Shown here in pieces: positions 1 through 64,000 of a stretch of DNA of 64,000 nt (positions are counted from its first letter, which is position 1; each line of letters begins with the position of its first letter). A model generated the notes under the pieces. That model had not been told where the DNA came from. It saw only the letters and a list, made by a program, of their open reading frames with translations, and searched no databases. This DNA comes from an uncultured Pelagibacteraceae bacterium (GTDB taxonomy: Bacteria; Pseudomonadota; Alphaproteobacteria; Pelagibacterales; AG-422-B15), in assembly GCA_902564025.1 (NCBI GenBank), contig CACEZK010000001.1, forward strand, positions 1 through 64,000. Reading direction: 5' to 3'. The position numbers were made by a program, and so were the translations under genes.

Positions 1-1142
1 TCTTTTTCATCTGAGCTATCCATATACATATATGGATCAGAATTTTCGTGAATTTCATCTTCTTGATTAGCTGAAGCATGAATAGATCCTGTTCCATTTA
101 CTTGAGCTGCTGGAACTGATGAAACTGTTGAACTACTATTTACTTGTAAATCGATTATCCTCTTTGATGGCTTGTCATGAGGTTCTAAACCAGTCGCAAC
201 AACAGAAACTCTAGCTTTTCCCTCAAGGTTTTCGTCAAAGATTGATCCAACAATTACGTCTGCATCTGGGTGAACTTGTTCTCTTATCTCATTTGTAATT
301 TTATCAACCTCATGCAATGTTAAGTCAGTTCCACCAGTAATATTGATCAATAATCCCTTTGCTCCGTCCAAAGAGTAGTCATCAAGCAGTGGATTTGTAA
401 CTGCATTGTGAGCACATTCTATTGCTCTGTTTTCACCAGACGCTTCACCTGTACCCATCATTGCGCGTCCCATATTATTCATGATTGTCTTAACATCGGC
501 AAAGTCTAAGTTGATTAATCCCGGTACGACCATCAGATCGGTAATACTTCTTACTCCTGCATGCAAAACATCATCCGCCATTGAAAATGCATCGGCAAAT
601 GTTGTTTTTTCATCAGCAACTTTAAATAAATTTTGGTTTGGAATAACAATTGTTGTATCTACTAAATGTTCTAACTCTTTCAGCCCTTGCTCAGCAATTC
701 TCATTCTTCCAGCACCTTCGAATTGAAATGGTTTAGTAACAACTGCTACAGTAAGTATACCCAATTCTCTAGCAACACGCGCTATCACTGGAGCAGCGCC
801 TGTACCAGTACCGCCACCCATACCAGCAGTAATAAAAAGCATGTTTGTGCCTTCAAGTCTTTCCATTATTTCGTGTTTAGTTTCATCGGCTGAGGATTTA
901 CCGATATCAGGATGAGAACCAGCTCCCAATCCCTTAGTAACCTGAACACCCAATTGCATTTTTGAATCACTTAATGATTTAGACAGAGCTTGTGCATCTG
1001 TATTGGCTGCAACAAATTCAACTCCTGATAATCCGGATTGAATCATATTGTTAATTGCATTTCCACCTGCGCCACCGACTCCAAATACTGTTATCTTTGG
1101 CTTAAGCTCTTTTAATTCTGGAACACTTAAATTTAAAACCAT
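1..1142 (-). CDS. ftsZ: Cell division protein FtsZ (partial, 3' end beyond the left window edge)
   Basis: Own minus-strand translation from ATG at 1142 gives [34 protein letters not shown]...[15 protein letters not shown], the tubulin/FtsZ GTPase signature. AGGAGG-type RBS just upstream. Absent from the ORF track because it is open at the edge. Confidence 0.97.
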
Positions 1143-1167
1143 GAAATTATCCTCCTATTTTCATTAG

Positions 1168-1620
1168 TTATTCATTTTTCCATTTGAGATTTGCTAAATT
1201 ATTTTTTGCATTATCACTTTTTTCTTTTTTGAAAGAATCATAAGTATCAGGATTCCACATTTGAAATGTTTCACCCATACCAACGAAAGAAACTTGGTCA
1301 ATAATACCTGCAATAGAGATTAGTCCATCAGGTATGATGACTCTGCCTTCTTGATCAAAATGGATTTGATGGCTGTCAGCAAAAATAGATGTTGAAAAAG
1401 TATTTCTTTCCTCACTGAAGGGACCGGAGGCTTCTATCGCATCACTGATCTTTTGCATTCTATTAGCAGTACATCCTTCAATTGATTTAAGAGTCGGTGA
1501 AGGATAACAAATCATGCCCTTCAATCCGTTTTGTTCTAAGACACTTCTAAAAGAAGATGGAACAGAAACACGACCTTTTTTGTCAATGCGATTGATGTAT
1601 GTAGATAGAAACAATGCCAT
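1168..1620 (-). CDS. mraZ: Transcriptional regulator MraZ (start likely at 1620 rather than 1656)
   Basis: ORF MALFLSTYINRIDKKGRVSVPSSFRSVL... with a second DQEGRVIIPDGL motif, the duplicated SpoVT-AbrB-like MraZ fold. Adjacent to ftsZ. Confidence 0.93.
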   Translation of the reverse strand: MALFLSTYINRIDKKGRVSVPSSFRSVLEQNGLKGMICYPSPTLKSIEGCTANRMQKISDAIEASGPFSEERNTFSTSIFADSHQIHFDQEGRVIIPDGLISIAGIIDQVSFVGMGETFQMWNPDTYDSFKKEKSDNAKNNLANLKWKNE

Positions 1621-1668
1621 TTTTAAAAAAAAGTTAGTTATTAAAATAATCAACAAAATTACCTCATT

Positions 1669-1713
1669 TGGGTTAAATTGGGATTACTTGGGATAGTATG
1701 GGATTATATGGGT
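1669..1713 (+). promoter_or_regulatory. Putative MraZ operator: five TGGGN boxes at exact 10-bp period
   Basis: TGGGTtaaatTGGGAttactTGGGAtagtaTGGGAttataTGGGT, boxes starting at 1669, 1679, 1689, 1699 and 1709, about 50 nt upstream of the mraZ start. MraZ is known to bind TGGGN direct repeats with 5-nt spacers. Confidence 0.85.
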
Positions 1714-1815
1714 AATGTCTATATCTATTTATTATATTTCTTTTATAATCAATTATTTAACTAATTTTATACATTAGCCTATATTTATAAACTATTGATA
1801 ATAAATGATAAATTT

Positions 1816-2174
1816 TGCCAGATAATTTATAAGCCGGGTTCTGTAATTTTTTTACAAAAAACCGATAACTATTCATCTAGCTCAATTGTTACCAATTGAG
1901 TCGTGCGATCAACCCGATTACAGCCAAGACAAGCCAATGTAACCCTATTTGATCTTGCTCCCAGTGGGGTTTACCATGCCTTTTTTGTTACCAAAAAAGC
2001 GGTGAGCTCTTACCTCACCTTTTCACCCTTACCCTTAAAATTTCAATTAGGGCGGTTTATTTTCTGCGGCACTTTCCCTAGAGTTGCCTCCGCCGGGTAT
2101 TACCCGGCACTGTTGCCTTGTGGAGCCCGGACTTTCCTCTTGATCAAGCCAAGCAGTTATCCAATTATCTGGCA
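1816..2174 (-). ncRNA. rnpB: RNase P RNA (bacterial type A)
   Basis: Minus strand has the conserved 5' block GAGGAAAGTCCGGGCTCC and 3' block ACAGAACCCGGCTTAT. Ends are defined by a perfect 12-bp P1 helix, TGCCAGATAATT / AATTATCTGGCA. Confidence 0.96.
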
Positions 2175-2204
2175 GAAAGGGTTTATCCTCATAAAAGATA
2201 TTGG

Positions 2205-2921
2205 TCAAGCCTCTCTTTGAGAAGATATAAGTTCTCTCAGATATCCCAACAATTTGCGCTTAACTATAAAATCCTCTAGCTCTTCGGGACAATAGTGACT
2301 TTCAAAAGCGTAAATAATTTGCAGTGTTTCTTTATCCATTAAACTCGATAAAGTAATTTTATAGCCAAAATCTCTTAGTAACTGTTGTAAAGATTTAATC
2401 TCTACAGCTTTGAGCGGCGTTTTTGAATTATTTTTCTTTGGTAAAATTACTAAGCCTTTTGCAGCCAACTTATGCCAAGGGAATAAATATCCTGGATCTA
2501 TTTTTCGCATTGGAGCAACATCTGAGTGGCCCAAAACATTGCTTTTTTTTATTTTGTACTTTGTCTGCAGACTTCCGATTAATGATATAAGTGATTTTAT
2601 CTGAGATGACTTAAACTTGTGATATCCAAATTCTTGGCCTCTGTTTTGTAACTCTATGCCTATAGAGTTTGAGTTTAAATTTCTATCTTTTTTCCAATTA
2701 GATATACCTGCATGCCAAGCAATATCTTTATCATTTACGAGTTGAGTAATTTTTCCTCCTTCATTAATAAAGTAATGTGAGCTCACTTTATGTTTTTTTG
2801 ATCTAAGTCTTTTAATTGACTCCTGTGCTGTTTTCATTCCTGTATAATGTATGATTATATATTTTATATTTCTTCTTTTTACTTGTTCATAATTGGGGGA
2901 TTTTAGATATTCAATTTTCAT
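2205..2921 (-). CDS. N-acetylmuramoyl-L-alanine amidase (Amidase_2 / AmpD-AmiD-like)
   Basis: KYIIIHYTGMKTA...SSHYFINEGGKITQLV...WHAGIS...SIGIELQN...VLGHSDVAPMRKIDPG motifs. Confidence 0.9.
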   Translation of the reverse strand: MKIEYLKSPNYEQVKRRNIKYIIIHYTGMKTAQESIKRLRSKKHKVSSHYFINEGGKITQLVNDKDIAWHAGISNWKKDRNLNSNSIGIELQNRGQEFGYHKFKSSQIKSLISLIGSLQTKYKIKKSNVLGHSDVAPMRKIDPGYLFPWHKLAAKGLVILPKKNNSKTPLKAVEIKSLQQLLRDFGYKITLSSLMDKETLQIIYAFESHYCPEELEDFIVKRKLLGYLRELISSQREA

Positions 2922-3817
2922 GGTGAACTTGATACCTTTTCCTCTTCTGGTTCTCTCATCATTACAATTGCAACTCCAGTAAATGACATGGTTGCGCCAA
3001 AGATGATTTTAAATGTAAGTACTTCATTAAATCCTTCATAAAGAGAAAAATAAGAAATAATAAGTGCATTTATTATAGCAAGTACCGGAGCAAGGAGCGT
3101 TAGAGGTGTAATTTTTGATAATTCATATTTTGTTATTAAGTAATAAAAACCTGCATGACCGATAGCTGTTGCAGCAAACGCAGTAAATAATATAGCTCCC
3201 CAACCAATTATGGATGCATTTAAAATCAAGTCTAACTGATTTTCCTCAACTAAAGAGGAAATCATTGCCAGGAATAAAAAGCTTATAAAAGCAATCCAAG
3301 CTTGTAGATCAAACACTTTAACATCTTTTAACTTCTTCATAAAAAGAAGGCTGATAGCAATAGATAAAGCTGCCAATAATGCGTAATAAACGCCACCGAG
3401 ATCAGAAAATATTGTAGGCTCAAAAATCAAAATAATAACTCCACCAAATGCAAGTGCTATTCCAAGAATACGCCTCCACTTAATCACCTCACCTAAAAAT
3501 ATAACGGATAATATAGTTGCAAATGGTACACCTAATTGGAGAACCACAGCAACAGAGGAAATAAATTGAGAATTATCAAGAGCAAGATAGAAAAATGCAA
3601 AATGAATGCCTCCTCCTAATATAGAAATAATTAAAATATTAGTCATTTGGCCTCGGTGAATTTTCAAAAAGGGTATGAGTAAAGCTGCAATGATTAGAAA
3701 TCTCATTGTCGTAAATAAAAATGGTGGAAATTCATTTACACCGATTTTTGCCGAGATAAATGCCAATCCCCAAGCAAGATTAATAGATATTACAATAAAT
3801 ATGTCAATTGTTCTCAA
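2918..3817 (-). CDS. EamA/DMT family transporter
   Basis: Ten hydrophobic helices and a duplicated EamA pattern (NLAWGLAFISAKIGVNEFPPF...); overlaps the amidase start. Confidence 0.85.
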   Translation of the reverse strand: MRTIDIFIVISINLAWGLAFISAKIGVNEFPPFLFTTMRFLIIAALLIPFLKIHRGQMTNILIISILGGGIHFAFFYLALDNSQFISSVAVVLQLGVPFATILSVIFLGEVIKWRRILGIALAFGGVIILIFEPTIFSDLGGVYYALLAALSIAISLLFMKKLKDVKVFDLQAWIAFISFLFLAMISSLVEENQLDLILNASIIGWGAILFTAFAATAIGHAGFYYLITKYELSKITPLTLLAPVLAIINALIISYFSLYEGFNEVLTFKIIFGATMSFTGVAIVMMREPEEEKVSSSP

Positions 3818-3910
3818 TACTGGCTCATTTCTGTGTCATTTTCTAATTATAGACTGTTACACTTAAATATTAATTTGATTAGAAAATTCATATAGAATAG
3901 CATTATTTCA

Positions 3911-4732
3911 ATGAAATATAGAATATTAATAGTTTTATTTCTAAGTTCTGTTCTTTTGTTACAGGGATGTGCTTCAAAAGAAGCATCGGTGAATTATAAC
4001 AATTCTGAAACTGAAATAGTTAGTGTTAACGATCCACTTGAAAAAGTAAATCGTATGGTTTTTCAATTTAATATTATTTTCGACAAACTCATATTAAGGC
4101 CAATTGCTGTTACCTACAAAGCCATTGTTCCAGAGTTTGTACGAAACAGAGTTACATATTCATTAAATAACTTAGGCATGCCAATTACAGCTGTAAATAA
4201 TATATTGCAAGGCGAGTTAAGAAAGGCTGGCATATCAACATCTCGATTTATTATCAACTCAACTGTTGGAATACTCGGTTTCTTTGATCCTGCTTCTAGC
4301 ATGGGTCTTATAGCCGAAAATGAAGACTTTGGGCAAACTTTGAGTGTGTGGGGTGTGGAATCTGGTCCATACTTAGTTTTACCTTTCTTGGGACCTTCCA
4401 CGCCAAGAGACTTTGCGGGCTTGCTATCAACATCACTGCTGGATCCAATGTATCAAGTGGGAGGTGGGTCTGCTCCTGACTCTCTAAGAACTTACAGAAT
4501 GGGTACCAGTGCGATTGATTTTAGATCTCAAAACATAGAAATTCTTGATGATCTACAAAACAATTCAATTGATTACTATGCAGCAGTAAGAAGCTTTTAT
4601 TCACAAGGAAGAGAAAGTCAGGCCTCAAATAATTTAGAAAGCAATACTCAAGATCAAGAAAATGATATTTTTGATGACTTTGATATCGATGAAAGTTATG
4701 TAGGACCTGACATTGAGGTTATTTATGATTAA
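3911..4732 (+). CDS. mlaA: MlaA/VacJ family lipoprotein (outer-membrane lipid asymmetry)
   Basis: Lipobox LLLQGCAS; NDPLEKVNRMVFQFN...RFIINSTVGILGFFDPAS...GQTLSVWGVESGPYLVLPFLGPSTPRD typical of VacJ. Confidence 0.94.
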   Translation: MKYRILIVLFLSSVLLLQGCASKEASVNYNNSETEIVSVNDPLEKVNRMVFQFNIIFDKLILRPIAVTYKAIVPEFVRNRVTYSLNNLGMPITAVNNILQGELRKAGISTSRFIINSTVGILGFFDPASSMGLIAENEDFGQTLSVWGVESGPYLVLPFLGPSTPRDFAGLLSTSLLDPMYQVGGGSAPDSLRTYRMGTSAIDFRSQNIEILDDLQNNSIDYYAAVRSFYSQGRESQASNNLESNTQDQENDIFDDFDIDESYVGPDIEVIYD

Positions 4733-5324
4733 AGTTAAATATTTTAGCTGGATTTTAATTTTTTTGCTTTCTTTTGCAACTTACTCCCAAAGCTCAGAGT
4801 TTGCTCAAGAAGAGGAATTTGTATCAAACTTTGCAGGCCAAGCAATTGAGATTTTAAGTGATGAGGGTATAAGTGAAAACGATAAAACGTCTCGATTCAC
4901 TGATGTGGTAATGAATGCCATTGACCTAAATTTAATTTCAAAATTTGTACTCTCTAAAACTTGGAAAAATTCAACAGATGAACAAAAAGAAAGATATTTG
5001 ATTGCATTTAAAGATTATTTTATTAACTCCTATGCGAATAAGCTTGATCAATACTCCGGGGAGCAAGTTCAAATTGTTGGGTCTGAAGCTGCAGGAAAAT
5101 ACGTAATTGTTGAAAGTAATATTGTACGAGAGGGAACTGATACTTTAAAGATAAATTTAAAGTGGAGACTGATTAATAGAGACGGTGATATCAAAATAAT
5201 TGATCTGAATATTGAAGGTATCAGTCTTGTAATTGCGCAACGAGAAGAGTTTCAGTCATTTCTAGCAAATAACGATAATGATATAGAGAAATTAATCGAT
5301 AAAATTATTACTGTTTCTAATTAA
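4725..5324 (+). CDS. mlaC: MlaC/Ttg2D family phospholipid-binding protein
   Basis: Signal peptide; FVLSKTWKNSTDEQKERYLIAFKDYFINSYANKLDQYSGEQVQIVG pattern; directly after mlaA. ATG at 4725 preferred over TTG at 4713. Confidence 0.88.
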   Translation: MIKVKYFSWILIFLLSFATYSQSSEFAQEEEFVSNFAGQAIEILSDEGISENDKTSRFTDVVMNAIDLNLISKFVLSKTWKNSTDEQKERYLIAFKDYFINSYANKLDQYSGEQVQIVGSEAAGKYVIVESNIVREGTDTLKINLKWRLINRDGDIKIIDLNIEGISLVIAQREEFQSFLANNDNDIEKLIDKIITVSN

Positions 5325-5334
5325 TTCTTTGAAA

Positions 5335-5706
5335 TTACTTTGATGGTAAGCCACCCGGTTTCCAACCAATAACAAATCCATCCTCAACATTGTAAAGATT
5401 TTGATAACCATTTGACTCTAACATTAAAGCAGCATGCATGGACCTTGCCCCTGACTTACAAATAAAGTAAATTTCCGAATTTTTTGAAATTCCATAAGAA
5501 TTGAATTGATTCAAAAAATTAGTGTTTTCATCACCCTCTTCATTAATGAGAGTTAATTCTATATATTGAGCATCAAAAGAGTCTTCATCCACTCTTCCAA
5601 ATGTTTCCCATTCGTAAGGTGTGCGTACATCAACTAAATATGCATCTTTATTTTCTTTAATTGTACTATAACAGTTTTCTGCTGATATATTTTTTATGTT
5701 ACTCAT
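5335..5706 (-). CDS. Rhodanese-like domain protein
   Basis: YLVDVRTPYEWETFG...IYFICKSGARSMHAALMLESNGYQNLYNVEDGFVIGW; catalytic CKSGAR loop. Confidence 0.9.
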   Translation of the reverse strand: MSNIKNISAENCYSTIKENKDAYLVDVRTPYEWETFGRVDEDSFDAQYIELTLINEEGDENTNFLNQFNSYGISKNSEIYFICKSGARSMHAALMLESNGYQNLYNVEDGFVIGWKPGGLPSK

Positions 5707-5708
5707 TG

Positions 5709-5948
5709 CTATGATTTCTGATTAGATGATTTAAATCGATCTGAAATTGGACTAATTTTAGTTTTTCTTCCCCTTACTCGCTTTCTCCACATTAAAAAAG
5801 AGGACCTTTTCATATTCTCTTTCATTAATTTAATAACTTCTTTCTCTTGTATTCCAAATTGTTTCCTAATATCAGCGAAAGTTGTTCTATCTTCCCAGGC
5901 CATTTCAATAACGCGATCGATGTCTGACTGCGATAGTTTATTGTCCAT
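5709..5948 (-). CDS. TIGR03643/DUF2805 family protein
   Basis: LSQSDIDRVIEMAWEDRTTFADIRKQFGIQEKEVIKLMKENMKRSSFLMWRKRVRGRKTK matches the family as remembered. Confidence 0.82.
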   Translation of the reverse strand: MDNKLSQSDIDRVIEMAWEDRTTFADIRKQFGIQEKEVIKLMKENMKRSSFLMWRKRVRGRKTKISPISDRFKSSNQKS

Positions 5949-5949
5949 T

Positions 5950-6738
5950 TTAGGTTGAAATTTTTACAGCTTGAAAATTACCAGGGCGATGTTCCCCTTT
6001 TTCTACAACGCCAAGAAGTTTTTCCCAAATTTCCAGTGCACCGTCTGCCTCTTCTTTTCCTATTAGATTCACAACATCATCATAAAGTGGTCCTCTTATA
6101 TCTGATATTTCTGTCTTAACTTTTTCGAGATACCATTTATTACGATCATTTAGTGAGAGAACTTCAAATCCTGTTTCTTTTAAAAGACTTTCGTACTTTT
6201 CTAATGAGCACATAAACATATCGAGGCCTTCTGCGGCAATATATTCTTTCATCTGCTCTGAAGGTTCGTTGTCATCATTCCTCATCCAATCACCAACCGC
6301 AAGAATACCATTGTCAGCTAAGATCTCGTTTATCTCTTTGAGCAAGTTTTTTTTATCGATAATATGTAAGAATGCTTCTTTACTGAATACTGCCTCAAAA
6401 CTTTTATCTTCAAATTTATATTCTCCAGGCTTTGTACAAATAAATTTTGCTTTATCAGATAAATTTTTCTTTAACGCTAAATTATTTGCTGTTTCAATTA
6501 CTAACGGTTCTGGATCTATTCCAATAACTTCTTTTGCGCCATATTTTTCAATCATATGAAAAACTGCACCGCCAGTTCCACATCCAATATCTAGAACTTT
6601 TTTATTTTTTAGATTTAATCCTTTTAAAATCTGATCAATTTCTTTTGTCCCACCAGGTGATAGAAAACCCTCACCCCAGACAGTTTTGAGCATGTTTAGT
6701 TGTTTGGGGCCGTAATGTCCTTCATCGGTTAAGCTCAT
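5950..6738 (-). CDS. Class I SAM-dependent methyltransferase
   Basis: VLDIGCGTGGAVFHMIEKYGAKEVIGIDPEP motif I; substrate not assignable. Confidence 0.85.
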   Translation of the reverse strand: MSLTDEGHYGPKQLNMLKTVWGEGFLSPGGTKEIDQILKGLNLKNKKVLDIGCGTGGAVFHMIEKYGAKEVIGIDPEPLVIETANNLALKKNLSDKAKFICTKPGEYKFEDKSFEAVFSKEAFLHIIDKKNLLKEINEILADNGILAVGDWMRNDDNEPSEQMKEYIAAEGLDMFMCSLEKYESLLKETGFEVLSLNDRNKWYLEKVKTEISDIRGPLYDDVVNLIGKEEADGALEIWEKLLGVVEKGEHRPGNFQAVKIST

Positions 6739-6845
6739 ATTATTAATGATATATTTTAGATGATCTAATTGTTTTGTTTAAGTCAATTAAACTTAAATTA
6801 AGTTTTCTTTTGATGACTAGCTTAATTACAGGTGGAAGCAAATTT

Positions 6846-6977
6846 TTAAACTTTACTCGCCTTACTAAAATATCTTGCTGCTTCATCATATGATTTATTT
6901 GCGTAAAATTTAGAAATACACAAAAGTGTTAAGTGCAAAGGTATGCCAAATAACAGCTCTGGTAAATCTAAATGCAT
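6846..6977 (-). CDS. Possible small ORF, 43 aa, unknown function
   Basis: Own translation: MHLDLPELLFGIPLHLTLLCISKFYANKSYDEAARYFSKASKV*. Lies in an otherwise empty gap, same strand as neighbours. Coding status unproven. Confidence 0.3.
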   Translation of the reverse strand: MHLDLPELLFGIPLHLTLLCISKFYANKSYDEAARYFSKASKV

Positions 6978-6999
6978 AGAAAGATCTTAACCTGATTTA

Positions 7000-7293
7000 T
7001 CAGCTATAATCAAGAACAACCGTTCCTGAAACAGGATCAGTTACGCCTAATTCAGGAGATAATTCCTCTAGTAAGTATCTAACTTTATCCAAGTTTCCAA
7101 TCATATTTTCTCTTTGAGCGGCTATAGCTTCCTCAGATTCCCAAATTCCAATAAAACAATATGTACGGTCTCCTGTTTTAAAAAGACGACTCATTTTCTG
7201 ACCCGGTAAATTTTCAAAACTTTTGTTTATTTCTAAGTATTCTTCTTCACAACCTTCTTTAACTTTAAACCTCACGGCATTACAAAATTCCAT
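7000..7293 (-). CDS. Antibiotic biosynthesis monooxygenase (ABM)-like domain protein
   Basis: 97 aa; EFCNAVRFKVKEGCEEEYLEINKSFENLPGQKMSRLFKTGDRTYCFIGIWESEEAIAAQR dimeric alpha-beta barrel pattern. Confidence 0.7.
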   Translation of the reverse strand: MEFCNAVRFKVKEGCEEEYLEINKSFENLPGQKMSRLFKTGDRTYCFIGIWESEEAIAAQRENMIGNLDKVRYLLEELSPELGVTDPVSGTVVLDYS

Positions 7294-7371
7294 ATTTTGT
7301 CTCCTATATTTTGTTTTTTACAAATTCTAATTAAAATACTTACCTTTGAAAGAATAAATATTAGTTCAAAT

Positions 7372-8694
7372 TTACTTCCAAGATACTCGTGCAAAGGTTC
7401 TTGTTGAGCAATAAAAAATATCATTCTTTAAGCCTGGCGTTAAAAACATGCCATTGGCAAGAGGTGAATTGAGTGTAACCTTTGAGAGTATTTCTCCACT
7501 AGATAGGTCTATTACCACTAAGTGATCGTCATTATTTTCGAAACTATTAATTACTAGCTCTTTGCTTTCAGGAAACACAACCGGTTGCATTGTTGGTCTA
7601 AGACTATCAATCTTCCAAGATATTTTTAACGAGTTATTTGATGTATCAATACCTGCTATGCCACCATTTATACTATCCCAGCATACACAGATATTACATT
7701 CGGGAATATTTACGGGTGGTGCAATAATACCCCCTCCATGATGTTCAAATGGTTCGATATATTCAAATTGTTCTGACATTAAATCAAATCTAAAAAGCCT
7801 TTGCTTACATGACCAAGGAGCAGGACGTCTCCAACTTAATTCTTTTGGTGCAGTTTTAAATCTACCATTTGGATGAGTTGAATAAATCGCTCTTAATGAG
7901 TCGATGTCTCCGTTATTCATCAACCAGAGCGATCCATCCGATATGCAGCCATCCCATGATAATCCTTGATCATCATTTGATTTCCTATAATTAGGTGACC
8001 AGTCTGAAGTAACTTCTAGATTGTTAGGCAGAACTTTTATTTTCCATATTTTTTCGATACCTGGAATAAAAATGAACTCACCATCTTCTGTTTTGTCTGA
8101 TGCAATTCTTCCCATAGAACCTTCAGGCAATTGCATGGGTTCATGTAAAACATCTAGATTTTGATCTAATCTTGTAATTGTGGAACAACCTTGACCTTCT
8201 AAACGTAAATCTTTAGTGACGATTGTTCCATCTGATAATATTAGTAAACCGTTATGCGCCTGATCAATGGGTAATTTTGACTCTTTAATCACTTCACATT
8301 CTTTTGAAATACTATGCATGTAGTTTCCATTAACCTTGATGATATTGCCGTTTTGATGTGCTGCAATAGCGCCACACCAGACGTGATCACCGCATGGTAA
8401 TTTTGGCGTTTCCCCTAATATTTCCAAAGACTCAGGCTCAATTTTTTGAAGCCATCCAAATGGTTCTGGACCTGTAAAGCTTGGCATCGTACCACCCAAA
8501 AAAATTTCATTATTATCGCGATAAATTGTCATAACATTCCAGCGTTCATTTCGTATGCTTTGTACAACAGCTTTTTTTTCACGAGCGTTCAACGATCCTT
8601 TAGTTGCCTTTTGACGTCGATTTCCACCACATTCAACAGGCCAGTGAGATTTATAGTATCCCTCAAGTATGGATAATCTGTCTAGGGCAGTCAT
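7372..8694 (-). CDS. Uncharacterised beta-propeller-like protein
   Basis: 440 aa, no signal peptide; repeated beta-rich blades (GTIVTKDLRLEGQGCSTITRLD, GGIAGIDTSNNSLKISWKID, HLVVIDLSSGEILSKVTL). Confidence 0.6.
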   Translation of the reverse strand: MTALDRLSILEGYYKSHWPVECGGNRRQKATKGSLNAREKKAVVQSIRNERWNVMTIYRDNNEIFLGGTMPSFTGPEPFGWLQKIEPESLEILGETPKLPCGDHVWCGAIAAHQNGNIIKVNGNYMHSISKECEVIKESKLPIDQAHNGLLILSDGTIVTKDLRLEGQGCSTITRLDQNLDVLHEPMQLPEGSMGRIASDKTEDGEFIFIPGIEKIWKIKVLPNNLEVTSDWSPNYRKSNDDQGLSWDGCISDGSLWLMNNGDIDSLRAIYSTHPNGRFKTAPKELSWRRPAPWSCKQRLFRFDLMSEQFEYIEPFEHHGGGIIAPPVNIPECNICVCWDSINGGIAGIDTSNNSLKISWKIDSLRPTMQPVVFPESKELVINSFENNDDHLVVIDLSSGEILSKVTLNSPLANGMFLTPGLKNDIFYCSTRTFARVSWK

Positions 8695-9548
8695 TATTTT
8701 GAAAGCAGAGCTTTAATTGACTTTCCACTCAAAGATGTTGATGTCTTAGCGTAAAGCCTAATTAGCTTTAGAGGCAATGGATCATTAACCTCTTTAAAAA
8801 ATTCTTTTCGAGAATAAAGATCAAGAAACCATGTAGATATTTTTGGGTAACGGTCTTTAAATGGAAATCCTGAGACATAAAGCCTATATGTATAAATAAA
8901 CCAGGCAAGATCAAGCATTGAAAGATTATCGCCCATTAAGTATTTTTGCTTATTTAATAGAGATTCGTATTTATCATAACATTTACAAAAATTATTGAGT
9001 GAGTTTTTAACTGCTTCATCAGTTATTCCATTTTCACGAAATGACTTATAAAACTTTACTTCCTTTAATTTTAGATAGTCCAGCTCACTATTAGATGATT
9101 TATATTTTTCAAACGTATCTAATTCATTAGGGTCTTTTTTGCCGAGTCCACCAAACATATATCGATAAGCAATATTTCTTATATCCTCATGCAAATCATC
9201 TTCTTCTTTCAGTAACGTACCAATTTCTGTTGTATCGGAGTCAGGAACAAGTGGGTTTTCAGGAAATTTATCTTCGAGATACATGAGAATATCATTGCTC
9301 TCAATTTCTACACGACCATCATCCACGAGAACAGGAACCAGGCCTTTAGGATTAATACCTAGAAAGAATTCTGAATAGTTTTTTCCTGTAGCAAGATTTA
9401 TGCTGTGAGGTATCCATGAAATTTTTTTTAAATTTAAATAGATCCTAAGTTTTTGTGAGCATGATGAAGTTCTAAAATGAAATAAATGCAAACCCTTCCA
9501 ATTTAGTATTTCTCTAGATTTAATTTGATCGCTTGGAATTTGAACCAT
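8694..9548 (-). CDS. Glutathione S-transferase family protein
   Basis: LFHFRTSSCSQKLRIYLNLKKISW N-terminal thioredoxin fold; NPKGLVPVLVDDGRVEIESNDILMYLEDKFP GSH-binding motif; helical C-terminal domain. Confidence 0.88.
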   Translation of the reverse strand: MVQIPSDQIKSREILNWKGLHLFHFRTSSCSQKLRIYLNLKKISWIPHSINLATGKNYSEFFLGINPKGLVPVLVDDGRVEIESNDILMYLEDKFPENPLVPDSDTTEIGTLLKEEDDLHEDIRNIAYRYMFGGLGKKDPNELDTFEKYKSSNSELDYLKLKEVKFYKSFRENGITDEAVKNSLNNFCKCYDKYESLLNKQKYLMGDNLSMLDLAWFIYTYRLYVSGFPFKDRYPKISTWFLDLYSRKEFFKEVNDPLPLKLIRLYAKTSTSLSGKSIKALLSK

Positions 9549-9715
9549 TATTTTCTTTCCTTATTGTTTTGTTTAGTAACAAGGTAAGCCAGTACAAGAA
9601 TTACAACCGTACCTGTCATCATTGAAATATCGACCGACAGACCAAAGCTCAATAAAATAAAACCTATAAGGGCGCCTACAAAAAAAACACCAAGAATCTG
9701 TAATACATTTTTCAT
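9548..9715 (-). CDS. Small membrane protein, 55 aa (not in supplied ORF track)
   Basis: Own translation MKNVLQILGVFFVGALIGFILLSFGLSVDISMMTGTVVILVLAYLVTKQNNKERK*. Two TM segments and a basic tail; its stop overlaps the GST start (TAATG). Confidence 0.65.
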   Translation of the reverse strand: MKNVLQILGVFFVGALIGFILLSFGLSVDISMMTGTVVILVLAYLVTKQNNKERK

Positions 9716-9718
9716 TAA

Positions 9719-11323
9719 TTATTCATCTGTTTTTAAACTAGTTTTTTGAATGATTATAACAGAAATTGTTGGTACCAAAAGAGTGAGCAGAGTTACAACA
9801 ATCAATAAAATACCAAGGTCAGAATAATCAGCTATGGAGAGTATCTCATTTGTGACCTTATCCTTGACTTCCCTCGTTACTTCGTAAATTTGATTGAGAT
9901 ACTTTGTAAGCAACGCACTTGCGGATAGAGCTAAATTGGTAAACGATGCAAATACAGCAAAAAATGTAGCCTTTAGATGAGCTGGAGCATTTCTTGCGAT
10001 CCACGCAAGAAGTGGAATCATTGAAACTTGTCCCAAGGGTGATTCTAAAGCTGTATTAAATATTGCAATAAACCGTGCATCTACAACATCGTTTGTTAAT
10101 GATGAAGTCCATTCATGAAATCCATAATACATGCCAACGCTTGGCAAAAACAATATTGCTCCAGCAATTGATAATATCACTATAATTTTTGCAATTGAGT
10201 TATTGACCATAAAAGGCCTTAAAATAATGATGCCAAGTAAAGTCAAACAGGAGGCAAGAAGAGAAAGCACAGAAAAAAACTGCTCATCAAATCCTAAATT
10301 ATCAATCTCAAACCAGGTAAGTCCTGGGCCTGGGCCTGGCATGGCTCTGAAAATAAATATTATAATTGCAGTTCCTAAAATTGTGTATCGCATCGACTCT
10401 GGAAGTTCACGCATTAGTTTAGCCATCAGAAAAAATATAATACTTACTGATCCAAAGAATACGATCTCTTGCGCATACGGAAGATTTAATCCTCCCACGC
10501 TAAGTGTAAAAATTACAAAAACGAGAGAGCCTCCAAGTATCCACCAATCAACCTTAGTTTTTTCAATTTCGATTTGATGATCTATACCTAACTTTGAAAG
10601 TTGGTCGTTTTTTTTCTTTTTTAAATAAATTGAAAGCAATACCCCTAATACTGATATGAACGGAATGATCAGTGCGAAGAGGTAAATATTCCCGTATAAA
10701 ATTATTTTTTCTTGTTCAGTTTCAGCCTCAACGCTACTGAAAATAACAACATTAATTAATGCAACAATTACTGTACCACCAATAATTGCAAATCTGCCTA
10801 GTGTTTGCATGGTGGTATGCATATTTTTTATTACATCGGGTGAGTATTGGTTTCCTCTGGAATCTATGTTTGGGACTGCTTCAACCGTCATTGCATCAGC
10901 AACAACGTCTTGAACCACATAACCTATCGGAGCTAAGAGAACGCTAATAACATACCAAGTTTCAATACTTAAGTACCTTACCATAAAGTCAGTATGAATA
11001 ATAAGGCCGAACATGATAGCAAGACTTAAAGCAATGAGTGATGCGCCCACATAAACAAGATAATTTTTTCTTTCCCAGATTAGGTCAACTAAATGACCAA
11101 GTGGCATTTTTAATGCCCATGGAATTCCTGCCCAAAAACCAAGGCCTGCTATAAAAGCAGCTGAAAGATTTAGATAATCTTTTACAAAAAAGGTTCCAAC
11201 GATTGCGGTTAAACCCGAAACACCGGCAGCAACATATATCATCAAAGGCGGTAGATAACTTAATTTAAATTGCCTTCCTAAATCAATAAAAGTGCTGTCT
11301 ATGAACGCATAAAATTTACTCAT
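9719..11323 (-). CDS. MFS-type membrane transporter, BT1/folate-biopterin transporter-like
   Basis: ~12 TM helices; RAMPGPGPGLTWFEIDNLGFDEQFF and LAPIGYVVQDVVADAMTVEAVP motifs. Confidence 0.72.
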   Translation of the reverse strand: MSKFYAFIDSTFIDLGRQFKLSYLPPLMIYVAAGVSGLTAIVGTFFVKDYLNLSAAFIAGLGFWAGIPWALKMPLGHLVDLIWERKNYLVYVGASLIALSLAIMFGLIIHTDFMVRYLSIETWYVISVLLAPIGYVVQDVVADAMTVEAVPNIDSRGNQYSPDVIKNMHTTMQTLGRFAIIGGTVIVALINVVIFSSVEAETEQEKIILYGNIYLFALIIPFISVLGVLLSIYLKKKKNDQLSKLGIDHQIEIEKTKVDWWILGGSLVFVIFTLSVGGLNLPYAQEIVFFGSVSIIFFLMAKLMRELPESMRYTILGTAIIIFIFRAMPGPGPGLTWFEIDNLGFDEQFFSVLSLLASCLTLLGIIILRPFMVNNSIAKIIVILSIAGAILFLPSVGMYYGFHEWTSSLTNDVVDARFIAIFNTALESPLGQVSMIPLLAWIARNAPAHLKATFFAVFASFTNLALSASALLTKYLNQIYEVTREVKDKVTNEILSIADYSDLGILLIVVTLLTLLVPTISVIIIQKTSLKTDE

Positions 11324-11339
11324 TCTGTAATTATACAGA

Positions 11340-11900
11340 TTAAGATTTATCTAACAACTCAGGGCTATTGTTACGAGGACTATTAACATTTTTTGAGACT
11401 TCATAAACTTGAACTTGATCGTCTTTTTTTCTTTTAATTTCATGCTTTCCTTCTATCCATTCAGTTGTTTGAGATTCATCTAAAAGCAAAGGTTGTCTAT
11501 GATGCACATGAGAGACAGTTTCACTTGACTGGCAAGTTACAACTGCACATCCACTATTCAAATTATAAATACCAGCGAAGTACAGCAATTCATTTTCAAT
11601 ATAATGGAAAAAAGGCGTTTTAGAGTTATTTTGCCTTTGCCATTCATACCACCCATTTGCAAGAAAAACACATCTAAGTGATCCCTTAAAAGAAGGCTTT
11701 TCTAGTAATGTTTCGTGACGACAATTAATCAAGTTCATATCATCTTTCCATTTTGGTGAATATGACCATTTCATAAATGTAGGATCTGGTTTTATAACTA
11801 ATACATCTTGTGACGGAGCTATGTTATATGAGGGCGATAGTTCAATATTAAATTTTTCTTTAACAACTTTTTTGTCGGAGAGAACAAAACGCCCACACAT
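11340..11900 (-). CDS. SOS response-associated peptidase family protein (SRAP/YedK-HMCES)
   Basis: MCGRF start with catalytic Cys2, YNIAPSQ, ANGWYEWQ, HHRQPLLLD motifs. Confidence 0.93.
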   Translation of the reverse strand: MCGRFVLSDKKVVKEKFNIELSPSYNIAPSQDVLVIKPDPTFMKWSYSPKWKDDMNLINCRHETLLEKPSFKGSLRCVFLANGWYEWQRQNNSKTPFFHYIENELLYFAGIYNLNSGCAVVTCQSSETVSHVHHRQPLLLDESQTTEWIEGKHEIKRKKDDQVQVYEVSKNVNSPRNNSPELLDKS

Positions 11901-11902
11901 AA

Positions 11903-12448
11903 TTAAACAATAAGTTCGTTAATTAATTTGAGTCGGTCTTGAGATTTTTTACTTGTTGGAATAATTTCTAGAATTCTTTTATATGTTGCTGCAGCTCCAA
12001 AAAGATCATCTTGAATTAAATAGATTTCTGCAAGACCATCAAGTGCTCCAAAGTGTCTTGGTTCTAGTTCAAGAGTTTTTTGGATATCAGAAATTGAAGC
12101 CTCTAAATCACCTTTTAAAAACAGAACAGTAGCTCTTTTGTTCCAACCTTCTGCAAAATCAGGTTTAAGATCAATTACCTGCGTAAATAAAGTTATTGCT
12201 TCTTCTAAACTTCCACGATCCATCATATTGTTACCTTCATCAAATATTTTTTGGGCTTCAGTATTTTCTGCAATAGACCATATATCCCAGATGTCAGCTA
12301 AGATAGTACTGGCTTGCATATTGTCATTACTTAAAAATAACTCATCGAACAAACTGTTCAGTCGGCTATCTTTTTGATCAGCCAATACAAAAGATGAATT
12401 TAAAAATAACAGTACAATAAAAATTTTTTTCAATCTAAATCTTTCCAA
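11903..12448 (-). CDS. TPR-repeat protein with signal peptide
   Basis: Hydrophobic N-terminus; AITLFTQVIDLKPDFAEGWNKRATVLFLKGDLEASISDIQKTLELEPRHFGALDGLAEIYL TPR units. Confidence 0.85.
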   Translation of the reverse strand: MERFRLKKIFIVLLFLNSSFVLADQKDSRLNSLFDELFLSNDNMQASTILADIWDIWSIAENTEAQKIFDEGNNMMDRGSLEEAITLFTQVIDLKPDFAEGWNKRATVLFLKGDLEASISDIQKTLELEPRHFGALDGLAEIYLIQDDLFGAAATYKRILEIIPTSKKSQDRLKLINELIV

Positions 12449-13743
12449 AAAGCTTTATATTTTTTGCTATGAGCCGAGTCGTCTCTAAAGTGATCGAGAA
12501 ATGCCTTAAAAAGTCCAAGCTTTGTATCAACTTCATTGCCGTCCGCGATTTTTAATATTTGTCGATAACACCAATAAACTTGAGCAGCTTTATTATTAGA
12601 TCGCATAAGTGATATCGGGCTATTTAAGCCAAGAATCCAGGGACCAAATTCCAACATATTTTCATATAGAGTTGCTGATTTTTTTTCACCACTTATTAAT
12701 TCATTTACAATATCGGGCTCAGAGCAAAGTGGTCTTCCCAAACCAATTACATCACAAGCACCACTTTGAAGAGCATTGTTCATACCCTCGGTAGAACGAA
12801 ATCCTCCTGTTACGGCTAATGGGATTGATATAACTTCTTTTATCGCTTCAGCATATTTTAGGAAATAGGCTTCCCTTACTTTGGTACTACGCTGAGGTTT
12901 GATTGTTTTTGCTTTTTTAAGGTTCAATGAGTCAATTTCTAAGGCAGTAAAATTTTCATAAGTTCCACCTGAAATTTCAAGTAAATCTAATGATGTATTA
13001 TTCAATATCTTTGCAACTTCAATACTTTCTTCGTGAGAAAATCCCCCTTTTTGAAAATCACTTGAATTAAGTTTAACTGAAATAGGAAAACTATTTCCAA
13101 CTTTTTCTCGGATAGCCTCAATTGTAGTTATAAGTAATTTTGATCTATTTTCTATACTGCCTCCCCACTCATCAGTTCGTTGATTAACGTTTGGTGATAA
13201 AAATTCTGAGAGAAGATAACCGTGTGCTGAATGAAGTTGAACGCCAGTGAACCCTGTTTGCTTTGCAACCTCAGCCGCATTAACAAATTGATCAATTATA
13301 TTCAAAATTTCGGATTGGCTTAGCTCTTTTGGTACTCCAAATTTTAGTATTCCTCCAAGGGTTGGCAAAGGTTGAACTGAGGGTGCCCTGCTCTCTTTGT
13401 TAATACTAAAAGGCGTCTGCCTACCAGCATGACTCAATTGCATCCAGAGATGCGCATTATTTTGTGTTCCAGACTTGGACCAGTCAGCTAAAGCTGCCAG
13501 ACTTTCATTAGATTGTTTTCCTTCAATTATAACATTACCAGCTCGTTCAATGTATCTGTGGTCAACTTGAACATTGCCGGTAACATTTATGCCGACTCCA
13601 CCTTTGGCCCACCTCTCATATAATTTATTATGCCTTTTATTAGCCATGCCATCGCTTTGAGCAATACCCTCTGTCATTGCTGATTTTAGGAATCTATTCT
13701 TGATTTCAATACCACAAGGAAGGAATAAGTTACTATCTATCAT
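12430..13743 (-). CDS. NADH:flavin oxidoreductase / Old Yellow Enzyme family
   Basis: RFLKSAMTEG, HLWMQLSHAGRQ, GVQLHSAHGYLLSEFLSPNVNQRTDEWGGSIENR signature, GLGRPL. Confidence 0.94.
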   Translation of the reverse strand: MIDSNLFLPCGIEIKNRFLKSAMTEGIAQSDGMANKRHNKLYERWAKGGVGINVTGNVQVDHRYIERAGNVIIEGKQSNESLAALADWSKSGTQNNAHLWMQLSHAGRQTPFSINKESRAPSVQPLPTLGGILKFGVPKELSQSEILNIIDQFVNAAEVAKQTGFTGVQLHSAHGYLLSEFLSPNVNQRTDEWGGSIENRSKLLITTIEAIREKVGNSFPISVKLNSSDFQKGGFSHEESIEVAKILNNTSLDLLEISGGTYENFTALEIDSLNLKKAKTIKPQRSTKVREAYFLKYAEAIKEVISIPLAVTGGFRSTEGMNNALQSGACDVIGLGRPLCSEPDIVNELISGEKKSATLYENMLEFGPWILGLNSPISLMRSNNKAAQVYWCYRQILKIADGNEVDTKLGLFKAFLDHFRDDSAHSKKYKAFWKDLD

Positions 13744-13745
13744 GT

Positions 13746-14714
13746 TTATGTGCCTAAAAAACTTTTTATATCATAAGCTAATTTTTCTGGTATCTCCATA
13801 GGTGGCATATGACCCACTTTTGGATAAGAAATAAGTTTTACATTAGGAATTTGCTCTAAAAAATGATTTGTAAAACTAATATCAACTAACTTATCTTTCT
13901 CACCGTGCAATATTAAGGTCGGTATTTTTAAACTTTGCAATAATTTTGGATTAGCAATAAAATTATCCTCAATTGATAAAATGACCATGCCCATAGCTTC
14001 GCGAGAACCCTCTAAAAGTATAATATCATGGAATTGATCAACTAATTTCTCAGTAACTAGATCCTTATTAAATACAGTTTTTGATACTCCCTCTTTAACT
14101 AAAAATCTTGGCGTAAAGTATTTTAACATGAGTCTCATAATTTTTGTTTCAAGTAACTTAAATGCAATTGGTGGGGCATTTTCTGATTGAAACTTTTTAT
14201 ACTCATTCTCACTTCCAATAAATGGGGAGCCAATAATTATTAATCCACTTATTCTATCAAGATTATTTAAGGCATACTTCCAAGATATAACTCCACCCAT
14301 CGAATGACCAACTAGATAAAATTTTTCAATACTTTTTACTTTCAGAATATCAGTTATTAATTTCTCGAATCCATCATACGAATACAAATTTGATTTAACT
14401 GCCCCTGTTAGCCCATGAGCTGGAAGATCAAGAGACAAAATTCTAAAATTATCTTTTAAGTGTGAGACCATTGGTTCAAAATTAAAAAGTGAACCATTAA
14501 ATCCATGAATTAAAACAATTGTTTCGTTATTCTTTACACCTTCATCTCTTACATGCACCAATGAACCATCATCAAGTTTTATAAACTCAGAAGCGCCTTT
14601 TGCATGTTTTGCCAACACAATATCTCTGGGAATATCAAAATAAACTGATTTATAGAAACCATAAGAAATCGAAAGAAAAAATAAAATTAAAAATAAATAT
14701 AAAATAAATTCCAT
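13746..14714 (-). CDS. Alpha/beta hydrolase, N-terminally membrane-anchored
   Basis: TIVLIHGFNGSLFNF, LVGHSMGGVISW nucleophile elbow, LHGEKDKLVD, GHMPPMEIPE. Confidence 0.9.
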   Translation of the reverse strand: MEFILYLFLILFFLSISYGFYKSVYFDIPRDIVLAKHAKGASEFIKLDDGSLVHVRDEGVKNNETIVLIHGFNGSLFNFEPMVSHLKDNFRILSLDLPAHGLTGAVKSNLYSYDGFEKLITDILKVKSIEKFYLVGHSMGGVISWKYALNNLDRISGLIIIGSPFIGSENEYKKFQSENAPPIAFKLLETKIMRLMLKYFTPRFLVKEGVSKTVFNKDLVTEKLVDQFHDIILLEGSREAMGMVILSIEDNFIANPKLLQSLKIPTLILHGEKDKLVDISFTNHFLEQIPNVKLISYPKVGHMPPMEIPEKLAYDIKSFLGT

Positions 14715-14716
14715 TT

Positions 14717-15565
14717 TTATAAGCCATAAGCTGCAATGGTTGTTCGATGTAAAAGACGCTCTTGCCCTTCATATCCACCGGTTGCTCTGTGTAACACGCT
14801 TCTGTTATCCCACATAATTAACATATCCTTTTTCCATTTATGCCTATAAACAAATTCTTCTTTGCACTGCCAAGCACTCAGTTCCATAAGTAATTTCATC
14901 GCTTCCTGATTGTCCATACCATCAATACCAATGATATAACCTATTGTTCCATAAATGCCCTCTTTATTTGTTTCAGGATGCTTCCTTATAATAGGATGTA
15001 GTTGTTGAGCAAAGGCATCGTCTGACGCTCTTATATCCATGCTTCTTCCCATTTCTCTATCCTTATCACCGTAACCACCCCCTGGTGAATAAGGTACAAG
15101 GGCTGAGTGAATTGCTTTTTTTCCCTCTAACTTGCTTCTTAATTCTGAGGGCATGCGCTCTAGTGCTAAATGTTGGTTCGCAAACAACGTATCCCCGCCT
15201 TCAGATGGAATTATTTTTCCAAATAAACACGTACCTGCTGGGGGATTTTTTTGAAAACTCCAGTCAGTATGCCAATTATCAGCAAAGATTGGTACCTTTT
15301 CATCAACTATTCTTTTAACAGCAATTATATTTTCTCTTCCTGGTATTGAAGCAATAAACGGGTCATCTCCAAAGGACCCAAAATATAGGGTAAAACGCTC
15401 TAAATCATCATCAGATAATGCTTGGTTTGGAAAACTTAAAACATGGTATTTTAACCAATGATTTCTTATTTCGGAAATATGAGTTTCAGATAAGTCTTTT
15501 TTCAAATCGATTCCTGTTATTTCTGCACCGCAGGACTGTTTTGAAGCTACAATATTTAGAGACAT
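14717..15565 (-). CDS. TauD/TfdA family 2-oxoglutarate/Fe(II) dioxygenase
   Basis: NWHTDWSFQKNPPAGTCLFGKIIPSEGGDTLFAN (HxD) and MLIMWDNRSVLHRATGGYEGQERLLHRTT. Confidence 0.92.
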   Translation of the reverse strand: MSLNIVASKQSCGAEITGIDLKKDLSETHISEIRNHWLKYHVLSFPNQALSDDDLERFTLYFGSFGDDPFIASIPGRENIIAVKRIVDEKVPIFADNWHTDWSFQKNPPAGTCLFGKIIPSEGGDTLFANQHLALERMPSELRSKLEGKKAIHSALVPYSPGGGYGDKDREMGRSMDIRASDDAFAQQLHPIIRKHPETNKEGIYGTIGYIIGIDGMDNQEAMKLLMELSAWQCKEEFVYRHKWKKDMLIMWDNRSVLHRATGGYEGQERLLHRTTIAAYGL

Positions 15566-15620
15566 ATTTTTAAATTATAGAATAAGTGAAAAAAGATTTA
15601 AGTGTAAAAAAATATTTTTT

Positions 15621-15681
15621 TTGGTGGGCCCACTAGGACTCGAACCTAGGACAACTCCGTTATGAGCGGAGGGCTCTAACC
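15621..15681 (-). pseudogene. tRNA(CAT) 3'-fragment: exact 61-bp copy of 16932..16992 (putative att site)
   Basis: Identical from the CCA end through T-arm, variable region and anticodon stem-loop; diverges from 15682 so the D-arm and 5' acceptor strand are absent. Confidence 0.88.
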
Positions 15682-15822
15682 TTTAAGCTAGGTTAGGTAA
15701 TAAATTTTAGTCTGTAAACATGTAGTTTTAGACAATAAGTACGACATATTCACTACAAAAATTAATATCTTTTTTTTTAATATTTTAGCTAGAATTAATA
15801 CATAAATCTAGAGGAGGTTCTT

Positions 15823-16851
15823 ATGAAAAAAATTTTATTAATCTTTATTACCTTAATCTTTACTAACATTGCTCACGCAGAAACTGTCTTAAGAGTTGTA
15901 GACTCAGGTAGTATACAGGGAAATGGTAGTCAAGATATGATCATCTCAAGTATTGATACAACTACAGGCACCGAAACGACGCTTTTAACTTTCAATGCTG
16001 TAGCAAGTAGAGCTACTGGTTTAACGTTTATGGATGATTACAACAATAAACTTTATATAGGTCACTCAGCAGGTCGTTATTCAGTATACGATATTAATAC
16101 GAATACTGTAACAGCTACGACTATTGGAAATGGTGGTGAGGTTTTTCAATCAGGATGGAATGGTTCTAATGTAATAGCTACCGGTACCGACGCTGAAGAT
16201 GGAAGCTCAACGACTATCCTAGGTTCACTTGATATTTCTGACTCTAACGGAAATACTTTGATTGAGAACAAGGCCGATGGCAGTGTTCATATTGGTGAAA
16301 ATTCACTAGTAACTATTGAATCTGGTGGAAGACAACAATTGTATGCAACCGATGCAACTGGAAGTAGAATCGATATTAATATTCCCTCTGGAACAAATCT
16401 ATTGATAGATGGTGAAGATGTAATGGGAAGTATCGATAGCTCTATTGCATTGGGTGCTGCATTTGCATCACTGCCAACTGGAGCAGAAGGTGCAGGATAC
16501 ACTTGCGGTCTTGGAACTGGATTTCATGACAGTGCATCAGCGATATCTGGCGGATGTGGGTTTGATTTTGCAAATTATTCATTTGTTGACTCAATGCCTG
16601 AATTATTTCAAAAGGCATCATTCAATATTGGTGCTGCATCAGTCGTTCACGGTGAAGGTGATGATGCAACTTTGAAAGCTGGTATTACGTTTAAATTTGG
16701 AGCTCCAAAGCCTGTTAGAGAAGCTAAAGATAACAACTTATTACTTGAGAATAAAATAGACGCGGTGATGGCTGAGAATGATTCATTAAAAGCTCAAATT
16801 GCAGAAATTAATACTCAGCTTAAGGCCTTAAATATGTTGGCAATGAATTAA
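15823..16851 (+). CDS. Secreted protein with a YadA-type anchor-like region and C-terminal coiled coil
   Basis: GAGGAGG RBS, signal peptide MKKILLIFITLIFTNIAHAE; SSIALGAAFASLP...GAGYTCGLGTGFHDSASAISGGCGF...KASFNIGAASVVHGEGDDATLKAGITFKFG resembles the YadA anchor; then heptad-like NLLLENKIDAVMAENDSLKAQIAEINTQLKALN. Confidence 0.6.
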   Translation: MKKILLIFITLIFTNIAHAETVLRVVDSGSIQGNGSQDMIISSIDTTTGTETTLLTFNAVASRATGLTFMDDYNNKLYIGHSAGRYSVYDINTNTVTATTIGNGGEVFQSGWNGSNVIATGTDAEDGSSTTILGSLDISDSNGNTLIENKADGSVHIGENSLVTIESGGRQQLYATDATGSRIDINIPSGTNLLIDGEDVMGSIDSSIALGAAFASLPTGAEGAGYTCGLGTGFHDSASAISGGCGFDFANYSFVDSMPELFQKASFNIGAASVVHGEGDDATLKAGITFKFGAPKPVREAKDNNLLLENKIDAVMAENDSLKAQIAEINTQLKALNMLAMN

Positions 16852-16866
16852 GTTTTTTCCCTTCTA

Positions 16867-16888
16867 ATGACGACCAGATGACGACTCG
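16867..16888 (+). repeat. Tandem imperfect 11-bp repeat next to the tRNA boundary
   Basis: ATGACGACCAG then ATGACGACTCG, 9/11 identical, immediately adjacent. Confidence 0.7.
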
Positions 16889-16932
16889 CGTTGAATGATA
16901 ATGAAGTGAAAAATAATATTTGGCTATTTTCT

Positions 16933-17009
16933 TGGTGGGCCCACTAGGACTCGAACCTAGGACAACTCCGTTATGAGCGGAGGGCTCTAACCAACTGAGC
17001 TATGGGCCC
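16933..17009 (-). tRNA. tRNA with CAT anticodon (Ile2/lysidine type or elongator Met; Ile2 favoured)
   Basis: Cloverleaf GGGCCCATAGCTCAGTTGGTTAGAGCCCTCCGCTCATAACGGAGTTGTCCTAGGTTCGAGTCCTAGTGGGCCCACCA; 7-bp acceptor, anticodon loop CTCATAA, encoded CCA. Confidence 0.95.
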
Positions 17010-17049
17010 GGATAGAAACTTTTATACACATATAATGAAAGCCTTCAAA

Positions 17050-19065
17050 CTAGTTTTTGTCTAAGAAACTCTTTAAAAGTTTAGCTCTTGTTGGATGTTT
17101 TAATTTTCTTAGAGCTTTTGCCTCGATCTGCCTGATTCTTTCTCTTGTTACTGAGAATTGTTGACCCACCTCCTCAAGGGTATGGTCAGAATTCATACCA
17201 ATCCCAAATCTCATTCTCAATACTCTCTCTTCACGAGGTGTCAATGAAGATAGTATTTTTGTAGTAGTTTGCCTTAAATTAGAATGAATTGCAGCATCAA
17301 TTGGAATTACAGCGTTTTCGTCTTGAATGAAATCTCCCAAATGACTATCCTCCTCATCACCAACTGGAGTTTCAAGACTTACAGGCTCTTTGGCAATTTT
17401 TAATACCTTTCTTACTTTTTCAAGAGGCATATTTAGTTTCTTAGAAATCTCTTCAGGAGTTGGCTCTCTACCAATATCATTTAAAAGGAGTCTTTGTGTT
17501 CTGACGATTTTATTAATAGTTTCTATCATATGAACCGGAATACGTATCGTCCTTGCCTGATCAGCTATTGATCGCGTAATCGCTTGTCTAATCCACCAAG
17601 TAGCATAAGTTGAAAATTTATAGCCTCTTCGGTATTCAAATTTGTCAACAGCTTTCATAAGTCCTATATTTCCTTCTTGAATTAAATCCAAGAATTGTAA
17701 ACCTCTATTAGTATATTTTTTTGCAATTGATATTACTAAACGAAGGTTAGCTTCAATCATTTCCTTTTTTGCAATACTAGACTCTCTCTCTCCTTTTTGT
17801 ACATTGCTAACAATTCTTTTAAATTCGTTTAGCGTTAAACCAATATTGCTTGCTGCGGCCCTAACTTCATTCATGATTTTTTTAATATTATTTTTTTCGA
17901 GTTTGACAAATTTTTCCCACCCTGAAAGTCTTGTGATTTTTCTTAACCAGTATGGATTATTTTCATTCCCAATATACTTATCTAGAAATTCATCTCTTGA
18001 AATTTTATATTGAACAGCGAGTCTCAACAGTTTTCCTTCCAAAGATACAATTTCTTTATTAATGACATATAACTTATTAATTAATTCCTCAATTTTATTT
18101 GTATTAATTTGTAAGCCCTTTATTAATTCTACAACAACAGCCTTTGATATTTGATAACCTTTTTCTGACCTTAAAGGAAACTCTTTTCCTTTTTCTTGGA
18201 AAGCAATCTTATCTTTTTGAAGCTTTTGCAACTTCTTAAAACTTTTATTTAATTTTTTAAATGTTTCAAGGATCTGTGGTTTCAATTCTTCCTCCATAAT
18301 AGCAATTGAAACATTTAATTCATCATCAGCATCTTCATATTCTTCTATTACTTGTTCTGAAGAGCTTTCAATCATTGGCTCTGTATCATCACCATAAGTC
18401 GATGATTTTTTTTCAGCTTCTTTTCTTTTTCTGATTTCTTCTTTTTCTTCTTGTTCTTTTCTTTTCTTTGCTTCTTTAATTTTTTTACTTAATTCTTTCT
18501 TGTTTGGAGACTCTTCAAATAATGACTCTAGATCGATTACTTCTCTCAAAGTTATTTTTTCAGCAATTATATCGTCTCTCCAATTAAGTATTGCTTGAAG
18601 AGTTAATGGACTCTCACACAATCCAGATATCATAGCTTCTTGCCCAGCTTCTATTCTTTTTGCTATTGCAATTTCACCTTCACGAGAAAGCAGATCAACG
18701 GTTCCCATTTCTCTTAAATATAGTTTTACAGGGTCATCAGTTTTTTCTGATCCTGGCTTCGCACTTACATTATCATCGTCTTTATCGTCATCATTGTCTG
18801 AATCATCAGAGTCAATTATATCAAATCCAACCTGTGATAACTTCGTTGTATATTGCTCGATTTGCTCAGAGGTAAATTTATTTTCAGGAAAAGATTTTTT
18901 AATCAATTCATTTGTAAGATATCCGTCTTTTTTACCTTGTTTGATAAGTTTTTTTATAATTGATTTTTCAAGATCTAAGACTGGACCATCTTGATCATTA
19001 GCTAACGTCTGCAGAGTTTCTGCTTCTTTTTTAAGCTGCTTCTTTTTTCTGCCTCTTTTTTTCAT
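17050..19065 (-). CDS. rpoD: RNA polymerase sigma factor RpoD (sigma-70)
   Basis: [107 protein letters not shown]. Confidence 0.98.
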
Positions 19066-20870
19066 TAGTTTTTATTTATGCTTTCTTTTTTTATTCTCAT
19101 AAAATTTTCAAAACTCTTATCATCCATTCTTTCTTCAAGGTTGCTGATTGCGATATCTAAATCATTTTCATCGAGTAGATTTTTATGCAGATCTAGTAGA
19201 CTTATAAAGCTTTTTTCCACCTCAACCTTACTATTTTTTATAATTGTACTATAAGTACTTAATAGTTTTGGCTGAAATATATATTTAATCTCCTGAATTA
19301 ATCCCTTACCGAGTAAATAAGACTTTAAATCAAAGTTTTCAAGGTCTTTATCACCATTGTAAGTAGAGAATTCCAGTATTTCAGATATTAAAGATGACAA
19401 ATTAAGGTCATTAAAGCTAATTTTTCCTAATTCCTCAGCATGCTTAATTATCAAAAAAGGGTTTTCAATCAAACATATTAGGATAATTTTTTCTCTTACA
19501 ACCGAGTCATGACTCTGGTTTTTAACTCTGTCACTTGATAAGATTTCTGAAGAAATATTACTTTTTTTTAATTTATAATTGAAATTTCTAGAATTATTTT
19601 TAGCGTATTTTAGTTCACTTAATTTATCATCAAAAAATTTTTTGTAATATTCTCTTACTGTTTTGTTATTTATTTTTTCAGATAATGAGTTAATTCTCTT
19701 TTCAAAACCAGCCTTTTTTTCTGGAATTGTAATATCTTCCCTATTTATCTCTGACATCCAAATAAATTCAGATAATGATAGGGAATTATCAAGAATACTT
19801 TGAAGGCTAGCTGGACTGTTTCTTTTCAAGTAATCATCAGGATCATAATCTTTTGGAAGCAAACAAAAACGAAGTGAACGATCAGGTAATAAATTGTTTA
19901 ATGCTAATATCGCTACTCTTTGAGTGGCTATTAGTCCCGCTTCATCACCATCAAACATGATAATAGGACTCTCACATACTTTCCATGCTCTTTCTAATTG
20001 ATAACTTGTAAGGGCTGTTCCTAATGGGGCAACAGATGTCTTAAAGTTATTCTTATACAAAGAAATAACATCCATATAACCCTCAACAATAATTAAATTT
20101 TTTGGCCTCCTATTTTCATCAATTGCAAGATTTAAATTGTAAAGTTGATAACTTTTTTTGAAAACTGGACTATCTGCTGAGTTGATGTATTTTATATTTG
20201 AGTCATCTAATGCTCTTCCTCCAAATGCAATAACATTTGATTTATAATCTTTAATTGGAAACATAAATCTATTTCGAAAGAAATCATAAAATTCACCTTC
20301 TTTTTTATTTGATTTTTTAATTAGACCAATTGAGATAGCATCATCAATATTAAAGTTCTTACTCTTTAAGTGATTGTATAAATTATTACTTCCTGAACCA
20401 GAATAACCTAAATCAAATTTATTAATTATATTTTCGTCTATAGATCTTTTTTCAACGTACTTTTGCGCTTCTCTACTAGTTTTAAGTTGTTCCTTGAAGT
20501 AATTACAAGCTTCATTGATAATTTTTCTTAAACTAGAGTAATCTCTTTCTATATAATTTGGGTCTCTGATGACTCCTCTTTCTGGATCCATACCAGCTTG
20601 CTTTGCCAAGTATTCAATGGAATCTGGATAAGACATATTTTTATGTTTCATTAAAAAAGAAAATATGTCTCCGTGTTCAGCGCTACTGAAGCAATGATAA
20701 AATTCCTTTTCATCATTAACTGTAAATGAAGGAGTTTTTTCATTTTTGAACGGACTTAATCCTATAAATTCATTACCTCTTTGTGTGAGTTTAACAAATT
20801 TTCCCACAACCTCTGAGACACGTAATCTTGATTTAATTTCACTAATAAATTCTTTAGAATATCTAGGCAT
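19065..20870 (-). CDS. dnaG: DNA primase
   Basis: [67 protein letters not shown] and [13 protein letters not shown] overlap with rpoD. Confidence 0.97.
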
Positions 20871-20917
20871 AAATTAATTATATTACTCGAGAGCAGTAAA
20901 GAACAGCTATCAAATAT

Positions 20918-21376
20918 TTACAAATTTTGAAGTTTTTCCTTTATAAGTCTGCTTGCTAGAGAAATATCAAGAGCCGGGGGGCTATTTTCCTTCAAATATT
21001 TTATTACTTTTCCTATTTCCTTTAATGATTTTGCTTCAGTTGCTCCAATCGCTTCCTCGCAAGCTATCATAGTCTCTTCCTCGCCAAGTTGCTTAGGAAG
21101 AAACTCACTAATTATATTGATCTCGCTATTTTCTTTCTGCACAAGTTCGTCTCGTCCAGCTTTTTTAAACATATCAATCGAATCATTTCTTTGCTTCACC
21201 ATTTTTTTGAGAAGACTGATAATTGTATCATCTGAAATATTGGAGTCTTCCCCGGAGGACCGACTTGCAATTTCTTTATCTTTAATAGCGGCTAGTACTA
21301 GTCTTAATGTGTGGATTCTCTCTTTATCCCCATTTTTGAGAGCATTAGATAATTCGGTTGTGATGTTTTCTTTCAT
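20918..21376 (-). CDS. GatB/YqeY domain protein
   Basis: ELSNALKNGDKERIHTLRLVLAAIKDKEIASR and VKQRNDSIDMFKKAGRDELVQKENSEINIISEFLPKQL. Confidence 0.93.
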   Translation of the reverse strand: MKENITTELSNALKNGDKERIHTLRLVLAAIKDKEIASRSSGEDSNISDDTIISLLKKMVKQRNDSIDMFKKAGRDELVQKENSEINIISEFLPKQLGEEETMIACEEAIGATEAKSLKEIGKVIKYLKENSPPALDISLASRLIKEKLQNL

Positions 21377-21507
21377 TTGAGATAAACATAAAATCTACAT
21401 CATCAGATATATTGTGGCAATAATAGATCTAATATTTATTATCTTATCTAACTATTGCATGAATTCCCCATTTGCACTAAGTTTCTATAAATCTAGAATC
21501 ACTACAT

Positions 21508-22656
21508 ATGGTTAATGCGAATAGGTTGAAAAAAGATCTCTCAACAACTCGACCTAAACCTATTGAAGGTCAACTTATTCTAGAAGATGGTTCCCGATAT
21601 AATGGATTAAAAATTGGCTCTCCTAATATGGAAATAGGAGAAGTTTGTTTTAATACCTCAATGACAGGTTATCAAGAAATAATAACTGACCCTTCTTATG
21701 CAGGACAAATAATCAATTTTACTTTTCCTCACATCGGTAATGTAGGTACAAATCTTGATGATAACGAGTCGAGTAAACCGTATGCGAAAGGAATCATAAT
21801 TAATTGTGATATTTCTGATCCATCAAACTATAGATCTATCCTTCATCTTGATGCGTGGCTTAAAAAAAACAACGTACCAGGTATTTGTAATATTGATACC
21901 AGACTAATTACAAATAGAATCCGTTCTAAAGGTGCGCCGAAAGGTGGCATTATCGAAGGTCCAATAAACAAAAAAAAGACCGCATCCTGTTTAAAGGAAA
22001 TAAAAAAATGGAAAGGGCTTAATGGACTTGATCTAGCTATCGATGTATCACGCAAGGATGTAAAAATTTATAAATCTAAAAAAAGTTCAAAACTTAAAGT
22101 TGTAGCAATAGATTATGGAATTAAACAAAATATATTAAACTGCTTACTAGATTTAAATTTAGAGGTTATATTAGTCCCAGCTAAAACTTCTGTAGAAAAA
22201 ATACTTTCTTATAGTCCTAATGGTATTTTTCTTTCGAACGGTCCAGGTGATCCGAAAGCAACAGGAAAATACGCTATTCCAATTATAAAAAAACTGATCA
22301 AATCAGGAATCCCATTATTTGGAATATGTCTTGGTCATCAACTTATTTCTCTAGCATTAGGTGCAAAGACAAAAAAAATGTTTCAAGGTCACAGAGGGGC
22401 TAATCATCCTGTAAAAAATCTTGAAACAGAAAAAGTAGAAATCACATCTCAAAATCATGGTTTTGAGGTAACTGAAAAATCTATTCCAAGAGATGTAAAA
22501 ATAACTCATAAATCATTATTCGATGGAAGTGTTGAAGGTATAAGAAAAGGAAGAAATATATTTGCAGTTCAATATCATCCAGAAGCAAGCCCTGGACCAC
22601 ACGATAGTCATTATCTTTTTCAAGAATTTAAAAAAATGATTAAACAAAATGCCTAA
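21508..22656 (+). CDS. carA: Carbamoyl-phosphate synthase small subunit
   Basis: [65 protein letters not shown]. Confidence 0.98.
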
Positions 22657-25600
22657 GAGAAAAGATATAAAATCTATTTTAATTGTTGGAGCTGGTCCAA
22701 TAATAATCGGACAAGCCTGCGAGTTCGATTATTCAGGAACACAGGCATGTAAGGCATTACGAGAAGAGGGTTATAGAGTGATTCTAATTAATTCTAATCC
22801 TGCAACTATAATGACTGACCCTGACACTGCTGATGTAGTGTACATCGAACCAATTACTCCTGAGATTGTTGCAAAAATAATTAAGAAAGAAAAACCCGAT
22901 GTACTTCTGCCAACAATGGGTGGTCAGACAGCATTAAACATTGCAATTGAACTTTCCAAAAATGGAACATTAAAAAAATATAAAGTTGAGTTAATTGGTG
23001 CAAATCTTAAGGCAATCAAAAAAGCAGAGGAAAGAGAAAGTTTTTATAAAGCCATGACAAAGATTGGTTTGGAATGCCCAAGAGCAGAGATTGCAAGAAA
23101 TTTTACAGACGCAAAAAAAGCTCTAAAGAAACTTGGATTGCCTGTCATCATAAGACCATCTTTTACACTTGGAGGTACGGGTGGAGGAATCGCAACTACC
23201 GAGAAGCAGTTCGATGAAATCGCAAATTCTGGACTTTATAATTCACCGATAAATGAAATTTTAATTGAAGAGTCAGTGGCTGGATGGAAAGAATTTGAAA
23301 TGGAAGTTGTGAGAGACAAAAATGATAATTGTATAATCATATGCTCAATTGAAAATGTAGACCCTATGGGAGTACATACGGGCGACTCCATAACAATAGC
23401 TCCTGCACTTACTTTAACTGACAAAGAATATCAAATCATGAGAAACGCGTCCATTGCATGTCTTAGGGAAATTGGAGTTGAGACTGGGGGCTCTAATGTT
23501 CAATTTGCTGTTAATCCAAAAAATGGAAGGCTTGTAATTATTGAAATGAACCCAAGAGTTTCTAGATCATCTGCTTTAGCTTCAAAGGCGACAGGTTTTC
23601 CAATTGCCAAAGTTGCTGCTAAACTGGCAGTTGGGTACACATTAGATGAACTTACTAACGAAATTACAAAAGTTACACCTGCATCTTTTGAGCCAACAAT
23701 TGACTATGTGGTTACAAAAATTCCAAGATTTACCTTTGAGAAATTTCAATTAACGCAACCTTTGCTATCAAGTTCAATGAAATCTGTTGGTGAAGTCATG
23801 GCTATTGGAAGGTCATTTCCCGAGTCATTGCAAAAAGCAATGAGGTCGCTTGAAACTGGTTTAGACGGCTTAGACGAAGTAACTGTAAGTATGAATAAAA
23901 AAAAGCTCACAAAGAAAAATATTTTATCTGAACTTAAGAAGCCTCTTGCAGATAAACTATTATTAGTTGCTCAGGCACTACGTTTTGGATTAGATATAGT
24001 TCAAATTCATAAGTCCTCAAAAGTTGATCCTTGGTTTATTGGTCAAATAAAAAGGATAGTTGATACGGAAAAAACCCTTAAAAAAGGATTGCCACGAAAC
24101 GCTAAAGAATTGCTTAGAATAAAATCTTTGGGATTTTCAGACAAAAAAATATCACAGCTCTGTAATACTAAGGAAGAGAAAATTTTTAATATGCGTGTCA
24201 AAAATAAAATTTTTCCTGACTTTAAAAGAATAGATACCTGTGCTGCAGAGTTTGAAGCTAAGACCCCATACATGTACTCAACTTACGCTAAAAATTCTTT
24301 AAATAGTGATGCATGCGAGTCCAGTCCAACAAGTAAAAAAAAGGTAATTATTCTTGGAAGTGGTCCAAATCGAATTGGACAAGGTGTTGAATTTGATTAT
24401 TGCTGCTCTCATGCTTCATTTGCCCTAAAAGAATTAAAATATGAAACAATTATGATCAACTGTAATCCAGAGACAGTCTCTACCGACCCAGATACCAGTG
24501 ACAGACTTTATTTTGAACCCCTTACGAATGAAAATGTATATGAAATTATTAGAAAGGAAAAAAGCAAAGGAAATCTTTTAGGGGTTATTGTTCAATTCGG
24601 TGGCCAGACACCTCTTAAGTTGTCTGACTATTTAAATAAAATGAATATACCAATTTTGGGTACTTCAACTGAGTCGATTGACACTGCTGAGGATAGAGAA
24701 AAATTTAAAAAGATTTCTGAAAACTTAAATCTATTGCAACCAGCAAATGGTATCGCATATTCTGAAAAAGAAGCTAACTCAGTAATTAAGAAAATAGGTT
24801 TTCCAGCAGTGATAAGGCCATCATATGTATTAGGCGGAAGAGCTATGGAAATTGTTCACAATGAAGATGAATTAAAAAAATACTTCAAAGAAGCTGTTGT
24901 AGTTAGTGGTAAAAGCCCTGTTCTAATTGATCACTATTTGAAAGACTCTATTGAAGTAGATGTCGATGCTGTGTCTGATGGTAAAAAAGTCATTATTGCA
25001 GGTATTATGGAACATATTGAGGAAGCAGGAATCCATTCTGGTGACTCGACTTGTACGTTGCCTCCTTACTCATTGTCGGAAAAAATCATTAATGACATAG
25101 AAAAGCAAACCAAAAAATTAGCCATTGCACTGAATGTGAAGGGCTTGCTGAATATACAATTTGCAATTCAAAATAATAATATATTCCTGCTTGAAGTTAA
25201 TCCTAGAAGCAGTCGAACTGTGCCGTTTGTAGCTAAAGCTACAGGTAATCCAATTGTTAAGATAGCACTAAGTGCAGCAATTGGAAAACCGTTGAATAAA
25301 CATGAATTTAAAATTCGTAAGACTAATTGTATCTCAATTAAAGAACCTGTATTTCCTTTTAAACGCTTTCCTAATGTTGATACCATTTTAGGCCCTGAAA
25401 TGAAATCTACTGGTGAAGTAATGGCAATTGATACGTCATTTGAATCAGCATTTATAAAATGTCAATTAGCTTCGTCAAACCCACTTCCAAAAAATGGTAC
25501 TTTATTCGTATCTGTGAAGGACTCTGATAAGCCAAAAATACTCCCAATTATAAGATCATTTCAAAAATTAGGATTTCAAGTGAATGCGACTGCAGGAACA

Positions 25601-25885
25601 GCTGATTATTTGATGGAGGGTGGTGTTAAGGTGAAGAAAATTAATAAGGTTTCTCAAGGATCACCTCATATTGTTGAAGAGTTAATTGATGGCAAAGTTG
25701 ATATAATAATTAATACAACTGAAGGAAGAAAGTCAATTAATGACTCCTTTGGCATAAGAAGAACTGCTCTCATGAAAAGTTTGCCATACTTTCTCACAGT
25801 ATCTGGTGCAAGGGCTGCTATTAATTCAATTAAAGAATTAAGAAATAATGAATTAGAAGTTAACCCTATAACTAAATTTCACTAA
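22649..25885 (+). CDS. carB: Carbamoyl-phosphate synthase large subunit
   Basis: [37 protein letters not shown]; duplicated ATP-grasp halves; 1078 aa. Confidence 0.98.
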
Positions 25886-26367
25886 TCTAGAGGAACAGTA
25901 CCTAGTTTCTTTGTATTTTTTATGACAAAAGCTGTTTTGACACTCAAAATATTTTCATTTGAAGTTACATGTGTTGTTAAAAAATTATTAAATTCATTCA
26001 TATTTTTCACCACACATTTAAGAATAAAATCTATTTCACCGTTTAGCATAAAACATTCTCTAATAGGCTCCCAACCCCAGACCAGCTTTTCAAAAGAACC
26101 TAGGCTTTCTTCATTTTGATTTTTTAAACTCACAAATATCCATGCTACTAAGTCATATCCCAGCTTTGATGGATCTAGATTTGCACGAAAACCATCAATA
26201 TAACCATTATCTTCTAAGTCTCTTACTCTTCTTAGTGTAGGCGGTGGAGACATTTCAATTTTCTTAGACAAATCAAGATTTGAAATTCTTCCTTCATCTT
26301 GAAGTATTCGAAGTATTTTTAGATCAACACTATCAATTTCTTTTTTTACCATCAGTCTACTGGCCAC
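25882..26367 (-). CDS. Lrp/AsnC family transcriptional regulator
   Basis: [50 protein letters not shown] plus RAM-like domain. Confidence 0.94.
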
Positions 26368-26978
26368 TCTGTTTCAAAAGTAACATAATTTAATTGCAAG
26401 CAGCGTCTTTCTTTTTTAATTTTTTTCTTTTCAAGTCCGTGCCAAGAGTTTTCTTCAGAAGTAAAAATATACCCTGTATTATTTTTATAAGGTAGAGTTT
26501 TAGCGACTTTTAAATCTGGAGTATAAAAATCCGTTCCCAAATTTTCATTTTCTTCGTATCTATTTACAAATAGAATTGATGACATCAATTTTTCCTTGAT
26601 GTCACAGTGTGGTTCTAGCCAAAATCCGTCTCGATCAGCTATGACTTCTAATCTAACATAAGAATTTTTTAAATCTCTATTAATTAGATTAGAAATGAAT
26701 TCAGTACATTCTTTCGATTGCATTTCTTTTACCAACCCGGTTAATTCAGGATATTTCTCTGCATTACCTTTATTAATAAATATTCTTAACTTACTTAGTA
26801 AATTATCTCCTGTTTTATCTCCTGCTCTTGTTCCATCAAAAATAACCTTACCTTCGGGAAAATTAATAGAGTAAATTTCATCTATTGCTTTTTCAGATAG
26901 AGGATTATTAATTGTCCAATGATTAAAAGGTGCATTGGAATGTGATAAATTATTTTTCAATGCATTAATTAATGTCAT
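26352..26978 (-). CDS. Putative 2OG-Fe(II) oxygenase-like protein
   Basis: LEPHCDIKEKLMSSILFVNRYEENENLGTDFY...TGYIFTSEENSWHGLEKKKIKKERRCLQLNYV: HxD...H...R pattern. Confidence 0.62.
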   Translation of the reverse strand: MTLINALKNNLSHSNAPFNHWTINNPLSEKAIDEIYSINFPEGKVIFDGTRAGDKTGDNLLSKLRIFINKGNAEKYPELTGLVKEMQSKECTEFISNLINRDLKNSYVRLEVIADRDGFWLEPHCDIKEKLMSSILFVNRYEENENLGTDFYTPDLKVAKTLPYKNNTGYIFTSEENSWHGLEKKKIKKERRCLQLNYVTFETEWPVD

Positions 26979-27949
26979 ACTTTATTATTATACCTTTCTT
27001 CAATCACTCTGGCTACTTGGAGAGTCTCATTTTCATATGAACTTGTAAAGTCTTCGAGCTTTTCTCCCAAAAGTCTTGCGTAATTTTTTTGCAGCAGCAT
27101 CGTAATAAATTTTTCAATTCTGTTATTTTTTTTTAAGCTCGGCAGTTTAAAAATATATACTGGTTTAGTTGAAGAAATTGACTCTGAAATAATTGAAACA
27201 GAGTCAGCGGTACAAATAAGATATTTAGAATACTTCATTAAAGCTAAATAAGGATTACCTTCACCGTTCCAAATAATATTCTGATCAAAAAATCGTTCTT
27301 TTAGATATTCGATAATAAATTGATCAGTTCTTCTTGAAAATAATATGAACAACTGAATATCGTTATTTTGAAGAATTTTATCAACTTGATCAGCTAATTC
27401 CTTAACAACAGATACATCGAAGCGATAGTTTCGGTTTTGACCACCTAAGAAAATTGCACAAATAGGTTTTTCTATTTTTGAGAATTGAGCTGCGTAAAGC
27501 TCAGCCTCTTTGCTCAGTAAACTTTTGTTTATATGATTAAGTGCCAAATCAGTTTGAAGTACGTTTTTACCTTTTAAATTATCATGTGCTGGAGCGACAA
27601 CTAAATCAAAATGAGCTGGGTTTATTTTTGGATTTTGTATATGAATTGAAAAGACTTTATTTTTTAATGATTTTTTTAGATGTAAAGATGCATAAATAGA
27701 CCTTTTGCCACATGATATGATAATATCTGGAGGAATATTACTTTCTAAGCTTATTTGTTTGAAATTATTAAATATAATTTTAGATGGTGGCAATATTCCC
27801 ACTGGAAGCTTATTCCAAGGAAATTTTAAATCTATTTTCTTTTGCTCAAAATTTAAATTAAGAGCATCTGCAAGGCCTTTGGCCTGACTGATCATTCCTG
27901 CTGATCCATCTGTTAGGCACCACGCTCTCAAATTCTTGAAATTGGTCAT
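26975..27949 (-). CDS. ELM1/DUF1022 family protein
   Basis: RAWCLTDGSAGMISQAKGLADAL, FLGGQNRNYRFD, LICTADSVSIISESISSTKPVYIF; overlaps the 26352 gene (ATGA). Confidence 0.85.
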   Translation of the reverse strand: MTNFKNLRAWCLTDGSAGMISQAKGLADALNLNFEQKKIDLKFPWNKLPVGILPPSKIIFNNFKQISLESNIPPDIIISCGKRSIYASLHLKKSLKNKVFSIHIQNPKINPAHFDLVVAPAHDNLKGKNVLQTDLALNHINKSLLSKEAELYAAQFSKIEKPICAIFLGGQNRNYRFDVSVVKELADQVDKILQNNDIQLFILFSRRTDQFIIEYLKERFFDQNIIWNGEGNPYLALMKYSKYLICTADSVSIISESISSTKPVYIFKLPSLKKNNRIEKFITMLLQKNYARLLGEKLEDFTSSYENETLQVARVIEERYNNKV

Positions 27950-28021
27950 TTAATAACTATCTATGTTGAATACAAAAGTTCTTTAATTACTAGAAGATAA
28001 TATATAGATTATAAAAATTAA

Positions 28022-28954
28022 ATGCATTCAAAAGTTCTAATAATAGGTTCAGGTCCCGCAGGATATACAGCTGCAATATATGCAGCAAGGGCAATGCTCG
28101 AGCCGACTTTAGTCCAAGGTTTACAACCAGGTGGGCAACTTACTATAACAACTGATGTTGAAAATTATCCTGGGTACGGCGATGTAATACAAGGTCCATG
28201 GTTAATGGAACAAATGCAAGAACAAGCAAAAAATGTTGGAACAAATATTATAAATGACATTATCAAAAGTGTAGACTTTAAATCTAAACCATTTAAGGCT
28301 ATTAGCGAGTCGGGAACTGAGTATACTGCGGACTCAGTGATTATCTCAACAGGAGCTCAAGCAAGATGGCTTGGATTAGACTCTGAAAAAAAATTTCAAG
28401 GATATGGCGTTTCAGCTTGTGCAACTTGTGATGGCTTCTTTTTTAAGGAAAAAAAGGTAGCAGTCATCGGCGGTGGTAATTCAGCTGTTGAGGAAGCTTT
28501 ATATTTAACAAACTTTGCATCTAAAGTATACCTAGTTCATAGGCGTGATGAACTTCGAGCAGAAAAAATTCTTCAAGATAGATTGTTTAAAAATGAAAAA
28601 GTTGAATGTGTGTGGGATAGCGAACTAAAAGAAATAGTTGGCGATGAAGATCCTCTAAATGTAAAAAGTATAAATATTATAAATACAAAAACTAACGAAA
28701 CCAGCAGTATCGAGCTAGACGGTGTCTTTGTTGCTATAGGGCATGATCCAGCTACTCAAATTTTTAGAGACCAAGTCGAAATGGATGAAGATGGATATAT
28801 AATTACAAAACCTGACTCAACACTTACAAACGTTGAAGGTGTATATGCAGCAGGAGATGTAAAGGATAAAATTTATCGTCAGGCGGTTACTGCAGCTGGT
28901 ATGGGTTGTATGGCAGCGCTTGAGGCAGAAAAATACCTAGCTGAATTATCTTAA
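28022..28954 (+). CDS. trxB: Thioredoxin-disulfide reductase
   Basis: LIIGSGPAGYTAAIYAARA, ACATCDGFFF, VVIGGGNSAVEEALYL-type motifs, YAAGDVKD. Confidence 0.97.
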   Translation: MHSKVLIIGSGPAGYTAAIYAARAMLEPTLVQGLQPGGQLTITTDVENYPGYGDVIQGPWLMEQMQEQAKNVGTNIINDIIKSVDFKSKPFKAISESGTEYTADSVIISTGAQARWLGLDSEKKFQGYGVSACATCDGFFFKEKKVAVIGGGNSAVEEALYLTNFASKVYLVHRRDELRAEKILQDRLFKNEKVECVWDSELKEIVGDEDPLNVKSINIINTKTNETSSIELDGVFVAIGHDPATQIFRDQVEMDEDGYIITKPDSTLTNVEGVYAAGDVKDKIYRQAVTAAGMGCMAALEAEKYLAELS

Positions 28955-30148
28955 TTTATTAAGAAAATCTCTCATTCGAACGCATGCATTTTTTAAGTTT
29001 TCGTCTGAAGTTGCATAAGAAATTCTAAAATAGCCCTCCAAACCAAAAGCTGAACCTTGAACAACAGCAACTCCTGCATGCTCTAATAATGATGTCGTAA
29101 ATTCTTCATCATTTGTAATTTTGTTATTCGACTCATCAACTTTACCAATTACTCCTTTACATGATGGAAAAACATAAAATGCACCTTCAGGTACTCTACA
29201 AGTAATTCCATTCATACTAGTAAATTCATTGATTAGAAAATCACGTCTACCTTTAAATACTTTGGCTCTTTCAGCAATGAATGAATTATCTCCATTTAAG
29301 GCTTCAACTGCTGCAGCTTGACTGATAGATGTTGGATTGCTTGTTGATTGAGACTGAAGTTTGCCCATGGCTTTAATTAAGCTGGCATTTCCTCCCGCAT
29401 AACCAATTCTCCAGCCTGTCATAGCATATGCCTTACTAACTCCGTTCAATGTTAATATTCTCTCTTTAAGTTCTGGAGCAATGCTTGCAAAAGTATAAAA
29501 TTCATTATCATCATATATAAGATGTTCATATAAATCGTCTGTCATTACGTTCACGTGTGGATATTTTTTTAAAACATTTGCAAGTTCTAAAAGTTCATTC
29601 TTTGTATAACAGGAACCTGTAGGATTTGATGGTGAATTAAGAATAAACCATTTGGTTGATTGATTGATTGTGTTTTCAAGTTGTTGTGGGGTTATTTTAA
29701 ATCCTGACTCTTCACCACATTGAACGAAAATAGGTTTTCCATTGAAATAATTAACGACGTCAGGGTAAGTTACCCAATAAGGAGCTGGAATAATTACTTC
29801 ATCTGACTCATTTAAGGAGACAGCAAATGCATTAAAAATAATTTGCTTTCCTCCTGTACCAACAGAGATTTCATCAAGCTCGTAATCTAAATTATTTTCT
29901 CTTTTAAATTTTGCTTTGATTGCTTTCTTCAGTTCTGGAGTTCCATCAACAGGGGTATATTTTGTATCTCCATCGTTTATCGCTTGAATAGCAGCTTTTT
30001 TAATATTTTCTGGAGTATCAAAATCAGGTTCTCCCGCTCCTAACCCTATAATATCCTTTCCCGCAGCCTTTAATTCACGAGCTTTTTGGGTCACTGCCAT
30101 GGTGGCCGATGGCTTAATTCTTTTTATACTGTGTGATAGTTCTACCAC
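28946..30148 (-). CDS. Pyridoxal phosphate-dependent aminotransferase (aspartate aminotransferase-like)
   Basis: IKPSATMAVTQKARELKAAGKDIIGLGAGEPDFDTPENI, LNSPSNPTGSCY, NGVSKAYAMTGWRIGYAGG. Confidence 0.95.
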   Translation of the reverse strand: MVELSHSIKRIKPSATMAVTQKARELKAAGKDIIGLGAGEPDFDTPENIKKAAIQAINDGDTKYTPVDGTPELKKAIKAKFKRENNLDYELDEISVGTGGKQIIFNAFAVSLNESDEVIIPAPYWVTYPDVVNYFNGKPIFVQCGEESGFKITPQQLENTINQSTKWFILNSPSNPTGSCYTKNELLELANVLKKYPHVNVMTDDLYEHLIYDDNEFYTFASIAPELKERILTLNGVSKAYAMTGWRIGYAGGNASLIKAMGKLQSQSTSNPTSISQAAAVEALNGDNSFIAERAKVFKGRRDFLINEFTSMNGITCRVPEGAFYVFPSCKGVIGKVDESNNKITNDEEFTTSLLEHAGVAVVQGSAFGLEGYFRISYATSDENLKNACVRMRDFLNKLR

Positions 30149-30239
30149 TGCTTATCCCCAGAATTTGTTATTTATACAATCAGCTATTATATTAAATTAG
30201 ATTAATACACAATTTATATTCTAACTAATTAATAAATTA

Positions 30240-32294
30240 ATGCCAAATTCTGAAGTTCTTAAAGTCACATCTGAATACAAACCTGCTGGAGATCAGCCTC
30301 AAGCAATTGAAGAGATTGTTAAAAGCATTAAAGGCAATGAGATGGAACAAGTTTTGCTTGGAGTAACTGGATCAGGCAAAACTTTCACGATGGCTAAAAT
30401 TATAGAAAAACTTCAAAGGCCAACTCTAATACTTGCTCCAAATAAAACTTTAGCAGCGCAATTATATGGTGAAATGAAGTCATTCTTTCCAGACAATGCT
30501 GTTGAATATTTTGTATCTTATTATGACTATTATATACCTGAAGCATACGTACCGAGGTCAAATACTTACATTGAAAAAGAAGCATCGATAAATGAACAAA
30601 TCGATCGAATGAGACACTCAGCAACTCAATCCTTACTTGAAAGAAAAGATGTTGTAATTGTTGCAAGTGTTTCATGTATTTATGGAATAGGTTCTGTTGA
30701 AACGTATAGATCAATGACTATTCGATTAGAAAAAAATCAAAAGATTGGACGAAATGAGATTATTCAAAAACTCATCACGCTTCAATATAATCGAAACGAC
30801 ACAGATTTTCATAGAGGCACATTTAGAGTGCGTGGAGACTTGATTGAGGTTTTTCCATCCCATTACGAAGACCGCGCGTGGAAATTATCGTTATTCGGAG
30901 ATGATCTCGAGTCGATAAGTGAATTTGATCCTTTGACTGGAAAAAAGACAGCTGAGTTAGAAAATATAAAAATTTATGCAAACAGTCACTACGTCACTCC
31001 AAGGCCAACACTTGATACTGCCATAAAACAAATACGAAAAGATTTAGAAGTAAGGATTCCTGAATTTAAAAAAGAAAATAAATTAATAGAGGCTCAACGA
31101 ATAGAAGAAAGAACAAGGTTTGATTTAGAAATGATTGAGGCAACGGGTAGTTGTCCAGGCATTGAGAATTATTCAAGATATCTCTCTGGAAGAAATCCAG
31201 GCGAACCGCCTCCAACACTTTTTGAATACTTGCCTGAAAATGCACTCCTTTTTGTTGATGAAAGTCATGTCACAGTACCTCAATTAGAAGGCATGTATAA
31301 AGGTGACCGCAGCAGAAAAACAACACTATCAGAATATGGCTTTAGATTACCATCTTGTTTAGATAACAGACCATTGAAGTTTGAGGAATGGGAAATGATG
31401 CGTCCTCAAAGTTTATTCATTTCTGCTACTCCAGGACCATGGGAAATGCAAAAAACTCAAGGGGTATTTACTGAACAAATAATAAGGCCAACAGGGTTGA
31501 TTGATCCAGAGGTTGAAATAAGGCCTGCGAAAACTCAAGTTGAAGATTTAATTTCAGAATGTAAAAAAATTATTGATCTTAAATACCGAGTATTAGTGAC
31601 AACACTTACTAAACGCATGGCAGAGGACTTGTCAGAATATATGCATGAAAACGGAATAAAAGTAAAATATATGCATTCAGATATTGATACATTAGAGAGA
31701 ATTGAAATTATCCGCGACCTTAGAAAGGGATTGTTCGACGTGTTAGTGGGTATCAATTTACTTAGAGAAGGTTTGGATATACCTGAATGTGCTTTAGTCG
31801 CAATATTAGATGCTGATAAAGAAGGCTTCTTAAGATCGGAAAGGTCATTGGTACAGACAATCGGTAGAGCAGCAAGGAATGTAGATGGAAGAGTAATACT
31901 GTATGCCGATAAAGAAACAGAAAGTATAAAAAAAGCAATAAGTGAGACTGACAGAAGAAGAGATATACAAAAGCAATACAACAAAGAAAATAATATTACA
32001 CCTGAAACTATTAAGAGGGATATTAGTGATATTCTTGAAAGTATTTATGAAAATGATCGTGTAAATGTTGATTTGAAGAGTACAGAGAAACATCTCGTCG
32101 GAAATAATCTAAAAAAACATCTTGAGGAACTTAAGAAAAATATGATGGATTTTGCTGATGATCTCAATTTTGAAGAAGCTGCTAAGTTAAGAGATGAGAT
32201 AAAAAGGCTTGAGAATAATGAATTAGAGTTACCATCCAACAGCAATATAGTTTATAAAAAAAATAAAAGGAAAAAAAGAAAGTACTTTACTTAA
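30240..32294 (+). CDS. uvrB: Excinuclease ABC subunit B
   Basis: [63 protein letters not shown] motif near C-terminus. Confidence 0.98.
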
Positions 32295-33229
32295 TGTTTA
32301 TTGATTTCTGCATACTGTTAATAGGATTATCTCTTCTTTTATACAGTGCAGATAAAATGATTGAGTCGGCTGACGCAATTGCTAAAAAGTTCAATTTATC
32401 CCCAATATTAATAGGTTTAACAATTGTAGCGTTTGGTACATCAGCACCTGAACTAGTTATAACTCTATTTGCTGCAACAAAGATTGTTCCAGCTACTGAT
32501 GCCATTACCGGAAATATTATAGGATCTAATATTGCAAACATTTTACTAATTTTAGGAACTTCAGCATTTTTTTTCAAAATTAATCTAGATAAATTAGGCA
32601 CTAAGGATATTATTTTCCTACTTCTAATATCTTTATACTTCGCGCTCTTATTTTATATTAGCCAAACAGTCACTCTCATTCACACAATCGGCTATTTAGT
32701 TTTAACTTTGTTCTTTATCAATTTTCTTCGTAATTATAAATCCTCAGATCAAAATGAAGAACAAAAAATTTTTGGAAGATACACTTATTTAATTTTACTA
32801 AGTGCCTTCATAGGCATTTTTATCGGTGGGAAAATTTTTTTAGATAGCTCACTGAATATTTTTCAAACGTTAGGAGTAAACGAGGTACTAATAGGTATTT
32901 TTGTTCTGGCCATTGGTACATCCTTACCTGAATTGATAACTGTTATTATTTCTTACTTAAAAAAGAAGGGCTCTATAGGTATTGGTAATGTTATTGGTAG
33001 TAACATTATGAACATACTGTTTGTTTTCCTACCAGGGGTTATAATTGTTCAACTTAGAGGGCTTGAATATTCTCTAAAAAATATAGATATATTTCACATA
33101 TATATTTTAATATTAGTAACTTTGATAATAGCTCTTATGGCAATTTTAAGAATTCAAATGAGAAAAATACATTCTGCTTTTTTCTTGATTAGTTATTTTT
33201 TATATCTTGGGTATTCTTTTATATTATGA
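32294..33229 (+). CDS. Calcium/sodium antiporter (CaCA family)
   Basis: Two alpha repeats: IVAFGTSAPELVITLFAATK...GNIIGSNIANILLILG and VLAIGTSLPELITVIISY...GNVIGSNIMNILFV. Confidence 0.93.
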   Translation: MFIDFCILLIGLSLLLYSADKMIESADAIAKKFNLSPILIGLTIVAFGTSAPELVITLFAATKIVPATDAITGNIIGSNIANILLILGTSAFFFKINLDKLGTKDIIFLLLISLYFALLFYISQTVTLIHTIGYLVLTLFFINFLRNYKSSDQNEEQKIFGRYTYLILLSAFIGIFIGGKIFLDSSLNIFQTLGVNEVLIGIFVLAIGTSLPELITVIISYLKKKGSIGIGNVIGSNIMNILFVFLPGVIIVQLRGLEYSLKNIDIFHIYILILVTLIIALMAILRIQMRKIHSAFFLISYFLYLGYSFIL

Positions 33230-33948
33230 AAAAAACAATCTTAATTACAGGCGGTTCCCAAAGAATTGGTAGATCAATTGCACTATTTCTCAAAGATTCT
33301 CATTATAATTTTATAATACACTATAATAAGTCATCAAAAGCAGCCAGAGAATTGAAAAATATTATTAATAGTAACGGGCGCGATTGCGAAATAGTGAAAA
33401 CTGATTTGTCTAAAATATCTGATGTTAAAAATATAATTAAAAGAAGTAAAAAATTTTTTGGACCAATACATGCAATTGTTAATAATGCCTCCTTATTCAT
33501 CAATGATAATATAGAAAATTTAAATGATAAACTTTGGTATGATCATATGAATATAAACTTATACGCCCCTCTAATAATATCTAAAGAATTTAATAAACAA
33601 CTTCCAAAAAAGAGCTTAGGGCATATCATAAATATTTTGGATCAAAATGTAGTCAATCCAGATACATCGTTTTTTTCCTACTCCATTTCAAAATCTGCTT
33701 TACTATCCGCAACTACAATCATGGCAAAATCATTTGCTCCTAACATTAGGGTTAATGCGATTGGCCCAGGCCCGACACTTAAAAATATTCATCAATCAAA
33801 AAAACATTTTGATAAATCGATCAAAAATACTTTACTTAAAATAGGTTCGCCACCGGAGGAGATTGCCAGAACAGTTAAATTTCTTCTTGAATCAAAATCA
33901 ATTACAGGTCAATTTATAGCTGTTGATGGTGGGGAACATTTATCATGA
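33226..33948 (+). CDS. SDR family oxidoreductase, possible pteridine reductase (FolM-like)
   Basis: LITGGSQRIGRSIALFL, VNNASLF, YSISKSAL, RVNAIGPGPTL; 4-bp overlap with the FolB-like gene. Confidence 0.8.
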   Translation: MKKTILITGGSQRIGRSIALFLKDSHYNFIIHYNKSSKAARELKNIINSNGRDCEIVKTDLSKISDVKNIIKRSKKFFGPIHAIVNNASLFINDNIENLNDKLWYDHMNINLYAPLIISKEFNKQLPKKSLGHIINILDQNVVNPDTSFFSYSISKSALLSATTIMAKSFAPNIRVNAIGPGPTLKNIHQSKKHFDKSIKNTLLKIGSPPEEIARTVKFLLESKSITGQFIAVDGGEHLS

Positions 33949-34373
33949 CAGCAAGGAATATTCTTAAATTAAGTGAATTAAGGTCAGAAACAGATTTGAT
34001 CAATCCAAATTCTGGATACGATTTAATCTTTTTAAATGATTTTATAATCGATGCAAACATTGGAGTATACAAACACGAGAAAATAAAGAGCCAACCACTC
34101 CGCATAAACATAATTGCTAAAGTTAAAAATCCAAAAAAAATAAATGATGATAAATTGTACAGTGTTGTTTGTTATAATCAGATTTCAAAAAAAATTAAAA
34201 AAATTATTAAATCTGGTCATACAATTTTACTAGAAAAACTTGCTGAAAAAATATTTCAGGAGTGTTTTAAAAACAAAAGAATTCAAACTATGAAGATAAG
34301 ACTTGAAAAACTTGATGCAATTCAAGAAGCTGAAAGTGCAGGCATCGAAGTTGAACGCTCTCGTTCAGAATAA
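33945..34373 (+). CDS. folB: Dihydroneopterin aldolase (FolB-like)
   Basis: LIFLNDFIIDANIGVYKHEKIKSQPLRINI...YNQISKKIKKIIKSGHTILLEKLAEKI...IRLEKLDAIQEAESAGIEVER. Confidence 0.82.
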   Translation: MTARNILKLSELRSETDLINPNSGYDLIFLNDFIIDANIGVYKHEKIKSQPLRINIIAKVKNPKKINDDKLYSVVCYNQISKKIKKIIKSGHTILLEKLAEKIFQECFKNKRIQTMKIRLEKLDAIQEAESAGIEVERSRSE

Positions 34374-36205
34374 TGAATAATCTTGAGAATATTAAAGAAA
34401 TAATTGACCAATCTCCCTCTTCCTCAGGTATTTATAAAATGCTTAATGAAAAAGAAGAGATTATGTATGTTGGTAAAGCAAAAAATCTCCAAAATAGACT
34501 TAAAAGCTATCTAAACACTAACAATCTCTCAAATCGAATCAGAAGGATGGTTAGTAGAATATCAAATATTGAAGTAATTATTACAGAGACAGAAAAAGAA
34601 GCTTTGTTGCTTGAGGCAAATTTAATAAAAAAACTTAAACCTCCTTTCAATATACTTTTACGAGATGATAAATCATTTCCTTATATTTTTATTAATCATG
34701 AACAAGAATTTCCACAAATTTCAAAACATAGAGGAAAACAAAAATATAAGGGAAAATATTTTGGTCCATTCGCAACAATTAATTCACTAAATTATACTCT
34801 GAAAATATTACAGAAAGTTTTTCTACTAAGGTCGTGCGATGATACTATTTTTCAAAATAGATCTAAACCATGTCTTCTTTATCAAATTGAAAGGTGCAGT
34901 GGTCCTTGTGTTGATTATACATTAAGTAAAAAAGAGTATTTACAAAGTGTTAAGAATGCTGAGCACTTTCTTTCAGGTCAACATAGCAATTTACAAGAGG
35001 AGCTATCTTCTAAAATGGATGAAGAAAGTAAAAGTCTTAATTATGAGAAAGCAGCCAGCTATAGAGATAAGATAGTCGCACTAACCCAGATTCAAAGTCA
35101 GCAAAACATAAATCTTTACGATGTAAAAAATACTGACGTGATTTCAATTTCTAGAAAAGGTAGTAAATCATGTATTCAAGTATTTATTTATAGGTCAGGT
35201 CAAAATTGGGGAAATAGATCTTATTTTCCAAAACACAGTGATGAAGTAGAAACTTATGAGATCCTAGAGCGTTTTATTGTTGATTTCTATACTCGATATT
35301 CCCCTCCAAAAAATGTATTGTTAAACTTACCTATAAAAAATTCATCTCTTATCGAAACGTCTCTTAAATCCATTTATAATTACAAGACATCTTTTTTTGT
35401 CCCTAAAAAAGGAAAAAAATTAGATATAGTGAACTATGCGAGTAGAAACTCGGAACTAGCTCTTAAAAATCACATTGCACAGTCTCACTCTGATAAAGAG
35501 AATCTGAGCCAACTTTCAAAAGTACTCAATATGACTAAAAAAATAAAAAGAGTTGAAGCCTATGACAACAGTCATCTATCGGGCAAAAATGCAGTTGGTG
35601 CAATGATTGTTTACTCTGAAGAAGGGTTTGAAAAAAAATCATACAGAAAATTTAATATAGACTCTTCAAAAGTAAAACTCGGTGATGATTACGGAATGAT
35701 GAGACACGTCCTTGAAAGAAGATTTTCAAAAGAAGCAATCAAAAATTCTAAGAAATATGAAAAATTGCCTGATTTATTGGTTATTGATGGAGGTAAAGGC
35801 CACTACGATTTAGCTAAAGAAATCTTAGAAACTAAAGGTTTAAATGAAATGGAACTAATATCAATATTTAAGGGTGAGGGAAGAAAAGAGTCATTAGATC
35901 AAATAATATATAAAAATAAAAAAAACTTTATAGACAAAAATACTCCCTCCTTTTTCTTTATTCAGAGAATTAGAGATGAGTCACATCGCTACGCAATCGG
36001 GGCACATAAAGCGAAAAGAAAGAGGGAAATGCATGCCTCAGAACTAGAACCGATAGAAGGTTTAGGACGAAGCAGAAGAAAATTACTTTTAAATCATTTT
36101 GGATCAGTTAAAAATATTAAAAATGCCTCAGCTCAGGATATAATGAAAGTTAGAGGAATTAGTAAGTTGCTTTCAGAAAAAATATATGCATATTTTAATG
36201 GATAA
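34373..36205 (+). CDS. uvrC: Excinuclease ABC subunit C
   Basis: SSSGIYKMLNEKEEIMYVGKAKNLQNRLKSYL GIY-YIG; YDNSHLSGKNAVGAMIV; C-terminal HhH. Confidence 0.98.
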   Translation: MNNLENIKEIIDQSPSSSGIYKMLNEKEEIMYVGKAKNLQNRLKSYLNTNNLSNRIRRMVSRISNIEVIITETEKEALLLEANLIKKLKPPFNILLRDDKSFPYIFINHEQEFPQISKHRGKQKYKGKYFGPFATINSLNYTLKILQKVFLLRSCDDTIFQNRSKPCLLYQIERCSGPCVDYTLSKKEYLQSVKNAEHFLSGQHSNLQEELSSKMDEESKSLNYEKAASYRDKIVALTQIQSQQNINLYDVKNTDVISISRKGSKSCIQVFIYRSGQNWGNRSYFPKHSDEVETYEILERFIVDFYTRYSPPKNVLLNLPIKNSSLIETSLKSIYNYKTSFFVPKKGKKLDIVNYASRNSELALKNHIAQSHSDKENLSQLSKVLNMTKKIKRVEAYDNSHLSGKNAVGAMIVYSEEGFEKKSYRKFNIDSSKVKLGDDYGMMRHVLERRFSKEAIKNSKKYEKLPDLLVIDGGKGHYDLAKEILETKGLNEMELISIFKGEGRKESLDQIIYKNKKNFIDKNTPSFFFIQRIRDESHRYAIGAHKAKRKREMHASELEPIEGLGRSRRKLLLNHFGSVKNIKNASAQDIMKVRGISKLLSEKIYAYFNG

Positions 36206-36747
36206 TGTCTAAGTTACCAAATTTTCTCACTCTACTTAGAATTTTTTTATTACCATTATTAATATATTTAATCATAGATAGTGATAGCTCATTTAATTTG
36301 GCAATTCTTATTTTATTTATTGTTATTGCATTGTCTGATTATTTTGATGGGATAGTTGCAAGAAAAACGAATAGTACATCTGAATTTGGTAAAATGTTAG
36401 ACCCCATAGCAGATAAGCTATTTGTCGTACTATTAATAATTACATTTATCTATAATGACTTTATAGATAAAATAAATTTAATTCCGGCCTACTTAATAAT
36501 ATTTAGAGAAATTTTTATCTCTGGTCTAAGAGAATATGCATCTAATTTGCCAGAAGTAAAAAAAATAGATGTTTCTATATTAGGAAAATATAAAACTGCT
36601 TTTCAAATCTTAAGTTTATTTTTGATCTTAATAGGAAGCATCTACATAGATTTGAAGCCTTTATTAAATATAGGTATTTATCTATTCTGGCTTTCAACTA
36701 TAATCACGCTGATCAGCGCTTATCAATATTACAAAAGTATATTTTAA
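36205..36747 (+). CDS. pgsA: CDP-diacylglycerol-glycerol-3-phosphate 3-phosphatidyltransferase
   Basis: PNFLTLLRIFLLPLL; DYFDGIVARKTNSTSEFGKMLDPIADKLF CDP-alcohol phosphotransferase motif. Confidence 0.95.
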   Translation: MSKLPNFLTLLRIFLLPLLIYLIIDSDSSFNLAILILFIVIALSDYFDGIVARKTNSTSEFGKMLDPIADKLFVVLLIITFIYNDFIDKINLIPAYLIIFREIFISGLREYASNLPEVKKIDVSILGKYKTAFQILSLFLILIGSIYIDLKPLLNIGIYLFWLSTIITLISAYQYYKSIF

Positions 36748-36748
36748 A

Positions 36749-37630
36749 TTAAGATCTCACGATTTCGTGATAATCCTGCATAAACTTGAAATTTTGGGTA
36801 TTGTCGCCAGTATTGAATTTAGTATCGTCAATTGACTGAATTGGAGTAATTTCTGCCGCGGTACCTGTTAGAAAAGCTTCATCAAAAATGCTAATTTCCT
36901 CTGGCTTTATATGACGCTCCGTAATATTAAAACCTTGCTCTGTAACCATTTCAATAACAGTTTGCCTAGTTATACCATTTAGAAAACAATCAGGAATTGG
37001 GGTATGAATTTCTTTTCCTTTAATAAAGAAAATATTAGCTCCAGTACCTTCAGCAACATAGCCTCTATAGTCCAACATTAAGGCATCATGGTATCCTTTT
37101 TCTTCCGCAAATTCTTTTGACATAGTACAAATAACGTAAGGGCCAGATGCTTTTGCTTCGCATGGTGCCGTGTCAGGTGATGGCCGTTTCCAAGGTGAAG
37201 TTACTAATCGCAGGCCAGCTTTTCGATCTTCAATTTTAAAATATGATGCCCAGTCATTCCACACTGCAATTGCAACATTAATATCAGACTTAGCAGTTGA
37301 AATTCCCATTTGCTGAGACCCCCTCCATGCAATTGGCCTAACATAACAATCTTCAAAATTCATTTTTTTAATGAGTTCATCTTTAGCCTCATTAATTTGT
37401 GACTGACTATAAGGAATTTTTATGCCTACAATTTCCGCTGATCTAAATAATCTTTTTGTGTGTTCTTCAGATTTAAAAATCTTACCTTTATATGCTCTTT
37501 CCCCTTCAAATACAGCGCTAGCATAGTGAAGACCCTGAGTAATAACATGGCATTTCGCATCATTCCATTTGATGAACTCTCCGTTCATCCAAATAAAACC
37601 CTCTCGATTATCAAATGGCGCTATTTCCAT
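36749..37630 (-). CDS. ilvE: Branched-chain amino acid aminotransferase
   Basis: GEFIKWNDAKCHVITQGLHYASAVFEGERAY, CEAKASGPYVICTMSKEFAEEKGYHDALMLDYRGYVAEGTGANIF. Confidence 0.96.
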   Translation of the reverse strand: MEIAPFDNREGFIWMNGEFIKWNDAKCHVITQGLHYASAVFEGERAYKGKIFKSEEHTKRLFRSAEIVGIKIPYSQSQINEAKDELIKKMNFEDCYVRPIAWRGSQQMGISTAKSDINVAIAVWNDWASYFKIEDRKAGLRLVTSPWKRPSPDTAPCEAKASGPYVICTMSKEFAEEKGYHDALMLDYRGYVAEGTGANIFFIKGKEIHTPIPDCFLNGITRQTVIEMVTEQGFNITERHIKPEEISIFDEAFLTGTAAEITPIQSIDDTKFNTGDNTQNFKFMQDYHEIVRS

Positions 37631-37675
37631 GTAAATTACTTTTATAAATTACAAGTTTATTAACAGAAAAATGCC

Positions 37676-38182
37676 TTGATTAATATATATTTTTCAGATT
37701 ATTATGTCATAGTGGCTGACTTAAATACGATATCAAATAAATCTGCATCTCTACTTTATCTGCGTGAAGATAGAATTAAAAATTCATTAAATAGTTTTTT
37801 TGAAGTTTCAAAAATTCTGGAAAAAGAAATTTTAGCAAACCTTGATGATAAAAATTTGGGTATAGCCGACATTAGATGTCTTTTGATAATAAATATAAAG
37901 CCTGGAATTACATTTAATGAACTACTGAAGAAATTGGATATAAGAAAACAAAGCCTTAATCGTGTACTCAGAGTTCTAATCAAAGAAAACTTAATTATTC
38001 AAAAAATAAATAATGATGATGCAAGAAAAAAAAATTTATTTATGACAGATAGTGCTAATAAGGCTTTAAACGAAGCAATAAAACCGATCATCAATTCACT
38101 TTCAAAAGCCTACGTTAAGTCAGGAGCTGGCTCAGTACAAGGATTTAATCAAGTAATTAATTCGTTTATAGAGGAAAGTTAA
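37676..38182 (+). CDS. MarR family regulator (PetP-like); start uncertain (TTG 37676 or GTG 37712)
   Basis: Winged-helix: KPGITFNELLKKLDIRKQSLNRVLRVLIKENLIIQKINNDDARKKNLFMTDSA. Confidence 0.82.
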   Translation: MINIYFSDYYVIVADLNTISNKSASLLYLREDRIKNSLNSFFEVSKILEKEILANLDDKNLGIADIRCLLIINIKPGITFNELLKKLDIRKQSLNRVLRVLIKENLIIQKINNDDARKKNLFMTDSANKALNEAIKPIINSLSKAYVKSGAGSVQGFNQVINSFIEES

Positions 38183-38859
38183 TGAGTGAGAAAAATCTTC
38201 ATATTCTAATTGTTGATGATGATGATAAGATTAGAGAATTGTTAAGAACATTTTTAGTTGATAATAAATATCTTGTTTCAACCGCAAGCAATGCTATCGA
38301 AGCAAAAGAAACTATGAACTTTATTATCTTTGATTTAATTGTGATTGATATTATGATGCCTGGACAAAATGGATACGAACTTACAAAAGAGATAAGAAAG
38401 AAATCATTAATACCCATCATTCATCTTACTGCTATGGGAGAAATAAAAGATAGAGTCCACGGCTTAGAAATTGGGGCCGATGACTATTTGGGTAAGCCAT
38501 TTGAACCAAAAGAATTATTGTTACGTATAAATAATATTTTAAATAAAACTTCATTAAAAAGAGAAAAAGAGCAAATTCAACTTGGTAACATTATAATTGA
38601 TTTAAAAAATGGTCTTATTAAGGGTAAGGCAAGTGAACAGTACCTAAACGAAAATGAACTAAAGATTTTAAGAATTCTCTCAATAGATCCTGGTAAGCCT
38701 TTTTCAAGAGAGAGTTTAATTAATTCACTTAATTTTAATCAGGAAAGAACATTAGATGTTTGCATAAATAGATTAAGGAAAAAAATTGAAAAAAATCCAA
38801 AAATGCCAAAATACTTAAAAACAAAAAGAGGTTCTGGATATGAATTATGGATTGATTAA
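38182..38859 (+). CDS. OmpR-family DNA-binding response regulator (PetR-like)
   Basis: LIVDDDDKIRELLRTFL receiver, VIDIMMPGQNGYEL, wHTH with RTLDVCINRLRKKIEKNPKMPKYLKTKRGSGYEL. Confidence 0.95.
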   Translation: MSEKNLHILIVDDDDKIRELLRTFLVDNKYLVSTASNAIEAKETMNFIIFDLIVIDIMMPGQNGYELTKEIRKKSLIPIIHLTAMGEIKDRVHGLEIGADDYLGKPFEPKELLLRINNILNKTSLKREKEQIQLGNIIIDLKNGLIKGKASEQYLNENELKILRILSIDPGKPFSRESLINSLNFNQERTLDVCINRLRKKIEKNPKMPKYLKTKRGSGYELWID

Positions 38860-40164
38860 ATGATAAAAAAACTCTTGCCTACAAGCCTATTAGGTAGAAC
38901 AGTATTAATTGTTCTTTTTCCAATTGTAATGTTTCAATTAATAATTTTATCTTATTATTATAATAGTCTTTGGGAACGCACATTAAATCGTTTGTCTAGA
39001 TCCGTTGCAATGGAAATAAAACTTATTTCTGATAAAATTCTTTTAAGTAATAATGAATTTAGTCAAATAGAAATTAATCAAGAATTTGGTGATTATTTTC
39101 TTATAAATATTGAATTTTTAGACCTAAATTATTTTGCTCAACCAACAACAAAAAGTAGAAATAATCAGGTAATTACAAGTTTTACAAATGAATTAGATGC
39201 AGCAATTAACCATGACTTTTATGTCATTGAATTGAGTGACGAGGTAATTGGAGTAATGATGAAGGGCCCTAAAAGTGCAGTAAACTTTAGTTTTCCTTTA
39301 ACACGAATTACAACATCAAGAAATCACATATTTCTTGGGTGGCAAATTATATCTTCTTTTATTCTAGTCATGATTGCTTATTTATTTTTAAAAAATCAGG
39401 TAAAGCCAATTACAAATCTTGCTAAAGCTGCGGAACAGTTTGGTAAAGGACAAAAAATTAATGATTTTAAAGTATCTGGTGCACTTGAAGTAAGGCAGGC
39501 AAGTAGCGAATTTTTAAAAATGAAAAATCGAATATCGAGACAAATTGAACAAAGATCGCTTATGCTTGCTGGCGTATCTCATGATCTTAAGACTCCTCTG
39601 ACAAGGATGAAATTGATGCTAGAATCAATACCGAATGAAAAGATTAAAAATGAATTGAATGATGAAATTAATAGGATGAATGAAATGTTGGTTGAATACT
39701 TGGATTTTGCAGCAGCAAATGAGTCGCAAAGTAAATCTACGATTAATCCAATAGAAGCTATTATTAACATAAAAAACGATGTTCATTTTAACAAGCATAA
39801 TATAGATCTCGAAATTATTAATGACGAAAGTGTATTAGTTAATGAAAGTATTTTTTCCCGTTCAATTACTAACATATTAAATAATGCGATTGTACAATCT
39901 GATGAAATATTAATAAAAGCGAATATCAACAAAAATCTAATTAAAATAAATATTCACGACAATGGAATTGGAATTTCTGATAGTGAGAAGGATAATGTAT
40001 TTAAACCTTTCTATAGAGTTGATAAAAGCAGGAATCAGAATATCTCAAATTCTGGATTAGGTCTGGCTACTACCAAATCTCTTTTGAATTCAATAAATGG
40101 AAAAATATCTTTACATGATAGTTATTTAGGTGGCTTAGAGGTTGCAATTGAGATACCAAATTAA
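38860..40164 (+). CDS. Sensor histidine kinase, EnvZ-like
   Basis: Two TMs, HAMP-like region, H-box GVSHDLKTPLTRMKLMLE, N-box NNAIVQS, GLGLATTKSLL. Confidence 0.94.
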   Translation: MIKKLLPTSLLGRTVLIVLFPIVMFQLIILSYYYNSLWERTLNRLSRSVAMEIKLISDKILLSNNEFSQIEINQEFGDYFLINIEFLDLNYFAQPTTKSRNNQVITSFTNELDAAINHDFYVIELSDEVIGVMMKGPKSAVNFSFPLTRITTSRNHIFLGWQIISSFILVMIAYLFLKNQVKPITNLAKAAEQFGKGQKINDFKVSGALEVRQASSEFLKMKNRISRQIEQRSLMLAGVSHDLKTPLTRMKLMLESIPNEKIKNELNDEINRMNEMLVEYLDFAAANESQSKSTINPIEAIINIKNDVHFNKHNIDLEIINDESVLVNESIFSRSITNILNNAIVQSDEILIKANINKNLIKINIHDNGIGISDSEKDNVFKPFYRVDKSRNQNISNSGLGLATTKSLLNSINGKISLHDSYLGGLEVAIEIPN

Positions 40165-41021
40165 ATTATTTTACTTAATTCTCTAGATCTTTTTGCAGCT
40201 TTCTTTACAGCTTTTGTGAGAATACTTTTTAATCCTTCGTTGGACGCGAGAATACTAAGTGCCGCTTCAGTTGTGCCTCCTTTACTTGTAACTTTCTTTT
40301 GCAGGTCAGATGGCTTTTTTTGTCCACTTAATAATAGTAATATTGATCCTAAGAAAGTTTGTAAAACCATACCTTCTGGATTTTTGAATCCTGATTTTTT
40401 TGCTATCTCAATTAAAGAGTTTATAAACAGATATATATATGCTGGACCACTTCCAAAAATTGCAGTGAAGTCATCAATTAAATTTTCTTTTTTAGTTTCA
40501 CTGACTTGTCCCAATAAGGACATGAAATCAAAAATAGGCCTTTTTTGTTTTATTTTTATTTTTCTTTCAAAATATACAATTGTGGTACCCATATTGACGG
40601 ATACAGGAGTATTCGTCATAGCTCTTACAATACCTGATGTTTTTTTGAAGACTTTATTTAAATCTTTTATTTTTTTACCAGCAACTACGGAAACTACAAT
40701 TGAGTTGCTAAGTTTATTATCTTTATTTAATCCATTCAGTGTTTTTAATTGATTAGGCTTAACAGCAATAAGTGTGATGGTAGGTTGATAAAGATTATTA
40801 ATTTTATCTATGCTATTTTTTATTTCAAATTTATTTAATCTTTTTAATTTTTTTAATTCGCGTGACTGATTCTTTTCTATAACCACAATTTTTTTTGATG
40901 AAATTCGGTGGTTAAATAATGACTTGATCACAGCAATTCCCATATTACCGGCGCCAATTATTAAAAATTTTTCTTTATTTAAACTGCTTGCAGTGGTTTT
41001 TTTCTTTGGCATTATTTCCAT
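40161..41021 (-). CDS. proC: Pyrroline-5-carboxylate reductase (start possibly 41012)
   Basis: FLIIGAGNMGIAVIKSLF; VVAGKKI; RAMTNTPVSVNMGTT; FGSGPAYIYLFINSLIEIAKKSG; TSKGGTTEAALSIL. Confidence 0.95.
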   Translation of the reverse strand: MEIMPKKKTTASSLNKEKFLIIGAGNMGIAVIKSLFNHRISSKKIVVIEKNQSRELKKLKRLNKFEIKNSIDKINNLYQPTITLIAVKPNQLKTLNGLNKDNKLSNSIVVSVVAGKKIKDLNKVFKKTSGIVRAMTNTPVSVNMGTTIVYFERKIKIKQKRPIFDFMSLLGQVSETKKENLIDDFTAIFGSGPAYIYLFINSLIEIAKKSGFKNPEGMVLQTFLGSILLLLSGQKKPSDLQKKVTSKGGTTEAALSILASNEGLKSILTKAVKKAAKRSRELSKII

Positions 41022-41133
41022 CTTTTTTAAACTTTTTTATTGTTTTGTATTCATCATTAATCGCTTGCGAGAGCTCAAAGCCTTTTGTAACAAAGTTAAC
41101 AATTTTATTAATTAAAACTTTCCTTGTGATCAT
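40975..41133 (-). CDS. Possible small ORF, 52 aa, overlapping the proC start (candidate UbiK/BMFP remnant)
   Basis: Own translation MITRKVLINKIVNFVTKGFELSQAINDEYKTIKKFKKDGNNAKEKNHCKQFK*; lies where UbiK/BMFP genes often sit between lgt and proC. Confidence 0.3.
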   Translation of the reverse strand: MITRKVLINKIVNFVTKGFELSQAINDEYKTIKKFKKDGNNAKEKNHCKQFK

Positions 41134-41174
41134 AATTAGTGATAAATATATTTTTAATATTATTCGAAATTAAC

Positions 41175-41987
41175 GTGATTTATCTTAGTTTTCCATCTAT
41201 TAGTCCAGTTTTTTTTTCGATTGGTCCTCTTGATATCCGTTGGTACTCACTTGCGTATATTGTGGGATTTATATTTGCATGGAGATACATTAAATATCTC
41301 GCTTCAAATAAAGCAGTTTCTCATAGTAATAGCATCAATGAAAAACTAATAGATGATCTGATATTTTATTCAATAATTGGATTAATTATAGGAGCACGAT
41401 TGGGATATGTGATTTTCTATAATTATGATTATTACTCTGAAAACCTAATTGAGATATTATATCTTTGGCAAGGAGGTTTATCCTTTCACGGGGGTTTACT
41501 TGGTATTGTTATAGCCGCCATAATAATTTCAAAGCTCTATAAAACTACTTTTTTTGAAATAAGCGATTTGATATGTGTATCAGCTCCTGTTGGAATATTT
41601 TTTGGCAGAATATCTAATTTTATTAATGGCGAATTATTTGGTAGACCTTCAAATTTTCTTATTGGAATGAAATTTCCAAACGCTGACAACCAGTATCGTC
41701 ATCCAAGTCAATTATATGAAGCTTTTTTAGAAGGACTTTTATTATTTATAATTTTAAATTTTTTAATTTTTAAATTTAAAAAACTTAAAAACCCTGGAAT
41801 AATTTCAGGTGTCTTTCTGATGCTTTATGGATTATTTCGATTTACCGTTGAATTTACACGCGAGCCCGATATTCAATTAGGCTTTGTATATCATTTTCTT
41901 ACAATGGGCATGATACTATCTTTACCAATGTTTCTTGCTGGAATTTTAATTTTAGTAATTAAAAGCATTAAAAATGATACAAGATAA
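41175..41987 (+). CDS. lgt: Prolipoprotein diacylglyceryl transferase (probable GTG start at 41175)
   Basis: IDIRWYSLAYIVGF-type start; LSFHGGLLGIVIA; GRISNFINGELFGRPSNF; YRHPSQLYEAFLEG. Confidence 0.95.
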   Translation: MIYLSFPSISPVFFSIGPLDIRWYSLAYIVGFIFAWRYIKYLASNKAVSHSNSINEKLIDDLIFYSIIGLIIGARLGYVIFYNYDYYSENLIEILYLWQGGLSFHGGLLGIVIAAIIISKLYKTTFFEISDLICVSAPVGIFFGRISNFINGELFGRPSNFLIGMKFPNADNQYRHPSQLYEAFLEGLLLFIILNFLIFKFKKLKNPGIISGVFLMLYGLFRFTVEFTREPDIQLGFVYHFLTMGMILSLPMFLAGILILVIKSIKNDTR

Positions 41988-43002
41988 AATTTACGATGCT
42001 TTAAAAGAAAATGCATTTCTCTATCTAGATGATTTTATGAATATTTCATTAAGAGATGAAGAGCATGGATACTATACATCTAACAAAGCTATAGGCAAAG
42101 ATGGAGATTTTGTTACTGCACCTGAAATATCACAAATGTTTGGTGAAATAATTGCTGTAAAAATATTAAACCTCATTCATTCAAGAAACATAAAAAAGTT
42201 TAATTTAATTGAACTAGGACCAGGAAGAGGCGCTCTGATAAACGATATTACTAGAGTACTCAATGCTTTATTAGATGAAGATGTCGAGTATACAATTCAC
42301 TTTAATGAAATTAATAAATTTTATATTCAAAATCTAAAAGATACCTATCCTAATTGTAAGATACATAAAAATTTCAATTCATATCCAAATGAATTTTCAG
42401 TAATAATTGCAAATGAGTTTTTTGATGCGATACCCACGCGCCAATTAATGAGTAGGAATGGAAATATTTATGAAACGGTTATTAAATTGGATCAAAAGGA
42501 TAGTCTAAGATTTGACTTTATTAAGCCGAGACCAGATATTTCTAAATTTGTAAAAAATATGCAAGACCTTAAACATCTTGAGGTAATTGAATTTTCTCCT
42601 GAGACTAATTTAATCTTTCGGGAATTGATCAATTTCTTGCTTATGAATAATGGTTTTTTCTTACTAATTGATTATGGATATATTAATCTACCTAAGATAA
42701 GCACACTTCAGTCAATTAAATCAAATAAAAAAACTGATTTTCTTGATAACCCAGGTAATCAAGATATCACATATCACGTAGACTTTAATAACCTGCAAAA
42801 TATTTTAGAAGAAAATAAAATTGATGACTTTATAATAAATACTCAATCTAATTTCCTTCGGCAAAATGGCATTTTAGATCGAGCTAATATCTTAATTAAG
42901 AAAAACCCAAAGAAAGAGAAGCAAATAAACGAACAGTTGGCAATACTTACCAAAAGAGAATATATGGGAAATTTATTTAAAGTTTTGGAAATTAATATTT
43001 AA
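41974..43002 (+). CDS. MidA/NDUFAF7-family SAM-dependent methyltransferase
   Basis: FVTAPEISQMFGEIIAV, LIELGPGRGALINDI, IIANEFFDAIPTRQL, LLIDYGY. Confidence 0.92.
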   Translation: MIQDKIYDALKENAFLYLDDFMNISLRDEEHGYYTSNKAIGKDGDFVTAPEISQMFGEIIAVKILNLIHSRNIKKFNLIELGPGRGALINDITRVLNALLDEDVEYTIHFNEINKFYIQNLKDTYPNCKIHKNFNSYPNEFSVIIANEFFDAIPTRQLMSRNGNIYETVIKLDQKDSLRFDFIKPRPDISKFVKNMQDLKHLEVIEFSPETNLIFRELINFLLMNNGFFLLIDYGYINLPKISTLQSIKSNKKTDFLDNPGNQDITYHVDFNNLQNILEENKIDDFIINTQSNFLRQNGILDRANILIKKNPKKEKQINEQLAILTKREYMGNLFKVLEINI

Positions 43003-43757
43003 TGTTTTTTACAAAAAATCTATCAAATATAGATCATTGTTTCTTTTCAAGATTGGGTGGTGTTTCGCAAGGAAGATATAAATCACTAAATTGTGGAAAG
43101 GGATCAAAAGATGAGAATGGTGCTATTGAAGAAAATTTAGTCGCTATTTCTAGATATTACGGTTTAAAAAAGTCTGATATTATTACTATGCATCAAACAC
43201 ACTCTTCTAATTCAATAATTTTAGATAGCAGCAATAAGTCTGAAATTTTAAAATGTGACGGTATTGTAACTAAAGAAAATAATAAAATCTTATCAGTATT
43301 AACGGCTGATTGTGCTCCATTATTATTTTATGAGGTGAAAAATGAAATAATAGGAGCTTGTCATGCAGGCTGGAAAGGTGCCTTGAATGGTATAATTCAA
43401 AATACAATTTTACAAATAACCAAGCTGGGCGGAAAGAGAGATAATATACGATGCAGTATTGGCCCATGTATAGGACAAAAATCCTATGAGGTAAGATCAC
43501 CTTTTTACAAAAACTTTATTAAACAAGATCAAGATAATGCAAGGTTTTTTCAAAAAAATCATAATAATAGATATCTGTTTTCGCTTACTGAATTCATTCT
43601 CAAGATACTTTCTGATGAGCAAATTACTAACCACGAGATTGTTGATGTCGATACTTTCAGCGAAGAAACATTATGTTTTAGCTATCGAAGAAATTATAAA
43701 AAAAATATAACCGATTATGGTAGAATGATTTCAACAATTGTTATAAAAGACAGATAA
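43002..43757 (+). CDS. pgeF: Polyphenol oxidase/laccase-domain protein (PgeF family)
   Basis: FFSRLGGVSQGRYKSLNCG, MHQTHSSN, LTADCAPLLFYE, GACHAGWKGALNGII, IGPCIGQKSYEV. Confidence 0.94.
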   Translation: MFFTKNLSNIDHCFFSRLGGVSQGRYKSLNCGKGSKDENGAIEENLVAISRYYGLKKSDIITMHQTHSSNSIILDSSNKSEILKCDGIVTKENNKILSVLTADCAPLLFYEVKNEIIGACHAGWKGALNGIIQNTILQITKLGGKRDNIRCSIGPCIGQKSYEVRSPFYKNFIKQDQDNARFFQKNHNNRYLFSLTEFILKILSDEQITNHEIVDVDTFSEETLCFSYRRNYKKNITDYGRMISTIVIKDR

Positions 43758-43760
43758 ATT

Positions 43761-44696
43761 ATGAGAATTATTGCAGGAAACAGCAATTTACCTTTATCTA
43801 AGAGCGTCGCAGAATATCTTGGCGAAAACCTTACAAATGCTTCTATTACAAGATTTGCTGATGATGAAGTTTATGTAGAAATTAAAGAGAACATTCGTGG
43901 TGAGGATGTATTTGTAATGGAGTCTCTATCTTACCCGGCGAATGACAATATAATGGAACTACTGGTGATGATAGATGCACTTAAAAGAGCTTCAGCCAAA
44001 AGGATTACTGCCGTGATCCCTTATTATGGATATGCACGACAAGATAGAAAACCAGGGCCAAGAACCCCTATCTCTGCAAAATTAGTTGCAAATTTAATAA
44101 CAACTGCTGGAGCAGACAGAGTACTTACTTTAGATCTTCATGCTGAACAGATACAGGGATTTTTTGACATACCAACAGATAATTTATTTGCAGGTCCAGT
44201 ATTTTCAAAAGACATAAAAGAAAAATATGAAATTAGTAATCTAGTTGCAGTTTCTCCTGATATTGGTGGAGTTGTGAGGGCAAGAGCGATTGCAAATAAG
44301 ATCGGAGCCTCAATTGCTATTGTTGATAAAAGAAGACCTAGAGCAGGTGATAGCGAGGTAATGAATATAATTGGAGATGTAAAAGGAAAGGATTGTATTA
44401 TTCTAGATGATATCATTGACTCAGCAGGAACAATTTGTAATGCAGCTGACAAAATTATAGATTTAGGAGCTAATAGTATCACTTCTTATGTTACGCACGG
44501 AGTATTAACAGGTAAGGCCTTAGAAAAAATTAGTGCATCAAAATTGACTGAACTAGTAATTACAGATTCAATCAATAATCAGGAAAAATTAAAAGCCTGT
44601 GAGAAAATTAGGTCCATTAGCATCTCAGATTTATTGGGTGAGGCAATTAAAAGGATATCCGAGGCGAGCTCAGTATCAAGTCTATTTGAATTTTAA
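43761..44696 (+). CDS. prs: Ribose-phosphate pyrophosphokinase
   Basis: [61 protein letters not shown]. Confidence 0.98.
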
Positions 44697-44747
44697 TTTA
44701 TATACTTGCCATATAGGTAATTTTAATTTAATACCAACCTCATTGTT

Positions 44748-45449
44748 ATGGGCAAAGAAACTAATTTAAACGCTGAAATCAGGGATAGATCTGGTAAATC
44801 CGCTGTAAAAAAAGTACTAGCTGCAGGTAAGATTCCTTCGGTTATGTATGGTTTAGGTGAAAACCCTGTAAATATTTCATTAGATAAGATTACTGTTCAA
44901 AAAGAGATCAATTCTGGTGGTTTCCTAACTAGAATATTTACACTTAACGTTGATGGAAAGAAAAGCTTAGCGATTCCAAGAGAGGTTCAATTTGATCCAC
45001 TTTCTGATCAACCTATACACATTGATTTTTTAAGACTAGCTGCAGACTCAAAAATTACTCTAGACATTCCTACTAGGTTTATTAATGAAGAGTTATCACC
45101 TGGATTAAAACGAGGCGGTGTTCTAAATGTTAATAGACGTACTGTTCAACTAAGTTGCCCTGCTAATAATATACCTGAAGAGATAGTTTTCGATCTAGAG
45201 GGTTTAGAAATAGGTGACACAATCAGAATTTCTGCAGCAAATTTAGGTGACGGAATTTCTCCAACAATTAGTGATAGAGATTTCACTGTGGCATCTGTTG
45301 CTGCACCTACTGTTGTAAAAGAACCTGAAGCTCCTGCAGAAGGTGAGGTTGCTGAAGGTGAAGCTGCTGAGGGTGGTGCCGCAGCTGAAGATAAAAAAGA
45401 TGCAGCTCCAGAGGCTGATAACAAAGAAGAAAACAAAGATAAAGAATAA
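44748..45449 (+). CDS. rplY: Ribosomal protein bL25 (Ctc form) with acidic Ala/Glu-rich tail
   Basis: LNAEIRDRSGKSAVKKVLAAGKIPSVMYGLGENPVNISL; Ctc C-terminal domain; adjacent to pth. Confidence 0.95.
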   Translation: MGKETNLNAEIRDRSGKSAVKKVLAAGKIPSVMYGLGENPVNISLDKITVQKEINSGGFLTRIFTLNVDGKKSLAIPREVQFDPLSDQPIHIDFLRLAADSKITLDIPTRFINEELSPGLKRGGVLNVNRRTVQLSCPANNIPEEIVFDLEGLEIGDTIRISAANLGDGISPTISDRDFTVASVAAPTVVKEPEAPAEGEVAEGEAAEGGAAAEDKKDAAPEADNKEENKDKE

Positions 45450-45494
45450 TACTTTTTCTTTTACCTATTTTGATATTTATATATCTTCAATCAT

Positions 45495-46049
45495 ATGATT
45501 GCATTAATCGGATTAGGGAATCCTGGTACAAAGCATAAAAATAATAGACATAATGTGGGCTATTTATTTATCAATCAGCTTTTACAAGATCATGATGATG
45601 TAATGAGAGAAAAGAAATTTGATGGGGAGTTGGCATCGTTTCTTATTGGAAAGAAAAAAATATACACCTTTAAATCCAATGATTATATGAATGAGTGTGG
45701 TAAAAGTATTGCAACTTTTTTAAACTTTTTCAAAATTAAATCAAATCTAACTTATGTTATTCATGATGATCTAGATATCACTTTGGGAAAAATAAAAATC
45801 AAGTTGGGGGGTTCTTCCGCAGGTCATAATGGGCTCAAATCAATAGATAGTAAAATTGGAAAAAATTATAATAGAATAAGAATCGGTATAAATCATCCGG
45901 GTAATAAAGAAATGGTTAATAAACATGTATTAAGTAATTTTAAAAAAAGTGAGTTAGAAGTTATTAATGAATTAAATATAAAAATGTCTGAAAATATAAA
46001 AATATTATTTGATGGAGAAAAATCCAAATTTATTAATAATTTAAAATAA
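45495..46049 (+). CDS. pth: Peptidyl-tRNA hydrolase
   Basis: MIALIGLGNPGTKHKNNRHNVGYLFI; NDYMNECGKSI; VIHDDLDITLGKIKIKLGGSSAGHNGLKSI. Confidence 0.97.
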   Translation: MIALIGLGNPGTKHKNNRHNVGYLFINQLLQDHDDVMREKKFDGELASFLIGKKKIYTFKSNDYMNECGKSIATFLNFFKIKSNLTYVIHDDLDITLGKIKIKLGGSSAGHNGLKSIDSKIGKNYNRIRIGINHPGNKEMVNKHVLSNFKKSELEVINELNIKMSENIKILFDGEKSKFINNLK

Positions 46050-46055
46050 TCGATC

Positions 46056-47144
46056 ATGGGATTTAAGTGTGGAATTGTTGGATTGCCAAATGTTGGGAAA
46101 TCAACATTGTTCAATGCATTAACAAAGAAAATAGCCGCTGAAGCAGCAAACTACCCTTTTTGTACCATTGAACCAAATGAGGGTACTGTAATAGTGCCTG
46201 ATAGAAGAGTAGAAACTCTATCAAATTTAGCAAAATCAAAAAAAACAATACCAACATCTCTTAGTTTTTACGATATAGCGGGTTTAGTTAAAGGTGCTTC
46301 TAAAGGAGAGGGACTCGGAAATAAATTTTTATCTCATATTAGAGAAGTAGATGCAGTTATCCATGTGGTTCGCTGTTTTGAAGATGCTAATATTACTCAT
46401 GTAAACAATAAAATAGATCCTGTTGATGATATTGAAACGATAAATACTGAATTAGTTCTATCCGACATCGAACAACTCGAAAAAATAAAAAAAGGACTAG
46501 AAAAACTAGTAAAAAAAGGTGATAAAGAGGCCAAATTAAAAACAGAGGCTTTGAACCTTCTACTTAAACACTTGGAAACAGGTCAGCCTGCTATTTTAAT
46601 GAAGAATTTAAATGAAATCTTCGCGCAAATAAAAGAGTTCAACTTAATAACAATCAAGCCAACAATTTACGTATGTAATGTTGATGAAAATTCAATAATT
46701 GAAGGTAATGAACTAACTTTAAAAATTGAAAATTTTCTGAATTCTAAGTTAATTAAGATTTCAGCAGAAATTGAGTCACAAATCTCGTCTTTAAATGAAG
46801 ACGATCAAAAAGATTATCTTGAAAGTCTAGGATTAGATGAGTCTGGCTTGAATAAGGTTATTAAAGCTGGATATTCGACTCTTAACTTAATTACTTATTT
46901 CACAGCTGGCGAACAAGAAACAAGAGCATGGACGATTGAAAATGGCACTACTGCACCAAAAGCAGCAGGAAAAATTCACACAGACTTTGAGAAAGGCTTT
47001 ATTAGAGCTGAAACAATATCATATAAAGATTATTTAGATTGTGAAGGAGAGTTAAAAGCGAAAGAACTTGGAAAGATGCGTAGCGAAGGTAAGGATTATG
47101 TAGTACAAGATGGTGACGTAATGCATTTTTTATTTAATAATTAA
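46056..47144 (+). CDS. ychF: Redox-regulated ATPase YchF
   Basis: MGFKCGIVGLPNVGKSTLFNALTKKIAAEAANYPFCTIEPNEG. Confidence 0.98.
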   Translation: MGFKCGIVGLPNVGKSTLFNALTKKIAAEAANYPFCTIEPNEGTVIVPDRRVETLSNLAKSKKTIPTSLSFYDIAGLVKGASKGEGLGNKFLSHIREVDAVIHVVRCFEDANITHVNNKIDPVDDIETINTELVLSDIEQLEKIKKGLEKLVKKGDKEAKLKTEALNLLLKHLETGQPAILMKNLNEIFAQIKEFNLITIKPTIYVCNVDENSIIEGNELTLKIENFLNSKLIKISAEIESQISSLNEDDQKDYLESLGLDESGLNKVIKAGYSTLNLITYFTAGEQETRAWTIENGTTAPKAAGKIHTDFEKGFIRAETISYKDYLDCEGELKAKELGKMRSEGKDYVVQDGDVMHFLFNN

Positions 47145-47146
47145 CC

Positions 47147-47593
47147 ATGGATCATAAACTAGAATTTCCTACATATGAAGAAATGCACGAAAAAGCGGTT
47201 AAGCTTGCGCATCTCATAAAAGAAAAAAATATTAAATTTGATAAAATGGTTGTTGTCTCTCGAGGTGGATTTGTACCTGCTTCAGTTGTAGCTTACACCC
47301 TTGGAATTCAGGACGTAGATATTGTTTCCATACAAAGTTATATCCATAGAGAGGCTGGAAAAGCAATTGTTCACAGAGCTCCGAAAACTGATGAGGTTGT
47401 GCTCGTCATAGATGATATTGTTGATAAAGGAGGTACCGCTAAAGCGCTAAAGGAGTACATGCCTAATATGCACTTAGCTGTAATATATGCAAAACCAAGA
47501 GGTTTGCCTCTAGCTGACACGTATGTCGAGGAAATTACACAAGAAACTTGGCCTGTCTTCCCCTGGGATGAGGAAGACAAAGCCAATCATTAA
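47147..47593 (+). CDS. Phosphoribosyltransferase (xanthine/guanine, Gpt-like)
   Basis: MVVVSRGGFVPASVVAYTLG; VVLVIDDIVDKGGTAKAL PRPP loop; YAKPRG...WPVFPWD. Confidence 0.85.
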   Translation: MDHKLEFPTYEEMHEKAVKLAHLIKEKNIKFDKMVVVSRGGFVPASVVAYTLGIQDVDIVSIQSYIHREAGKAIVHRAPKTDEVVLVIDDIVDKGGTAKALKEYMPNMHLAVIYAKPRGLPLADTYVEEITQETWPVFPWDEEDKANH

Positions 47594-47598
47594 CTAAA

Positions 47599-48888
47599 CT
47601 AGAAGATAAAGTATAGTACCGATAATACTCCAATTACTATCGAACCAGCATTCAGGTCCTCATGTCTACCGCTTAGAGCTTTAATTACAACATAAGCTAT
47701 AAAACCAAGTGCAATCCCATGAGCAATACTGAATGTAAGAGGCATCAAAACTGCTGCTAACACTGCTGGAGCATATTCACTAACATCATCCCATTCTATA
47801 TCCCTTAGGTTTTTCAAAAAGAATGTTGCAACAAACACTAGAGCTGGAGCAGTTGCAAATGCAGGAATACTTTGAGCTAATGGTGCTAAAAATAAACAGA
47901 TTGCAAAAAGAACTGCCACAGCAACCGCTGTAAGTCCTGTTCGCCCACCTTCTTTAACACCTGCTCCAGATTCAATGTATGATGTAGTATTGGAAGTTCC
48001 AACTAATGCACCTATTGTTGTAGCGGTGGAATCTGCCAAAACTGCTCTACCTATTCCATCAACATTTCCGTCTTGGTCAACTTTGCCAGTTAAATTCGCT
48101 ACTGAAGTAAGAGTTCCAGCGGTATCGAAAAAGTCTACAAAAAGAAAAGCAAATGCGACACCAATAAAACCTGCCGTTGCTATAAGGCTAAAGTCCATTG
48201 AGAACGCATGAACAGCTGGTGGGACTGATCCCACAACTCCATCAATTGCGCTCACACCACTTACCCAAGCAATAATACTTACTGCAAGTATACCAATGAT
48301 GATTGACCCTGGAACGCCGCGCTTATCTAAAATTGCCATAATTGCGAATCCGACAGCAGCTAATATTACAGGCATTGAACTTACATCACCTAAACCAACT
48401 AAAGTTGCGGGATTATCAACAACCACACCAGCATTTTTTAATCCTATAATTGCTAAGAACAAGCCTATGCCCGCCCCTACGCCAAACTTCATACTTTTTG
48501 GTATGCTGTTTATTATCCACTGACGCGCTGGTGTTACAGATAAAATTAAAAATACTATCCCTGCAATAAACACTGCGGCAAGAGCCTGCTGGTAGGTATA
48601 ACCCATCCCAAACACAACTCCAAAAGCAAAGAAAGCATTTAAACCCATACCAGGCGCTAGGGCAATTGGCCAATTAGCCCATAGGCCCATTATTAAACAG
48701 CCAACTACAGCAGCTATGATTGTGGCAACAAATACACCACCAAAATCCATACCAGTTCCCTCAGTAGATAAGATGGCTGGATTAACGACAATAATATATG
48801 CCATTGTTAAGAACGTGGCTAAACCTGCCAGTAACTCAGTTTTTACGCTGGTACCGTTCTCTTTTAATTTAAAAATATTTTCTAACAT
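47599..48888 (-). CDS. NCS2 family purine permease (AzgA-like)
   Basis: ELLAGLATFLTMAYIIVVNPAILS; GPGMGLNAFFAFGVVFGMGY-type; SNTTSYIESGAGVKEGGRTGLTAV; LVGFFDTAGT-type LFVDFFDTAGTLTSVA. Confidence 0.95.
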   Translation of the reverse strand: MLENIFKLKENGTSVKTELLAGLATFLTMAYIIVVNPAILSTEGTGMDFGGVFVATIIAAVVGCLIMGLWANWPIALAPGMGLNAFFAFGVVFGMGYTYQQALAAVFIAGIVFLILSVTPARQWIINSIPKSMKFGVGAGIGLFLAIIGLKNAGVVVDNPATLVGLGDVSSMPVILAAVGFAIMAILDKRGVPGSIIIGILAVSIIAWVSGVSAIDGVVGSVPPAVHAFSMDFSLIATAGFIGVAFAFLFVDFFDTAGTLTSVANLTGKVDQDGNVDGIGRAVLADSTATTIGALVGTSNTTSYIESGAGVKEGGRTGLTAVAVAVLFAICLFLAPLAQSIPAFATAPALVFVATFFLKNLRDIEWDDVSEYAPAVLAAVLMPLTFSIAHGIALGFIAYVVIKALSGRHEDLNAGSIVIGVLSVLYFIF

Positions 48889-48960
48889 TCAATTCCTCCG
48901 TTTAGTAAGAGTTTAATTTACATTACCAAAATAAAGTAATCGAGATCGATAAAATGTTTC

Positions 48961-48969
48961 TGTGGATAA
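48961..48969 (-). promoter_or_regulatory. Isolated perfect DnaA-box sequence (TTATCCACA on minus strand)
   Basis: tgtggataa at 48961..48969 in the intergenic region; no companion cluster seen. Confidence 0.3.
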
Positions 48970-49038
48970 GGATATTAATAATTTACTTAAAATTGTTTTT
49001 TTAAATAATTGAAAAATCAATTATTTTTAGAAAACAGA

Positions 49039-49815
49039 CTAATGAGTGTCTTTCCAAATTTGTCGATTAGTGAAGTAGAGTAATACGGAAAGAATTAATA
49101 AGTATGAAATTACCTTAAAACCGATTCTTTTTCTCGCCTCTAGCTTTGGTTCTGCTGCCCAGGTCAGAAACATCGTGACGTCACGTGCCATTTGTTCTGG
49201 TGTAGCAGTTGTTCCGTCTGTGTAGACTACAGCATCCTCATACAATACTTGAGGCATTGCTATTTTTTGACCTTTTGCGTACTCATTGTAATAAACACCA
49301 TCGTCAAGTTTAATATCGCTTGGCGCATCTACATAACCTAATAATAGAGAATACAAATAGTCTGCTCCACCATGTCGTGCTTTAACCATAACAGATAAGT
49401 CCGGAGGATAAGCGCCGCCGTTTGCAGCTCTTCCCTGTTGTTCATTTTCATACGGGCTAACAAACTTGTCAGATAATATTGCAGGACGCATTTCAACTTC
49501 TCCATCGGCATTTGGAGCAGCTTTCACTTCAAATGCTGCAGCCATTGCTTTAGCTTGAGACTCGCTGAATTCAGGGCCACCCTCTTCAATTAGATTTCTA
49601 TAACTTAAAAGGTTCATTGAATGACATCCTGAACAGACTTCAGTATAGACTTGATACCCTCTTTGAAGCGACGCTCTCTCAAATTTTCCTAATGGTCCTT
49701 CAAATGACCAATCAGGATGCATGGGCTCTTTCATTTCACCAGCAGCATGTAATTGAGTAAAGCTAAAGCTCAGTAGCAATGAGAAAGATACAAACAAATT
49801 TATGATAAATTTCAT
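49039..49815 (-). CDS. petC: Cytochrome c1 of the bc1 complex
   Basis: YQVYTEVCSGCHSMNLLSYRNL; PPDLSVMVKARHGGADYLYSLL; IAMPQVL; C-terminal TM. Confidence 0.97.
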   Translation of the reverse strand: MKFIINLFVSFSLLLSFSFTQLHAAGEMKEPMHPDWSFEGPLGKFERASLQRGYQVYTEVCSGCHSMNLLSYRNLIEEGGPEFSESQAKAMAAAFEVKAAPNADGEVEMRPAILSDKFVSPYENEQQGRAANGGAYPPDLSVMVKARHGGADYLYSLLLGYVDAPSDIKLDDGVYYNEYAKGQKIAMPQVLYEDAVVYTDGTTATPEQMARDVTMFLTWAAEPKLEARKRIGFKVISYLLILSVLLYFTNRQIWKDTH

Positions 49816-49825
49816 ATATCAATAG

Positions 49826-51085
49826 CTAAGCACTGGCTCCAGAGGCAGCGGCCTTCATCTGTCTTTCCTCGGGAGAAAGAACAGGCTCACTCAAGCTCTT
49901 AGGCAAAGGTTTGGTTTTTTCAATATAGCCAAGTAGAGGTAAAATAATTATAAAATGAGCAAAATAATAAGCGGTAGCAATTCGTCCAATAATCAGAAAT
50001 AGACCATCAGCAGTCTGAGCCCCTAGATAACCAAGCAATATTACATTAGCAAAGAAAAGCCATACAAACTGTCTATAGAGAGGTCTATATTTTGCTGATC
50101 TAACTTTTGAAGTATCCAGCCAAGGTAAGAATGCTAAAATAGCAATTGCAGAAACCATTAAAATTACTCCGCCGAGTTTATCTGGTACAGATCTCAAGAT
50201 TGCATAGAATGGAAGAAAATACCATTCTGGGACAATATGTTCTGGAGTTTGCATAGGATTAGCTTCAATATAGTTGTCAGTATGTCCAAGTAAATTAGGG
50301 ACAAAGAATACAAAGCCCGCGAATACAACTAAGAATACAACAAGTGCAAACATATCTTTTACAACGTAATGAGGATGGAAAGGAACTGTATCTTGAGAGC
50401 CTTGAACAACATTAATACCCTCAGGATTATTATTACCAGGTACATGTAGTGCCCAAACATGAAGTATAACTAGGGCAAAAATCAGGAAAGGCATCAGGTA
50501 ATGTAATGTGAAAAACCTAGTTAAAAGTGGGCTACCAACAGCATAACCTCCCCACAACCAGTTAGTTACTGACTCACCTACCAAAGGAATTGCACTGAAT
50601 AAATTTGTTATAACTGTAGCTCCCCAGAAACTCATTTGGCCCCACGGAAGCACATACCCCATAAAGGCAGTAGCAATCATGAGTAAAAATATAAACACAC
50701 CAATTATCCAGATTAATTCTCTTGGTTCTTTATATGAGCCGTAAAATAGAGATCTTGCCATATGAATATACACCGCCATAAAAAATAGTGATGCACCGTT
50801 TGCATGTATGTATCTTAATAACCACCCATAATTAACATCTCTCATTATATGCTCTACACTTGCAAAAGCTAAGTCGGCGTCAGCAACATAGTGCATTGCT
50901 AGGACAAGTCCTGTAATTATTTGGGTAACAAGACAAAAAGTTAAAATTCCACCAAATGTCCACCAATAATTTAAATTTTTCGGCGTTGGATATGGAAGTA
51001 AATGTCCATAAATTAAGTTTAAAAGTGGTAAACGGTCATTAAACCATCTTCCAACAGCTGATTTAGGTGCATAATTTTCGCTCAT
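49826..51085 (-). CDS. petB: Cytochrome b of the bc1 complex
   Basis: [64 protein letters not shown]. Confidence 0.98.
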
Positions 51086-51091
51086 ACTTTT

Positions 51092-51601
51092 TTATCCAAT
51101 TTTAATAGTAGTTTCGTTTAAGAATACATAATCCGGAATCTCAAGATTTGTAGGTGCAGGTCCCTTTCTTATCCTACCTGATGTATCATAATGAGAACCA
51201 TGACATGGACAAAACCAACCATTATAATCACCTTTTTGTCCAAGCGGCACACATCCAAGATGGGTACAAATTCCAACCATAACAAGCCATTCAGGATTTT
51301 GTGCTCGATCGCTATCTTCCTCTGGGTGCGGTAAATCAGCTAAATTCACTTTCTTTGCCTCATCAATTTCAGCCTGTGTTCGCCTTCTAATAAATACCGG
51401 TTTACCCCTCCACACCACAGTAATGCTTTGTCCAGGTATTATGGGCCTTAGATCAATCTCAGTTGATGCTAACGCTTTAACTGATGCATCAGGGTTCATT
51501 TGGTCAACGAAAGGCCATGCTAACGAAGCGGCTCCCGCAGCTGCAAATGCACCTGTAGTGACATAAAGAAAATTTCTTCTTGTAACTTGTTTTTCTGACA
51601 A
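51092..51601 (-). CDS. petA: Ubiquinol-cytochrome c reductase Rieske iron-sulfur subunit
   Basis: Tat-like [39 protein letters not shown] and CPCHGSHYD Rieske boxes. Confidence 0.98.
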
Positions 51602-51737
51602 CTTAATATCCTTGAGTTATATTGATAATATACTTGTAAATCGTCGTTTTTTAAGGGAAAAAGGCAATCTGAAGTGCTAAAAATTGTGTCATGATGACGC
51701 ATATATTAGGATTAAAAAGTTATAAAATATCAATTAG

Positions 51738-52181
51738 ATGAACTTAGCAATTTTTGAACCTGATATACCTCAAAATACTGGAGCAATGGTGAGGATTTGC
51801 TCTTGTTTCGGCGTCAATATTGATATCATTCATCCAGCCTCATTTGCAATGTCGGAAAAATCTCTAAGCAGAGTTGCAATGGACTATGGTAGAAATATTA
51901 ATTTAACAGAGTTTGACGATTGGAAGCACTACGAGAAAAATAGAAAAGGAAGAAAAATACTGTTGTCTACAAAAGGAAAACTTAGTCACTATGATTTTGA
52001 GTTTAAGGGTAATGATAATTTAATTGTTGGAAGAGAAAGTGCGGGAGTACCAGATTACGTTCACAAACAATCTGACCAAATAATAAGAATACCAATGAAC
52101 AGTTCCGCAAGATCTTTAAATGTTGCCGTGTCTTCAGCTATAGTTATTTCTGAGGCAAACAGACAGTTAAAACTATTTTGA
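51738..52181 (+). CDS. trmL: tRNA (cytidine/uridine-2'-O)-methyltransferase TrmL
   Basis: MNLAIFEPDIPQNTGAMVRICSCFGVNIDIIHPASF SPOUT; SARSLNVAVSSAIVISEA. Confidence 0.95.
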   Translation: MNLAIFEPDIPQNTGAMVRICSCFGVNIDIIHPASFAMSEKSLSRVAMDYGRNINLTEFDDWKHYEKNRKGRKILLSTKGKLSHYDFEFKGNDNLIVGRESAGVPDYVHKQSDQIIRIPMNSSARSLNVAVSSAIVISEANRQLKLF

Positions 52182-52182
52182 A

Positions 52183-52986
52183 ATGTTAAATAAAAAAAAG
52201 ATAACTAAAGCATGGTTCAAGGGATTGCAGGATCTAATCTGTGAGACTGTACTTGAACTCGAAAAAAAAAATGGATCAAAAGCAAGGTTCAAAACTAATA
52301 AATGGAAAAAAGGTGAATATAGAATAATTAAGGGAAATGTAATCGAAAAAGGCGGTATAGCATTTTCAAATGTAACAGGTACCTTTCCAAAAGAATTTGC
52401 AAAACAAATTCCAGGAACTGAAAAGAATAAAAAATTTTGGTCCACAGGAGTATCTGTAGTGCTTCACCCAGCAAATCCAAAGGTTCCTGCATTACATTTC
52501 AATACTCGGCACATAATAACGGGTAAAAATTGGTTTGGTGGCGGTATTGACGCCACTCCATGTTTTAAAGACGCTAAATTAAAGAAACAATTTCATAATA
52601 AATTAAAAATAATGTGTGAAAATCATAATAAATCTTATTACAAAAATTATAAAAAATGGTGTGATGAATATTTCTATTTACCCCACAGAAAAGAAATAAG
52701 AGGAATTGGCGGAATATTTTTTGACTATAAAATGGATGATTGGAAAAAAGATTTTGATTTTGTTAAGGACGTTGGCTTAACTTTTAATGATATTGTAAGA
52801 GAAATAATAAGCCAAAAAATGAATGAAAAGTTCACAAAAAAAGATAGAGAAATTCAGTTATTGAAACGTGGGAGGTACGTGGAATATAATCTTTTATACG
52901 ATCGAGGAACAAAATTTGGCTTAAACACCGGTGGTAATATTGATGCAATTTTAATGTCAATGCCTCCTAATGCTAAATGGAAATAA
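52183..52986 (+). CDS. hemF: Oxygen-dependent coproporphyrinogen-III oxidase
   Basis: [75 protein letters not shown]. Confidence 0.97.
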
Positions 52987-53468
52987 AAATGGAAACTGAA
53001 CCAATTACATCAAATGGCGCAAAAAAACTTCAAGATGAATTAAGCGATTTGATAAATAATAAAAGGCAAAAAGTAATTCAAGCCATTGCGGAGGCGAGAG
53101 AGCACGGCGATTTAAAGGAAAACGCAGAGTACCATGCGGCAAAAGAGGAGCAAGGTCACATTGAGGGTCGTATTCAGGAAATTCAATTACTATTAGCTAA
53201 TGCAGAAATCATTGATATTTCAAATATTCCTAAAAATCAAAAAACTGTAGTCTTTGGTGCAACTGTTGAAGTTGAAGATATTGATAATGATACAAAGACA
53301 AATTTTCAAATTGTTGGTGATGATGAAGCAGATATTGAATCGGGTCTGCTATCTTACAGATCACCTGTTGCTAAAGCATTAATTGGAAAAGAAAAAGGCG
53401 ATTTCGTATCAGTTTCAACGCCAAAAGGAGAGAAAAACTACGAGATTAAGAAAATTTTATATAAATAA
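52977..53468 (+). CDS. greA: Transcription elongation factor GreA
   Basis: [17 protein letters not shown]...[30 protein letters not shown]. Confidence 0.97.
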
Positions 53469-53474
53469 AAAAAA

Positions 53475-54707
53475 TTATTTTTTTGATTGAACGATTGCTT
53501 TAAGCCTCTCAATTAATGAAAACTTATCGTCAATAAAATCATTTTCTGCCCACCAGTCTTCAACCTCTTTTAAGATGTCTCCAACCATTGGGCCTTGAGA
53601 TATTCCCATGTTTATTACATCTTTGGCTGTTAGAGCAAAAGATGGCTTCTCCCAGCTTTGAGCAACTTCATATAGAGATCTCCAATTTACTTCATTTTTA
53701 TTATTTGTATCCTTAGCCCAATTAACAAGTATTTGTTTTTGAAAACCGTCACGACCTAATAGATAAAGTAAATATCTAACTTCTTTCATTGACATGTAAG
53801 AAACGATTTTTTTATTCAGTGTGCTTAATTTCAATAAGTCAGTAGAGTCTGATTTTGATAAAGGTAATTTTTTTATGATAGTATTCGCTTTATCCAACGA
53901 GTTATCAATTAGAGTACTTAATCTCAATATTGGATCAATTGAAAGGGATATTCTACTTTCTATTTCAATTAAATTTACAAATGCATCATTTATGCTAGTG
54001 CCATCAAAATAAACATCAAGCAAACCTATTTCACTCATTGCAGATATTGCATGATTTGGAGCATTTAGACTTAGAATTGACTTTAGTTCATTCCATTGCC
54101 TTTCCTTAGAAACAACTGATAACTTATCAAGATTTGCTTTTATTGTTTTCATCACCTCTGCGTCAGGAGATATATCGCCAAATAATGCTAAAAAACGAAA
54201 ATACCTTAGTATTCTAAGGTAATCTTCTTTTATTCTTTCATCTGGATTTCCAATGAAACGAACGACTCTGTTTTCTAAATCTGTTTTACCATCTTTAGGG
54301 TCTATTAAATTTCCACCCTTATCTAAATACATTGCATTTATAGTAAAATCTCTCCTTAAAGCATCTTCCTCTAAACTATTTGAGAATGAGACTTGAGCAT
54401 GTCTTCCATCAGTAAAAATATCGTTTCTAAAAGTTGTAATTTCAAACTTTCTTTCATTAATTATTGCTGTAACCGTTCCATGATCTATTCCTACATCAAT
54501 AAATTTAATATTTTCTTTATTGAGTATTTCGGTAATAGTCTTTGGTTTCAAAGAAGTAGCAAAATCAATATCTGTGATTTCCCTATTTAAAAGTGCGTCT
54601 CTGATAGAGCCCCCTACAACATAAATACTATTTTTTTGATAGGTTTCAAAAAGATCAAAAACTTGCGCAACATCGTTTTGTTCTAGGATTGATGAAAATC
54701 TACTCAT
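53475..54707 (-). CDS. CCA tRNA nucleotidyltransferase / poly(A) polymerase family
   Basis: YVVGGSIRDALLNREITDIDFATSLKP; EEDALRRDFTINAMYLD; RIKEDYLRILRYFRF. Confidence 0.94.
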   Translation of the reverse strand: MSRFSSILEQNDVAQVFDLFETYQKNSIYVVGGSIRDALLNREITDIDFATSLKPKTITEILNKENIKFIDVGIDHGTVTAIINERKFEITTFRNDIFTDGRHAQVSFSNSLEEDALRRDFTINAMYLDKGGNLIDPKDGKTDLENRVVRFIGNPDERIKEDYLRILRYFRFLALFGDISPDAEVMKTIKANLDKLSVVSKERQWNELKSILSLNAPNHAISAMSEIGLLDVYFDGTSINDAFVNLIEIESRISLSIDPILRLSTLIDNSLDKANTIIKKLPLSKSDSTDLLKLSTLNKKIVSYMSMKEVRYLLYLLGRDGFQKQILVNWAKDTNNKNEVNWRSLYEVAQSWEKPSFALTAKDVINMGISQGPMVGDILKEVEDWWAENDFIDDKFSLIERLKAIVQSKK

Positions 54708-54724
54708 AAGACAGATTATTTATA

Positions 54725-55363
54725 TTATTTTAGAATTTGATAAAGATTAATCAACATTCCAGCAGTTGCTCCCCAGATATTGTAATCTTTATAAGGTAAA
54801 ACGTAATAGTCATATTCATATTTTTTATTGTTTACCTCATATGTGGCACTTTCTTTCTTATGATTGTTTGAGTCCATTAAGAATTCTAAGGGGAGAAAAA
54901 ATATTTCATCCACTTCATTTTGATTTGCCTTTAAATAGGAGTAATCAGATACTATAGATACAATTGGCATGATCCTAAATCCTGTGCCAGTTATATATAC
55001 ATCAAGATTTCCTAACACATTTACATCATCAGACCTTAAACCAACTTCTTCGTTAGCCTCTCGTAAAGCAGTTTCTATTGGAGATATATCATTTTTTTCA
55101 ATTTTACCTCCAGGAAAACTAATTTGTCCTGCATGATCTTTTAAATTATCCAGTCTTTTAGTTAATAATATTTTTACTTCATTATTTGAATAACATATGG
55201 GTACAAGTACAGCTGATGGATTTAGTCTAGCTTTATCTTTTTCAGCTTCTGCTAAAGGGTGATGATGTCTTGTTAAAAAATCATTCGTAAGTATTTCAAA
55301 ATACTCATGAGATATCTTCTCTGGACCATCAAATAAACCCCTCAATTTATCTAAAGGCATCAT
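54725..55363 (-). CDS. NUDIX hydrolase, CoA pyrophosphatase-like
   Basis: HAGQISFPGGKIEKNDISPIETALREANEEVGL Nudix box with upstream CoAse-type motif. Confidence 0.92.
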   Translation of the reverse strand: MMPLDKLRGLFDGPEKISHEYFEILTNDFLTRHHHPLAEAEKDKARLNPSAVLVPICYSNNEVKILLTKRLDNLKDHAGQISFPGGKIEKNDISPIETALREANEEVGLRSDDVNVLGNLDVYITGTGFRIMPIVSIVSDYSYLKANQNEVDEIFFLPLEFLMDSNNHKKESATYEVNNKKYEYDYYVLPYKDYNIWGATAGMLINLYQILK

Positions 55364-55941
55364 TCTTTTTCAACTTCATGAATGTTGAAACATTCACCCA
55401 TACTTTCTATAACTAAGCATTTTTTATCATCAACTATCTTCTCCTCTGCAAGATCCACTAATTCATAAAAAACTGATCTAGATAAAAGTGCATGGAGATT
55501 TTTTCTGATCAGGATATAAGGTGACGGTTCTGAATTTTCTCCAATTTTAATTGTTAATGGATTCTCTTTAGAGAGAAGAATTTCTTCATTGAGATTTGTT
55601 TTAAATAGATAACCAGTTTTACTACTTATCTCAACTTTATTAAGGGACACAGCAACAAACGGTGCATCTTCAACTTGAATTCTAACTTTCTCAACGGGTG
55701 TAACTAAGTAGTAGCATGCATCTTCATCTAATCTTAATATGCTTGAGAAAAGTTTAACCATCGCAGGTCTTTTTATTTCAGAGCCCATGTAAAACCATTT
55801 TCCATTTCGTAAAATCTTCATGTCAATATCACCACAAAATGGAGGGTTCCATTTTTCTACAGGCGGCAGTGATTGCTTATTTTTTTTGCTGAAACTATAA
55901 ATTGTTTCTAGTCCTTTTAAATTTACTGGATTATCGTTCAT
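55360..55941 (-). CDS. DUF1285 family protein
   Basis: PPVEKWNPPFCGDIDMKILRNGKWFYMGSEIKRPAMVKLFSSILRLDEDACYYLVTPVEKVRIQVEDAPF matches DUF1285 as remembered. Confidence 0.88.
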   Translation of the reverse strand: MNDNPVNLKGLETIYSFSKKNKQSLPPVEKWNPPFCGDIDMKILRNGKWFYMGSEIKRPAMVKLFSSILRLDEDACYYLVTPVEKVRIQVEDAPFVAVSLNKVEISSKTGYLFKTNLNEEILLSKENPLTIKIGENSEPSPYILIRKNLHALLSRSVFYELVDLAEEKIVDDKKCLVIESMGECFNIHEVEKE

Positions 55942-56057
55942 GCTTCACTTGAATTTATAATTAATGGATTTATCAATATTTTTCATTATAAAACTTCAAT
56001 TATCTTTTTAATTAGATAATATTCTCAAGATATAATTAGTAATTTTGGAGGTATACT

Positions 56058-56513
56058 ATGCAAAGTGTGGATGTAAAGGATTTAGAAAAATATAAAGGTA
56101 AAGATATGGGACATTCAGATTGGATGTCAATTGATCAAAATAGAATAAATTTATTCGCAGATGCAACTGATGATCATCAGTGGATTCATGTTAATGAAGA
56201 AAAAGCCCAAAAAGAACTTCCTACTAAAAGCACAATTGCACATGGTTTCTTAAGCCTTTCTCTATCAGTACCGTTGGCTGGTAAAATCTGGACAGTTACA
56301 GGGGCCAAAATGATGATTAATTATGGCTTAAATAAAGTAAGATTTATAAATATGGTTCCAGTTGATTCCCGTGTGAGAATGGGAATAAAAATTAAAGAGG
56401 TAAACAAATTGGATAACGGCGGAACGCAGGTAATCAGTGAGGCTACTCTCGAAATTGAAGGACAAGACAAACCAGCGTATGTTGCAGAACAAATCATGGT
56501 AGCATTTCCTTAA
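56058..56513 (+). CDS. MaoC family (R)-specific dehydratase
   Basis: HSDWMSIDQNRINLFADATDDHQWIHVNEEKA...STIAHGFLSLSL hydratase motif. Confidence 0.92.
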   Translation: MQSVDVKDLEKYKGKDMGHSDWMSIDQNRINLFADATDDHQWIHVNEEKAQKELPTKSTIAHGFLSLSLSVPLAGKIWTVTGAKMMINYGLNKVRFINMVPVDSRVRMGIKIKEVNKLDNGGTQVISEATLEIEGQDKPAYVAEQIMVAFP

Positions 56514-56515
56514 AA

Positions 56516-57358
56516 ATGAGTGATAAATCATTTCCTGATCCAGATGCAAGTTCAATTAATTTAAACACTGAGATAATAAAGCTTTTAACCTGGAACGTAT
56601 GGTGGAAATTTGAAAACTATAAGGAACGAGAAAATCTAATCATTTCTGAAATCAATAATTCTTGTCCAGATATTTTGTGTCTACAAGAAGTGTGGGAAGA
56701 AACTGATGAAAGTCAGGCTAAAATAATCGCAGATCAACTTGGGTATAACTATATCTTTGAAAAATCATTTGAATTTGATGGTGTTGCGTTTGGAAATGCA
56801 ATCATTACTAAATTCCCAATCAATTCTCACCATACTGTAATGTTTGAGACTGAAGCAGAGAAAGATGAAAAAAGATTTTTGCTTCATCTCTCATTAAAAT
56901 ATAAAAGTGAGACGATAAATGTTATTTGCACTCACCTTAATTATAAATATGAACATCAGCAAGTAAGAGAAGATCAAGTAAATCAAATAATAGAATACAT
57001 TAGTAAATTAGAACAATCAAAATTCCCTATAATTTTGTGTGGAGATTTCAATGCGGATCCAGAAAGTGATGAAATTAGAAAGATTACTGGTTTAACTAAG
57101 CCAGTAAACGATATCGTTTTAAGAGATGTATGGAAATTAACAAATAGAAATGATCCTGGTTACACTTGGTCAAACAGCAATGATTGGGCAAAAAAAACTT
57201 TAGAATATAATCGACGAATTGATTACATATTTTTAGGTAAACCTGGACCTAATGGTCTGGGTCATCCAATTGAGTGCAACCTTGTCGGCACAGAAAAAAA
57301 TAAATTTTTTCCAAGTGATCACTTTGGATTACTGGCTCATTTGGTCGGTATAAACTGA
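56516..57358 (+). CDS. Endonuclease/exonuclease/phosphatase family protein
   Basis: LTWNVWWKFENYKER; DILCLQEVWEE; ICTHLNY; ILCGDFNADPESDEI; RIDYIFLG; SDHFGLLA. Confidence 0.92.
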   Translation: MSDKSFPDPDASSINLNTEIIKLLTWNVWWKFENYKERENLIISEINNSCPDILCLQEVWEETDESQAKIIADQLGYNYIFEKSFEFDGVAFGNAIITKFPINSHHTVMFETEAEKDEKRFLLHLSLKYKSETINVICTHLNYKYEHQQVREDQVNQIIEYISKLEQSKFPIILCGDFNADPESDEIRKITGLTKPVNDIVLRDVWKLTNRNDPGYTWSNSNDWAKKTLEYNRRIDYIFLGKPGPNGLGHPIECNLVGTEKNKFFPSDHFGLLAHLVGIN

Positions 57359-57732
57359 TGAGTATTTTGTTATCCATTTTTTTAGGTGGAGGCGTCGGAG
57401 CTTTATTGCGTTTTCTTATAAGTGAACAGACTGATCGATTATTTTTAAGTTCATTTCCATTTGGAACAATAGTTGTCAATGTTCTTGGGGCATTTTTGAT
57501 GGGATTAGTCGTTAGTTATTTTGCAGATAAAGTTAATATATCTCAAAATATAAAAATGTTTTTAACTATTGGTTTCCTCGGAGGTTTCACGACCTTTTCA
57601 ACTTTTAATTTGGATTTTTATCAATTATTCAGCAACGGAGAAATTTTAGCCTCGCTTTTATATCTGTTTGTAACATTCACATTTACAGTTATAGCTTTTT
57701 ATCTTGGGCTAAGTTTATTCAAATTTCTTTAA
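57358..57732 (+). CDS. crcB: Fluoride exporter CrcB/Fluc
   Basis: GGGVGALLRFLIS; FPFGTIVVNVLGAFLMG; GFLGGFTTFSTFNLD. Confidence 0.96.
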   Translation: MSILLSIFLGGGVGALLRFLISEQTDRLFLSSFPFGTIVVNVLGAFLMGLVVSYFADKVNISQNIKMFLTIGFLGGFTTFSTFNLDFYQLFSNGEILASLLYLFVTFTFTVIAFYLGLSLFKFL

Positions 57733-57733
57733 A

Positions 57734-58285
57734 TTATTTATTACGTCTTCTTAACATAAATTCAGCAAGCCCATCGTAACCTTTCTCAATCATCATTTTC
57801 GCTGATGCAACATTTTGAACTTGATCAAGAGGCTTTATTTGATGAGCAACAACTGTGGTATTCATAAATTGTGCAGCAGAACAAATGGAGATAATTTCGG
57901 ATATAACTTTTTCATCAAAGCCATATTCTAATATAGCAGCTACATCTTCTTCATTAATTGAGCGAATGTCTTCATTTACTTTGTGAGATAATTTTAGAAT
58001 TGGCTTATACTTAGCTTCTATTTGTGATTGTTCAATATCATTCATAAAATCTAGGTCATTCTTGTCTCTTAAAATTTTCTTTGATATTTCAACATGAATA
58101 TTCTTGCAGTACCCACAGCCGTTTAATCCTGAGACATAGGCGAATATCATCTCTTTAATATGTGTTGGTAATAGTGTTTCTTGTCTCATTAGAGACTCTA
58201 AATAAGCCACATAATGTTTCTGATAGCCCCAGTTATCTAAAAAGACATCATATACTGATTTATACTTACTTAAAAAATTGCTCAT
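57734..58285 (-). CDS. Carboxymuconolactone decarboxylase/AhpD-like peroxidase-related protein
   Basis: ETLLPTHIKEMIFAYVSGLNGCGYCKNIHVEI: CxxC + H of the AhpD core. Confidence 0.9.
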   Translation of the reverse strand: MSNFLSKYKSVYDVFLDNWGYQKHYVAYLESLMRQETLLPTHIKEMIFAYVSGLNGCGYCKNIHVEISKKILRDKNDLDFMNDIEQSQIEAKYKPILKLSHKVNEDIRSINEEDVAAILEYGFDEKVISEIISICSAAQFMNTTVVAHQIKPLDQVQNVASAKMMIEKGYDGLAEFMLRRRNK

Positions 58286-58300
58286 ATTTTTGATCCTAAT

Positions 58301-58375
58301 TGGCTGGGGCGGGAGGATTCGAACCTCCGAATGCCGCTACCAAAAAGCGGTGCCTTACCGCTTGGCCACGCCCCA
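58301..58375 (-). tRNA. tRNA-Gln (TTG)
   Basis: TGGGGCGTGGCCAAGCGGTAAGGCACCGCTTTTTGGTAGCGGCATTCGGAGGTTCGAATCCTCCCGCCCCAGCCA; anticodon loop TTTTGGT; encoded CCA. Confidence 0.96.
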
Positions 58376-58418
58376 ACGCTATATAATTATTTAATTTAAG
58401 AAAAAGATTTTGCAATCT

Positions 58419-59255
58419 TTATATTAACCTCGTTAAATATGTCCACCAATTGGGGTGTTCTTCAGATATCCTCTGTATTGCTTTCTCCGCCTTTTGTTTA
58501 TCTTCATAAACAGTAAAATATGCAGAGCCACTTCCTGTCATTCGTTCATACTTACAATTTATATCATTATCTAAATATTCTCTTATTTTTTTCATTTCTT
58601 GATTAGCAAGAAGTGCTGTTTTTTCCAATTCATTTGATGTACCTTTTAGAATTCCATCTAAGTTAGTATCTTTATTGTATGAGAATTTTTCTCCACTTAA
58701 ATTAGAATGTTTATTAAAAATATCCTTAGTACTATTTTGAACATTTGGAAATACAATTAGAAAATGCTTATCCGAATTGATTTTTAACCTTTGATCAACA
58801 TTCCCTTTTCCAGAAATAAGTGCAGATCCCTCATCAATAAAAAATTCAATGTCTGACCCAAGATTTCTTGCAATTTCAGTTGAGCTTGAATTATCTAACA
58901 AATTGGATCTTATTAAATATTTAATTATTTCTGCGACATTTGATGAACCGCCACCTAAACCCGATCCCACTGGTATATTTTTTACAACATGAATAGCAAA
59001 TGATTTCTGCTTTAAATAATTCTTATCAATTAAATAATTAAATAATTTAGAAATATTATCATTGGATCCCACTTGGTCTCCAAAAGGGCCATTATATGAG
59101 ATACTAAATGAGCTTTCATCTTTTATTCTTATCTCATCATAAAGATCGATCCTTGATAACACTGAGTTTAATTCGTGAAAACCAGTATCAAGTTTGTCTA
59201 CTACATTTAAGAAAAGATTTATTTTTGCGTAGGATTTTATGGTATTTAACAACAA
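58419..59255 (-). CDS. ispE: 4-(cytidine 5'-diphospho)-2-C-methyl-D-erythritol kinase
   Basis: KSYAKINLFLNVVDKLDTGFHELNSVLSRIDLYD; KNIPVGSGLGGGSSNVAEII GHMP motif; MTGSGSAYF. Confidence 0.96.
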   Translation of the reverse strand: MLLNTIKSYAKINLFLNVVDKLDTGFHELNSVLSRIDLYDEIRIKDESSFSISYNGPFGDQVGSNDNISKLFNYLIDKNYLKQKSFAIHVVKNIPVGSGLGGGSSNVAEIIKYLIRSNLLDNSSSTEIARNLGSDIEFFIDEGSALISGKGNVDQRLKINSDKHFLIVFPNVQNSTKDIFNKHSNLSGEKFSYNKDTNLDGILKGTSNELEKTALLANQEMKKIREYLDNDINCKYERMTGSGSAYFTVYEDKQKAEKAIQRISEEHPNWWTYLTRLI

Positions 59256-59260
59256 CGTAC

Positions 59261-60919
59261 TTAGATTCCTTTAAGTAGTTTGATTTTAACTTTGTCCTCA
59301 AATATATTTTCCTGATCTAAATCTATGGCTTTCTGCCAATAAAAACGTGCTTCAAGTTCATTTCCCAGCTTCCAGAGCACATCACCATAATGATCATTTA
59401 CAGTTGGATCGTATGGCATCATATCTAAAGAAAACTCCAACAAAGATAGAGCTTCATTATACTTACCAACTTTAAAATAATACCATGCAAGGCTATCAAC
59501 TATGTATGGATCGTTTGGCTTCAATTCCATTGCTTGTTCTATCATAACTTTAGCCTCGGATATATTTTGATCCATATCGATATAAGAATATCCTAAATAA
59601 TTGAGAACATCTGCTTGATCTTCAGATAGTTTCAATGATCTTTTTAAATTCTTTTCAGCTAACTTCCAATTTTTAGAACGTTCATGAACAATTCCAATAT
59701 TAAAGTAAACTTCCCAAATGTTTTCTTTATCAAATTTTTTACCAAGCTTTAATGCATGATCATAGTTATCAATTGCATCAGACCAATTCTTCTCATAGCG
59801 GTGATAATTTCCTAGTGAAAGGTAAGCTTCAAAGCTATCATCAACCTCCACAAAGGTATTTAAATTTTGAATTGCTTTTTCATTGTTGCCCTCGTAGCTA
59901 TATGCATCTGAAATTTGAATTGCGGCAAAATTACCGAGATAATGCTTCTTTGGAATATAACTCAGCACCTCTCTTGCTTTATCATGATTTTCCAACTGAT
60001 TAAGAAAAGAGGCAAATATATACTTGATCTCATGTAAATTAGGAGAGGTGTCAATTGCTAGTTGATATAACATATGTACGAGTTCTTCATTTAAATCCTC
60101 AATCAAAAGCTGTGAATTAAATAAAACCACTCCTATTCCTTGAAGAGGGTTTTGAATAATCCTATTTTTATTTGAAGTTAAAAATTTATTTTGAAATTCT
60201 TCATCATATGAAGACAAAAACTCATCTGCAAAAACATCTTTCTTCTCAGTCAAATTATTTCGATGTAGAAAATTATAATATAGACGTAATACGTATAAAT
60301 CTCTTTGTACTGATAAAGATTGATCATAAAAAACCTCCGCTAATTCAATCTCATCAGCATAGTCATAAATTAGTGCTTTATGCACAAGTGTTAGGTGTTG
60401 ATGTTCGCCTGTGGAAATTAAATCGATTAGCGCCATACTTTTATCTATTGTGTTACTATCGGCCCATACCCAAGCTCTAAGCAGTCTTACAAACGTGCTA
60501 TCAGATAGATTCCCTCTCCAAATACTTGCAAAACTTTGATCAGCAAAACCTGGCTTATAAGAGTTTAAGTAAGAAATCCCATTAACAAGATGACCTTGTG
60601 GTGATTGATTATTCATACAACATGAATTCACATTTTTATCACAGCCTGCTTTTGCAAGTTTGAAAGAGTAGTTATTTGCACTAAGCAAATCTCCATCCAA
60701 GATACTAAGCAACAACAGTCTATCTAAAGCAAGTAAATCGTTTGGATTCGATCTGTGCAGCCTTTGATAATATCTCTTAGTTGTGCTGTAGTCATTTGAG
60801 TCACTAGAAATTTTTGCAACCAAGTAATCGCCCACCTGAGGCGGAATAAATTGTGCTGCATGAAGATTAATGCTTGAGATGTTAAATATTAGTAAAAATA
60901 TAATTGTTCTTATAAGCAT
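59261..60919 (-). CDS. TPR-repeat protein with signal peptide
   Basis: Multiple TPR units: YEKNWSDAIDNYDHALKLGKKFDKENIWEVYFNIGIVHERSKNWKLAEKNLKRSLKLSEDQADVLNYLGYSYIDM. Confidence 0.92.
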   Translation of the reverse strand: MLIRTIIFLLIFNISSINLHAAQFIPPQVGDYLVAKISSDSNDYSTTKRYYQRLHRSNPNDLLALDRLLLLSILDGDLLSANNYSFKLAKAGCDKNVNSCCMNNQSPQGHLVNGISYLNSYKPGFADQSFASIWRGNLSDSTFVRLLRAWVWADSNTIDKSMALIDLISTGEHQHLTLVHKALIYDYADEIELAEVFYDQSLSVQRDLYVLRLYYNFLHRNNLTEKKDVFADEFLSSYDEEFQNKFLTSNKNRIIQNPLQGIGVVLFNSQLLIEDLNEELVHMLYQLAIDTSPNLHEIKYIFASFLNQLENHDKAREVLSYIPKKHYLGNFAAIQISDAYSYEGNNEKAIQNLNTFVEVDDSFEAYLSLGNYHRYEKNWSDAIDNYDHALKLGKKFDKENIWEVYFNIGIVHERSKNWKLAEKNLKRSLKLSEDQADVLNYLGYSYIDMDQNISEAKVMIEQAMELKPNDPYIVDSLAWYYFKVGKYNEALSLLEFSLDMMPYDPTVNDHYGDVLWKLGNELEARFYWQKAIDLDQENIFEDKVKIKLLKGI

Positions 60920-60930
60920 AGACTTATGCT

Positions 60931-62577
60931 TTACATATTCGCATATTTTGGGCCACCGCCACCCTCTGGTGTTACCCAGTTTATATTTTGTGACGGTTCT
61001 TTAATATCGCATGTTTTGCAATGTATGCAGTTCTGACTATTGATTACAAATTTTGGATCGGAACCATCATCATTTCTATGAACTTCATAAACACCTACTG
61101 GACAGTACCTTTGAGAGGGCTCATCAAACTTATCTAGCGTATAGCTAATTGGTAATTCTTTATCCTTCAATTGAAGGTGAACAGGTTGATTTTCTGTATG
61201 ATAAGTTCCAGTAAGAAATACCGAACTGGCCCTATCAAAAGTTAAAACGCCATCTGGTTTTGGATAATTTATTTTTTTTGCATCTTTTGCGTCTTCTAAC
61301 GTCTCATGATCAGCATGCTTGTGTGATAGAGTAAAAGGAAGCTTTCCCATAAATAACCACTGATCAATGCCTGTAAGTAAAATACCAAGGATATTTCCAA
61401 ACCTTGTAAAGAAAGGTTTAACATTCCTAGCAGATTTTAATTCGCTATAAACCCAACTCTTTTTGAATAAAGCCTCGTAACAAGATAGATCATTGGACTT
61501 ACCCGAAAGAAATTCATTAATAGCTTCAGCAGCAATCATTCCACTTTTCATGGCAGTATGAGTTCCTTTTATTTTTGGCATATTTAACGTACCGGCATCA
61601 CAGCCAATTAATAATGCGCCAGGCATGTGCATTTGAGGCAGACTTTGTATGCCACCCTCAATCAATGCTCTGGCACCATAGGAAACTCTTTTTCCGCCAC
61701 TTAACATTTTTTTTATTGCAGGATGTGTTTTAAACCTTTGAAACTCTTCAAAAGGTGACAAATACGGGTTCTTATAATCAAGTCCAACTACATATCCCAA
61801 AAATATTTGATTATTTTCTGCATGGTAAACAAAACTCCCTCCATAGGTTTTATTGTCTAAGGGCCAACCAGTTGAATGAAAGACTAAGCCTTCATCATGA
61901 TTTTCTTCAGGTACCTCCCATATTTCTTTCAAACCAATTCCGTACTGTTGTGGGTCTGAATTTTTTGCGAGTTCAAACTTCTCTATTAATTGCTTACCTA
62001 AATGGCCTCTACACCCTTCAGCAAATACTGTTGTTTTTGCGTGTAGCTCAATACCAGGCTCATAGGAATCTTTTTTTTCATTATTTACGTCCAGTCCCAT
62101 GTCATTTGTGGCCACGCCTCTTACTTTTCCATCTTCATCGTACAAAATTTCAGAAGCTGCAAAACCAGGATATATTTCAACTCCTAAGTTTTCAGCGATT
62201 TGTCCAAGCCATCTACACATATTCGCAAGGCTAGCAATGTAGTTTCCTTTATTATGTTGAACAGGTGGTAATAATAACGAGGGAACAGTAAAGTGAGACT
62301 TTTCAAAAAGAAATAAAAACTTTTCTTTTGTAACTTTTGTTTTCAGAGGACAGCCGTCTAGAGTTTTCCAATCTGGAAGTAGCTCATCAAGAGCTCTTGT
62401 TTCAAATACATTTCCACTTAATATATGAGCGCCAACCTCAGATGCTTTCTCTACAATGCAGACATTAATTTCTGGGTTTATTTGCTTGAGTTTTATCGCG
62501 GTTGAAAGGCCCGAGGGACCTGCACCCACGATTACAACATCGTACTCCATTGATTCTCTTTGCTGAATAGTATCCAT
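60931..62577 (-). CDS. Electron transfer flavoprotein-ubiquinone oxidoreductase
   Basis: DVVIVGAGPSGLSTAIKLKQ; GCDAGTLNMPKIKGTHTAMKSGMIAAEA; C-terminal NSQNCIHCKTCDIKEPSQNINWVTPEGGGGPKY. Confidence 0.98.
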   Translation of the reverse strand: MDTIQQRESMEYDVVIVGAGPSGLSTAIKLKQINPEINVCIVEKASEVGAHILSGNVFETRALDELLPDWKTLDGCPLKTKVTKEKFLFLFEKSHFTVPSLLLPPVQHNKGNYIASLANMCRWLGQIAENLGVEIYPGFAASEILYDEDGKVRGVATNDMGLDVNNEKKDSYEPGIELHAKTTVFAEGCRGHLGKQLIEKFELAKNSDPQQYGIGLKEIWEVPEENHDEGLVFHSTGWPLDNKTYGGSFVYHAENNQIFLGYVVGLDYKNPYLSPFEEFQRFKTHPAIKKMLSGGKRVSYGARALIEGGIQSLPQMHMPGALLIGCDAGTLNMPKIKGTHTAMKSGMIAAEAINEFLSGKSNDLSCYEALFKKSWVYSELKSARNVKPFFTRFGNILGILLTGIDQWLFMGKLPFTLSHKHADHETLEDAKDAKKINYPKPDGVLTFDRASSVFLTGTYHTENQPVHLQLKDKELPISYTLDKFDEPSQRYCPVGVYEVHRNDDGSDPKFVINSQNCIHCKTCDIKEPSQNINWVTPEGGGGPKYANM

Positions 62578-62617
62578 TATTAACTATATATTTAGTTTAT
62601 AGGTATTATAATTCAAT

Positions 62618-63373
62618 TTGTTTATGACCAACGCAAAAGTTCAAAACACACTGAAGCAGCTCAACCAATTAAAGATGAGTGGGGTGAATGAAAACATTGG
62701 AAATAAGCCAAAAAATCGCTACGGAAATAAAAAATCATCGAAATCAAAAACTAGTGACAGCTCTATATCTGTTAATAACTCATCGATTGAAGATCAAAAA
62801 ACTATCAACTCACTAGAATCATTAGATTCATTAAAAGACTTCATGGCAAATTATGACAAATGTAAGCTTCACGAAAGTGCAACAAATATGGTGTTTTCTG
62901 ATGGAAACCCAAGATCAGAAATTATGCTTATTGGTGAAGCTCCTGGCCATGATGAGGATATTCAAGGAAAACCCTTTGTTGGTAGAAGCGGCAAACTCTT
63001 AGATAAAATGCTTGAGGCGATAAACCTTAATCGAGAAAAGGTATATATTGCAAATATTGTACCTTGGAGACCTCCTAATAACAGACGGCCCACTGATGAA
63101 GAAATAGATATGTGTCTGCCAATGATTAAGAAACACATAGAGTTGATTAATCCTAAAGCAATATTGCTATTAGGATCAACAGCGACTTATGCACTTATTA
63201 GAAATACTGAAGGTATAACAAAGATTAGGGGTAAATGGGTAGATATTGAAATTAATAAAAAAAAATATCCCACCCTACCCACTTTCCACCCTGCTTTTTT
63301 ATTAAGGCAACCTGGACAAAAAAAATATTCGTGGGAGGACTTAAAAAGTCTTAAGAAAAAAGTTGAATCATAA
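62618..63373 (+). CDS. Uracil-DNA glycosylase superfamily protein (type 4/5-related)
   Basis: IMLIGEAPGHDEDIQGKPFVGRSGKLLDKML; ANIVPWRPPNNRRPTDEEIDMCLPMI; LLLGSTATYALI; PTFHPAFLLRQPGQKK. Confidence 0.94.
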   Translation: MFMTNAKVQNTLKQLNQLKMSGVNENIGNKPKNRYGNKKSSKSKTSDSSISVNNSSIEDQKTINSLESLDSLKDFMANYDKCKLHESATNMVFSDGNPRSEIMLIGEAPGHDEDIQGKPFVGRSGKLLDKMLEAINLNREKVYIANIVPWRPPNNRRPTDEEIDMCLPMIKKHIELINPKAILLLGSTATYALIRNTEGITKIRGKWVDIEINKKKYPTLPTFHPAFLLRQPGQKKYSWEDLKSLKKKVES

Positions 63374-63977
63374 TTTTAACGATCAAGTCAATTTGTTGGA
63401 TTTTGAAAAAAATTTTAATTGTCCAGTTGCTGGTGTTGATGAGGTAGGACGTGGTCCTTTAGCGGGACCAGTAGTGGCAGCAGCAGTAATTTTGGATAAA
63501 AACAACCTTCCTGCAGGTATTAGAGATTCAAAAAAAATATCAAAAAATAAAAGAGAAATAATTGCAGAAAAAATTAGATTAAACAGTCATTATGCATATG
63601 GAGAGGCGTCAGTAGAAGAAATCGATAATTTAAATATTTTACAAGCTTCGTTACTTGCAATGAAAAGAGCTATTGAGTCTCTAAAAATAGTACCATCAAT
63701 GTCTCTTATTGATGGAATATATACGCCTAAAGTTGATTTAAAATGTAAACCAGTTGTTAAAGGTGACAGTAAATCAATTTCAATTGCTGCAGCTTCAATT
63801 CTAGCCAAAGTTTACAGAGATAAGATTATGACCAATCTTGCTGACAAATATCCTGAATATTCATTTGAAAAAAATGCAGGGTACGGAACAAAAGAGCACC
63901 TTTTGGCTCTGAAGTCTCATGGAATTACCCCTATCCATCGAAAAAGTTTCAAACCAATCTACAATATATTGAATTAA
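63363..63977 (+). CDS. rnhB: Ribonuclease HII (overlaps the UDG gene)
   Basis: VAGVDEVGRGPLAGPVVAAAVIL; DSKKISKNKREIIAEKI; SIAAASILAKVYRDKIM; GYGTKEHL. Confidence 0.97.
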   Translation: MNHNFNDQVNLLDFEKNFNCPVAGVDEVGRGPLAGPVVAAAVILDKNNLPAGIRDSKKISKNKREIIAEKIRLNSHYAYGEASVEEIDNLNILQASLLAMKRAIESLKIVPSMSLIDGIYTPKVDLKCKPVVKGDSKSISIAAASILAKVYRDKIMTNLADKYPEYSFEKNAGYGTKEHLLALKSHGITPIHRKSFKPIYNILN

Positions 63978-64000
63978 GAAAATAAATTAAGTCATTGATT

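Follow-up and report, generated by a model that had tools for sequence, protein, structure and literature searches.

The locus

The window, by which we mean the whole 64,000-nucleotide stretch analyzed here, carries an intact tRNA(CAT) gene on the minus strand (16933..17009, called by ARAGORN), the presumed integration target. On the same strand, at 15622..15681, lies a distal copy of the 3′ part of this tRNA (positions 18-77; core at 15622-15667), identified by sequence match and fragment comparison. The initial annotation reported that 15621-15681 equals 16932-16992 base for base at an offset of 1311, and a sequence match confirms this. Comparison of 15616-15681 with 16927-16992 gives one mismatch in 66 positions. 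The interval was also correctly described as holding one open reading frame (ORF; 15823..16851, plus strand, 342 amino acids) and no integrase, the sole ORF not encoding one. The ORF call gives a protein with a probable signal peptide and a C-terminal coiled-coil–like tail.

Eleven congeners show this arrangement around other cargo. Thus, the repeat in the window is not a chance match, and its reading as a tyrosine recombinase–type insertion at a tRNA gene gains support. The interval in the window has a restored tRNA 3′ part, a direct repeat at the far end, and unoccupied counterparts in relatives, as expected of a tRNA-integrating element; it has no integrase of its own. We refer to such intervals as cassettes.

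In most other cassettes, identity to the tRNA begins within the anticodon loop, at position 32, so the crossover most likely occurs there. By this fragment comparison, the cassette-supplied 3′ half of the intact tRNA would be 16933-16978 (minus strand; tRNA positions 32-77), and the 14 extra bases of the copy in the window (the side of positions 18-31) would be the element’s own end.

Occupied and unoccupied sites in relatives

We compared 34 congener sites adjoining rpoD (the rpoD-tRNA junction) in genomes that are mostly draft assemblies, 53 to 100% complete (77% for the genome of the window). At 22 of these sites, no second tRNA copy lies downstream; one of them (L057) has a cassette-type right end without the distal copy. 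Another 11 sites contain one or two tRNA fragments, each ending a short interval, with cargo that differs between sites. Stacked (tandem) cassettes occur at filled sites. The last site (L068) is interrupted by a contig end, and its genome has an array opening another contig (L017). Empty sites and variable cargo, to which the initial annotation had pointed as signs of a mobile island, are therefore both present: Close relatives have one tRNA and no insert, and relatives carry other genes between the same repeats.

These insertions are precise. The flanks of filled sites align with those of unfilled sites: The run past the distal fragment in the window matches the run past the intact tRNA in L050, and the same relationship holds between L053 (filled) and L054.

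Cassettes of the same kind also occupy tRNA-Lys(TTT) in the window’s own genome (C20), in G031 (two cassettes), and in G061. At both the Met and Lys sites, the fragments start at position 32 plus or minus a few bases, except where the element end lengthens the match. In a comparison of 19 tRNA species, Met(CAT) and Lys(TTT) are alike at 18 of 20 anticodon-arm-region bases outside the anticodon. The next-best tRNA, Ile, reaches 13 of 20, and only Met(CAT) and Lys(TTT) have a common core. The 342–amino acid cargo family occurs at both sites, residing at tRNA-Met or at tRNA-Lys depending on the genome.

In G000 and G025, but not in G066, the tRNA-Thr(TGT) gene has partial copies at a distance of ~300-400 bp (L122:1172-1212 and L123:1121-1151); their geometry is unlike that of the cassettes.

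Cassette ends and arm repeats

Cassette ends are conserved across unrelated cargo. The right end in the window (16877..16932, minus strand) directly follows the restored CCA and is of the same type as in the 342–amino acid family cassettes of L016 and L017. Over the first 56 bases past the CCA, many cassettes whose cargo is unrelated resemble one another (z > 4 for 28 of 78 pairs). The conserved left end, which precedes the crossover (15668..15725, minus strand), is likewise common to cassettes with unrelated cargo: In the window, it scores z = 10.8 to 12.1 against three cassettes with other cargo, and 11 of 55 cassette pairs exceed z = 4 over the 58 bases preceding the crossover.

The arms also carry short direct repeats with an 11-bp period. 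The right arm in the window contains GTCGTCATCTG GTCGTCAT (16867..16885, minus strand; lag-11 repeat, P = 0.0027 against 4000 random windows), which are putative arm-type integrase sites. The left arm contains GTAGTGAATAT GTCGTACTTAT (15735..15756, minus strand), weak here and clearer in L016 and L017. Of the 20 right arms tested against 4000 random windows, 14 have a lag-11 direct repeat pair at P < 0.01, and none has one at lags 9, 10, 12, or 13. Left arms have lag-11 repeats in 6 of 20 cases (P < 0.01). The arm repeats lie at +23 to +58 on the right and ~134-173 nt before the end on the left. Repeat types among cassettes include GTGCGGGAT, GCAGTCAT, and GCAGGCCA, and arms from the same cassette tend to share a type (permutation P = 1e-4; 11 cassettes, picked for different cargo). 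Most cassettes thus have the paired direct repeats in both arms that characterize a lambda-type attP; the pairs are weak in L058, L066_1, and the left arm of the window, and the FkbM cassette of L063 and L081 has no arm repeats. In sequence, the repeats resemble the arm-type sites that lambda-like tyrosine integrases recognize. The integration host factor (IHF) consensus is matched perfectly in the right arm of L064 and L072 only.

Searches of a phage collection returned no core match above 95% identity, the matches listed being mostly annotated tRNA genes, and matches to cassette arms were at chance level only.

Cargo

The 21 cassettes that we measured span 193 to 1589 bp. Most have a single ORF, and those bearing cargo have one to three; the tRNA-Lys cassette of the window’s genome has three small ORFs. 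Cargo kinds include a 4HBT thioesterase, FkbM and TylF methyltransferases, small lipoprotein-like and exported proteins, and the 342–amino acid family of the window. The smallest unit (193 bp, L076 in G014) has both ends and arm-type repeats and no gene; it is perhaps a cassette after cargo loss.

In the 342–amino acid family, the N-terminal half is variable and the C-terminal part is conserved. No Pfam family scores above cutoff for the cargo ORF of the window, no relative of it was found in the phage collection, and a single-sequence fold prediction was poor (pLDDT 41.6). A trimeric-autotransporter reading was considered from its layout by eye only, and we make no such claim. Across family members (L015, L016, L017, and the window), N- and C-terminal halves seem to be differently combined; L016_2 and L015lys_1, for example, have a common N-terminal half and different C-terminal parts. 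These combinations suggest domain exchange within the family.

A candidate helper integrase

The genome of the window encodes just two PF00589 proteins, located at the two places seen genus-wide, which we take to be XerC and XerD. Tyrosine recombinases of the genus comprise these two conserved proteins and a few element-borne ones; most genomes have only the conserved two. No helper-type integrase was found in 44 genomes of the genus, and none of the cassette repeat types was seen at any integrase found in this analysis. Searches with PF14659 or PF00589 alone did not reach integrases of the helper type.

An integrase-bearing element of matching anatomy is present in G085, a genome from a different genus of the same family, where it occupies one of the tRNAs that the cassettes target. 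This 6617-bp element follows tRNA-Lys(TTT) and is closed by a second copy of tRNA positions 32-76; it thus has the same crossover as the cassettes. It encodes a 336–amino acid tyrosine integrase, starting 92 nt past the CCA, as well as excisionase-like and primase-like proteins. Its arms (TGACGTCCATATGACGTCC at +56 and TGACGTCCCTCTGACGTAC ~181 nt before the element end) are near the cassette geometry. At the cassette loci that we read, no integrase element lies in tandem with a cassette.

Other genomes of the order contain 17 further integrases of this type, most adjoining tRNA sequence. An 11- or 12-bp repeat lies directly upstream of 13 of the 18 helper-type integrases (P < 0.01), and its sequence differs between most of them. 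In several, the repeats are followed by a ribosome-binding region with AGAAAGGAAAAA or a near-match. The cassette in the window contains AGAAGGGAAAAA (16854..16865, minus strand), which has one mismatch to AGAAAGGAAAAA, a similarity reached by 0.25% of background windows, and which appears to be a remnant of this integrase-preceding region. Five cassettes of the 342–amino acid family, including that of the window, keep this integrase-upstream stretch (zero to two mismatches) without the integrase, and their cargo gene begins straight after it. Because it retains this stretch, which in integrase-bearing elements immediately precedes the integrase gene, the cassette in the window probably arose from a larger element.

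Three other integrases were rejected as helpers. The elements in G065 and G008 both show 11-bp repeats, but what they copy is the 5′ part of other tRNAs, which led us to discard them; the integrase in G032 has no link to this site. The G065 element (L156:3553-10419), at tRNA-Leu(CAA), has a 401–amino acid integrase adjoining the tRNA, a far-end copy of tRNA positions 1-40, and the repeats ACTTTCGCATA. The G008 element (L150:3195-9180, ~6 kb), at tRNA-Gly(GCC), encodes a 439–amino acid integrase; a second, short ORF is integrase-like, and a further match, to a G2P-type replication protein, is weak. Opposite to the cassettes, this element copies the 5′ part of its tRNA (positions 1-44). In G032, a prophage-like stretch (L149 and L157; C1:109-132 kb) includes a 415–amino acid integrase.

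Distribution across species and beyond the genus

Near-identical cassettes occur in different species. Thioesterase cassettes are 97.5 to 99.5% identical, whereas the neighboring rpoD region is 82 to 91% identical; the FkbM cassettes of L063 and L081 are 98.4% identical, against 79.4% for rpoD. The cassette in the window is 83% identical to that of its nearest relative (L016), and rpoD 84%. It is therefore no closer to its relative than rpoD is, and this copy may have been inherited vertically.

Cassette anatomy extends beyond the genus of the window. In a second family of the order, two genomes carry multi-ORF islands (1.3 and 2.1 kb) at tRNA-Met with 12-bp-spaced arm repeats of the type TTGTGTAC. 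No such anatomy was seen in the 16 complete or near-complete genomes examined first.

Proposed mechanism and alternatives

We consider it likely that 15622-16932 is an integrated, nonautonomous, one-gene cassette with an attP only, derived from an integrase-bearing element and mobilized in trans by integrases of such elements. The two cassette ends would together form an attP, in which the tRNA 3′ half is the core and the arms carry the 11-bp-spaced repeats. Another element, acting as a helper within this genus, would supply a tyrosine integrase of the lambda-like, arm-binding type, which would bind both arms and core. At the anticodon loop of tRNA-Met(CAT) or tRNA-Lys(TTT), this enzyme would then recombine a circular form of the cassette with the tRNA gene. 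Recombination would restore the tRNA and leave its old 3′ part on the far side; as the tRNA is restored upon insertion, further cassettes could stack. Cassettes probably originated from integrase-bearing elements through substitution of a single cargo gene for all of the sequence between the arms, and they would also pass between cells.

The initial annotation had left two options, a satellite-like element mobilized in trans or the decayed remnant of a larger island. According to the second, cassettes are immobile remains of integrase islands cut down to one gene, with unoccupied sites never hit or later cleaned. The integrase-upstream remnant without its integrase, the equal divergence of the window’s cassette and rpoD, the weak arms in some copies, and the cargo-less L076 unit all fit this reading. 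Yet decay would not keep arm pairs and ends alike across unrelated cargo, and the thioesterase and FkbM cassettes are near-identical in diverged species. We therefore regard dead remnants as improbable. The satellite-like option fits better, given the conserved ends, the within-cassette match of arms, and the near-identity between species; what stands of the other option is the probable origin from a larger element.

A second alternative, that host XerC and XerD integrate the cassettes as they do for Xer-exploiting elements, is in keeping with most genomes of the genus, where no other tyrosine recombinases were found. However, Xer recombinases act at dif-like cores and have no arm-binding domain, whereas the cassette core is a tRNA anticodon arm and its paired arm repeats resemble those at integrase-bearing elements, making this route very unlikely. 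Equally slight is the chance that cassettes spread mainly by homologous recombination of flanks and tRNA copies after DNA uptake, with no present site-specific step: This would explain the repeat-less FkbM cassette common to L063 and L081, but breakpoints are located at the tRNA, the genes downstream of a shared cassette differ between genomes, and rpoD, on its other flank, is not carried along.

Mobilization in trans bears on an open question, namely, by what means free-living bacteria with very small genomes and few visible mobile elements gain genes. The streamlined genomes examined here appear to acquire genes singly, using the integrase of another element. The cassettes offer a concrete, small-scale answer: one gene and two landing signals, with the integrase not retained. 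More tentatively, a pool of integrase-free single-gene cassettes might constitute an integron-like gene exchange of streamlined bacteria, in which the tRNA core would determine where a cassette lands and its arm repeats would serve as address tags for the integrase, from one visiting element or another, that can move it. The arm repeats make the pairing of helper and cassette testable, and searches for a tRNA fragment together with 11-bp repeats could expose cassettes elsewhere that now pass as ordinary genes.

Comparison with known systems

The cassettes share features with several known systems. One is that of the cis-mobilizable elements (CIMEs) related to ICESt1, for which an origin by decay from ICEs or IMEs has been described (PMC5704250). 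Like cassettes, CIMEs and accretion elements keep att sites, lack recombinase and transfer genes, and stack in tandem at a tRNA 3′ end (PMC5704250). Cassettes have an att core and arm repeats, which may form functional attL and attR sites, and no recombinase or transfer genes. They differ from CIMEs in their one-gene size, in the many cargoes between the same ends, and in having arms on both sides with no resident helper in tandem.

The Dehalococcoides ssrA islands, 15 of which have no integration module and are proposed to move with their neighbors (PMC3146451), are likewise tandem and bounded by copies of an RNA-gene 3′ end. They are larger, use a serine recombinase, and include integrase-bearing islands in the same array.

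In the available part of its description, the additive tRNA-Lys island of Methylopumilus (PMC10872708) resembles the cassettes in its streamlined planktonic host, its tRNA-Lys 3′-end repeats, and its content of at least one coding sequence. It differs in its 20-nt repeats and in islands of up to 42 kb; that part of the text contains no report of arm repeats or integrase analysis. Tycheposons, as described in two reports, are also tRNA-targeted cargo elements of streamlined marine bacteria, with sizes of 4 to 200 kb and a tyrosine recombinase (PMC10872708, PMC11389934). By that description (PMC10872708), cassettes fall outside this class, being 0.2 to 1.6 kb long and without a recombinase.

Integron gene cassettes are similar in comprising single genes with a common recombination site that stack and rely on a recombinase in trans. 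In contrast, the cassettes described here use tRNA 3′ halves as sites, accompanied by double-stranded arm repeats. These sites occur at two tRNA genes rather than a single attI, with no integron integrase, and no folded attC site is described for them. By this comparison, the cassettes would work like integron cassettes without being integron cassettes. They appear to differ from the closest systems in being of one-gene size, in recurring with many cargoes, and in having matched arms with no helper in tandem.
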